Positions 1 through 34,840 of a stretch of DNA of 34,840 nt are shown here, in pieces. The position numbers were made by a program, and so were the translations under genes. The stretch's first letter is position 1, and every line of letters starts with the position of its first letter. The DNA comes from a virus, in IMG/VR virus record IMGVR_UViG_3300024264_000094, positions 1-34,840 of that record, one strand, 5' to 3'. The notes under the pieces were generated by a model. That model saw only the letters and a program-made list of their open reading frames with translations, was not told the origin of the DNA and did no database searches.

Positions 1-150
1 AGAAAAAATAATTTATGAGTATTGATATGAACTATTATTTTACAGGTGGATTAATTATTGCATTTATAATACTAACAGTATTGGTGGCTCCAATATGAAA
101 ATATCTGACACTACATCTGTTGCTATGCCAATTAAGAACATGGTTGGTAT
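1..150. repeat. Terminal direct repeat, left copy (circular assembly overlap)
   Basis: Bases 1-150 match 34691-34840 at 149 of 150 positions. The only difference is position 24 (G) against 34714 (A). Direct end repeats of this kind are what an assembler leaves when it closes a circular or terminally redundant phage genome, and genes cross the join cleanly. A real short terminal repeat of the virion DNA cannot be excluded from sequence alone. The mismatch changes Asp4 to Asn in the 27-residue protein that starts here, which suggests population variation or a base error. Confidence 0.9.
15..98 (+). CDS. 27-aa single-span membrane peptide
   Basis: A short reading frame starting MSIDMNYYF, followed by an unbroken hydrophobic stretch (about residues 10-27) that would span the membrane once. 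The stop TGA overlaps the next start in an ATGA arrangement, which supports real coupled translation. It sits among three other small membrane or secreted proteins just before the large terminase. A second copy with Asn4 lies in the right-end repeat (34705-34788). Function is unknown; a holin-like or lysis accessory role is conceivable but not shown. Confidence 0.6.
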   Translation: MSIDMNYYFTGGLIIAFIILTVLVAPI

Positions 151-454
151 TGTAATTACAGTTGCTATGGGTGTGTTTGCTTACACAGAAGTAACTGCTA
201 GACTAACATCATTAGAGACTTCAAGAGAACTGTTTCAAAATGATTTACTTAAAAAAAGTGAACAAGTCCCTGTAGACCAAGAGCAACATTTTCTTTTAGA
301 AGACCTTTATAAGACAGTAGAGAAATTACAATCTACCCAAGAAATGAATATGACTAATAAAGTTAATATTGAGTTTTTATCTAAACAACTTGAAAAAGCG
401 TTAACTGATATTGAAGAACTTAAAGATAAAGTTAGAAAGAATGGTGGTCATTAA
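95..454 (+). CDS. Membrane-anchored coiled-coil protein (i-spanin-like topology)
   Basis: The 119-residue protein has one hydrophobic segment near the N-terminus (about residues 15-32). A long charged, Leu/Glu/Lys-rich helical region (about 35-115) follows, with heptad-like spacing. An N-terminal anchor with a roughly 80-residue coiled coil is the shape of inner-membrane spanins such as lambda Rz. It is also the shape of many uncharacterised phage envelope proteins. It shares 4 bases with the upstream peptide gene and 1 base with the downstream one. No classical outer-membrane spanin lipoprotein lies beside it, so the spanin idea rests on topology alone. Confidence 0.6.
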   Translation: MKISDTTSVAMPIKNMVGIVITVAMGVFAYTEVTARLTSLETSRELFQNDLLKKSEQVPVDQEQHFLLEDLYKTVEKLQSTQEMNMTNKVNIEFLSKQLEKALTDIEELKDKVRKNGGH

Positions 455-537
455 TGGCTTGGAGTATTTTATTTATATTTTTAATTTATACTTTTGTAAT
501 TTTATTGTTAATAAAATGGGATAATGAGGAAGTTTAA
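454..537 (+). CDS. 27-aa single-span membrane peptide
   Basis: The frame starts MAWSILFIFL, has a hydrophobic span covering residues 3-20, and ends in an acidic tail (WDNEEV). Its ATG shares one base with the preceding stop and its stop shares one base with the next ATG (TAATG on both sides). Such tight nesting argues for a real translated gene. Function is unknown; it is one of four small envelope-type genes in a row. Confidence 0.6.
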   Translation: MAWSILFIFLIYTFVILLLIKWDNEEV

Positions 538-749
538 TGGAGATTGTAGTAGCATTATTAATGATTGTTAATGGGGAAATTAAAGAACATAGAATACAAA
601 CGTCTATGTCAGAATGCTTAAAAGGCAAAAGACTTGCTATGAGAACAAATAAAAATAATAATATAGTTTATCAGTGCATAAAGTCGATGGCTGAGTTAGA
701 GTCGAACATAGATGGTAGTCAATCAATAAAAAAACTTATACTAGAATAA
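537..749 (+). CDS. Small unknown protein with SEC...YQC cysteine pattern
   Basis: The 70-residue protein begins with a short hydrophobic stretch (residues 2-12) and then a Ser-x-Ser-Glu-Cys motif followed by a Tyr-Gln-Cys about 20 residues later. The next gene repeats this arrangement (SWSEC ... YFC), so the two look like diverged tandem paralogues. The two cysteines could form a disulphide if the protein is exported. Function unknown. Both ends overlap neighbours by one base. Confidence 0.65.
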   Translation: MEIVVALLMIVNGEIKEHRIQTSMSECLKGKRLAMRTNKNNNIVYQCIKSMAELESNIDGSQSIKKLILE

Positions 750-970
750 TGAAATTTATTTTAGCTTTTTCAATTTGTTCAGCAATCTCAGGATATTGTA
801 ATAATACAATGACTATTGATAAACAATTTAACAGTTGGTCAGAATGTGTTATAGGTGGAAGTCAATTAACTATTGAATATGCAAAAAGAATGGAAAAAAA
901 GATAAATAAGGATAAACTATACATTACTTATTTTTGCAATGAAGATCACTCTAACAAAACCCCAGCTTAA
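749..970 (+). CDS. Small probably exported two-cysteine protein
   Basis: The 73-residue protein starts MKFILAFSICSAISGYC, which reads as a signal peptide or N-terminal anchor. A SWSEC motif (residues 30-34) and a YFC motif (about 60-62) follow, paralleling the gene before it. The Cys after the hydrophobic stretch has Tyr at the preceding position, so a lipobox is unlikely. Its last 32 bases overlap the start of the large terminase. Function is unknown; similar small proteins are common beside terminase genes in marine phages. Confidence 0.65.
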   Translation: MKFILAFSICSAISGYCNNTMTIDKQFNSWSECVIGGSQLTIEYAKRMEKKINKDKLYITYFCNEDHSNKTPA

Positions 971-2174
971 CGTATCATCAAGCAATTCTAGATTTAGAGT
1001 TCTAATATCAGGTCGTAGATTTGGTAAAACTTATCTCTGTATTACTGAAATGATGAAGTATGCGTCTCAACCCAATAAGAAAATCTGGTATGTTGCTCCT
1101 ACATTTAAGATGGCCAAAGAAATAGCATGGTCTAGTTTAAAAGAAATGTTGAATCAATTTAATTGGATTGAAGACATTAACGAAACTACCATGACAATAA
1201 CAGTTAAAAAATCTCATAGTAAAATATCATTAAAGGGAGCAGATAATTATGACTCATTAAGAGGTACAGGATTAGACTTTTTAATTTTAGATGAATTTGC
1301 TGATATTGATAAACGAACTTGGTTTGAAGTACTTAGAGCATCAGTTGCAGATACATTAGGTCATGTTCTTATGTGTGGTACTCCAAAAGGTTATGGTAAT
1401 TGGTCTTATGAGATGTATTTGAAAGGTAAGCAAGACAAAGAATGGGATAGTTTTCAATTCACTACATTAGATGGTGGTATGGTTAATGATAATGAAATCC
1501 AACAAGCTAGACTAGACTTAGATCAAAGAACATTTAGACAAGAATTTGAGGGTACTTTTGAAAACTATGCTGGTTCAATTTATTATAACTTTCATCCTGT
1601 TGAATCTGTTATTGAAAAATCTATTGATTGGACAAAATCATTACATATAGGAATGGACTTTAACGTATCGCCAATGTCAGCTTGTGTTAGTCAAATTGAA
1701 AAAGATAGAATTTATATTTTAGATGAAGTTATCATTTATGGAAGTAATACTGATGAGATGTGTGAAGAAATTAGAAATAGATATGGAACTAGAATGCCTA
1801 TTTTTATTTATCCTGACCCAGCTTCAAGACAAAGAAAGACTTCTGCTGGAGGTAGAACTGATTTAAGTATATTACAAAATGCTGGTTTTAATGTAAAAGT
1901 TAAACATAAGCACCCAGCTGTAAGAGATAGGATCAATGCTGTTAATTCAAAACTCAAAGACTCGCAAGGCAATAGATACATTTTTGTTAGTAAATCTTGC
2001 AAAACTTTGATAAAAGGGTTACAAAGACAAACTTACAAAGAAGACACTAACATTCCAAATAAGGAAGATGGATTTGACCATATGAACGACGCATTAGGAT
2101 ACATGATTGATTACATTAAACCTTTAGTAGTACAAACTCCAAATTCACAACCTTTAAGATGGGCAGTTAAATAA
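939..2174 (+). CDS. terL: Terminase large subunit (ATPase-nuclease)
   Basis: Motor that pumps DNA into the prohead and cuts it. Of the 411 residues, an N-terminal ATPase carries Walker A SGRRFGKT (24-31) and Walker B LDFLILDEF (112-120, with Asp118-Glu119). CGTPKG follows as the coupling motif. The RNase H-like nuclease has acidic residues Asp240 (GMDF), Asp293 (YPDP) and Asp380/Asp384 (DHMNDALGY). Length fits compact terminases. The start lies 32 bases inside the preceding gene. The next gene (portal) follows 1 base after the stop. The candidate small subunit is at the other side of the circular join (33970-34338). Confidence 0.97.
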   Translation: MKITLTKPQLNVSSSNSRFRVLISGRRFGKTYLCITEMMKYASQPNKKIWYVAPTFKMAKEIAWSSLKEMLNQFNWIEDINETTMTITVKKSHSKISLKGADNYDSLRGTGLDFLILDEFADIDKRTWFEVLRASVADTLGHVLMCGTPKGYGNWSYEMYLKGKQDKEWDSFQFTTLDGGMVNDNEIQQARLDLDQRTFRQEFEGTFENYAGSIYYNFHPVESVIEKSIDWTKSLHIGMDFNVSPMSACVSQIEKDRIYILDEVIIYGSNTDEMCEEIRNRYGTRMPIFIYPDPASRQRKTSAGGRTDLSILQNAGFNVKVKHKHPAVRDRINAVNSKLKDSQGNRYIFVSKSCKTLIKGLQRQTYKEDTNIPNKEDGFDHMNDALGYMIDYIKPLVVQTPNSQPLRWAVK

Positions 2175-2175
2175 T

Positions 2176-3588
2176 ATGGCAAAATCAGATAAAATTTACT
2201 CAGTACATAAAGATTATGAAGAATCAGTAAATAAATGGGAGTTTTATATTAGGTCATATAATGGTGGATTTGATTATAGTGCTGGTCAATATCTACATAG
2301 ATATAATTTGGAACTTGATAACGAGTATGCAAAAAGACTTGGCAACACAGCATTAGATAATCATTGTAAAAATATAGTTCAAATTTATTCATCTTTTTTA
2401 TTTAGAGTAAAACCAAGTAGAGATTTTGGAAACTTAGATAACGACCCTATGTTAGAATTATTTTTAAAAGATGCTGACTTAGATGGTAACTCTTTCAATA
2501 CAGTTATTTCACAAGCTCAAAACTTTGCATCTATTTATGGTCATACTTTCTTAATGTTAGACAAACCAAATTTTACAACACAAACAATGGCACAAGAACT
2601 TGATGCTGAAGTTAGACCTTATGTATCAATAGTAACTCCTGAAAATGTTTTTGATTGGAATTATGAAAGACAGTTAAATGGAAGATACATTTTAAACTAT
2701 ATGAAAATTAGAGAAGAAGTTGATAGTGAGGGAGGAACTTACTTTAGATTATGGTACACAGATAGAATTGAAACTGTGTATGTTAAAAGTGAATACGATG
2801 ACCCTCAAACAATAGATACTGTACCAAATCGCTTAGGTAAGATACCAGCAGTTATTTTATTCAATTCTAAATCTCATAAAAGAGGAATTGGCATGAGCGA
2901 TCTTACAGATATTGCTGATCTACAAAAGTCTATCTACAATGAATATTCTGAAATAGAACAACTTGTTAGATTAACTAACCATCCATCATTAGTTAAGACT
3001 CCAGGTGTTAATGCGTCAGCTGGTGCTGGAGCTATAATTGAGATTCCTGAAGAAATGGAACCAAACTTAAAACCTTATCTATTACAACCATCAGGTCAGA
3101 ACTTACAAGCAATCATGGATTCTATTTCAACTAAAGTAGATGCAATCAATAGAATTAGTCATGTTGGAGCAGTAAGAACTACTAAACAACAAATAGCATC
3201 AGGAATAGCTTTACAAACAGAATTTGAATTATTAAATGCTAGACTATCTGAAAAAGCAGATCACTTACAATTAGCAGAAGAACAAATATTTAAAATGTTT
3301 GCTGAGTTCCAAGGTAAAGATTTTGATGGCGAAATTAATTATCCTGATTCATTCAACATTAGAGACTACGCATCTGATCTTATGTTCTATCAACAAGCAA
3401 AAGCAATCAATGTTGGATCTCCAACTCTTAATAAAGAAATTGACAAAGAGATAGCTAGATCAATAGTAGATGATGATTCTAAATTAGGAGAAATCTTTGA
3501 TGAGATTGAAGCTAAAGCTGAAGTTGGAGAATTTACTCAGGACGAGGTTATTCAAGAGGATGAGGTTACTGCAGAACCTATACAGTAA
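2176..3588 (+). CDS. Portal protein
   Basis: The 470-residue protein directly after terL is the expected size and position for the dodecameric portal ring through which DNA enters and leaves the capsid. Visible hallmarks are the N-terminal helical region, a central segment with PENVFDW and GKIPAVILFNSK, and a long helical stem region (ADLQKSIYNEYSEIEQL onward). The C-terminal tail is acidic and Glu-rich. The family looks closest to gp6/DUF4055-type portals. The assignment rests on context and general sequence character, not on a catalytic motif. It converges with the reverse-strand island, leaving only 15 bases between stops. Confidence 0.88.
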   Translation: MAKSDKIYSVHKDYEESVNKWEFYIRSYNGGFDYSAGQYLHRYNLELDNEYAKRLGNTALDNHCKNIVQIYSSFLFRVKPSRDFGNLDNDPMLELFLKDADLDGNSFNTVISQAQNFASIYGHTFLMLDKPNFTTQTMAQELDAEVRPYVSIVTPENVFDWNYERQLNGRYILNYMKIREEVDSEGGTYFRLWYTDRIETVYVKSEYDDPQTIDTVPNRLGKIPAVILFNSKSHKRGIGMSDLTDIADLQKSIYNEYSEIEQLVRLTNHPSLVKTPGVNASAGAGAIIEIPEEMEPNLKPYLLQPSGQNLQAIMDSISTKVDAINRISHVGAVRTTKQQIASGIALQTEFELLNARLSEKADHLQLAEEQIFKMFAEFQGKDFDGEINYPDSFNIRDYASDLMFYQQAKAINVGSPTLNKEIDKEIARSIVDDDSKLGEIFDEIEAKAEVGEFTQDEVIQEDEVTAEPIQ

Positions 3589-3603
3589 CCCCTAAAATTT
3601 AAT

Positions 3604-3831
3604 TTATTTATTTTGTAGATACTTAAATGCTTGATTAGTATTTTTAAAGTTTTGACCCCAAACAGCATATTCAATATCTAAAGTTCCATCTTTATATTTA
3701 TAAACTTCAATGTTTCCTTTTTGATTATCTGTAACTTTAAAGAACTTTTCATTCTTAGTGTGAACAAGGTAAGCTATATGTTTGAAAGGTTCATTACAAA
3801 GATATGCTTTTTTAAATTTAAAATTACTCAT
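3604..3831 (-). CDS. Reverse-strand small protein of unknown function
   Basis: The 75-residue protein is rich in Lys, Phe and Tyr, with no membrane segment. It begins MSNFKFKKAYL. The start has a strong ribosome site (GGAGG, 8 bases upstream), and its ATG shares one base with the stop of the previous reverse gene. It is the last gene of a four-gene reverse cluster. The alternating hydrophobic/charged pattern suggests a small beta-rich fold. Function not recognised. Its stop lies 15 bases from the portal stop with no terminator hairpin between them. Confidence 0.75.
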   Translation of the reverse strand: MSNFKFKKAYLCNEPFKHIAYLVHTKNEKFFKVTDNQKGNIEVYKYKDGTLDIEYAVWGQNFKNTNQAFKYLQNK

Positions 3832-4076
3832 TATTTTACCTCCTTGTTAAATTCAATTTGAGAAACATGGAATACAGGATAACTTCTAAACTCAGTTTCC
3901 TTACCATCCATTACCATTCTAGAAAGTTTAACAACTGCCTTACTTCCTTTAATAACTTTAGCACCCATTTTTCTAGCTTGGTTAAAAGTACAAAATCCAC
4001 CTTGTAGATTTGTAGATTGTAACTTCTCAAGATTCTTACCTGAGAACTCTTTCTTTGTGTATATGTTGTAGTACAT
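3831..4076 (-). CDS. ArdC N-terminal-like mini-protein (possible anti-restriction)
   Basis: The 81-residue protein contains TFNQARKMGAKVIKGSKAVV (30-49) and later YPVFHVSQIE. Both follow the pattern of the ssDNA-binding N-terminal domain of ArdC-type anti-restriction proteins (DUF1738): T-x-x-Q-A-x-x-x-G-A-x-V-x-K-G, then a ...VF(N/H)V-x-Q segment. Full ArdC proteins are about 300 residues with a metallopeptidase domain, which is absent here. This would be the ssDNA-binding core standing alone. Plausible roles are protecting or coating phage DNA on entry. It lies in the reverse island with 1-base overlaps on both sides. Confidence 0.6.
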   Translation of the reverse strand: MYYNIYTKKEFSGKNLEKLQSTNLQGGFCTFNQARKMGAKVIKGSKAVVKLSRMVMDGKETEFRSYPVFHVSQIEFNKEVK

Positions 4077-4324
4077 TATGATCTCTCCTCTAATTGTTTT
4101 TCAATTTGATCAATTATTTGTCTAGCTTCTTTTCTTTCGTCTTCCATTTTTTGATCAAGTTCATTGGCTCTGTCTATTTGTGTTTTAGTCCACTCACTTG
4201 GTTTCTTTATATCTTTTGTAAGATATTTTCTAAGAGTAAGAGGTATTCTCCAAGTTGAAATTTTTACTCTATCTAAAAGTAATCTCTCTTGCTCTTTGTT
4301 AAGTGTTATAGTTATTGTTTTCAT
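4076..4324 (-). CDS. Small charged protein, possible DNA-associated
   Basis: The chosen start (MKTITITLNKEQ, 82 residues) has AGGAG 6 bases upstream. In-frame upstream codons would add 22 residues without a better ribosome site. The N-terminal beta-like strand ITITLNKEQERLLL resembles ribbon-helix-helix proteins in style. The C-terminal half is a highly charged helix (DQKMEDERKEARQIIDQIEK). An RHH-like regulator is possible but no diagnostic motif is complete. Second gene of the reverse island. Confidence 0.65.
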   Translation of the reverse strand: MKTITITLNKEQERLLLDRVKISTWRIPLTLRKYLTKDIKKPSEWTKTQIDRANELDQKMEDERKEARQIIDQIEKQLEERS

Positions 4325-4406
4325 TTTATCTCCTGTTGTTGTTTTTTTCATATACCCTACCCTCGTATTTTCCATTATTAGGATCAACAAGTAATACAGA
4401 GCATAG

Positions 4407-4574
4407 TTAGTGGTTATTTTGATATTTCATTTGCCACAACAATAATTTATTTTCTTTTTCTAACTCTTTAGCTTGTTTGTTTTGTTCTTCTATTAGTACG
4501 ACTTCTAAAGGTTCTAATTTTTCATTCTTATACTTCTCTAAAAGTTCATCCCAATACTTTTTTGATCGTATCAT
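4407..4574 (-). CDS. 55-aa coiled-coil peptide, first gene of reverse island
   Basis: The frame begins MIRSKKYWDELLEKY and continues as one long charged helix (EEQNKQAKELEKENKLLL) to the stop. GAGGAG stands 8 bases before the ATG and a TATAAT box about 30 bases before it, so it is the best-expressed candidate of the island. Such short helix-only proteins often dimerise. Function unknown. An 82-base gap separates it from the next reverse gene. Confidence 0.6.
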   Translation of the reverse strand: MIRSKKYWDELLEKYKNEKLEPLEVVLIEEQNKQAKELEKENKLLLWQMKYQNNH

Positions 4575-4749
4575 TTTTTTGCTCCTCGTTTTTTTTCATT
4601 CCCCATTATACAACATTCGGTTTTACACATCCTGTAAGTTCTAAACGATTTAGTCCAATTTGTAAAAAATGAGCCAACACTATCAATTAAAAAAAAATTA
4701 ATTTTATCTGTTGCTTGGTTTTTTTGTCTTTTAATGATATTTAAACATC
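4575..4749. other. Divergent intergenic region between reverse island and head genes
   Basis: This 175-base AT-rich stretch separates the reverse cluster from the MuF-type head gene. It contains the reverse promoter box, several A/T runs (for example near 4688-4697) and no reading frame worth calling. The downstream head gene has no obvious Shine-Dalgarno sequence, so forward transcription probably reads through from the portal side or starts here unseen. Confidence 0.5.
4605..4610 (-). promoter_or_regulatory. Promoter -10 box for the reverse-strand island
   Basis: On the reverse strand this is a perfect TATAAT, preceded by TG. The expected RNA start lies near 4598, about 24 bases before the ATG at 4574, whose ribosome site follows. 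No good -35 hexamer is visible at 16-18 bases upstream; CTTACA lies about 22 bases away. The box may depend on its TG extension or on an activator. Confidence 0.55.
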
Positions 4750-5769
4750 ATGGCTGATATTGTTGAACAAATGACAAATTATAGAATCTCTCAAATTGAG
4801 TTAGCAGAAGCAAGATACTATGAAGATTTGATTAGAGCATTAGATAAAATAGAAAAAGAAGTAATGGCCTATGTTGGAACATTACCTTTAAAAGATGGTA
4901 AGCTATTTGAACTTCAATCAGCAGTAGCTTCAAGACCTATCATTAGAGAAATTTTAGAAAGAGAATATTTAGCTTGGTCAGATACAGTTGTAAGAGAGGG
5001 TTATTCTAAACAAGCAAAAAGAATTGAAAGAGCATTTAAGACTATTGGAAGAATACCTCCTGAGTTTCAACAACTAACTAATTCTGACTTATCTGTTATA
5101 ACAAATCTTAAAAGACAATCATTTACTCAATTTAAAGATGTTGCAAATACATTTACAAGAACAATATCAGATAAGATATATCAAAGTACATTAGTTGGAA
5201 CTAACTTCACTGAACTACAAACAGAACTAAGACAAACAATTAATGGAATCTATGCAACTGCTAATGATACAGAAGTACAAAAATTAATAAATCAAATAAA
5301 GAAAGATGAAGTTAGAGTTAGAAGACTTTCAGGACCACAAAGAATATCAGTAAGAACAAAACTAGATAAAAACATTCAAACATTACAATCTAAATATGCA
5401 ACAACAAGATCAGGAGAGAACATGAAACGATATGCTGGTCAGATTCTTAATGATGGTCTTAGAGAATTTGATGCAACTCTAAATTTACATAAATCAATAG
5501 AAGCTGGTTTAACAATGTGTAAGTACTTTGGTAATATTATCCCTACAACTAGAGATCATTGTAGGCTTGTAAGAAGTGGCAAATATGATATACGAAAAGG
5601 AGGACTATTTACGATTGATGAGGTCAAATCACTTTGGACATCTAAGTCTTGGAAAGGCAAGAAGTCAGGAGATCCATTATTAGTTCGTGGTGGATACAAT
5701 TGTCGTCATCAATGGAGCTTCGTTAACCCTGATTGGTATGACGAAAGCGGAACAATAATAACTGAATAA
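4750..5769 (+). CDS. MuF-type head morphogenesis / minor capsid protein
   Basis: The 339-residue protein lies between portal and scaffold, where SPP1 gp7/MuF-family proteins are found. They enter the prohead and may be ejected with DNA. The long helical N-terminal two-thirds ends in a C-terminal block with TTRDHCR (about 272-278) and GGYNCRHQW (about 315-323), separated by the expected 30-40 residues. This is the Cys/His signature of the MuF C-terminal domain. The start ATG has no strong ribosome site, and no better in-frame alternative is seen. Confidence 0.82.
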   Translation: MADIVEQMTNYRISQIELAEARYYEDLIRALDKIEKEVMAYVGTLPLKDGKLFELQSAVASRPIIREILEREYLAWSDTVVREGYSKQAKRIERAFKTIGRIPPEFQQLTNSDLSVITNLKRQSFTQFKDVANTFTRTISDKIYQSTLVGTNFTELQTELRQTINGIYATANDTEVQKLINQIKKDEVRVRRLSGPQRISVRTKLDKNIQTLQSKYATTRSGENMKRYAGQILNDGLREFDATLNLHKSIEAGLTMCKYFGNIIPTTRDHCRLVRSGKYDIRKGGLFTIDEVKSLWTSKSWKGKKSGDPLLVRGGYNCRHQWSFVNPDWYDESGTIITE

Positions 5770-5777
5770 GGAGTAAT

Positions 5778-6482
5778 ATGTCAGAAGAAACAATCGTAGC
5801 AGAAGCTACAAACGAAAACACAGAAACAACAAATCAAGTTTCTGAACAAATAGAAGAACAAAAAACTTTCACACAAGCTCAATTAAATAGCATACTTGAA
5901 TCTAGAGTTATGGCTGAAAGAAGAAAATACGAAAAGAAAATACAAGAAGAAGAAACTCAGAAAGCTGAACTTTTAAAAGAACAGCAATTAAAAGAAGCTA
6001 AATCTAAATCTGATATTGAAAAGATAATGCAAGACCGATTATCTGAAAAGGAACAAGAAATCCAAAAGATCAAAAGTGAAATGGTAGCTGAAAAAATAGA
6101 TAAACAGATTCTTGCTGTTGCATCTAACAATAAAGCTGTCGTTCCTGAACAAATAGTATCTTTGTTAAAATCTGAACTTCAATTAGCTGATGATGGTAGA
6201 GTAGAAGTACTTGATAATAATAGAAACATCAGATATAACGAAAAAGGACAACCTTTAACTGTTGAAGATAGAGTTAAAGAGTTTTTAGATACGAACCCAC
6301 ATTTCCGTCAAGGGTCTTTGTCTGGATCAGGAAGCCAGAGCAGTATCGGTGGTAATAGCCTCAAACCTAGAAGTATAGGCGACTTGGATTTAAACAATCC
6401 TGCTGATAGAAAAGTTTACAAAGAAATGCGTAATACTAGAAGTAGTTTTAAATTAAATCCTAAATTAACAATTAACAATTAA
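5778..6482 (+). CDS. Capsid scaffolding protein
   Basis: The 234-residue, Glu/Gln/Lys-rich protein has a long coiled coil (about residues 45-115) and a Gly/Ser-rich linker near 180-190 (GSLSGSGSQSSIGG). The C-terminus is short and basic. Coiled coil plus small C-terminal capsid-binding tail, immediately upstream of the major capsid gene, is the usual scaffold layout. AAGGAG precedes the ATG at good spacing. No protease gene is visible nearby, so scaffold release without cleavage, or cleavage by another route, must be assumed. Confidence 0.85.
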   Translation: MSEETIVAEATNENTETTNQVSEQIEEQKTFTQAQLNSILESRVMAERRKYEKKIQEEETQKAELLKEQQLKEAKSKSDIEKIMQDRLSEKEQEIQKIKSEMVAEKIDKQILAVASNNKAVVPEQIVSLLKSELQLADDGRVEVLDNNRNIRYNEKGQPLTVEDRVKEFLDTNPHFRQGSLSGSGSQSSIGGNSLKPRSIGDLDLNNPADRKVYKEMRNTRSSFKLNPKLTINN

Positions 6483-6496
6483 CAATAGGTAATAAC

Positions 6497-7348
6497 ATGG
6501 CTAACGAAACAACATCGTCAACGCTATCGGAACTGTACACAGAAATTATCCAAGAAGCTATTTTTAACTTCCAAGAAACATCTGTTATGAGACCGTTGGT
6601 TACGACATACAATATCACAGGACAAGGCAAACAAATTGCAGTTCCTGTATATCCAACTATCAGTGCGGCGGCAGTAGCTGAAGCAACTGATTTATCAAAC
6701 ACAGCAATCAATCCAACTGAAGCAACTATAACTGCTTCTGAAGTTGGAGTAATGACTACATTAACTGACCTTGGTAGAGATACTGCGTCAAGAGATGTGG
6801 CGGCTGACATCGGAAAATTATTCGGTGAAGCAATTGCTAAAAAAGTAGATGCAGATTTATCAGCTCTATTCTCAGACTTTGCTGGTGGCAATGACTTGGG
6901 TGGTGCTGGTGTTGAATTAACTGCTGATCTGTTACTTCAAGCTGAAGCAACGCTAAGAACATTAAACATTCCTAGACCTTACTATGGTGTGTTTTCTCCA
7001 AAAGCAATGTTTAACTTGAAGAAAACTCTAACAGCGGCTGGTTACTCAACTGGTGCAAATGCTTTAGGACAATCTCAAGAGCAAATCCTAAGAAGTGGTT
7101 ATGCTGGAACAGTATTCGGTATTGATCTTTATGAAAATGCAAACATTGCTTCTTTTGGTAGTGATGATGCAGTAGGTGGTGTATTCCATCCTCAATCATT
7201 AGGTCTTGCTATGAAATCTGATTTCAAAATCGAGACTCAAAGAGATGCATCTTTAAGAGCAACTGAGATCGTAGGTTCAGTAACTTACGGTACAGGCATC
7301 GTTAAAGATGACTTTGGTTGTCAAGTAGTAACGGATATGGCATTTTAA
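6497..7348 (+). CDS. Major capsid protein
   Basis: The 283-residue protein follows the scaffold gene and is the best match for the HK97-fold shell subunit. It has an N-terminal helix (SELYTEIIQEAIFNF) and VPVYPTISAAAVAEATDL. A PRPYYGVFSPKAMFNLKK segment marks the A-domain core. It ends in GTGIVKDDFGC. Codon use is more GC-rich in places than its neighbours (GCG, GGC), as often seen in highly expressed capsid genes. It is followed by a stable hairpin (7361-7386). Confidence 0.88.
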   Translation: MANETTSSTLSELYTEIIQEAIFNFQETSVMRPLVTTYNITGQGKQIAVPVYPTISAAAVAEATDLSNTAINPTEATITASEVGVMTTLTDLGRDTASRDVAADIGKLFGEAIAKKVDADLSALFSDFAGGNDLGGAGVELTADLLLQAEATLRTLNIPRPYYGVFSPKAMFNLKKTLTAAGYSTGANALGQSQEQILRSGYAGTVFGIDLYENANIASFGSDDAVGGVFHPQSLGLAMKSDFKIETQRDASLRATEIVGSVTYGTGIVKDDFGCQVVTDMAF

Positions 7349-7360
7349 TTAGTGCAACTT

Positions 7361-7386
7361 TTGGTGGGCGAGCAATCGCCCATCAA
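7361..7386 (+). terminator. Stable hairpin with GNRA loop after the capsid gene
   Basis: TTGGTGGGCGA pairs with TCGCCCATCAA (11 bp, one G-U) around a GCAA tetraloop. It begins 13 bases after the capsid stop and ends 20 bases before the next ATG. No T-run follows, so a full intrinsic terminator is unlikely. A partial terminator or an RNA-stability element that keeps capsid mRNA abundant is more plausible. Confidence 0.6.
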
Positions 7387-7406
7387 TCAACTAAAGGAAT
7401 ATTATT

Positions 7407-7892
7407 ATGGCAAATTTTACAGGTACAGGAGTTATTGTAGTTGCAGATGTTCAAACATATCAACCAGATGCTTTTGATTTTGGGTTAGCATCAGGAGATG
7501 CAAAAGTAACAACTTGGTTATCATTAACAACTGAAGATATTTTAAGAGAATTAAGAATTAAATGGTGGCAAACATACAAGTCAAATGTTTTTACAGATAT
7601 AACAGTTTTAAATACAGTAGAGTTAGACAATACAAAAGTTAATTTAGATCAATTTAAAAGAGCTGGTGTTTATTTATTTTTAGGAAAATTTTTCTTTCCA
7701 GCATTAACAAAATTTAGACCTGAAGCTGATAAAGATAGATTTGAAAGAATGATTGAATTTTATAATAGTCAATACAATATTGAATTTCAAAAAATACTTG
7801 AAGATGGAGTAGAATACGATTCAGATGATAGTGGAACTATTAGCGTTGCTGAAAGAGAAAACTTACATAGTTCAGGAAGACTTATTAGATAA
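7407..7892 (+). CDS. Head-tail connector protein with EF-hand-like loop
   Basis: The 161-residue protein in the connector position after the capsid gene is mainly helical (LTTEDILRELRIKWW; ADKDRFERMIEFYN). Near the C-terminus, residues 138-149 read DSDDSGTISVAE. This fits the 12-residue EF-hand calcium loop (D-x-D-x-S-G-x-I-x-x-x-E) at every liganding position. A single calcium loop in an adaptor could stabilise the neck in seawater, which is inference. TAATG overlap with the next gene. Confidence 0.68.
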   Translation: MANFTGTGVIVVADVQTYQPDAFDFGLASGDAKVTTWLSLTTEDILRELRIKWWQTYKSNVFTDITVLNTVELDNTKVNLDQFKRAGVYLFLGKFFFPALTKFRPEADKDRFERMIEFYNSQYNIEFQKILEDGVEYDSDDSGTISVAERENLHSSGRLIR

Positions 7893-8353
7893 TGGCCTTA
7901 TCAATTCACTTTGCTACTAATACTCAAAAAATACAAAAGAAGTTTAACAGATTCTTAGTTAGGTTTCCAAAAATAACTAAAATGGGATTAGAACAAGCTG
8001 GAGAACAATTAAGAAGAATTATTGAAGAAAATACAACAAAAGGTAAAAAATTTTCAGGTGGAAAGTTTGTTGCCTACTCTCCTGAGTATTCAGCATTGAA
8101 AGGTAAAACTACTGTTGATCTACAAGATAGTAATAGAATGCTTCAAAGTATGAAATCAAGAGTTGTTAATAGAAGTAAGGCACAAGTTTATTTTAATGAT
8201 ATGGGTATGGGTAAGAGAGCTTTTTTTCATCAAACAGGACAAGGTAATCTACCTGAAAGACCATTTTTTGGATTTAATAAAAAGGTAGAAAATGTTATAA
8301 AAAAATCATTTGAAAATTTAGTTAGAAAAGAAATGAGAAAGTTAAAATTATGA
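7892..8353 (+). CDS. Tail completion / virion morphogenesis protein (gpG/gp10-like)
   Basis: The 153-residue basic protein carries the pattern of the phage virion morphogenesis family: FSGGKFVAYSPEYSALKGK (about 55-73), then LQDSNRMLQSM, then a C-terminal RPFFGF before a final basic helix. Members join tail to head or cap the tail. It overlaps the connector gene by 1 base and the next by 4. The fold assignment rests on these segments and gene order. Confidence 0.72.
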   Translation: MALSIHFATNTQKIQKKFNRFLVRFPKITKMGLEQAGEQLRRIIEENTTKGKKFSGGKFVAYSPEYSALKGKTTVDLQDSNRMLQSMKSRVVNRSKAQVYFNDMGMGKRAFFHQTGQGNLPERPFFGFNKKVENVIKKSFENLVRKEMRKLKL

Positions 8354-8787
8354 GTATTAGAGAAGACATCGCAAGTAATATTGCAACTACAATTACAAAC
8401 ATAAGTGCTTTAACTATTAAGAAAGTAACTAGACAACCTTTCCCATTAGAAGAATTATCAGAACAACAATACCCAGCAGTACTAATTCAAACACAAGAAG
8501 AAACAAAAGAAGATTCAGAATTAGGTAGTGGAGGTAAAACAAGAATAGCAACATTAGATTTTTTAGTATCTGGGTTTGTTAAAGGATCAGAAACAAATAT
8601 AGATACTGCTAGAAACCAATTGATAGAAGTAATTGAAGAAGCATTAGAAACTGATATAACTAGAAATGGAAAGGCTTTAGATACAGAGGTCGTTTCTATT
8701 GAAACTGATGCTGGTACATTGTTTCCTTATGGTGGAATCTCAATGACAGTTAAAGTTATATATGAACATCAATCTGGTACGCTATAA
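8350..8787 (+). CDS. Tail terminator / minor tail protein (gpU-like)
   Basis: The 145-residue protein has an N-terminal helix (IREDIASNIATTI), a FP...QYPAVLIQTQEE segment, and a beta strand pattern ending in GGISMTVKVIYEH. Size, beta-rich content and position between the completion protein and the tail-tube gene match tail terminators, which stop tube growth and bind the head. No catalytic motif is expected. The ATGA overlap with the upstream gene indicates coupled translation. Confidence 0.65.
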   Translation: MSIREDIASNIATTITNISALTIKKVTRQPFPLEELSEQQYPAVLIQTQEETKEDSELGSGGKTRIATLDFLVSGFVKGSETNIDTARNQLIEVIEEALETDITRNGKALDTEVVSIETDAGTLFPYGGISMTVKVIYEHQSGTL

Positions 8788-8936
8788 TGAGTATATCTAG
8801 AAAGATAAATAAAATAGAAAAACTGAATGATAAGATTTCAATGCTTTGTGAGGAAATCAAAGAAGAACTTGAACAGGAGGGAGAATTTTATGAAGAATAT
8901 GATGAAGACGATGAAGAACTTGAAGAAGAAGATTAA
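8787..8936 (+). CDS. 49-aa acidic peptide
   Basis: The frame opens MSISRKINKIEKLND and ends in an extreme acidic tail (EEYDEDDEELEEED). TAATG overlap with the previous stop supports translation. Sitting between terminator and tube genes, it could act as a small tail-assembly partner or a DNA-mimic-like acidic peptide, but nothing in the sequence decides this. Confidence 0.55.
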   Translation: MSISRKINKIEKLNDKISMLCEEIKEELEQEGEFYEEYDEDDEELEEED

Positions 8937-8954
8937 ATCTATTATAAGGATGTT

Positions 8955-9134
8955 ATGGCAAAAGATATAAAACTAATAAAAGGTAGTGACGAGATTACAA
9001 TAAACGAAAATAATCTTGCACACTATGAGAAGCTAGGATATAAACCAGCTAACACGAAAACAATAACTAAGGAGAAAAAATCATGGCAACCCATCACGGA
9101 AAAGAAGGTGTCGTTAAAACAGGATCTAACGTAA
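8955..9134 (+). CDS. 59-aa small basic protein overlapping the tail-tube start
   Basis: MAKDIKLIKGSDEITI begins 5 bases after an AAGGA ribosome site. The frame runs 52 bases into the tail-tube gene in another frame. Length and start signal make it a reasonable gene, yet the long overlap means the functional part may be only the first 43 residues. Unknown function. Confidence 0.45.
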   Translation: MAKDIKLIKGSDEITINENNLAHYEKLGYKPANTKTITKEKKSWQPITEKKVSLKQDLT

Positions 9135-9469
9135 CAGGCGAAGTAACTGCCTTTACTTTAGAAACTACAGGCGATGTCGTTGAAGATACATCATTATCAG
9201 ATTCTGCTAAAACTTTTATAGCAGGAAGAACTTCATTTAGTGGTTCTATAGAAGCACATTTTGATGAAACAGATACTTCACAAGAAGCAATGGTAGTAGG
9301 AACTGAATTAGCTTTTACATTACTTCCAGAGGGCAGTACTGCTGGCGATGCTTCATACACAGGTCAAGGTATAGTAACAGGAATGTCTATTTCTAATACT
9401 ATGGACGGAATTGTATCAAGAAGTATTACTTTTCAAGGTACAGGCGCTTTAGCAGTAGGAACAGTATAA
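9083..9469 (+). CDS. Major tail tube protein
   Basis: The 128-residue beta-rich protein has GVVKTGSNVTGEVTAFTLE near the start and ends with a beta-strand run GMSISNTMDGIVSRSITF. It is typical of compact tail-tube subunits that stack as hexameric rings along the tape measure. A GGAG ribosome site precedes the ATG. It lies directly upstream of the frameshifted chaperone and tape measure, the standard siphovirus order. Confidence 0.82.
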   Translation: MATHHGKEGVVKTGSNVTGEVTAFTLETTGDVVEDTSLSDSAKTFIAGRTSFSGSIEAHFDETDTSQEAMVVGTELAFTLLPEGSTAGDASYTGQGIVTGMSISNTMDGIVSRSITFQGTGALAVGTV

Positions 9470-9477
9470 TCTAATTT

Positions 9478-9819
9478 ATGAAGATTATTGATAGAGCAAA
9501 ATCTCATTTTGAGTCTCTAGGTGTTCAATCTATTGAAGTGGAAGAATGGCAAGACGAAAAAGGTATGCCAACAGTTATTTATTGGCAACCAATTACACTT
9601 GCAGAAAAGAAAAAATTGTTTAGTAGAACAGAAAATCTTAATGATGCTGGATTATTAGCTGATGTAGTTATTATGAAAGCTATTGATAAAGATGGCGAAA
9701 AGATTTTTTCTTTAGAAGACAAACTTCCAATAATGCACAAAGTAGATTCCGATGTACTTTCTAAGATAGCCGTAGCCATGGTTCAAACTCCAAGTCCAGA
9801 GGAATTAAAAAAAAAGTAA
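9478..9819 (+). CDS. Tail assembly chaperone, short form (gpG-like)
   Basis: The 113-residue product is read in the zero frame and ends LKKK at a run of nine A. In lambda-like phages this protein coats the tape measure during tail assembly. It is followed in the -1 frame by an extension ending two bases before the tape measure gene (see the slippery-site entry). The short form should be the major product. Position between tail tube and tape measure plus the frameshift makes the assignment strong despite low motif content. Confidence 0.85.
   Translation: MKIIDRAKSHFESLGVQSIEVEEWQDEKGMPTVIYWQPITLAEKKKLFSRTENLNDAGLLADVVIMKAIDKDGEKIFSLEDKLPIMHKVDSDVLSKIAVAMVQTPSPEELKKK
9810..9816 (+). promoter_or_regulatory. 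Programmed -1 ribosomal frameshift site
   Basis: The zero frame reads TTA AAA AAA AAG TAA. Positions 9810-9816 form A-AAA-AAG, the canonical bacterial slippery heptamer (X-XXY-YYZ) in correct phase, one codon before the stop. Slipping back one base avoids TAA and opens 52 further codons. The A run spans 9807-9815. Confidence 0.88.
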
Positions 9820-9974
9820 GTACTGACATAGAGCTTAAAAATATGCTAATAGTAGCAGATAGGCTCAAAATAAATTTATCTGAATTAAGTCAGATGAGTG
9901 AATATGAGTTTAATCTTTGGGTTGGATTTATGTTAGATGAAAGTGAACAATCCAAAGCTAACATGAAGAAATAA
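9816..9974 (+). CDS. Frameshift extension of the tail assembly chaperone (gpT-like part of gpGT)
   Basis: Read only after the -1 slip, this segment adds 52 residues to the 113-residue short form, giving about 165. It begins VSTDIELKNM and contains LSELSQMSEYEFNLWVGFM. This is the style of gpT-type extensions (Leu/Met-rich helix, then E-x-x-x-W), which recruit tail-tube subunits to the tape measure. The stop at 9972-9974 is two bases before the tape-measure ATG. An internal ATG at 9843 has no convincing ribosome site, so independent translation is less likely. Confidence 0.83.
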   Translation, partial: VSTDIELKNMLIVADRLKINLSELSQMSEYEFNLWVGFMLDESEQSKANMKK

Positions 9975-9976
9975 AT

Positions 9977-11929
9977 ATGGCTCAAAATTTACTTATAAAT
10001 ATTCTTGCAAAAGATAAAACAAGACAAGCATTAGGTTCTGTTCAAGCTGGATTAGGTAGATTACAAAGAACTGTATTTTCAATACAAGGTGCATTAGCTG
10101 GAATAGGTGGTGCATTAGTAATTAAATCATTAGTAAGTGTAGGAACACAAGTAGAAAATCTAGGTGTTAGGTTTGCTTTTTTATTTGGTGGAATGAAAGA
10201 GGGTAACAAAGCATTTCAAGAATTAATTAATTTTGCGGCTAGAGTACCTTTCTCACTAGATGAAATTTCAAGTGCATCAGGAAGTCTTGCAGTTGTATCT
10301 AAAGATGCAGAAGAACTTTCAAAAATTTTAGAGATAACAGGTAATGTTGCAGTACTAACAGGATTAGATTTTAGACAAACTGCTGAACAAATACAAAGAT
10401 CATTTGCTGGTGGTATAGCGGCCGCTGATGTATTTAGAGAAAGAGGTGTTAGAGAGATGTTAGGCTTTGAAGCTGGAGCTAAGAAAACAGCTAAAGAAAC
10501 AAGAAAAGCATTTGAAGAAGTATTCGGTCCTGATGGTAAGTTTGGTCAAGCTATGAAAGTTATGGCAGTTACATTTACAGGAACACTTTCAATGCTATCA
10601 GATAAACTTTTTAAATTTAAACTTGAAACTAATAGAGCTGGATTCTTTGACTTTATAAAGAATGGTCTATCATTAGTTAATGAGATGATTGAAAAAAATG
10701 GAGAAGCATTAACAAAAGCTAGTGCAAGAACTTCAGAATTTTTAATCAATGTTACTAAACAAATATTAATTAGTGGTGCAGTAATTGTAGATTCATTACG
10801 AAAACCATTTATGTTTATTGCACACGCAATAAAAGGAACAATGGAAGTTTTAAAATCATTACCAAGAGGAGTTCAAGAATTAGGTGTAATTGGTTTTCTT
10901 ATGTTAGGTGGTAAAGGTAAATTATTAATCTTATTTCTTGGTTCTATTTTTGATTCATTAAGATCAATGTTAGGAAGTTTATCTAGTGCTTATGGTTCTA
11001 TGATAGAGGGCATAGCTAAATCGATGAGGTTCTTAAAAATAATCTCAGAAGAAACTTTTCAAGCAAATTTAAAAACTGTTCAAGAATTTAAAGATGCGGC
11101 TGAAAGATTACAAACACCATTAGCTGAACTAAATGAACAAACAAGAGCATCAGCAGAAAATACAGAAGATTGGATGGTAGCAACAAAAGCAGTAGAAAAA
11201 TTTATAGAAAAAATAACTCAGAACATGATTTTAACTAACGAACAAATGAAAGAACTTTTAGAGTTAGCTGGAGCAGTAAAACCAGAGGTTAAAGAAGTAG
11301 GAGTAGATTTTGGTAAGGTAGCAGAAATTATAAAAGAGAGAGTCAAAAAAGAATTAGAATCTGTTAATGAAAAAATTGCTAAAGGAATACTTGGTGGAAT
11401 TAAAAGAATGTCAAAAGGGATGGCAGAAGTAGTTGTTCTTGGTAAAGACTTTGGACAATCAATGAAACAAATAGCACAACAAATTATGGTTAATATTATT
11501 GCTGGACTAATAGAACAAATAGCTTTGCAAACTATTGCTAAAATATTAGGTCAAGAAGAACTTAAAGTTGAAGCTGATAAATTAAATACTTTGAAATCAC
11601 AAAACACAGAACGTAAAAGAGCAATATTATTTAATGCTCTAGGTGGTGGTGGTGGAGGTGGTTTTGGTTTTGCAAAAGGTGGAGCTGTATCAAAAGGCAG
11701 AGCTATTGTAGTGGGTGAAAGAGGCCCAGAAATGTTTGTTCCAAATAGTACAGGACAAATAACTCAATCTGCAAGAGGTATATCAGGTGGAGGTTCGACA
11801 GTAGTTAATTTTAATATTAACACAGTAGATGCAAGAGGTTTTGAAGAATTATTAACTAGATCAAGAGGTGCAATAACTCAATTAATTAACAATGCAGTTA
11901 ATGAAAGAGGTAGGGAGAGTCTAATATAA
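9977..11929 (+). CDS. Tape measure protein
   Basis: The 650-residue protein sets tail length. At the usual 0.15 nm per residue it predicts a tail near 100 nm. The N-terminus is helical with a hydrophobic segment (about 36-55). A second hydrophobic stretch lies near 300-325. A poly-Gly linker near 556 precedes FAKGGAVSKGRAIVVGERGP, the common C-terminal motif of tape measures (G-G-x-V ... V-G-E-x-G-P-E). The predicted size agrees with a modest siphovirus tail. It overlaps the next gene by one base (TAATG). Confidence 0.93.
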   Translation: MAQNLLINILAKDKTRQALGSVQAGLGRLQRTVFSIQGALAGIGGALVIKSLVSVGTQVENLGVRFAFLFGGMKEGNKAFQELINFAARVPFSLDEISSASGSLAVVSKDAEELSKILEITGNVAVLTGLDFRQTAEQIQRSFAGGIAAADVFRERGVREMLGFEAGAKKTAKETRKAFEEVFGPDGKFGQAMKVMAVTFTGTLSMLSDKLFKFKLETNRAGFFDFIKNGLSLVNEMIEKNGEALTKASARTSEFLINVTKQILISGAVIVDSLRKPFMFIAHAIKGTMEVLKSLPRGVQELGVIGFLMLGGKGKLLILFLGSIFDSLRSMLGSLSSAYGSMIEGIAKSMRFLKIISEETFQANLKTVQEFKDAAERLQTPLAELNEQTRASAENTEDWMVATKAVEKFIEKITQNMILTNEQMKELLELAGAVKPEVKEVGVDFGKVAEIIKERVKKELESVNEKIAKGILGGIKRMSKGMAEVVVLGKDFGQSMKQIAQQIMVNIIAGLIEQIALQTIAKILGQEELKVEADKLNTLKSQNTERKRAILFNALGGGGGGGFGFAKGGAVSKGRAIVVGERGPEMFVPNSTGQITQSARGISGGGSTVVNFNINTVDARGFEELLTRSRGAITQLINNAVNERGRESLI

Positions 11930-12549
11930 TGGCTGGTGCATTTCCAATATCTAATTCTAAATTTGACACTTTAGGAATAAAGTCTATTCAAAATACTATT
12001 ATTTCAAAAAGTGTATCAGGAAAAAAACTTGCAAGACAAATTGATAATCAAAGATGGGCATTTACTGTTTCTATAAAGACAGGAACTAGATCAGATGTCT
12101 ATGGAGAACTAATGGCATTTATAGTGAAACAAAGATCAGGAAAAGAAAATTTTACAATAGTTCCACCTGAAGTAAAAAATGCAAGAGGTAACGAATCAGG
12201 AACAGTATTAGTAAATGGAGATCATGCAGTTGGAGATACAACGATTACTATGGATGGACACCATAACGATAACCCTCATGCTTTTAAAAGTGGCGATTTT
12301 ATCAAGTTTGCTTCTCATAGTAAAGTATATATGGTTGTTGCAGATGTTCAGGCTTCAAGTAATGCTTCAACAGTTACAATAGAACCACCTTTAGTTTCAA
12401 CAATAGCAAATGATTCAATAGTTACTTACGACAATGTTCCATTCACAGTTTATTTAACAAATGACATACAAGATTTTGGAGCAACAGGAACTACTAATGA
12501 TGGAAAACTTCTTTATACTTATGAAATGGATGTAGAAGAAGCTCTTTAA
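11929..12549 (+). CDS. Minor tail / distal tail-like protein
   Basis: The 206-residue beta-rich protein directly follows the tape measure. It contains RWAFTVSIKTG and later YDNVPFTVYLTNDIQDFG. Between them lies GTVLVNGDHAVGDTTITMDG, resembling an inserted small beta-barrel (about 90-160). Proteins at this site (lambda gpM or Dit-like) form the ring that joins tube and tip. The exact family is not certain. One-base overlaps on both ends. Confidence 0.65.
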   Translation: MAGAFPISNSKFDTLGIKSIQNTIISKSVSGKKLARQIDNQRWAFTVSIKTGTRSDVYGELMAFIVKQRSGKENFTIVPPEVKNARGNESGTVLVNGDHAVGDTTITMDGHHNDNPHAFKSGDFIKFASHSKVYMVVADVQASSNASTVTIEPPLVSTIANDSIVTYDNVPFTVYLTNDIQDFGATGTTNDGKLLYTYEMDVEEAL

Positions 12550-12779
12550 TGAAATACAAAATAACCCATCTAATAACTGCTGAATTTGTTGCTGAGATTA
12601 TAGTAGATGAAAGTGAAATAAATACTCAAACAAATGACTTAGGAGAGTATAAAAAACCTAATGGCAAGTTTGAATTTACTATGATAAAAGGAACTGAGAA
12701 ATTAGAACGAACAACCTACGAGAAGCATAATGACAAGGAATTTAACATCATCAATCAAGACAGCATTAGCGACGAATGA
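12549..12779 (+). CDS. Small unknown tail-cluster protein
   Basis: The 76-residue protein (MKYKITHLITAEFVAEIIV) is acidic overall with a hydrophobic N-terminal third that does not look like a membrane segment. Its last 50 bases overlap the next gene in another frame. Location between distal-tail and tip genes suggests a tail-assembly helper, without direct evidence. Confidence 0.6.
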   Translation: MKYKITHLITAEFVAEIIVDESEINTQTNDLGEYKKPNGKFEFTMIKGTEKLERTTYEKHNDKEFNIINQDSISDE

Positions 12780-13296
12780 TATTAGACCTTTTCATCTTCT
12801 TACAATAGGTTTTAGCACTCCTGTAAATTTTACTGATTCTACTTATAGTTTAACTTCATCAATATCAGGTTCTTCAGTTACTTATTCTCCATCAAGTTTT
12901 ATTATAGGTGTTTCTGATTTTAGTGAAGAAATAGATGTTACTAAATCAACTTTAACAGTTTCTTTATCAGGTGCAAACCAAACATTTATATCAACAGTTC
13001 TTAATGAAAATGTAACGAATAGACCTGTAACTATTTTTAGAGGTTTATTAGATTCTAGTAATGCAATTATTCCTGATCCATTTTTATTATATAAAGGTAA
13101 TATAGAAAATTTTGCAATAAACGAAAACACAAAATCAAGTGTTGTTAATATATCAGTAGTTTCACATTGGGCTGACTTTGAAAAAAAGAATGGTCGTAAA
13201 ACAAATAATACTTCACAACAAAGATTCTTTAGTACAGATGTTGGTATGGATTTTTCATCACAAACTGTTTTAGATATTAAATGGGGTAGAGAATAA
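12730..13296 (+). CDS. Tail tip assembly protein (DUF2163 / gpL-like)
   Basis: The 188-residue protein carries the recurrent pattern of DUF2163-type tail proteins: PFHLLTIGFSTPVNFTDS near the start, a RPVTIFRGLL strand, and C-terminal RKTNNTSQQRFFSTDVGMDF followed by IKWG. Relatives in gene transfer agents and lambda-like phages sit in the tail tip hub and some bind Fe-S clusters. No Cys cluster exists here, so an iron-sulphur role is not supported. TAATG coupling to the tip protein gene. Confidence 0.7.
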   Translation: MTRNLTSSIKTALATNDIRPFHLLTIGFSTPVNFTDSTYSLTSSISGSSVTYSPSSFIIGVSDFSEEIDVTKSTLTVSLSGANQTFISTVLNENVTNRPVTIFRGLLDSSNAIIPDPFLLYKGNIENFAINENTKSSVVNISVVSHWADFEKKNGRKTNNTSQQRFFSTDVGMDFSSQTVLDIKWGRE

Positions 13297-15617
13297 TGTT
13301 TAAATGGTTTGAAAAAATATTAATTAAAGTAGCAAAAAAAATACTTAACAAACATGCACCTAAAGGAGAGTTTCTTGCTTACATTAATAAACGAGAAGAA
13401 AAACTTTTAAAACAATATGGTGGTGCTGGATTACCTATAAAGAAAACAGGAATAAAATCTTTTTTTAGTATTGGTAGTTTCTTTAGTGCGGCAGTTAGTT
13501 TTTTTACAAACCTTAATCCTGTTGTTAAACTAATTGCAACAATAGCAATCGCTTGGTTGTTTAGACCTAAAGTTCCTGACCTACCTGACTTTGGTGTTAA
13601 TGAAGCAGATGATTTTGAAACAGGAGTTCTTTTAAATAAACAATCTAATGATGCAAATATTCCTGTAATTTATGGCGAAAGATTAGTTGGTGGTACAAGA
13701 GTCTTTGTAGAAACTTCAGGAACAGATAATACTTACTTGTATGTTTCTTTGGTATTGTCAGAGGGAGAGATAAGTTCAATAGAAGAAATAAGAGTAGATG
13801 AAAAAACTGTAACTTTTGATGGTGCTTTATCAGATAATGTTCAAAGAAATGTAGCAAGTTCAGATTCTAATTTTTACAAAGCAGATCCAAACGAAGAAAA
13901 TGGTTCTGCTGAAAGTACTATTATTGTTGAGCCTCATTTTGGTACAGATGGTCAAAGTGCATCTAGTTTGTTATCTACTTTGTCTAATTGGGGTAGCAAT
14001 CATAAATTATCAGGATTATGTTATTTAGCTTTTAGGTTCAAATGGAATCAAGATGTGTATTCAGGAATACCAAAAATACAAGCCAAAATAAAAGGTAAAA
14101 AAGTTGTAGCATATAATTCAAGTTTAGTTGCACAAACTCCAGCTTTCTCAACTAACCCAGCTTGGTGTTTATTAGACTATTTAACAAACAGTAGATATGG
14201 AAAAGGTTTAACTACAAACGAAATTAATTTACAAAGTTTCTATGATGCTTCACAAGTTTGTGAAACACAAGTTACTCCATATTCAGGTGCAAGTAATATA
14301 AATATTTTTGATACAAATGGTGTTATAGATACATCAAAAAAATTATTAGAAAATGTTAGAGAATTATTAAAAGGGTGTAGAGGTTATTTACCATATACAC
14401 AAGGAAAGTATAATTTAATTATAGAAACAATAGGGAGTGCATCAATAACTTTAACAGAGGATGATATTATTGGTGGATATAATTTACAAACTCCAGCTAA
14501 AAATGAAAAATATAATAGAGTAATTGTATCTTATGTTAACCCTGATCGGAATTTTCAAGTTGATGAAGTACAGTTTCCACCAATAGATGATTCAGGATTA
14601 CCAAGTGCAGATAGACATGCAACTATGAAAACTGATGATGGTGGGTTTTTGTTAGAGGGTAGATTTGAATTTGGAAAAGTTATTACAAATACTTATCAAG
14701 CTGAAGAAATGGCTGAAGTTATACTTAGACGAACAAGAGATTCTTTAAGACTTTCAATTAATGTTGCTTTTAGTGCATATGATTTAGCTATAGGAGATAT
14801 TGTAAATGTTTCTCATAGCTCAATCGGTTTTAGTTCCAAACCTTTTAGATTGTTATCAATTAAATTTAATCCTGATTATACTTTAGGTTTAGATTTGGTA
14901 GAACACCAAAACGCACACTACACATGGGCTACTAAGACTCAGGCAACTGCTATTCCAACAACAAACTTACCTAATCCAAATAATATCCAACCACCAGCTT
15001 CAGTTACTCTAACAGATGAAATGATTGAATATGCAGATGGTATTGTAATCACTAGATTAAATATAAACATAGGTGCAAGCCCAGATAAGTTTGTTCAATA
15101 TTATCAAGTTGAAGCAAAACAAAGTACAGAATCTAATTTCAAAATTATTTCTAATGGTACACAGTTAAGACACGAGTTGTTAAATGTTATTGATGATGCC
15201 ACTTATGATGTAAGAGTCAAAGCAATCAACTCTTTAGGAGTTTCAAGTACATATGCTTCTGCATCAAGAAAAATAATAGGTGCAACAGAAACTCCAGCAG
15301 ATGTGGAAGACTTATCTGTAAGTTTAGTAGGTTCAAACCAAATGGAACTTTCTTGGACTCCTGTTGCAGATTTAGATATTTCTTGGTACGAGATTAGATA
15401 CCAAGATGTTCTTGTAGGTGCAATATGGAATGAAAGTACACCATTAACAAAAGTAGTAAGAAGAAAATCAAATACAGTAACTGTTAATGCACAAACAGGA
15501 ACTTTTCTAATAAAAGCAGTAGATAAGTTAGGAAATTCAAGTGCTAGTGAAACTATTGTAACAACTGTAATATCAGGTTTAAATAATTTTGTAACAACCC
15601 AATCGTTTAGTGAGTAA
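13296..15617 (+). CDS. Tail tip attachment protein (J-like)
   Basis: The 773-residue host-recognition hub begins with a basic amphipathic region and a hydrophobic stretch (about 60-92). Next comes NIPVIYGERLVGGTRVFVET (about 120-140), a signature of J-type tip proteins. The middle part (GLCYLAFRFKWN, LLDYLTNSRYGKG, LLKGCRGYL) matches the phage tail-tip hub. The C-terminal 200 residues look like two fibronectin-III-like domains (YYQVEAKQS; ISWYEIRYQ). It would anchor the fibres encoded next. Confidence 0.85.
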   Translation: MFKWFEKILIKVAKKILNKHAPKGEFLAYINKREEKLLKQYGGAGLPIKKTGIKSFFSIGSFFSAAVSFFTNLNPVVKLIATIAIAWLFRPKVPDLPDFGVNEADDFETGVLLNKQSNDANIPVIYGERLVGGTRVFVETSGTDNTYLYVSLVLSEGEISSIEEIRVDEKTVTFDGALSDNVQRNVASSDSNFYKADPNEENGSAESTIIVEPHFGTDGQSASSLLSTLSNWGSNHKLSGLCYLAFRFKWNQDVYSGIPKIQAKIKGKKVVAYNSSLVAQTPAFSTNPAWCLLDYLTNSRYGKGLTTNEINLQSFYDASQVCETQVTPYSGASNINIFDTNGVIDTSKKLLENVRELLKGCRGYLPYTQGKYNLIIETIGSASITLTEDDIIGGYNLQTPAKNEKYNRVIVSYVNPDRNFQVDEVQFPPIDDSGLPSADRHATMKTDDGGFLLEGRFEFGKVITNTYQAEEMAEVILRRTRDSLRLSINVAFSAYDLAIGDIVNVSHSSIGFSSKPFRLLSIKFNPDYTLGLDLVEHQNAHYTWATKTQATAIPTTNLPNPNNIQPPASVTLTDEMIEYADGIVITRLNINIGASPDKFVQYYQVEAKQSTESNFKIISNGTQLRHELLNVIDDATYDVRVKAINSLGVSSTYASASRKIIGATETPADVEDLSVSLVGSNQMELSWTPVADLDISWYEIRYQDVLVGAIWNESTPLTKVVRRKSNTVTVNAQTGTFLIKAVDKLGNSSASETIVTTVISGLNNFVTTQSFSE

Positions 15618-15619
15618 TT

Positions 15620-16417
15620 ATGGCAAATTTTAATGGAACAAGAGATAGTAATGTAGCTTTATCAGTTGATAACCAAAACAGAAAAGTTTTAATATTAGAT
15701 ACAATAACTGATTTTGATGATGGAGTTGGTAATATAGAATCAGCAGAGGGTGTGTTTGATTTAGGTGGAACTGATTCAACTTCTAATCCAACAAACTTTA
15801 ATGGTAATGTCCAAGCAAATGGTTTTTATACATTTGATAATACTTTAACTTTAGATGCAATTTATGATGTAACACTTGGTGCTAAACTAGGAATGAGTTC
15901 AGAAGATGAGTATGATTTATTTGATGATGGTAGAGGTGCTTCAAAATTTGAAGATGCTAAAGCTCCTTTTGATGGAAGTCCTGAAGTACAATGTGGTGCA
16001 GAAATACAAGTAGGGTTTTCTGATACAGGATTAGGTTCAATTTCTAATTATAGAAAGATAGCACAACAAACTACTTTAAAAGGTAGGTATTTTAAATTTA
16101 GAGCAAAGCTAACTTGTGATAACAGTAAAGTTAGATCAAAAGTACATGATTTAAAATTTACAGTTAATTTTGAAAAAAGAGTAGATACAGGAGAAGATAT
16201 AGTTTCATCAGCTAGTGGAAGTAATATAACATTCAATAATTCTTTCTTTGCTACTCCTAGTTTATCAATAGCTGGTCAAAGTATGACAGTAGGAGATTTC
16301 TTTACAATTACAAATAAGACAAAAAATGGATTTACAATTCAGTTCTTTAATAGTAGTAATGTAGGAATAAGTAGAACATTTGATTATCAAGCACAAGGAT
16401 ATGGCTTGAAATCGTAA
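15620..16417 (+). CDS. Tail tip / central fibre accessory protein
   Basis: The 265-residue beta-rich protein starts MANFNGTRDSNVALSVDNQ and ends with TITNKTKNGFTIQFFN ... FDYQAQGYG. This closing motif is repeatedly found at the end of tip proteins in marine phages. An acidic patch (EDEYDLFDDG) may bind metal. It lies 2 bases after the J-like gene and may be a separate subunit of that fibre. Confidence 0.65.
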   Translation: MANFNGTRDSNVALSVDNQNRKVLILDTITDFDDGVGNIESAEGVFDLGGTDSTSNPTNFNGNVQANGFYTFDNTLTLDAIYDVTLGAKLGMSSEDEYDLFDDGRGASKFEDAKAPFDGSPEVQCGAEIQVGFSDTGLGSISNYRKIAQQTTLKGRYFKFRAKLTCDNSKVRSKVHDLKFTVNFEKRVDTGEDIVSSASGSNITFNNSFFATPSLSIAGQSMTVGDFFTITNKTKNGFTIQFFNSSNVGISRTFDYQAQGYGLKS

Positions 16418-16441
16418 CCATTATAAAATATAAAGGAATCT

Positions 16442-16762
16442 ATGGCACAAGTATCAGATTACGTTTTGGACAATCAGGGTTTCGCATCATTTCGTACGGA
16501 ACTTAATAATATTTTAACAGCAGTAAATTCTTCTAATATAGGAAGTTCTGCACCTAGTTCAGCAATAGCTGGAACTATATGGGTAGATAATGGAACAGCA
16601 AATACTATCAAAATTAAAATTAATGATGGAACAGATAACTTGGAATTATTTACAATTAACACATCAACAAATGCAATAACTTTACCTAGTGGAGTTGCAG
16701 TAACAGGAACGATAACAGAAACAGACCCTAACGCATTACCTCTTGCAATAGCTTTAGGATAA
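16442..16762 (+). CDS. Short tail-fibre base protein
   Basis: The 106-residue protein has FRTELNNILTAVNSSNIGSS followed by SAIAGTIWVDNGTANTIKIK. This is the recurring short fibre module (helix for trimerisation, then the GTIW(V/L)D beta motif) seen in marine phage fibres. It likely forms the virion-proximal part of a fibre or connects to the longer fibres downstream. Confidence 0.65.
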   Translation: MAQVSDYVLDNQGFASFRTELNNILTAVNSSNIGSSAPSSAIAGTIWVDNGTANTIKIKINDGTDNLELFTINTSTNAITLPSGVAVTGTITETDPNALPLAIALG

Positions 16763-16779
16763 GATAAAAGGATTATATT

Positions 16780-17130
16780 ATGGCAAATACTTTCAAAGTT
16801 AAATCAAATTCGGCAATGCCTACAAGTTCAGGAACTCCTTTAACAATTTATACAGTTCCATCTTCTACAACCACAGTAGTAATAGGTTTAACTCTTTGTA
16901 ATGTTCATTCAACTTCAGTAACAGCTTCAGTAAAATTAGATTCAAACACATCAGATACAGAAACAAACGAAGAAACTTTTGTAGTTAAAGATGTTTCAAT
17001 ACCAGCTGGTAGTTCATTAGAAGTTTTATCAGGTGGTAAATATGTTATGCAAACTACTGATATACTAAAAATTGATTGCTCTGTTTCTGCAAAGATTGAT
17101 GCAACATTAAGTATTTTAGAAATAACATAG
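16780..17130 (+). CDS. Small beta-sandwich fibre or decoration protein
   Basis: The 116-residue Ser/Thr/Val-rich protein has TIYTVPSSTTTVVIGLTLCN and VSIPAGSSLEVLSGGKYVMQ, an alternating pattern that suggests a beta-sandwich. Proteins like this sit in the fibre clusters of marine phages and may decorate fibre or capsid. The exact role is unassigned. A GGATTA-type weak ribosome site precedes the ATG. Confidence 0.6.
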   Translation: MANTFKVKSNSAMPTSSGTPLTIYTVPSSTTTVVIGLTLCNVHSTSVTASVKLDSNTSDTETNEETFVVKDVSIPAGSSLEVLSGGKYVMQTTDILKIDCSVSAKIDATLSILEIT

Positions 17131-17140
17131 GATTAACATT

Positions 17141-18460
17141 ATGGGTTTTATAGGTCGAGCAGTAGCACCATCTCCAATCTCTGCAAACGATGTTCCTGAT
17201 TTACCAGCATCTAAAATTACAAGCGGTACTTTTGCAGAAAGTTTTTTAACAAATGCAACAACAGATTTACAACCTTTAAAATCTGACATAACTGCTTTAG
17301 CATTAAGAGAAGCTACTAACGAAAGTTCAGCAAGTTTTAATTTACCAAATCAACATATTGACACGTTTGCAACAGATACTTTAGGAACTAAAACTAATAC
17401 AAGCGTTGTTAGTGGGTATGTTGCTTCTTCAATAGATAACACACCGACAGGAACACAATTATATTTAAAATCTAATTCAGCTTCAAACAACTCTACAACT
17501 ATATCTGATAGTTCAGGAAATAATGTACCTGTATCTTTTGAGGGTAATGCAAAAAATATAGTTGACGGTGGTTCTAATATTATAGGAACTTCGGCTTATT
17601 GGATTGATGGCGGTAGTGATAGGGTTGCAGTCACAACTTCTAATTTTTCATCAAGAGGAAATTTTGGTACAGGTGCTTTTACACTAGCAGGATATTTTAG
17701 ATTTAATTCTGTAAGTAGCGAAAGACCATTAATAACGTTTGGTGGTTGGGGTGGAAGTGCTGATTATAATGGTTGGAGTTGGTTTCACAACGCCTCAAAT
17801 AAATTATTCTTTTATGCTAGACAAGGAAACTCAACAGTAATTTCTGTTTCAAGTGATGCTTTATCACTTGCTAGTGATACTTGGTATCATTTAGCAGTCA
17901 CAAGAGATAGTTCATCAACTATTAAATTTTGGAAAAATGGCGTATTATCAGGCACACATACTAGCCAAAGTGGGAACATAGCTTCTTTTGATGACAGAAA
18001 TTTACAACTCGGAAGAAATGGCGACGACGGATATACTTATGCAGGTAGATTTGATAATATTATAATTAATAAAGGTTATGACCTTTACACATCAAACTTT
18101 ACAGCACCAACAAGCTATTATGGATTACAAACAAACACAACAGGAACGGCTATACAAGATACAAATACAGTAGGCTCGTCTAAGAGTAATGTTGGCGGAA
18201 CTTTTTTATATAAAAATAATAGCGGTACTGCAACACTTGGAACTGATTTAAAGATTTACTTTACTTGTAATGGTGGCACAAATTGGACGGAAGCGTCAAG
18301 CTACAATGCAATTACGCCTGTCTATTCAACAGGAATTTCACAAGTACGTTTAGGTAAAACAACGTGTACTGCGGGTACAGACGTTCGTTATAAAGTAGAA
18401 TGGGCGAACCAATCAGGTAGTAAAACAACACAATTACATGGAATAGGAATTAATTACTAA
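17141..18460 (+). CDS. Tail fibre with LamG-like (concanavalin-type) domain
   Basis: The 439-residue protein has a fibre-type N-terminus (ISANDVPDLPASKITSGTF). The central LamG/concanavalin-like jelly-roll (about residues 145-310) shows FTLAGYFRF, WYHLAVTRDSSSTIKFWKNG and LQLGRNGDDG. The C-terminal module ends WANQSGSKTTQLHGIGINY and recurs in the next gene. LamG-type domains commonly bind glycans, so this is a good candidate for surface polysaccharide recognition. It is one base from the next fibre gene (TAATG). Confidence 0.75.
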   Translation: MGFIGRAVAPSPISANDVPDLPASKITSGTFAESFLTNATTDLQPLKSDITALALREATNESSASFNLPNQHIDTFATDTLGTKTNTSVVSGYVASSIDNTPTGTQLYLKSNSASNNSTTISDSSGNNVPVSFEGNAKNIVDGGSNIIGTSAYWIDGGSDRVAVTTSNFSSRGNFGTGAFTLAGYFRFNSVSSERPLITFGGWGGSADYNGWSWFHNASNKLFFYARQGNSTVISVSSDALSLASDTWYHLAVTRDSSSTIKFWKNGVLSGTHTSQSGNIASFDDRNLQLGRNGDDGYTYAGRFDNIIINKGYDLYTSNFTAPTSYYGLQTNTTGTAIQDTNTVGSSKSNVGGTFLYKNNSGTATLGTDLKIYFTCNGGTNWTEASSYNAITPVYSTGISQVRLGKTTCTAGTDVRYKVEWANQSGSKTTQLHGIGINY

Positions 18461-19560
18461 TGTCTATTATTAAATTAAATAACAACGCATTAACAAGTGT
18501 AACTGAATTACCAAGTGGTGTAGGTGCTGATCCAAATGTTAAAGTTGATTTAGCACGATTAGGTTTGAGAGTTTTTGCAAATCAAAACCTTGTAGCGACT
18601 AATTCTAATTCAGCAAGTTACGATGTATTTCAAGATTCAACAGGAATCGGTTCATTAACTTCTTCTTCAAGGTCATCAGATGAGTATGTATCTTCAGTTG
18701 TTGATACGACAGCTTCTTCTGGTTCTTATGCAGAAATAACTTATACTCTAGTTGATAATGTCACTTCAAATGTTACTGTCCATAGTGGAAGTTCAGGTCA
18801 TGTAAGCTCTGGTGGTAATTTACCAAATTTTTATACATACCCTGCAGGTGGTGGGCCAAATCACTATGGTTATCATAGCGACTATTCAATATATCCATCA
18901 AATTCTTTTGGTGTAGGAAACTATTTACAAATTAAATATACTTCTGGTAATGGACAAAAATTACATGGCATACAAACTTGGACAAATAATATAGGAACAA
19001 CTTCAAATACTGTTAGGTGGACAGCCTCTAATGATGGTTCTAATTTTGTTAATCTTACTGCAAACACACAAACTTTTATTGGTAGTAGTGGCGAAGTTAA
19101 AATTGCTCATCAATTTGACCAAAACATAGATACATATTTATATTATAGATTAACAGTTATAAGTGGTGCAGTAGATGGTGGTAATAATAGATTTTGGTCT
19201 GGTTATAAAGGTGACGTTGCAACTGGTGGATTAACAGTTAATGCAACAGGAAACTTTATATCCAATGCAATTACAGCTTCATCATCAACTTCAAAAATGG
19301 GTGCAATAATAACATATAAAGATCAAGCTGGAACAAATGCTCTTAATTCTGATTTAGTTTTACAATTAAGTGCTGACAATGGTTCAAACTTTAGCACAGC
19401 AACATTAACTGCATTACCTGACTTTGCAAGTGGTGTTAAATGTTGTAAGGTATCTGATCTTTCAGTTACTGCTGGAACGCAGTTGAAGTACAAAATAAGT
19501 TTTGCAAATCAAAGTGGAAGTAAGGAGTGTAGAGTTACAGGCGTATCTCTGCAATATTAA
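18460..19560 (+). CDS. Tail fibre protein sharing a C-terminal module with its neighbour
   Basis: The 366-residue fibre has a central beta-rich Ser/Asn/Thr-rich domain (about 60-260; GVGNYLQIKYTSGNGQKLHG, FDQNIDTYLYYRLTV). This resembles discoidin/F5-8-type carbohydrate-binding folds. The last ~85 residues (ITYKDQAGTNALNSDLVLQL ... FANQSGSKECRVTGVSLQY) are clearly homologous to the end of the preceding fibre. The fibres therefore differ mainly in their middle, receptor-facing domain. Confidence 0.72.
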   Translation: MSIIKLNNNALTSVTELPSGVGADPNVKVDLARLGLRVFANQNLVATNSNSASYDVFQDSTGIGSLTSSSRSSDEYVSSVVDTTASSGSYAEITYTLVDNVTSNVTVHSGSSGHVSSGGNLPNFYTYPAGGGPNHYGYHSDYSIYPSNSFGVGNYLQIKYTSGNGQKLHGIQTWTNNIGTTSNTVRWTASNDGSNFVNLTANTQTFIGSSGEVKIAHQFDQNIDTYLYYRLTVISGAVDGGNNRFWSGYKGDVATGGLTVNATGNFISNAITASSSTSKMGAIITYKDQAGTNALNSDLVLQLSADNGSNFSTATLTALPDFASGVKCCKVSDLSVTAGTQLKYKISFANQSGSKECRVTGVSLQY

Positions 19561-19562
19561 TT

Positions 19563-20699
19563 ATGAGTTATATAGGTAAAGAACCATCAGTAGGAAATTT
19601 TGTTAAACTAGATGCAATAAGTGTAGTTAATGGACAAGCTAGTTATACTATGCAAAGCAGTTCAGTTAATTTTACACCTGAATCTGCTAATCATATGCTT
19701 GTATCTTTGAATGGTGTAATCCAAGCACCAATAGATTCTTTCACAGTTTCAGGTTCAACAATTACATTTGCATCAGGTTTAAGTACAGGCGATGTTATTG
19801 ACTTCATAATGGTTTATGGAAATGTTTTAGATATTGGAGTTCCATCTGACAATACAGTTTCAGCATCTAAATTAACAACAGATTCAGTACAAACTGCAAA
19901 GATAGTTGATGATGCAGTTACAAAAGCTAAAGTAAATTTTATTTCTGACGCTACTGCTGGTGTTGAAGTTAAAGGCGATGGGGGAAGTAATGATGGATAT
20001 ATTCAACTTAATTGTTCTCAAAATTCACATGGAATTAAATTAAAATCTCCACCTCATAGTGCTAGTGCTTCATACACTTTAACTTTTCCAAACAACGACG
20101 GAAACGCAAATGAATTTTTACAAACAGACGGGTCGGGAGTTTTATCTTGGGGTGCAGTTAGTTCAGATTTTGTAAAATTAGCTTCTGGTTCTTTTAGTTC
20201 AAACAGTTTGTCTTTTGATGGTTATTTTAGTTCAACTTATTCTCATTATAAAATAATTTTAACTGATGTAATTCCATCAACAAATAATCCAAATATATCT
20301 ATGAGATATAGAATATCAGATGCAGATGTAACTACTTCAGATTATCAAAATGTTGGACAACATGGTGCAATACAAATAGGTACAGCTTCAAGTGATGGAA
20401 CATCTAATCAGACAAATACAGACCAATTTAAACTACAACAAGGTTATTCTGTATCAAATGCAAGTAATTTGTGTATGAATGCAGAATTAACAATTTTTAA
20501 TCCACTAAACACATCTTTATATAAACATTATCATTATAAAAGTTCTCAACATTATAGTTCAGCAACTGGATATTGGGTAACCTCAACTGGTGGTGGTTAT
20601 TATGATGCTAACACAACTGCTTTAAGTGGATTTACAATTTTTGCTAGTACAGGAAACATAACATCAGGCAACTGTTATTTATATGGAGTAAAAGCATAA
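19563..20699 (+). CDS. Tail fibre protein
   Basis: The 378-residue fibre begins MSYIGKEPSVGNFVKLDAI and continues with VSLNGVIQAP and DVIDFIMVYG. A repeated beta-helix-like linker follows (ASKLTTDSVQTAKIVDDAVT). The YTLTFPNNDGNANEFLQTDG segment is typical of phage fibre shafts. The distal part is Ser/Tyr-rich and probably receptor-facing. The stop overlaps the start of the fibre chaperone gene, as is usual for a fibre and its assembly factor. Confidence 0.78.
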   Translation: MSYIGKEPSVGNFVKLDAISVVNGQASYTMQSSSVNFTPESANHMLVSLNGVIQAPIDSFTVSGSTITFASGLSTGDVIDFIMVYGNVLDIGVPSDNTVSASKLTTDSVQTAKIVDDAVTKAKVNFISDATAGVEVKGDGGSNDGYIQLNCSQNSHGIKLKSPPHSASASYTLTFPNNDGNANEFLQTDGSGVLSWGAVSSDFVKLASGSFSSNSLSFDGYFSSTYSHYKIILTDVIPSTNNPNISMRYRISDADVTTSDYQNVGQHGAIQIGTASSDGTSNQTNTDQFKLQQGYSVSNASNLCMNAELTIFNPLNTSLYKHYHYKSSQHYSSATGYWVTSTGGGYYDANTTALSGFTIFASTGNITSGNCYLYGVKA

Positions 20700-21004
20700 T
20701 GAAAAAAATAATTATAAGACCAACTGGTATAGAAGAATTAGATTTAACTGCTAAAGAAATTGCAGAACAAGAAGCTAATAAAACTGAATGGGATAACGGA
20801 GCTTTAGATAGGGCATTAAATAATTTAAGAGTAAATAGAAATAGACTTTTAGCAGATAGCGATTGGGAAGTCACTATGGCTAAAGAAAAAGGTACAACAT
20901 TATCTGCTGGATTTAAAAATTGGCGACAAGAATTAAGAGATATAACAAACGATCTTACAACAGTAGAAGAAGTAGAAGCAGTAGAATTTCCAGAAAAACC
21001 ATAG
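20699..21004 (+). CDS. Tail fibre assembly chaperone (Phage_tail_APC-like)
   Basis: The C-terminal half of the 101-residue protein reads NRNRLLADSDWEVT ... NWRQELRDITNDL. It matches the conserved R-x-x-R-N-x-L-L-A-x-S-D-W and Y/W-R-Q-x-L-R-D-I pattern of phage tail fibre assembly chaperones. These help fold the upstream fibre and may be lost from mature particles. It shares one base with the fibre stop and is followed by the endolysin gene. Confidence 0.78.
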   Translation: MKKIIIRPTGIEELDLTAKEIAEQEANKTEWDNGALDRALNNLRVNRNRLLADSDWEVTMAKEKGTTLSAGFKNWRQELRDITNDLTTVEEVEAVEFPEKP

Positions 21005-21012
21005 GAGTCTTA

Positions 21013-21501
21013 ATGCAACTTTCAAAGCATTTTCAATTACATGAGTTTGAGAAGTCATCAACAGCAACAAGATTAGGTATAAAAAACAAAGCTGGATCAG
21101 GAGAGATTAAAAACTTAACTGATGTTTGTTATGAAATACTTGAACCTGTAAGAGCAAAATTTGATGAGAAGCCTGTTATTATTACTTCAGGTTATCGGTC
21201 AGAAGAACTTTGCAAAGCCATAAATTCATCTACGACAAGTCAGCACACCAAAGGTCAAGCAGTTGATTTTGAAATTGCTGGAGTCAGTAATTTAGAAGTT
21301 GCAATTTGGATTGAAAACAATTGCTCAGTAGATCAATTAATTTTAGAATTTTGGAATGAAGATGAGGGACCCAATTCAGGATGGGTGCATTGTAGCTTTG
21401 TAGAGGGTTCAAATAGAAAACAAGTTTTGACATTTAATGGCAAAGAATATAAAAATGGATTACCTGAAGCCAAGTGGTCTAAAGGTCAATTTGCAAACTA
21501 A
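21013..21501 (+). CDS. Endolysin: M15-family zinc D-Ala peptidase
   Basis: The 162-residue enzyme should cut peptide stems in host peptidoglycan at lysis. The M15 zinc site is complete: SQHTKGQAVDFEI gives His78 and Asp85 (H-x-x-G-x-A-x-D), and GWVH gives His126. SGYRSEEL (59-66) is the usual preceding motif. The start was set at the ATG with AGGAG 5 bases upstream. A longer frame reading back into the chaperone gene has no start signal. No signal peptide is seen, so a holin is needed. Confidence 0.88.
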   Translation: MQLSKHFQLHEFEKSSTATRLGIKNKAGSGEIKNLTDVCYEILEPVRAKFDEKPVIITSGYRSEELCKAINSSTTSQHTKGQAVDFEIAGVSNLEVAIWIENNCSVDQLILEFWNEDEGPNSGWVHCSFVEGSNRKQVLTFNGKEYKNGLPEAKWSKGQFAN

Positions 21502-21513
21502 TAGGAGTAAATT

Positions 21514-21588
21514 ATGGCTTACAAAATGAAGAAGAAAAAAAAATCTAAAATGAAACCTAAAATGGGTAAAAGAAAAAAGAAAATGTAA
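21514..21588 (+). CDS. 24-aa lysine-rich peptide
   Basis: The frame starts MAYKMKKKKK; about 16 of its 24 residues are Lys or Arg. It is preceded by a clear AGGAG site 6 bases before the ATG and followed by the next small gene. The strong ribosome site argues for translation. It could bind DNA, RNA or membranes. Nothing allows a specific role. Confidence 0.5.
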   Translation: MAYKMKKKKKSKMKPKMGKRKKKM

Positions 21589-21595
21589 TAATGTT

Positions 21596-21838
21596 ATGGC
21601 CAAAGCACCTAAAACTACAAGCGAACATATAATTAGTCTTTATGGCCATATCAAAGGTTTAAGCAGAGAGATAAACACAATTAAAAATAACCATCTTAAA
21701 CATATGCACCAAGACATAGATAAGATTGATGCAAAATTAGATAAAAAATTTGATAATTTAATAACAACAATTTTATATGGGGTTGGAGCAATAACCATTC
21801 TCTTTATTGGTCAGGTTCTTTACTTTTTATCAAAATAA
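21596..21838 (+). CDS. Coiled-coil protein with C-terminal membrane anchor (XhlA-like)
   Basis: The 80-residue protein has a helical, heptad-like N-terminal two-thirds (INTIKNNHLKHMHQDIDKID) and a single C-terminal hydrophobic span (about 59-77, LYGVGAITILFIGQVLYFL). This layout matches XhlA-type holin partners. With the endolysin upstream and a two-span membrane protein downstream (22788-23165), it probably belongs to the lysis module. Confidence 0.62.
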   Translation: MAKAPKTTSEHIISLYGHIKGLSREINTIKNNHLKHMHQDIDKIDAKLDKKFDNLITTILYGVGAITILFIGQVLYFLSK

Positions 21839-21839
21839 T

Positions 21840-21858
21840 ATACAAGGAATACTTGTAT
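21840..21858 (+). promoter_or_regulatory. Hairpin covering the start of the metallophosphoesterase gene
   Basis: ATACAAG and CTTGTAT form a perfect 7-bp stem around GAATA. The stem and loop contain the AAGGA ribosome site and the first two bases of the ATG at 21857. When folded it would hide the start, so translation of the phosphoesterase may be damped or depend on upstream ribosomes. Confidence 0.5.
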
Positions 21859-22558
21859 GAAAAACTCTAGAATTTTAGTTATATCAGATATGCACATTCC
21901 ATATCATCACAAAGATAGCTTTGCATTCCTTAAAGAAATAAAAAAACAATTTAAACCTGATACTGTTGTTAATATCGGGGATAGTTTAGACTTTCACGCA
22001 ATAAGTATGCATGATTCTAACCCTGATTTATATTCGGCTGGACACGAACTAAAAGAAGCAAGAAAATACATAAAAGAATTAGAGGGTGTATTTCCTGAAG
22101 TCACAGAAGTAGATTCAAACCATTCTAGTTTAGTTTATAGACGAGCATTGAAATATGGAATGAGTAAAGAATTTTTAAAAGATTATGGCGACTTTTTAGG
22201 TACTAAAAAATGGAAGTGGATTGATGATTTAACACTTACTATGTCTAATGGACAAAGATGTTTTTTCACACATGGAAGAAGTGCTGATGTCTTAAAGACT
22301 TCACAAGCAATGGGAATGAGTTGCGTTCAAGGTCATTATCATACAAAGTTTGTAATATCTTGGTGGGCAAATCCTGATAACTTATTTTTTGGCATGAATG
22401 TTGGTTGTTTAATAAATCAAAAATCCATGGCTTTTGCATACGCAAAAAATTTTAAAACAAGGTTTATTATTGGTTGTGCAATTATTATAAATGGCATACC
22501 TAGGTTATTACCGATGGTGCTTAATGCCAAAGGAGATTGGATAGGAGATATAGTATGA
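21857..22558 (+). CDS. Calcineurin-like metallophosphoesterase
   Basis: The 233-residue enzyme shows the metal-binding order of the calcineurin-like superfamily: D11-x-H13 (SDMH), G41-D42 (NIGDSLDFH), N88-H89 (DSNHSS), H139 (THG) and G159-H160-x-H162 (QGHYH). The usual GNHE block is altered to SNHSS, but Asn-His are kept. The substrate cannot be told: phage relatives act on nucleotides, RNA or DNA ends. The C-terminal hydrophobic strands are normal for the fold. ATGA overlap with the next gene. Confidence 0.8.
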   Translation: MKNSRILVISDMHIPYHHKDSFAFLKEIKKQFKPDTVVNIGDSLDFHAISMHDSNPDLYSAGHELKEARKYIKELEGVFPEVTEVDSNHSSLVYRRALKYGMSKEFLKDYGDFLGTKKWKWIDDLTLTMSNGQRCFFTHGRSADVLKTSQAMGMSCVQGHYHTKFVISWWANPDNLFFGMNVGCLINQKSMAFAYAKNFKTRFIIGCAIIINGIPRLLPMVLNAKGDWIGDIV

Positions 22559-22797
22559 AAAAAGGACATTTAAAAGGCCATAGAGCCACAGAGAGTGCGT
22601 TAGATACTCAAATAGGTGGTACACACTACAAAGGCAAAATTCAACCAATAGAGCTAATAATTTCTCATAATTTAGACTTTATTGATGGTAATATTGTGAA
22701 ATATGCAGTGAGGCAAAAAAAAGGCGAGAATCTAAATGAACGATATGATAAGATTATTCATTACTGTAATTTAGCAAAGGAATTAAAATGTGGTTAA
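22555..22797 (+). CDS. DUF3310 protein
   Basis: The 80-residue protein starts at the ATG with GGAG 9 bases upstream, since a TTG further upstream has no advantage. It carries GTHYKGKIQPIELI and GNIVKYAVRQKKGENL, then RYDKIIHYCNLA. This is the DUF3310 pattern (Y-x-x-x-I-x-P-I-E ... G-N-x-x-K-Y-x-x-R ... L-x-K-x-x-x-Y). The domain is known from the T7 gp1.7 nucleotide kinase and many phage proteins. A nucleotide-related role is possible by association. Confidence 0.75.
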   Translation: MKKGHLKGHRATESALDTQIGGTHYKGKIQPIELIISHNLDFIDGNIVKYAVRQKKGENLNERYDKIIHYCNLAKELKCG

Positions 22798-23165
22798 GTG
22801 CGATTAAACTTGCAATAAATGCTGGGAGTCATGTATATAAGCAACGACAAAAAACAAAAATGCTTATGGCAGATGCTGAAAGCAAACATGCAGAAAAACT
22901 AGCAAATGGAGAATTGGAATATACAAAACTTATTAAGAATGATCAGCAAAATAGCTGGAAAGATGAGTTCGTTTTACTTTTGGTTTCCGCTCCTATTTTG
23001 TTATTGGTGTGGAGTGTTTTTAGCGACGATCCAAACATTAAAGTAAAAATAGATTTATTCTTTGGATATTTCCAAGAACTTCCTATGTGGTTCCAAATTT
23101 TATTCGTGTCAGTAGTTGGTGCAATCTATGGCATAAAAGGTACTGAATTAATTAAAAGAAAATAG
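22788..23165 (+). CDS. Two-span membrane protein, holin candidate
   Basis: The 125-residue protein has a charged N-terminal helix (about 15-55) and two hydrophobic spans (about 61-78 and 100-118). The sequence FVLLLVSAPILLLVWSVFSD between them is highly characteristic of a holin-like family recurrent in marine phages. The endolysin is in the same cluster. The basic end (KGTELIKRK) predicts a cytoplasmic C-terminus. Its start lies inside the end of the preceding gene. Confidence 0.72.
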   Translation: MWLSAIKLAINAGSHVYKQRQKTKMLMADAESKHAEKLANGELEYTKLIKNDQQNSWKDEFVLLLVSAPILLLVWSVFSDDPNIKVKIDLFFGYFQELPMWFQILFVSVVGAIYGIKGTELIKRK

Positions 23166-23177
23166 TATAGTACATCC

Positions 23178-23414
23178 ATGAAAGTGGATGCAGTTATTAC
23201 AGAACTAGAATTTCAATTAGAAACATTACATAATCCGTATGGTCACTATATTTGTTTTCGCTTCGTGGACACATATCCATACTTTACAAAAGTAAATCAA
23301 ATGATAAGCGACATAAAAAAAAGATCAGATGTTTTTTTAGTTAATTATGAAATGACTTATACTAGCATTAAAAAAGATACCGACATTACAGGATTAGAAA
23401 TTACTAGAAATTAG
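23178..23414 (+). CDS. Small unknown protein at end of late block
   Basis: The 78-residue protein (MKVDAVITELEFQLETL) is aromatic-rich (GHYICFRFVDTYPYF) with no membrane segment or motif recognised. No good ribosome site precedes it. It is the last gene before a strong hairpin, so it closes the late transcription unit. Confidence 0.55.
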   Translation: MKVDAVITELEFQLETLHNPYGHYICFRFVDTYPYFTKVNQMISDIKKRSDVFLVNYEMTYTSIKKDTDITGLEITRN

Positions 23415-23417
23415 AAA

Positions 23418-23437
23418 GGGGTGGATTGCTCCACCCC
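23418..23437 (+). terminator. GC-rich hairpin ending the late gene block
   Basis: GGGGTGGA pairs perfectly with TCCACCCC around TTGC (8 bp), beginning 4 bases after the last late stop in an otherwise AT-rich region. On the + strand no T-run follows. On the reverse strand the stem is followed by CTTTCTAATTTCT. Position strongly suggests transcription ending or an RNA 3'-end stabiliser, probably for the late mRNA. Confidence 0.7.
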
Positions 23438-23472
23438 CAAACAGAGAGATATACTTTTTATATGAAAAAAAG

Positions 23473-23496
23473 CGATCAAAAAATGACTAATGATCG
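23473..23496. promoter_or_regulatory. Inverted repeat, candidate operator
   Basis: CGATCA and its exact reverse complement TGATCG are separated by 12 bases. The pair lies immediately upstream of the -35 element of a candidate early promoter. The spacing of about 18 bases centre to centre, near two helical turns, suits a dimeric HTH protein such as the XRE-type regulator encoded at 25689-26111. Linking the two is inference. Confidence 0.4.
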
Positions 23497-23525
23497 ATAA
23501 CAATATATGACATACCACATATAAT
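23497..23525 (+). promoter_or_regulatory. Candidate early promoter 1
   Basis: ATAACA (23497-23502, 4 of 6 matches to TTGACA), a 17-base spacer and a perfect TATAAT (23520-23525). It lies in the gap between late and early blocks and points at the early genes. Confidence 0.5.
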
Positions 23526-23568
23526 TGAAAGCACTATTTTTAATTCAATCTACAATTTACTGCATAAC

Positions 23569-23597
23569 TTGGTACAAAATATAAAACTGCATATTAT
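23569..23597 (+). promoter_or_regulatory. Candidate early promoter 2
   Basis: TTGGTA (23569-23574), a 17-base spacer and TATTAT (23592-23597). It is upstream of the first early gene, in tandem with promoter 1. A further weaker TTGAAC-17-TAATCT set lies at 23646-23674. Confidence 0.45.
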
Positions 23598-23709
23598 GTA
23601 GTTAATAAACCACATTTAAGTAAATAAAAAAAAATTCTTTTCTAGTTGAACTATATATGAAAATTTCCTAATCTTAAGAATGAAAAAAAACAAACAAGGA
23701 GAAACTAAA

Positions 23710-23802
23710 ATGAACAAAGCGTTACAAGAAAGAATAAGAAAACTTATATTAATTGGAAGATTAATTGGAAAACTTAATAATCAAACTTGTGGGAGATCAT
23801 AA
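23710..23802 (+). CDS. 30-aa amphipathic helical peptide, first early gene
   Basis: The frame MNKALQERIRKLILIGRL... has a strong AAGGAG 10 bases before the ATG. It contains a small internal repeat, LIGRLIGKL (encoded by two TTAATTGGAA copies). It would form a cationic amphipathic helix like membrane-active or DNA-binding peptides. The stop shares one base with the next ATG. Being first after the early promoters, it may be made in quantity. Function unknown. Confidence 0.55.
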   Translation: MNKALQERIRKLILIGRLIGKLNNQTCGRS

Positions 23803-24047
23803 TGATTAAAAAAGTATTTAATCCTTTCTATCCAGAGTTAACTAAAAAGATTTTTAAATCTTTTAAAGAAAACTCTAAACCTAAAAACATTTCTAATATT
23901 TTATTTATAGACAAGACTATGAATGAAGTATTCAAAGATGTTAGAGCTGACTTATTATCACAAGGATTCAAAGTTAGTAAATTTGAAATACAAATGTGTG
24001 ATAAGTTTTTTAGAAAAAATAACATTCAATCAGTTAAGGAGATATAA
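23802..24047 (+). CDS. Early protein of unknown function
   Basis: The 81-residue protein begins MIKKVFNPFYPELTKKIF, using the ATG that has GGGAG 7 bases upstream rather than an earlier TTG. It is Lys/Phe-rich and likely helical, without membrane segments or recognised motifs. It lies in a row of tightly joined small early genes, the typical position of host-takeover factors. Confidence 0.65.
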   Translation: MIKKVFNPFYPELTKKIFKSFKENSKPKNISNILFIDKTMNEVFKDVRADLLSQGFKVSKFEIQMCDKFFRKNNIQSVKEI

Positions 24048-24229
24048 TGATAAAAAAATATATTGCTGAAGAAATTTATATTGCTCTTGATAATACGATT
24101 CGTGATAATGAAAACTTTAAACCAAAATCTCAACAAGATGAAGCAGAACAAGTTGCTAATTTTATTGATGAGTTTAAAAAACAATTAGATGAACAAGGAA
24201 TTTTAAGAGTGGAGATATTATCAAAATGA
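24047..24229 (+). CDS. Small acidic helical early protein
   Basis: The 60-residue protein (MIKKYIAEEIYIALDNTI) shares one base with the upstream stop and four with the downstream start. The helical, acidic middle (QQDEAEQVANFIDEFKKQL) suggests a protein-binding helix pair. Function not recognised. Confidence 0.6.
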   Translation: MIKKYIAEEIYIALDNTIRDNENFKPKSQQDEAEQVANFIDEFKKQLDEQGILRVEILSK

Positions 24230-24423
24230 CTAAAGCTAAAGATATAAATATCTATAAAATATTTTCTAAAACTTATAATAGATCAATGTTTGGATTTATG
24301 GGTTATGGAGAATTAAAATTAATACCTAAAGTAAAAACTGTTAGACAAACTACTCCTAAAGTTTCAATGGGTGGTCATGTTGATAAGTTTATAAAAGAAA
24401 AAAACAATAGAGAGGATATATAA
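24226..24423 (+). CDS. Small basic early protein
   Basis: The 65-residue, Lys-rich protein has FGFMGYGELKLIPKVKTV in the middle. No domain recognised. ATGA coupling to the upstream gene and TAATG to the downstream one support it being real. Confidence 0.55.
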   Translation: MTKAKDINIYKIFSKTYNRSMFGFMGYGELKLIPKVKTVRQTTPKVSMGGHVDKFIKEKNNREDI

Positions 24424-24680
24424 TGTCAGTTAAAAAAATGGATAAAGCTCATAGAGATATAGAGTCTCATTTAGAATGTTTATTAGATACTCATGGAAAA
24501 CATATTGGAATCCATAACCTTTTGTATTTAATATTTTTTGAATGTTTTAGATGTTTGTTTGATGTAGCACCAAGTAAGAAAGAAGCTATGGAACTTATGA
24601 AAGATGCTATGAGTAAATCTAAACTAACTCTATCTAAACCAACTAAGAAAAAAAAACCAACCAACGCAACATTACATTAA
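24423..24680 (+). CDS. Early protein of unknown function with basic tail
   Basis: The 85-residue protein has a helical core with His and Cys residues (IESHLECLLDTHGKHIGIHN; FFECFRCLFDV). The Lys/Pro-rich C-terminal tail (KPTKKKKPT) may bind nucleic acid. The Cys-x2-Cys-like pair is not part of a clear zinc finger. GAGG lies upstream of the ATG. Confidence 0.6.
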   Translation: MSVKKMDKAHRDIESHLECLLDTHGKHIGIHNLLYLIFFECFRCLFDVAPSKKEAMELMKDAMSKSKLTLSKPTKKKKPTNATLH

Positions 24681-24689
24681 GGAGAATAT

Positions 24690-25046
24690 ATGGACTTAGG
24701 AAAAGTACTAGATCAAACACAAGAAGTAATGAAACTTGAAAGGATCGTAAATTTAAACGATCAATTAAGAACCGAGGCTAAAGGAGGACAAGTTATATGT
24801 ACTTCAGGTGTATTTAGTTCAGGTAAGTATAATGAAATTATTAATGAAGTAAGAAATTTTAATAATTTTAATGAAGACAATGACCCATACAAAGAACATG
24901 ATTTTGGAAAGGTTGTTGTTGATGGTACTGATTATTTTTGGAAGATAGATTATTATGATATAAAACATAATGGTCATTCTCCTGATAAGTCAGATGCAAA
25001 TGTAACAAGACGAGTAATGACAATAATGAAAGCTGAGGAGTATTAA
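24690..25046 (+). CDS. DUF3768 protein
   Basis: The 118-residue protein fits DUF3768: LNDQLR near residues 22-27, GGQVICTSGVF (about 32-42), then YFWKIDYYD and RVMTIMKAEEY at the end, with SPDKSDAN between. These are the conserved blocks of the family, found in alphaproteobacterial plasmids and phages. The biochemical role is not known. AAGGAG precedes the ATG. Confidence 0.8.
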   Translation: MDLGKVLDQTQEVMKLERIVNLNDQLRTEAKGGQVICTSGVFSSGKYNEIINEVRNFNNFNEDNDPYKEHDFGKVVVDGTDYFWKIDYYDIKHNGHSPDKSDANVTRRVMTIMKAEEY

Positions 25047-25047
25047 T

Positions 25048-25158
25048 ATGTTAATTTTTGGAAAAACTAAATCAGATTGGAAAGTTCTTGAACTACATTA
25101 TAGGAGAGAATGGATATGTTTTGTAGTAGGATTTATTATAGGGAGTTTATTATGGTAG
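25048..25158 (+). CDS. 36-aa membrane peptide
   Basis: The frame MLIFGKTKSDWKVLELHY... ends in a hydrophobic C-terminal span (ICFVVGFIIGSLLW). It starts one base after the DUF3768 stop and overlaps the next gene by 7 bases. Possibly an early membrane effector. The weak start signal leaves doubt. Confidence 0.45.
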   Translation: MLIFGKTKSDWKVLELHYRREWICFVVGFIIGSLLW

Positions 25159-25439
25159 ATCAAACAAGATGGGGAGTTTCAGATGTTATAAGTGAAAACA
25201 GAGGTAAGACATTTGAAATTAAAAAGAAGAAGATAGAAAAGTTTCAAGAGCGAAGAATAAAAGCTATGACGAAACTTTCTAATAAGAGAGGGTGGACATT
25301 TGGAGATAACAACCCATTTTTTGATGATGTTTATTCTATAATGCCAAACTCAAAAGCAACTAACTCAAAAGAGTACAAACAGGAGAAACGCAAATATGAA
25401 AAAGATATACTTAATAATTACACTCCTATTTCTAACTAA
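25152..25439 (+). CDS. Basic early protein of unknown function
   Basis: The 95-residue Lys-rich protein starts MVDQTRWGVSDVI. This ATG has GGGAG 6 bases upstream. An in-frame ATG 42 bases earlier would lie too close to its own GGAG and inside the membrane peptide gene. FEIKKKKIEKFQERRIKAMT forms a charged helix. The last 44 bases overlap the lipoprotein gene in another frame. Function unknown. Confidence 0.6.
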   Translation: MVDQTRWGVSDVISENRGKTFEIKKKKIEKFQERRIKAMTKLSNKRGWTFGDNNPFFDDVYSIMPNSKATNSKEYKQEKRKYEKDILNNYTPISN

Positions 25440-25668
25440 CTGTGCTTACAAGCCTTTAGTTGATACGAGTGGAAGAAGTGGAACTTTTGATAAAACAAAA
25501 GCAGAAGAACTGACTAATGACTTACAGCATTGTGATAAGATTGGAAAAGATAATACCAATTTTATTAGTAATTTAACTTATTGGTCATTTAGTAAAAATA
25601 TGGATACGAAGTATGAAGCATTAGTTAGAAAATGTCTTTCTAATCGTGGACATTCAGTTCTTAATTAA
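25396..25668 (+). CDS. Small lipoprotein, possible superinfection-exclusion factor
   Basis: The 90-residue protein has a lipoprotein signal: MKKIYLIITLLFLTNC with Cys16 as the lipidation site (lipobox LTNC, Asn at -1 is unusual but tolerated). After it comes YKPLVDTSGRSGTFD and a helical domain with two more Cys. The style closely resembles chromosomal lipoproteins of SAR11-type bacteria, suggesting capture from a host. Phage lipoproteins made early often block receptors against further infection. An outer-membrane spanin is the alternative, though the gene lies far from the lysis cluster. Confidence 0.72.
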   Translation: MKKIYLIITLLFLTNCAYKPLVDTSGRSGTFDKTKAEELTNDLQHCDKIGKDNTNFISNLTYWSFSKNMDTKYEALVRKCLSNRGHSVLN

Positions 25669-25688
25669 CAACAAACAGGAGAAAAGTT

Positions 25689-26111
25689 ATGATTGTAACT
25701 ATACCAACAAAGATAAAAACACCTGAAAGGTGTGAAGAAGTAATACAACAAAGATTAGGTCAATTAGGACTTAATCAAGAAGAAAACATTAGTATATTTT
25801 ATGATGTTCTTGGTCTTACATTTAAAAAAATAAGATTAAGAAAAGAAGTAAGTAGAGGATGTGATGTTATAGGAAAATACTATACACAAGAAAGAGTTGC
25901 CAAATGGTTAGGTGTAACTTTTCAACAAATTCAGAAATATGAAAATGGTATAAATAGATTGCCTTTTCATTCTATTTTGATATTTGTAGAGAAAATAAAA
26001 TGTGATCTTTCTGAGTTTACAAATTATTTTGATGGTGTAGTATTATCAATGAACAAAAACGCAATACAAAACGCAACAGAGGAGAACGCAAATGTCGAAC
26101 AAAGAGCATAA
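25689..26111 (+). CDS. XRE-type helix-turn-helix regulator
   Basis: The 140-residue protein carries an HTH at about residues 66-89 (YTQERVAKWLGVTFQQIQKY, then ENGINRL), the classic XRE/Cro-like sequence with Q-x-x-x-A-x-x-L-G-V and Q-x-x-x-Y-E-x-G. A ~60-residue N-terminal extension (MIVTIPTKIKTPERCEEVI) is unusual. Without an integrase it is more likely a timing regulator of early/late genes than a lysogeny repressor. Its operator could be the inverted repeat at 23473-23496. Confidence 0.82.
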   Translation: MIVTIPTKIKTPERCEEVIQQRLGQLGLNQEENISIFYDVLGLTFKKIRLRKEVSRGCDVIGKYYTQERVAKWLGVTFQQIQKYENGINRLPFHSILIFVEKIKCDLSEFTNYFDGVVLSMNKNAIQNATEENANVEQRA

Positions 26112-26889
26112 GACCGAACATGGTCATACAATAATTTTCAACGAATCAGGTCATAAATATGTAAAGGACAATCAGTATGTTCCAGGAACATCTGGAGTCT
26201 TAGATATGATGGCTAACAATGGTTTATGGAATTGGAAGTTATTTAATCAGAAGAAATTAATCAAACAAGCTATGGAACAAAAAAGTATTCCTTTAGATGT
26301 TATAGAAGATGTGATGATTGAAGCTGATGCCATTAATCAAAAAACACAACAAAAAACTTTAGGAATAGGAACGATAGTTCATAAACTTGCTGAGGATTGG
26401 CTTAAAGGATTAAAAGTCATTGAACCTGAGGATAAGATTGTCGGAAACTGTTTTAAAAAGTTTAAAGACTTTTGGATTTCTAATAAACTTAAATTGTTAG
26501 AATCTGAAAAACTCTTGTATTCAGAAAAGGGTTTTTGTGGAACATTAGATATAGTTGCTACTGATAAAAGTAAAAACTTAATCTTAATAGACATAAAAAC
26601 AAGTAATGGTATATTTCATAACTATTGCTTACAACTTCATGCTTACAAGTATGCTTATGAGGAACAAACAGGTAAAAAAATTAACAAACTTTGTATAGTT
26701 AGATTACCAAAGAACGATGATGACTTTGAATCTCGTATCTTATCTTATAAGCCTTTACACACAAAAGCATTCCTTGGACTATTAGATTGTTATAAGTCAT
26801 TAGAACTTTATAACGATCAGCTTAAGGAATATAACGCAAACAAGAAAAGGAAAAACGCAAATGCAAAACCAATACGCAAAAAAAAGTAA
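26092..26889 (+). CDS. RecB/Cas4-like PD-(D/E)XK nuclease
   Basis: The 265-residue protein shows the RecB-family nuclease layout: GTIVHKLAEDW (about 93-103), a GFCGTLDIVA strand with the metal-binding Asp, then LIDIKTSNGIFHNYCLQLHA, where D-I-K is the PD-(D/E)xK core. The QLHAYKYAYEEQ helix closes the motif. It probably resects or repairs phage DNA in a recombination or replication module with the SSB-like protein next. The start overlaps the regulator gene and has GAGGAG upstream. Confidence 0.85.
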   Translation: MSNKEHKTEHGHTIIFNESGHKYVKDNQYVPGTSGVLDMMANNGLWNWKLFNQKKLIKQAMEQKSIPLDVIEDVMIEADAINQKTQQKTLGIGTIVHKLAEDWLKGLKVIEPEDKIVGNCFKKFKDFWISNKLKLLESEKLLYSEKGFCGTLDIVATDKSKNLILIDIKTSNGIFHNYCLQLHAYKYAYEEQTGKKINKLCIVRLPKNDDDFESRILSYKPLHTKAFLGLLDCYKSLELYNDQLKEYNANKKRKNANAKPIRKKK

Positions 26890-27235
26890 CTTTAAGGGAA
26901 TCACTTTAAAGGTATTTCAAAATAAATACAAAGCAAAGCCAACAAGTTATGATTTTAAAGGAGATGGAGATGAGTTCTTCTTAAAAAAACTTGGAGAATG
27001 GTTGAAAAGTCCTGACATTAAACAAGATAGAGCAAATGGAAAACCTCTAAAAATTGGTGTTAGAACAACTGAATATAATGGAAACACAAATTGTGAAATT
27101 ACATTTTATATTGGTCAGCCAAAACAACAACAATACCAACAAAACAATTCATTCCAAAAAATACAGCCTCCACAAGTAGATCAAAGACCTGATTTGATGG
27201 ATGATGACTTACCCATGGAAGAAGCTCCTTTCTAA
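26861..27235 (+). CDS. Single-stranded DNA-binding protein-like
   Basis: The 124-residue protein has a beta-rich N-terminal part (KSNFKGITLKVFQNKYKAKP; KIGVRTTEYNGNTNCEITFY). A Gln-rich linker and an acidic, hydrophobic-ended tail (DDDLPMEEAPF) follow. A Gln/Pro linker ending in D-D-D-x-P-x-x...P-F is the recruitment tail of bacterial SSBs. A RecB-like nuclease upstream and replication genes downstream fit. The OB fold itself cannot be proved from sequence alone. Confidence 0.68.
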   Translation: MQNQYAKKSNFKGITLKVFQNKYKAKPTSYDFKGDGDEFFLKKLGEWLKSPDIKQDRANGKPLKIGVRTTEYNGNTNCEITFYIGQPKQQQYQQNNSFQKIQPPQVDQRPDLMDDDLPMEEAPF

Positions 27236-27456
27236 TGGATGTTAAGTTAATAAAAAAGGTTAGGGCTACTGATGATAAAGGTAGCTCTGATCTAACAAGA
27301 CAAATTGATGTAAATGAATTAGCTCTTAATACTTTAAAAAATGCTATTCATAATTTTCAAGAAGAAAACAAAGCATACAGAGAAGAAAATAAAAACTTAA
27401 AACAACAAATAAAAAACTTGGAGAGAGAAGCAGAAGAAATGTTGCTCTATCCTTAG
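27235..27456 (+). CDS. Small coiled-coil protein
   Basis: The 73-residue protein has a C-terminal coiled coil (about 33-68; YREENKNLKQQIKNLEREAE). The N-terminus is basic. TAATG overlap with the SSB-like gene suggests a shared complex in the recombination module. Confidence 0.6.
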   Translation: MDVKLIKKVRATDDKGSSDLTRQIDVNELALNTLKNAIHNFQEENKAYREENKNLKQQIKNLEREAEEMLLYP

Positions 27457-27465
27457 GAGAAATAT

Positions 27466-27729
27466 ATGAAAATAAAACACTTAGTAAGAATACAAAGCGA
27501 AGTAGAAAAAAGAGCAGTTGATTGTGATTTGGATTCAATTTTAAATTTAACCTACTATTCTAAATCTAAAATGCAAATGCTTAACATTGGAGATATGCAC
27601 TTAACTCATTTTGTAAGAGCCTTTGCAAAGATGTTAGAAAATAATAATACTCCAATACAGTTAAACAAAATAAAAAAGATGAGAGAAAGATTAAATGAAA
27701 TAGAACAGGAGATAGAAAATGAACATTAA
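27466..27729 (+). CDS. Helical protein of unknown function
   Basis: The 87-residue protein (MKIKHLVRIQSEVEKRAV) is helical throughout with a terminal coiled coil (IKKMRERLNEIEQEIENE). AGGAG stands 7 bases before the ATG. It overlaps the next gene by 11 bases. No motif recognised. Confidence 0.6.
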   Translation: MKIKHLVRIQSEVEKRAVDCDLDSILNLTYYSKSKMQMLNIGDMHLTHFVRAFAKMLENNNTPIQLNKIKKMRERLNEIEQEIENEH

Positions 27730-28051
27730 CACTAGCGAAGATGCTTTTAAAGAGTTAGATAAATTAAGTAAAGAATGGGCTACTTGTGAAAAACAAGTTA
27801 TTATTCTTGATGAGGGTAAGAAAGCAACTTTCAGTAAATGTTTTTTAAAACATAAACAATTTGTAAAAACAACTTCTGAAGCTGAACACCTAGCAAGAAC
27901 AGATGATGAGTATAAGAAAGTAGTTTATGCACTTGCTGATGCTGAGTCTAATTTAATTAAAGCAAGATATGGATATAATAATTTAGATAGATATTTAAGT
28001 TATAAACAAACAGAGATGAAAACAAATATACAACTTATGAATAAACAATGA
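27719..28051 (+). CDS. Helical protein of unknown function in recombination module
   Basis: The 110-residue, all-helical, Lys/Glu-rich protein has the core DDEYKKVVYALADAESNLIK followed by a R-Y-G-Y-N-N-L helix. Proteins of this size and make-up are common in phage replication/recombination modules. No catalytic residues stand out. ATGA overlap with the next gene. Confidence 0.6.
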   Translation: MNINTSEDAFKELDKLSKEWATCEKQVIILDEGKKATFSKCFLKHKQFVKTTSEAEHLARTDDEYKKVVYALADAESNLIKARYGYNNLDRYLSYKQTEMKTNIQLMNKQ

Positions 28052-28347
28052 CACAATATGATCTTTTTGGATACAAGGCACATAACAATACAGAAACATC
28101 AAGAAGTGCTTTTGAAATCCAACAACCAAAAGTAAAAACATTAAGAGAGAGAGTTCACGATCTAATAAAAACACAACCAAGTTCAAACGATCAAATAGCA
28201 GATGAACTAGATATGGTTTTATCAAGTGTGTGTGCAAGAGTGAGAGAACTTCAAGTGTTGAATTTTATAGAGGATAGTGGAAAGAGAGTTACAACTAGAT
28301 ATGGAAGAAAAGCGATTGTATGGCAAGATATAAGTCTAAAATTTTAA
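28048..28347 (+). CDS. Winged-helix DNA-binding protein
   Basis: The 99-residue protein has a winged helix at about residues 32-92: RERVHDLIKTQPSSNDQIAD, then ELDMVLSSVCARVRELQVLN and a wing (EDSGKRVTTRYGRKAIVW). This resembles small MarR/ArsR-like phage proteins placed ahead of nuclease and replication genes. It may regulate the module or act in replication. The end overlaps the next gene by 28 bases. Confidence 0.75.
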   Translation: MTQYDLFGYKAHNNTETSRSAFEIQQPKVKTLRERVHDLIKTQPSSNDQIADELDMVLSSVCARVRELQVLNFIEDSGKRVTTRYGRKAIVWQDISLKF

Positions 28348-28631
28348 AAGATCATCTTAACAGAGTTGCTGAATTAGGATGTTTAGTTTGTAAGCGACCT
28401 CCACAATTACATCACATTAGAGTTAATACAGGAATAGGAAGAAGAAGTTCTGATTGGTGTTGCATTCCATTATGTATGGATCATCACACAGGAAAGTTTA
28501 GTATTCATGGAAGTAAGAAAACATTTGTAGAACAAATGGGTACAGAACTAGAACTTTTAGAGAATGTTTATAAAACATTATACAAAGACGAATATGAAAA
28601 ACCATTTAAACTAGCAAAGGAGATGATATGA
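28320..28631 (+). CDS. HNH-like nuclease of the Ref/YbcO type
   Basis: The 103-residue protein has a Cys-x-x-Cys pair (GCLVCKRPP, about 20-28), HH-x-R (HHIRV) and a PLCMDHHTGKFSIHG block. That is the C-x2-C ... H-H ... P-L-C-x-x-H-H pattern of small beta-beta-alpha-metal nucleases such as lambda-prophage YbcO or P1 Ref. It likely cuts recombination or damage intermediates, fitting the nuclease/SSB module. ATGA overlap with the next gene. Confidence 0.78.
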   Translation: MARYKSKILKDHLNRVAELGCLVCKRPPQLHHIRVNTGIGRRSSDWCCIPLCMDHHTGKFSIHGSKKTFVEQMGTELELLENVYKTLYKDEYEKPFKLAKEMI

Positions 28632-29404
28632 AACTACCCTCAATACCATTATTTACAGATACATTTACTGCTGAAACAGTTCATCTATCTAATGAACAAG
28701 TTGGAATATATATAAGATTATTATGTTTTGCTTGGACTAAGAACGCAAAGCCATTTAAAGAAAAAGATGCAATGAGAATTTGCCAATGTAGAACTAAAGA
28801 TTGTGAATTAAGAGTTATGGAAGTTCTAACTGAATTTTTTATAATAAACAAAAAAGGCGATGATTTTATTTTTACACACAAAAGAATCACAAAAGAATAC
28901 GAATATTTACAGAAATATTACGTAAATAAAAGTGAATCAGGTAAAAGAGGAGCATTAAAAAGATGGAATGGTGCTAATAGCGAAACGATGGCACCTATAC
29001 CTAGTCCTATACCTATTCCTAAAAATAATAATAATAACTTTGATATTTTTTGGGATAATCTTAGCAATAAGAAAGGAAGTAAAAAGATGGCTAAAGTTAA
29101 ATATGAAAAAGAATGTAAAGATCAAGACCCTATACAACTTGCTAAAATATTTAATTATTATTCAGGTAAAATTAAGGATAAAACATTCATTCCTCACGTA
29201 GCTACATGGATAAACCAAAGAAGATTTGAAGATGAAGATGTTAAATTAGACCCAAAAAAAGCCACATTTATAACAAAATTAGATGATGGACGAGAATTTA
29301 AGGTTATTGGAGATTTTGGGAATTATTTTGAAATATTGCTTGATGGCCAAAAATGGTATAAACACAAATTTAAGAATGATGAACCACTTAAAAAGGATAT
29401 TTAA
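28628..29404 (+). CDS. DUF1376-type replication protein
   Basis: The 258-residue protein opens with the DUF1376 block: PLFTDTFTAETVHLSNEQVG then IYIRLLCFAW (F-x-x-D-T ... L-S-x-E-x-x-G-x-Y-x-x-L-L-x-x-x-W). An Asn-rich linker follows and then a C-terminal domain with FIPHVATWINQRRFED, typical of phage O-like or DnaT-like initiation proteins. It is the only clear replication initiator in the genome. A host helicase (DnaB) would be recruited, because no phage helicase is seen. Confidence 0.8.
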   Translation: MKLPSIPLFTDTFTAETVHLSNEQVGIYIRLLCFAWTKNAKPFKEKDAMRICQCRTKDCELRVMEVLTEFFIINKKGDDFIFTHKRITKEYEYLQKYYVNKSESGKRGALKRWNGANSETMAPIPSPIPIPKNNNNNFDIFWDNLSNKKGSKKMAKVKYEKECKDQDPIQLAKIFNYYSGKIKDKTFIPHVATWINQRRFEDEDVKLDPKKATFITKLDDGREFKVIGDFGNYFEILLDGQKWYKHKFKNDEPLKKDI

Positions 29405-29409
29405 TTTTA

Positions 29410-29535
29410 ATGATTGCAACGTCAACATCGCTATCTGTTTTATACACTAAAAAAATAATAGGTAAAAAACGTAAAGGTAAGGCTAATGTTAATAGATCAG
29501 TTCAAAAAGTAGTTAAAAAATATAAATTAAAATGA
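29410..29535 (+). CDS. 41-aa basic peptide
   Basis: The frame MIATSTSLSVLYTKKII... is followed by a Lys-rich tail (KKRKGKANVNR; VVKKYKLK). It overlaps the next short gene by four bases (ATGA). No strong ribosome site is seen; translation may be coupled to the gene before, five bases away. Unknown function. Confidence 0.45.
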   Translation: MIATSTSLSVLYTKKIIGKKRKGKANVNRSVQKVVKKYKLK

Positions 29536-29666
29536 AGAACTTTTTAAGACTTTTCAAGTTTCTTAGAAAAAGACTAATTAATATATCAATAGAAAATAAA
29601 TTACTAAAAGAACAATTAGAAATTTATGAAGCAATCTTAGAGGCAAAAGATGTTAAAAAGCAGTAA
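29532..29666 (+). CDS. 44-aa basic helical peptide
   Basis: The frame MKNFLRLFKFLRKRLINI... begins with a basic amphipathic helix and ends with a coiled coil (NKLLKEQLEIYEAILEAKD). It overlaps both neighbours (4 and 17 bases). Its amphipathic start could touch membrane or DNA. Unknown function. Confidence 0.45.
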   Translation: MKNFLRLFKFLRKRLINISIENKLLKEQLEIYEAILEAKDVKKQ

Positions 29667-29940
29667 AAAAAGTATATACAAACATCTTATAATTAAAAAT
29701 AAAAGATATTATTTTTATAAAATAACATGGGCCGATATAACAGGAGATAGTGGTCATGCTGATTTACATACTGCTTCAGGCTTTATGCCCTCAATAATGG
29801 TTACTCATGCTTACTTGCTAAACAAAGATAATAAAAATATAAGAACATTTGCAAGTTATGAAGTGGATAGTGAATTATTTTCTGATAGGAATGTATTTCC
29901 TAAAGGTTGTATTATTAAAATGGAAAAAATTAAAATATGA
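29650..29940 (+). CDS. Conserved-looking phage protein of unknown function
   Basis: The 96-residue, mainly beta protein contains ITWADITGDSGHADLHTASG and then DRNVFPKGCIIKMEKIKI. The W-x-D-I-x-x-D-S-G and D-R-x-x-x-P-x-G-x-I pattern is one seen repeatedly in phage proteins with no known role. It immediately precedes queE (ATGA overlap) and may be part of that operon, but similar genes occur away from que genes. Confidence 0.6.
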   Translation: MLKSSKKSIYKHLIIKNKRYYFYKITWADITGDSGHADLHTASGFMPSIMVTHAYLLNKDNKNIRTFASYEVDSELFSDRNVFPKGCIIKMEKIKI

Positions 29941-30554
29941 TTAACATACATGAAACATTTCAAGAAACCCTACAAGGAGAGGGTTATCATACAGGAACTG
30001 CTTGTGATTTTATAAGAACTTATGGATGTCCTGTTGGATGTTATTTTTGTGATACAGGATATGAACCTGACGGAGATTATTATAATAAAAAAATTCCTAA
30101 AGTAAAAAAATCAATAGAAGAACTTATTGCTGAACTTAAATCTGAATTAGTAGTTATTAGTGGTGGCGAACCTTTTATTAATAAAAATTTACCAACACTT
30201 TGTAATGAAATAATTAAAACAGGAAGAAAAGTTAGTATTGAAACTTCAGGAAGTTATTGGCAACCTATATCAGATGAAGTGTATGTAACTCTTTCTCCCA
30301 AACAACATATAAGCCCTAAATTTCCTGTGTTGCAAGGCTTTTGGAGACGTGCGAATGAGTTTAAATTAGTTATATCGGAGGGAGATGAATTAGATTTTTA
30401 TAAAGAACATTTGAAAAATTACAAAGGTAGAAGATATTTACAACCAGAATACAACGAACACTCTAAGTCTTTACAAAACTGTTTAAATTTGATAAAGGAC
30501 AACCAAGAGTATAAATTGAGTTTACAAACTCATAAAATTATAAATGTACGATGA
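29937..30554 (+). CDS. queE: 7-carboxy-7-deazaguanine synthase QueE (radical SAM)
   Basis: The 205-residue enzyme converts 6-carboxytetrahydropterin to 7-carboxy-7-deazaguanine (CDG). The radical-SAM cluster motif C31-x3-C35-x2-C38 (YGCPVGCYFCDT), SGGEP (75-79), and GEG near the start (QGEGYHTGT) are all present. LSPK and the C-terminal LSLQTHKI are usual QueE blocks. Slightly shorter than cellular QueE. It is joined to queD by an ATGA overlap, so the pathway enzymes are co-translated. Confidence 0.93.
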   Translation: MINIHETFQETLQGEGYHTGTACDFIRTYGCPVGCYFCDTGYEPDGDYYNKKIPKVKKSIEELIAELKSELVVISGGEPFINKNLPTLCNEIIKTGRKVSIETSGSYWQPISDEVYVTLSPKQHISPKFPVLQGFWRRANEFKLVISEGDELDFYKEHLKNYKGRRYLQPEYNEHSKSLQNCLNLIKDNQEYKLSLQTHKIINVR

Positions 30555-30997
30555 GCTTTATATCAACTAAAACTTACAATCACAATATTGGTCTGTCTTG
30601 TGCTTTCCGACAATGGAGAGCAAAACATAGTCATTGTAAATATATGCATGGATATGCTTTATCAGTAAGAATAAATTTTAAAGGACAACTTAACGATAGA
30701 AATTGGGTTTATGATTTTGGTGATCTTAAATTTGTTAAACAATTTTTGCAAGATACTTTCGATCATAAAACAGTAGTTGCAGAAGATGATCCTGAATTAG
30801 AAACATTTAAAGAATTAGAAGAAAAAGGTTTAATTCAACTTGTAGTTATTCCTCATGTAGGTTGTGAAAAATTTGCAGAATATATTTGCCAACAGATTGC
30901 TCCTCAGATAGTAGTTAATAGTAATGAACGAGTTAAATTAATGTCAGTAGAAGTAAGAGAACACTCAGGAAATTCAGCTATATACATAAATGATTAA
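30551..30997 (+). CDS. queD: Divergent QueD (6-carboxytetrahydropterin synthase)
   Basis: The 148-residue T-fold protein makes 6-carboxytetrahydropterin from the FolE product. It has [12 protein letters not shown] (C29, H33), FDHKT (Asp-His pair, about 70-71) and the closing [11 protein letters not shown] with the catalytic Glu. Two of the three canonical zinc histidines differ: the FxAAH block is replaced by SCAFRQW and the HGH pair reads HGY (Tyr35). Nearby H26 and H28 might substitute. The subfamily seems phage-specific. Overlaps both neighbours (ATGA; 8 bases). Confidence 0.87.
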
Positions 30998-31838
30998 AAA
31001 ATATTTAAGTTGGGGAGATTTCTTTGATCTCTTAACACCTTTACAATTATTAATAAAACCTGATGACATAGTATTTGGAGTTCCAAAAGGTGGAATGATT
31101 GTTTCAAATTTTTTAACTTGTAAAAAAACTCACGATCCAACTCGAGCAACTGTTATTGTAGATGATATAGTAGATAGTGGTAGAACAAAAAAATTACATA
31201 CAGATAATTTTCCTTTAGCTAAATTTATGGCTGTTATAGATAAACAAAAAAAACCTGACTATGATGGGTATATTGTTTTTCCTTGGGAACAAGCAGAAGA
31301 AGATGCTGAACATACTGTTGCTAAAATGATTGAACATTTAGGAGACAATCCTAACAGAGAGGGCATAATAGATACTCCAAAAAGAGTAGTTAAATCTTGG
31401 AAAACTATTTATGGTGGATATAACCAAACACCTGAAGATGTTTTAAAAACAAGTTTTAATGTTGATTACGATGAAATGATTATTTCTAAAGATATTGAAT
31501 TTTATTCTACTTGCGAACATCATATGTTACCATTTTTTGGAAAAGCACATATTGCATATATTCCAAGAGCAAATGTTGTAGGACTTTCTAAATTATCAAG
31601 ATTACTAGAAGTGTATGCAAGAAGATTGCAAATACAAGAAAGATTAACAAATCAAATAGCAGATGGAATGATGAAAGTAATGAATCCATTAGGATGTGGA
31701 GTTATTATTGAAGCTAAACATTTTTGTATGGTTTGTAGAGGAGTACAAAAGAAAAATTCAACAATGATTACTTCAGCTATAAGAGGTTTGTTTAAATCAG
31801 CAGAAGTCAAAAACGAATTTCATAGGCTTTGTAAATGA
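30990..31838 (+). CDS. folE: Phosphoribosyltransferase-GTP cyclohydrolase I (FolE) fusion
   Basis: One 282-residue frame joins two enzymes. Residues about 1-98 are a type I phosphoribosyltransferase: GVPKGG (30-35) and the PRPP loop [12 protein letters not shown] (55-66). Residues about 104-282 are GTP cyclohydrolase [21 protein letters not shown] with zinc ligands C175 and H178, and AKHFCM with C246, then RGVQKKNS. FolE begins deazaguanine synthesis from GTP. The PRTase might salvage guanine into GTP or act on a deazaguanine base, which is unproven. No frameshift or stop separates the halves. Confidence 0.9.
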
Positions 31839-32179
31839 AAACAACAATAGTATGTAGATTACAAGTTGAGGGTATTCATCAATGGTCTAATTGTCCATTT
31901 GAAGATGTTAAGTTTCTAAAGGACCCACATAGACATATCTTTCATATTGAATGTGAAAAAGAAGTTCATCACGATGATAGAGATGTTGAATTTATAAGAT
32001 TTAAAAGAGAAATTACAAAGTATTTAGTAGATAAATACGATGATGGCGAATGCTTAAAATTTAATAATATGTCTTGTGAAATGATTGCTAAAGAATTGTT
32101 AACTAAATACGATCTAATTAAATGTTCTGTTTTTGAAGATAATGAAAATGGAGCAAGTATTTATCAATACGAAGTTTAA
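31835..32179 (+). CDS. Small protein with QueD-like histidine pattern
   Basis: The 114-residue protein has H15-x-W, then H32-R-H34-x-F, D48-R49-x-x-E-F, SCE (80-82) and EDNENGA (101-107). H15 with H32-x-H34 is close in spacing to the zinc triad of QueD enzymes (H16, H31, H33 in E. coli). The catalytic Cys before the HxH is missing. It is coupled to folE by an ATGA overlap. A T-fold protein acting with or regulating the deazaguanine enzymes is a reasonable guess. Confidence 0.5.
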
Positions 32180-32419
32180 TTTTACGCAAATTTTATTGTT
32201 CTGGACTTTACCCTTTAACAAGCAACTCTACTAACTATGCAATTTCTTAAAAAAAGAGAGAAAAAGAGCAACCACATAATATGCGAGTGCTGATAAAAAA
32301 AGAGAAATAGCACAACTGCATAAACAGTAGGTCTTGATACTTTAAGAGAAAAAGAGCAACTTAATTTTATGCGTGTTTTTGTACTTGCTATCGGAAAGCA
32401 AACAAGTTAAGAACATTAA
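32180..32419. other. Gene-poor stretch with repeats
   Basis: These 240 bases contain no convincing gene. The only ATG-led frames are an 18-codon one at 32237 and a 13-codon one at 32369. No tRNA arms are seen. Its main content is the 44-base-period repeat listed separately and a short TTGCT/AGCAA stem near 32383-32400. It separates the FolE side from the DpdA side of the deazaguanine block. Confidence 0.6.
32257..32388 (+). repeat. Three imperfect direct repeats with a 44-base period
   Basis: Units begin at 32257, 32301 and 32345, exactly 44 bases apart. The 16-base core AGAGAAAAAGAGCAAC is identical in units 1 and 3. Unit 2 (AGAGAAATAGCACAAC) matches at 13 of 16. Units 1 and 3 also share ATGCG at the same internal offset (32281, 32369). 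A weaker AGCAAC...TATGC relative lies at 32221-32240. The function may be regulatory binding sites for late genes or for DNA packaging or replication proteins. Confidence 0.65.
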
Positions 32420-32563
32420 ATGGCCAAAAAAACAGTATCAGCACCTAGAGGTTTTCATTGGATGAAAAAAGGTTCAAGTTTTAGATTAATGAAAGGTGCA
32501 TACAAACCACATAAGGGAGCAGTAAAAAAAGCTAGTTTTACTGTGCAAAAAAGACATAAGTAA
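32420..32563 (+). CDS. 47-aa basic protein
   Basis: The frame MAKKTVSAPRGFHWMKKGSS... has basic residues spread through its length (KGAYKPHKGAVKKASF). The stop shares one base with the dpdA ATG, suggesting translational coupling. Very similar small proteins are familiar from marine phages near packaging genes; the function is unknown. Weak ribosome site. Confidence 0.6.
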   Translation: MAKKTVSAPRGFHWMKKGSSFRLMKGAYKPHKGAVKKASFTVQKRHK

Positions 32564-33369
32564 TGAAAGTTCACTTTGCTGGGCATGAAGATGTAGGAAT
32601 GTCTAAGCCATTAAAAAAAGCTGGAGTAAAATATGTTCTTGGAAGTTTTTATCAAATAAGAAGATACAAAGACCAACATGCTATTGATTTTGTTAAATGT
32701 CTTAATAGCTACAAACACACTATTATAGACTCAGGTTTATTTACATTAATGTTTGGTGCTAAATCTCACACAGTACTAACAGAACAAATGATTATTGAGT
32801 GGCAAGATCAATATGCTAATTTTGTTAATAAAACAGGATATAAGCATTCAATAGTAGAATGTGATGTCCAAAAGAAAATATCTCCTGAATTTGCTTGGGA
32901 AATGAGAAAAAAATTTAAGACTCAGGTAAATGTTCCAATTATAAATGTATATCACTTAGAAGATGGCAACCCTGATAAGTTAATTGATTATTCAGATTAT
33001 ATTGCTGTGTCAGTTCCTGAATTAAGGTTTAATGTATCAAATGCTGAAAGATTAAAGATAACAAGATACATAAGTCAAAAAGCTACTTCTAAAGGTAAGA
33101 AAGTACATCTATTAGGTTGCACAGAACTAAAAATGATGAAAGAATTTCAATATTGTTATAGTTGTGATAGTACAAGTTGGTTTTCAGGTAGTAGATTTAA
33201 TAGTTTTAGATCAAAAGCATTACCTAATATGGAAAAAGTCGATATAAATAGACTTAAACAAAATAAAATTGATGAATTTAAAGATTCAAGTAAATCAACT
33301 AATGTGTTCTATTGGGAGGCTTATTTAAAACTTCAAGAATACAAAAAATATGCTGGAGGACAAGAATGA
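32563..33369 (+). CDS. dpdA: DpdA-like DNA/tRNA-guanine transglycosylase
   Basis: The 268-residue protein resembles the TGT/DpdA superfamily, which swaps guanine for a 7-deazaguanine base. IIDSGLFTLMFG (54-65) holds Asp56 in the place of the catalytic D-S-G-G-F-Q block of TGT. VECDV has Asp101, and HLLGCTE (182-188) parallels the TGT H-x-L-G strand. SCDSTSWFSGSRF offers Asp202 as the nucleophile equivalent. It is shorter than cellular TGT (about 370) and lacks its terminal zinc cluster, as expected for phage DpdA. Pathway genes upstream support a DNA-modifying role. Confidence 0.72.
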   Translation: MKVHFAGHEDVGMSKPLKKAGVKYVLGSFYQIRRYKDQHAIDFVKCLNSYKHTIIDSGLFTLMFGAKSHTVLTEQMIIEWQDQYANFVNKTGYKHSIVECDVQKKISPEFAWEMRKKFKTQVNVPIINVYHLEDGNPDKLIDYSDYIAVSVPELRFNVSNAERLKITRYISQKATSKGKKVHLLGCTELKMMKEFQYCYSCDSTSWFSGSRFNSFRSKALPNMEKVDINRLKQNKIDEFKDSSKSTNVFYWEAYLKLQEYKKYAGGQE

Positions 33370-33983
33370 ATAAAGTAGAAACCATGAACATAGACAATCT
33401 AGTTAAAGCTGGATGGAACTATAAGACAGATGGTACTGAAGAACAGATAAATAAATTAATAAAATCTATAAAGTATGATGATAGTGCTGGGATAATAGCA
33501 GTAAGAAAATTAAATGATAAATATGAAGTTATTGATGGAAACCATAGATTAGAAGCATTACAAAGAATAGGATGGCAACAGATTCAAGTAGAGAATTTTG
33601 GAGACATTTCCAAAGCAAAAGCCATTATTATTGCTAGACGAAGAAACCATGTATGGTTTGATGATGACTTAAAAGCATTTAGTGATCTAATTAAGAACGA
33701 TGTATTACCTGAAATAGATACAGATACACTTAAAGATATACTACCAGATACACCAGATGAGATTGACAACTTAGTTAATTTTGGTAATTTTGATTGGGAA
33801 GAACCTATTGAAAAAGAACCTAAAGATGATGATGGTAAAAAGACAATAGTAGTTAAGGTAGATGAATCGGTTTATCAAATGTGGCAAGATTGGGTCAAAT
33901 GGTGTGCTGAACAAACAGATTACAAGAGTGAACCTGAAGCATTTGAGTATTTAATAATTGAGGCTAAAAATGGACAAAAGTAA
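33366..33983 (+). CDS. ParB-like nuclease-domain protein
   Basis: The 205-residue protein (start ATG overlaps the dpdA stop as ATGA; an upstream alternative would read into dpdA) has the ParB N-terminal fold. EEQINKLIKSIK is followed by VIDGNHRLEALQRIGW (55-70), the D-G-x-H-R core, and ISKAKAIIIARRRNHVWFDD. In bacterial dpd clusters a ParB/DndB-like protein (DpdB) works with DpdA, so coupling to dpdA is suggestive. ParB-like proteins also often stand before small terminases, as here, and may serve in packaging or regulation instead. Confidence 0.8.
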   Translation: MNKVETMNIDNLVKAGWNYKTDGTEEQINKLIKSIKYDDSAGIIAVRKLNDKYEVIDGNHRLEALQRIGWQQIQVENFGDISKAKAIIIARRRNHVWFDDDLKAFSDLIKNDVLPEIDTDTLKDILPDTPDEIDNLVNFGNFDWEEPIEKEPKDDDGKKTIVVKVDESVYQMWQDWVKWCAEQTDYKSEPEAFEYLIIEAKNGQK

Positions 33984-34338
33984 TAGCAAAGAACTTATAG
34001 TAGTAGGAAGACCTAAAAAGGAAGTTGATCCAAAAATACTAGGAAACTTAGCATCTATTGGATGTACGATTGAAGAATGTGCGTCAGTTATGGGTGTGTC
34101 AGCTAGAACATTAAGGCGTAATTATGCCGAAATTATTGACCAGAATAAAGAAAAAGGCAAAGCTAGTTTAAGAAAAAAGATGTTTGATAAAGCTATTAAG
34201 AAAGACAATACACATATGCAAATTTGGCTTTCAAAAAACTATTTAGGAATGAAAGATAGAACTGTTAATGAAAACATAAATGAACCATTACCATTAATCA
34301 TTGAAGCCAAAGTAGAAGATGTCAAAGAAGAAAGGTAA
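33970..34338 (+). CDS. terS: Terminase small subunit-like protein
   Basis: The 122-residue protein starts at ATG with GAGG 6 bases upstream, preferred over a TTG 12 bases earlier. GRPKKEVDPKILGNLASIGC leads into an HTH (residues 33-52, TIEECASVMGVSARTLRRNY) and a helical segment ending IWLSKNYLGMKDR. This is the usual make-up of small terminases that recognise phage DNA for packaging. It lies about 1.66 kb upstream of terL around the circle, separated by small genes. Confidence 0.78.
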   Translation: MDKSNSKELIVVGRPKKEVDPKILGNLASIGCTIEECASVMGVSARTLRRNYAEIIDQNKEKGKASLRKKMFDKAIKKDNTHMQIWLSKNYLGMKDRTVNENINEPLPLIIEAKVEDVKEER

Positions 34339-34471
34339 TGTATATGGAGCAGTTGTTGTTTATGAAAAGAAACACAAAAGAACTTCAATAGGTGGTGGTA
34401 GAGTTAAAACTTCATCAATGAATAAAAATAAAAGAAGATCATATAAAAAGTATCATGGACAAGGCAGATAA
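34319..34471 (+). CDS. 50-aa basic protein
   Basis: The frame MSKKKGNVYGAVVVYEKKHK... includes RTSIGGGRVKTSSMNKNKRR and ends HGQGR. It overlaps the small-terminase end by 20 bases. Near-identical style proteins are commonly found beside packaging genes of pelagic phages. The high Lys/Arg content suggests DNA or capsid-interior binding. Weak ribosome site. Confidence 0.6.
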   Translation: MSKKKGNVYGAVVVYEKKHKRTSIGGGRVKTSSMNKNKRRSYKKYHGQGR

Positions 34472-34583
34472 ACAAATAGAACAACTCAAATCTGAGTTAA
34501 ATATAGTCAAAGACCAAAGAGACAAGTTATTAAAGTTTGTAGCAAAGATTAAAAAACTATTAGAAATGTATGGCCTAGTATGA
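34455..34583 (+). CDS. 42-aa coiled-coil peptide
   Basis: The frame MDKADKQIEQLKSELNIV... forms a single heptad-patterned helix (LKSELNIVKDQRDKLLKF) through to the end. It starts 17 bases inside the preceding gene. Possibly a dimeric accessory protein of packaging. No strong start signal is seen. Confidence 0.5.
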   Translation: MDKADKQIEQLKSELNIVKDQRDKLLKFVAKIKKLLEMYGLV

Positions 34584-34596
34584 TATTTAGTCTTTT

Positions 34597-34701
34597 ATGG
34601 CTACTTTAGATAAATACATTATTAAATTTTTAACAGTTATTGATAACTTTAATCAATCTATTGCTAATCTATTAGCCCCTAAAAAAAAGAAGAAAAAATA
34701 A
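34597..34701 (+). CDS. 34-aa peptide with poly-lysine tail crossing the genome join
   Basis: The frame MATLDKYIIKFLTVIDNFNQ... ends PKKKKKK and its stop lies at 34699-34701, equal to bases 9-11 of the left end. It therefore spans the circular join, showing the ends are continuous. An amphipathic helix plus Lys tail could be membrane-active. Unknown function. Confidence 0.5.
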   Translation: MATLDKYIIKFLTVIDNFNQSIANLLAPKKKKKK

Positions 34702-34840
34702 TTTATGAGTATTAATATGAACTATTATTTTACAGGTGGATTAATTATTGCATTTATAATACTAACAGTATTGGTGGCTCCAATATGAAAATATCTGACA
34801 CTACATCTGTTGCTATGCCAATTAAGAACATGGTTGGTAT
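34691..34840. repeat. Terminal direct repeat, right copy
   Basis: Second copy of bases 1-150, with A instead of G at 34714. It contains a full second copy of the 27-aa membrane peptide gene (34705-34788, here Asn4) and the first 56 bases of the coiled-coil membrane protein gene (from 34785, truncated by the window end). These are not extra genes but the circular overlap. Confidence 0.9.

Follow-up and report, generated by a model that had tools for sequence, protein, structure and literature searches.

DNA guanine transglycosylases of the DpdA family, encoded by phages, insert 7-deazaguanines into DNA and protect it in this way (PMC6884629). Among the systems described, Enterobacteria phage 9g and Escherichia phage CAjan (DpdA1 type; Hutinet et al. 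2019, PMC6884629) share FolE, QueD, QueE and a homologous DpdA with the locus analysed here, a cassette at positions 29937-33983 of a 34,840-nucleotide virus record (the window, meaning the whole of that stretch). In contrast to 9g and CAjan, the window encodes neither QueC nor Gat-QueC and has a QueD-like protein instead, its DpdA is shorter (268 vs 317 aa) and its cassette lies in a 35-kb genome. The preQ0-type phage pathway (group 2, Hutinet 2019) includes QueC, whereas PF06508 is absent from this near-complete genome. The bacterial dpd restriction-modification island is a cluster of more than 10 genes with associated defence genes, unlike the compact phage cassette found here.

Other phages resemble the window in lacking QueC. 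Mycobacterium phage Bipper and phage Hilltopfarm combine a QueC-less 7-deazaguanine pathway with DpdA, and these two may carry 7-carboxy-7-deazaguanine (CDG) itself. In contrast to the window, the Mycobacterium phages and Hilltopfarm give no match to the protein family phrog_17812. The clusters of Cellulophaga phage phiST and Acidovorax phage ACP17 include QueD, QueE, FolE and phrog_17812, represented in phiST by YP_007673448, and, like the window, no QueC. The candidate transglycosylases of these two clusters fall into other families, c6 or c7, unmatched by the profile built on the window DpdA (A2), and extra genes are present, such as those for a MazG-like pyrophosphatase or a glycosyltransferase. 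Phage phiST is reported to be a dDG phage. Phages with dDG or dCDG in their DNA, and a CDG decarboxylase, DpdL, were reportedly described by Cui et al. in 2023 (NAR). DpdL is reported to act on CDG in phages devoid of QueC, the same position as that predicted below for a protein of the window. Since DpdL, dDG and dCDG are reportedly already described, the cassette would be a further case of a known phage DNA modification. Our own literature search on DpdL, dCDG and DpdA3 returned unrelated matches only.

A swappable cassette in a pelagiphage-like genome

The large terminase (TerL) of the window is 80-85% identical to those of Pelagibacter phages (81-85% for HTVC026P and HTVC112P), and the host of this ocean phage is probably a SAR11 bacterium. 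A sister contig of 33.4 kb (G001) runs through the ends of the window, which is thus a near-complete permuted genome. The cassette (4,047 bp) occupies 11.6% of the record, in agreement with the first-pass annotation, which had assigned it a large share of a genome of about 35 kb.

The virion module and synteny are the same in HTVC026P and HTVC112P, but neither of these phages has the cassette. To its left lies a gene outside the pathway (29650-29940; phrog_25889), homologous to HTVC026P 6393-6665, and to its right a small-terminase-like gene (33970-34338; phrog_309, E 3e-10), homologous to HTVC026P 6712-7035. In HTVC026P these two flanking genes stand side by side, with an empty site instead of the cassette, and in HTVC112P the same slot is filled with ParB, SNF2 and FkbM-methyltransferase genes. 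The cassette is a swappable occupant of an accessory slot in a pelagiphage-like siphovirus.

All genes of the cassette, like both flanking genes, are on the plus strand. Profile searches of the window ORFs place QueE, QueD, FolE and a DpdA-type DNA guanine transglycosylase within 29937-33369; the original gene calls hold, both by profile matches and by motifs, and there is good support for a cassette that modifies DNA with 7-deazaguanine, is based on DpdA and lacks QueC. The initial list had nevertheless overlooked an ORF of 114 codons (31835-32179), situated between the FolE and DpdA genes, and a phosphoribosyltransferase (PRTase) domain fused to FolE. The proposal of a single run of overlapping genes applies to the first part: QueE, QueD, FolE and the 114-aa ORF overlap by 4-8 bp, but an A-rich stretch of 240 bp with no annotated gene (32180-32419) then intervenes. 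It is missing from both sister contigs compared by blastn, G001 and G002. The DNA of the basic 47-aa ORF that follows and abuts dpdA (32420-32563) is present in both; this ORF has no significant family match among PHROGs, Pfam and NCBIfam profiles. The last gene of the cassette encodes a ParB-like protein (33366-33983; PF02195, E 2.6e-6; phrog_723, E 6e-16), which also comes after dpdA in sister loci. This gene is read from an ATG at 33366; the TTG at 33312 given as its start in the ORF list is doubtful. An Rfam search of 29400-34840 gave no match, terminator and promoter scans scored no better than shuffled sequence, and PADLOC run on six cassette proteins found no dpd match.

Genes for CDG synthesis and base exchange

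QueE, the radical SAM enzyme CDG synthase (29937-30554), matches phrog_2076 (E 8e-33) and TIGR04322 (E 5e-32, below the curated cut-off) and carries the CxxxCxxC and GGE motifs. QueD, 6-carboxytetrahydropterin synthase (30551-30997; phrog_2389, E 4e-42; PF01242, E 8e-20), belongs to an 'HGY' subtype. The idea that its HGY and AFRQ motifs mark a dead enzyme was rejected, as the same subtype occurs in QueC-positive phages. The window protein keeps the invariant C29, D71, H72, E106 and E137 of the QueD alignment (A3).

The FolE gene (30990-31838) encodes a fusion. Residues 107-281 are GTP cyclohydrolase I (PF01227, E 1.6e-70) with a CEHH zinc motif, and residues 1-104 form an XGPRT-like purine-PRTase domain (phrog_8995, E 1.7e-5; xanthine PRTase model NF006613, E 2.6e-5, below the curated cut-off). 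The PRPP motif [16 protein letters not shown] loop and FPWE are conserved in its alignment (A4), as is a P-K/R-GG loop, while D58-D59, D62 and T66 are invariant; a PRPP-binding motif and a PPi loop are thus both present. That this fusion is unique to QueC-less phages was considered and rejected: the QueC-positive Quinobequin, Vibrio 033B and a Stenotrophomonas phage match as well, in frames of about 300 aa near FolE, for which the same fusion is the simplest reading. Among the isolates, the PRTase profile matches 3 of the 14 comparison phages and 3 of the 12 phrog_17812 phages, so the domain is not specific to the phrog_17812 branch.

The product of 32563-33369 is a short (268-aa) TGT-like DpdA (phrog_887, E 1.9e-18). 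Its profile matches the experimentally studied DpdA of phage 9g with E 5.5e-57, and the conserved D/D/H/H/D positions of 9g-type DpdA are the same in the window: D56, D101, H131, H182 and D202, the catalytic Asp and conserved His among them, are common to the DpdA proteins of the window, 9g, Seurat, Quinobequin and Hilltopfarm. At the sequence level, the profile matches no solved structure. Foldseek alone placed generic TIM barrels (pyruvate kinase) first for the structural model, whose C-terminal third is poor (pLDDT <50), but the best 50 entries of a VIA-align comparison were all TGTs (Z 16.2-16.8, 240-249 residues aligned). The assignment, which a structure unlike TGT would have contradicted, has withstood that comparison. 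From this sequence kinship, DpdA is expected to put a 7-deazaguanine base into the phage DNA.

FolE, QueD and QueE also serve in tRNA queuosine synthesis and the host has a TGT of its own, so that a cassette for tRNA queuosine, or for folate or nucleotide metabolism, might be imagined. We regard this as extremely unlikely: a homologue of 9g DpdA is encoded in the same operon, QueC is absent, no QueF, QueA or QueG was seen among the window proteins scanned (about 30 with PHROGs, 10 with Pfam and NCBIfam), and the slot is a variable one that holds ParB/SNF2/FkbM-methyltransferase genes in HTVC112P. It is very likely that the 4-kb cassette replaces some guanines in phage DNA with a 7-deazaguanine.

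A QueD-fold protein family in the place of QueC

As first reported, QueC is missing: the search of the record, a near-complete genome, with PF06508 was negative. Two outcomes had been predicted from this, borrowing of host QueC to make preQ0 or plain CDG in DNA. The first, in which QueC of the host or imported preQ0 leads to insertion of preQ0, is now very unlikely, because SAR11 bacteria lack QueE (0 of 26 genomes) and any convincing QueC. QueC-profile matches in the same 26 genomes are weak, reaching 33 bits at most where genuine phage QueC scores 161-252 bits; they fall mostly on the N-terminal part of the profile and lie in long frames, the pattern that other PP-loop enzymes would give. 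Host preQ0 may indeed be used by phages that have DpdA alone (PMC6884629), and TGT is encoded in 20 of the 26 SAR11 genomes, where salvage of 7-deazaguanine bases may occur; yet with preQ0 at hand the phage QueD and QueE would be wasted, and it is to Pelagibacter phages that the TerL is so closely similar.

The 114-aa protein matches phrog_17812 (E 4e-23). Its AF2 model (pLDDT 94.8) superposes on E. coli QueD with a VIA Z of 12.9 and an rmsd of 2.0-2.1 over 106 residues, which identifies a T-fold. The zinc histidines of QueD are retained, but the catalytic C29 and the D71-H72 pair, invariant in QueD, are absent from the phrog_17812 alignment (A1), and the protein is therefore a paralog with a QueD-like fold rather than a QueD. 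The family has its own set of 16 invariant residues, among them H15, H32, R33, R49, E52, S80-C81-E82 and the E101-DNENG segment; two are zinc-type histidines, and a third histidine is nearly invariant. It comprises 27 isolate records and more than 100 IMG/VR loci, largely unannotated.

Of 57 virus records that contain phrog_17812, one has QueC, compared with 13 of 14 QueE phages that lack the family. Restricted to named isolates, the figures are 1/12 and 13/14 (Fisher P 3e-5, kinship ignored), and the single QueC-like match in a phrog_17812 isolate (Vibrio D479) spans only model positions 133-201; two weak matches below the cut-off, in Xanthomonas X1 and in phiFN37, a phage with DpdA alone, were left out of these counts. 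In the 49 phrog_17812 loci whose flanks extend 4.5 kb or more in each direction, neighbours include a transglycosylase in 42, FolE in 41, QueE in 35 and QueD in 30. The family takes the place of QueC in phage 7-deazaguanine clusters. Occurrence in such clusters without QueC is what would be expected of the CDG decarboxylase, and this distribution, together with the reported role of DpdL, makes phrog_17812 a candidate for that enzyme.

Plain CDG in DNA is less likely because, wherever this dedicated QueD-like protein is present, it stands in for QueC. DpdA would then insert CDG itself, giving dCDG, with the QueD-like protein as a chaperone, a channel or a second QueD. The genome does lack QueC; Bipper, from which QueC alone is missing, has been suggested to carry CDG (PMC6884629); and Hilltopfarm, with QueE, QueD and DpdA but neither QueC nor phrog_17812, indicates that CDG-only phages may exist. 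We nonetheless judge it unlikely here, given the strong conservation of phrog_17812, with its invariant residues, zinc-type histidines and SCE motif, and its position in the same operon as a separate QueD and in the place of QueC, as expected of an enzyme that uses CDG.

Proposed pathway and the modified base

We propose that the cassette is a post-replicative DNA guanine-modification system. From their family membership, FolE, QueD and QueE would convert GTP to CDG. The 114-aa protein would act on CDG instead of QueC, most likely by decarboxylation to 7-deazaguanine, and DpdA, judging from its homology to the 9g enzyme, would exchange this base for guanine in the phage DNA. The nature of the modified base and the QueD-like reaction are both deduced in this way, and we give the scheme as a whole a probability of about 0.6. 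We would guess that the PRTase fused to FolE salvages the released guanine to GMP, probably supplying FolE with GTP again and driving the exchange onward. The modified DNA would withstand host restriction, as is established for related phages.

A GT4-like glycosyltransferase gene is present in 49 of 97 phrog_17812 loci, in many cases as the next gene; ACP17 and BUCT-ZZ01 are examples of relatives that carry it. At those loci a plain decarboxylated base does not fit easily. The family might instead turn CDG into another, undescribed 7-substituted base that is glycosylated in many relatives. This appears improbable, as a decarboxylase is already reported in the pathway, the 114-aa protein shows no clear motif for binding the nucleotide that an activation step would need, and no GT4-like glycosyltransferase occurs in the cluster of the window or its sister contigs. 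Rather improbable too is the broader version in which phrog_17812 makes a new 7-substituted deazaguanine, to which the linked GT4-like enzyme adds a sugar in roughly half of the phages concerned, the pelagiphage cassette being the minimal form; if true, this would amount to a hitherto undescribed hypermodification, a deazaguanine decorated with sugar.

With decarboxylation as the preferred reading, the locus provides a compact and testable pathway, leading in four steps from GTP to modified DNA, in a phage related to those infecting SAR11, a very abundant group of ocean bacteria. It puts forward a widespread and largely unannotated phage family, phrog_17812, as the substitute for QueC, and the PRTase-FolE fusion may tie guanine salvage to DNA guanine exchange, a link that has been overlooked in the annotation of these phages.

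The cassette and its setting

The four enzymes named in the first-pass annotation, QueE, QueD, FolE and DpdA, are all real, each being supported by a family match, and its boundaries for the cassette, 29937–33983, hold to the base. The genes for QueE (29937–30554), QueD (30551–30997) and FolE (30990–31838), all strong family matches, are joined by overlaps of a few bases according to their ORF coordinates in the window, and DpdA (32563–33369) matches phrog_887, ‘queuine tRNA-ribosyltransferase’; all four are on the plus strand. The sister contig G001 (33.4 kb) is continuous across both window ends without a notable gap, and in another sister contig, G002 (35.2 kb), the ends are joined in the same way. 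The window thus holds nearly the whole genome, and the failure to find QueC in the record, as the earlier reading had it, is not an effect of truncation. No amidotransferase appeared among the approximately 30 window proteins scanned. A 240-bp A-rich stretch (32180–32419) between the QueD-like gene described below and a 47-aa ORF is absent from both sister contigs used for comparison. It carries loosely repeated AGAGAAAAAGAGCAAC motifs; a tandem repeat, Rfam family or terminator was looked for in it and none was detected.

The large terminase is 80–85% identical to those of Pelagibacter phages HTVC026P, HTVC202P, HTVC112P and HTVC111P, and the virion genes are syntenic with those of Pelagibacter phages. 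Homologs of the flanking genes (29650–29940 and 33970–34338) adjoin in HTVC026P, at about 6.39–6.67 and 6.71–7.04 kb, so that the cassette fills an otherwise empty site. In HTVC112P, the same slot instead holds ParB-like, SNF2-like and FkbM-methyltransferase genes. The slot is an accessory hotspot. In the tail-fibre region (17141–19560), two genes, of 439 and 366 aa, match nothing in HTVC026P or HTVC112P, and the sister-contig DNA diverges too; these differences probably reflect host-specificity swapping.

The first-pass annotation had left its claim of a TGT-like protein at 32563–33369 to structural comparison. The AF2 model is moderately reliable (pLDDT 75.7, weak past residue 205), and its fifty best VIA-align entries are all TGTs (Z 16–17). 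The window profile also matches DpdA of phage 9g (E 5.5e-57), and the residues D56, D101, H131, H182 and D202 recur unchanged in 9g, Seurat, Quinobequin and Hilltopfarm. The DpdA assignment thus survives. DpdA of phage 9g, together with Gat-QueC, inserts 7-deazaguanines into DNA, and CAjan loses its modification when dpdA is deleted (PMC6884629).

A QueD-fold protein in QueC-less phages

Between FolE and DpdA lies an overlooked gene (31835–32179, plus strand) for a 114-aa protein of PHROG 17812 (phrog_17812), which has no name in Pfam or NCBIfam. The AlphaFold model of this protein (pLDDT 94.8) most resembles E. coli QueD (VIA Z 12.9, rmsd 2.0–2.1, 106 residues), and the protein's profile matches the Pyrococcus QueD homolog PH0634 (E 7e-4). 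Histidines are kept at the zinc-ligand positions of QueD (H15, H32 and the nearly invariant H34), as are the base-binding glutamates (E82, E101). The catalytic Cys and Asp-His pair are absent, and R33, R49, SCE and EDNENG are invariant instead. This loss or replacement of catalytic residues within a QueD fold, together with a normal QueD gene two genes upstream, indicates a QueD-fold enzyme with a different reaction.

The family occurs in 27 isolate records and more than 100 IMG/VR loci. Where at least 4.5 kb flanks the gene on each side (49 loci), its neighbours include a transglycosylase candidate (42/49), FolE (41/49), QueE (35/49) and QueD (30/49). QueC was found in one of 57 phrog_17812 records, as a partial match, and in 13 of 14 phages, picked across genera, which carry QueE without phrog_17812. 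Since many IMG/VR records are fragments, the figure for isolates alone is cleaner: 1/12 with phrog_17812 versus 13/14 without (Fisher P 3e-5, phages treated as unrelated). The simplest reading of these gene contents is that the protein uses the substrate of QueC, 7-carboxy-7-deazaguanine (CDG).

The possibility that the phage borrows QueC from its host had also been raised. Among 26 SAR11 genomes, some partial but with consistent absences, none has QueE, and PF06508 gives weak matches (at most 33 bits, mostly to the N-terminal part, in 380–640-aa frames), the pattern to be expected of other PP-loop enzymes, for example MnmA, ArgG or GuaA; genuine phage QueC scores 161–252 bits. TGT is present in 20 of the 26. 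These QueE and PF06508 results make borrowing unlikely, and CDG has to be made by the phage itself.

The neighbouring transglycosylase takes three forms, phrog_887 DpdA, as in the window, and two unannotated TGT-like families. One (c6, phrog_20335; L002:12801–13577) aligns to DpdA (hhalign E 1e-6); the other (c7, phrog_10773; L006:5694–6941) shows conservation of DSGG and matches Pfam TGT weakly. They stand in for DpdA beside phrog_17812 in phiST-, ACP17- and BUCT-ZZ01-like phages. About half of the related loci pair the phrog_17812 gene with a linked GT4-like glycosyltransferase (c4; L026:6311–7342 and 48 other loci), often directly downstream, and these clusters possibly produce a glycosylated deazaguanine; the window's clade lacks the glycosyltransferase. 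Mycobacterium phage Hilltopfarm (L112) has QueE, QueD and DpdA, with no QueC or phrog_17812 match found, and may, like Bipper, carry plain CDG in its DNA.

Proposed guanine salvage and the probable modified base

Also overlooked was an XGPRT-like phosphoribosyltransferase (PRTase) domain of 100 residues at the start of the FolE gene, with a PKGG loop, PRPP motif and FPWE. This arrangement is probably not unique to the cassette, because PRTase matches in frames of about 300 aa occur near FolE in QueC-positive phages too. In some clusters (L053, L061 and L064) the putative salvage gene, which lies about 1–2 kb upstream of phrog_17812, resembles a PRTase of hypoxanthine-guanine rather than XGPRT type, a pattern that would fit repeated recruitment of purine PRTases.

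The conversion of GTP to CDG by FolE, QueD and QueE comprises established steps of known enzymes (PMC13329287). The QueD-like protein would then decarboxylate CDG to 7-deazaguanine, DpdA would swap this for guanine in DNA, and the PRTase domain would recycle the expelled guanine to GMP. Cui et al. 2023 reportedly described 7-deazaguanine (dDG) and CDG (dCDG) as bases in phage DNA, together with a CDG decarboxylase, DpdL. Phage phiST, reportedly a dDG phage, carries phrog_17812 with FolE, QueD and QueE in just this QueC-less arrangement. Should phrog_17812 prove to be DpdL, the modified base of this phage would be dDG. We place the probability that the cassette modifies guanine in phage DNA at about 0.9; that the base is dDG is reasonably probable, at a lower level of confidence.

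This class of system is already known and every part has relatives elsewhere. The value of the case lies in assigning a widespread family annotated as ‘hypothetical’, phrog_17812, as a putative QueC substitute, in finding that family within an accessory slot of a pelagiphage, and in its recurrent association with putative guanine salvage and, in about half of the related clusters, with a GT4-like glycosyltransferase, which hints at further, undescribed modifications.
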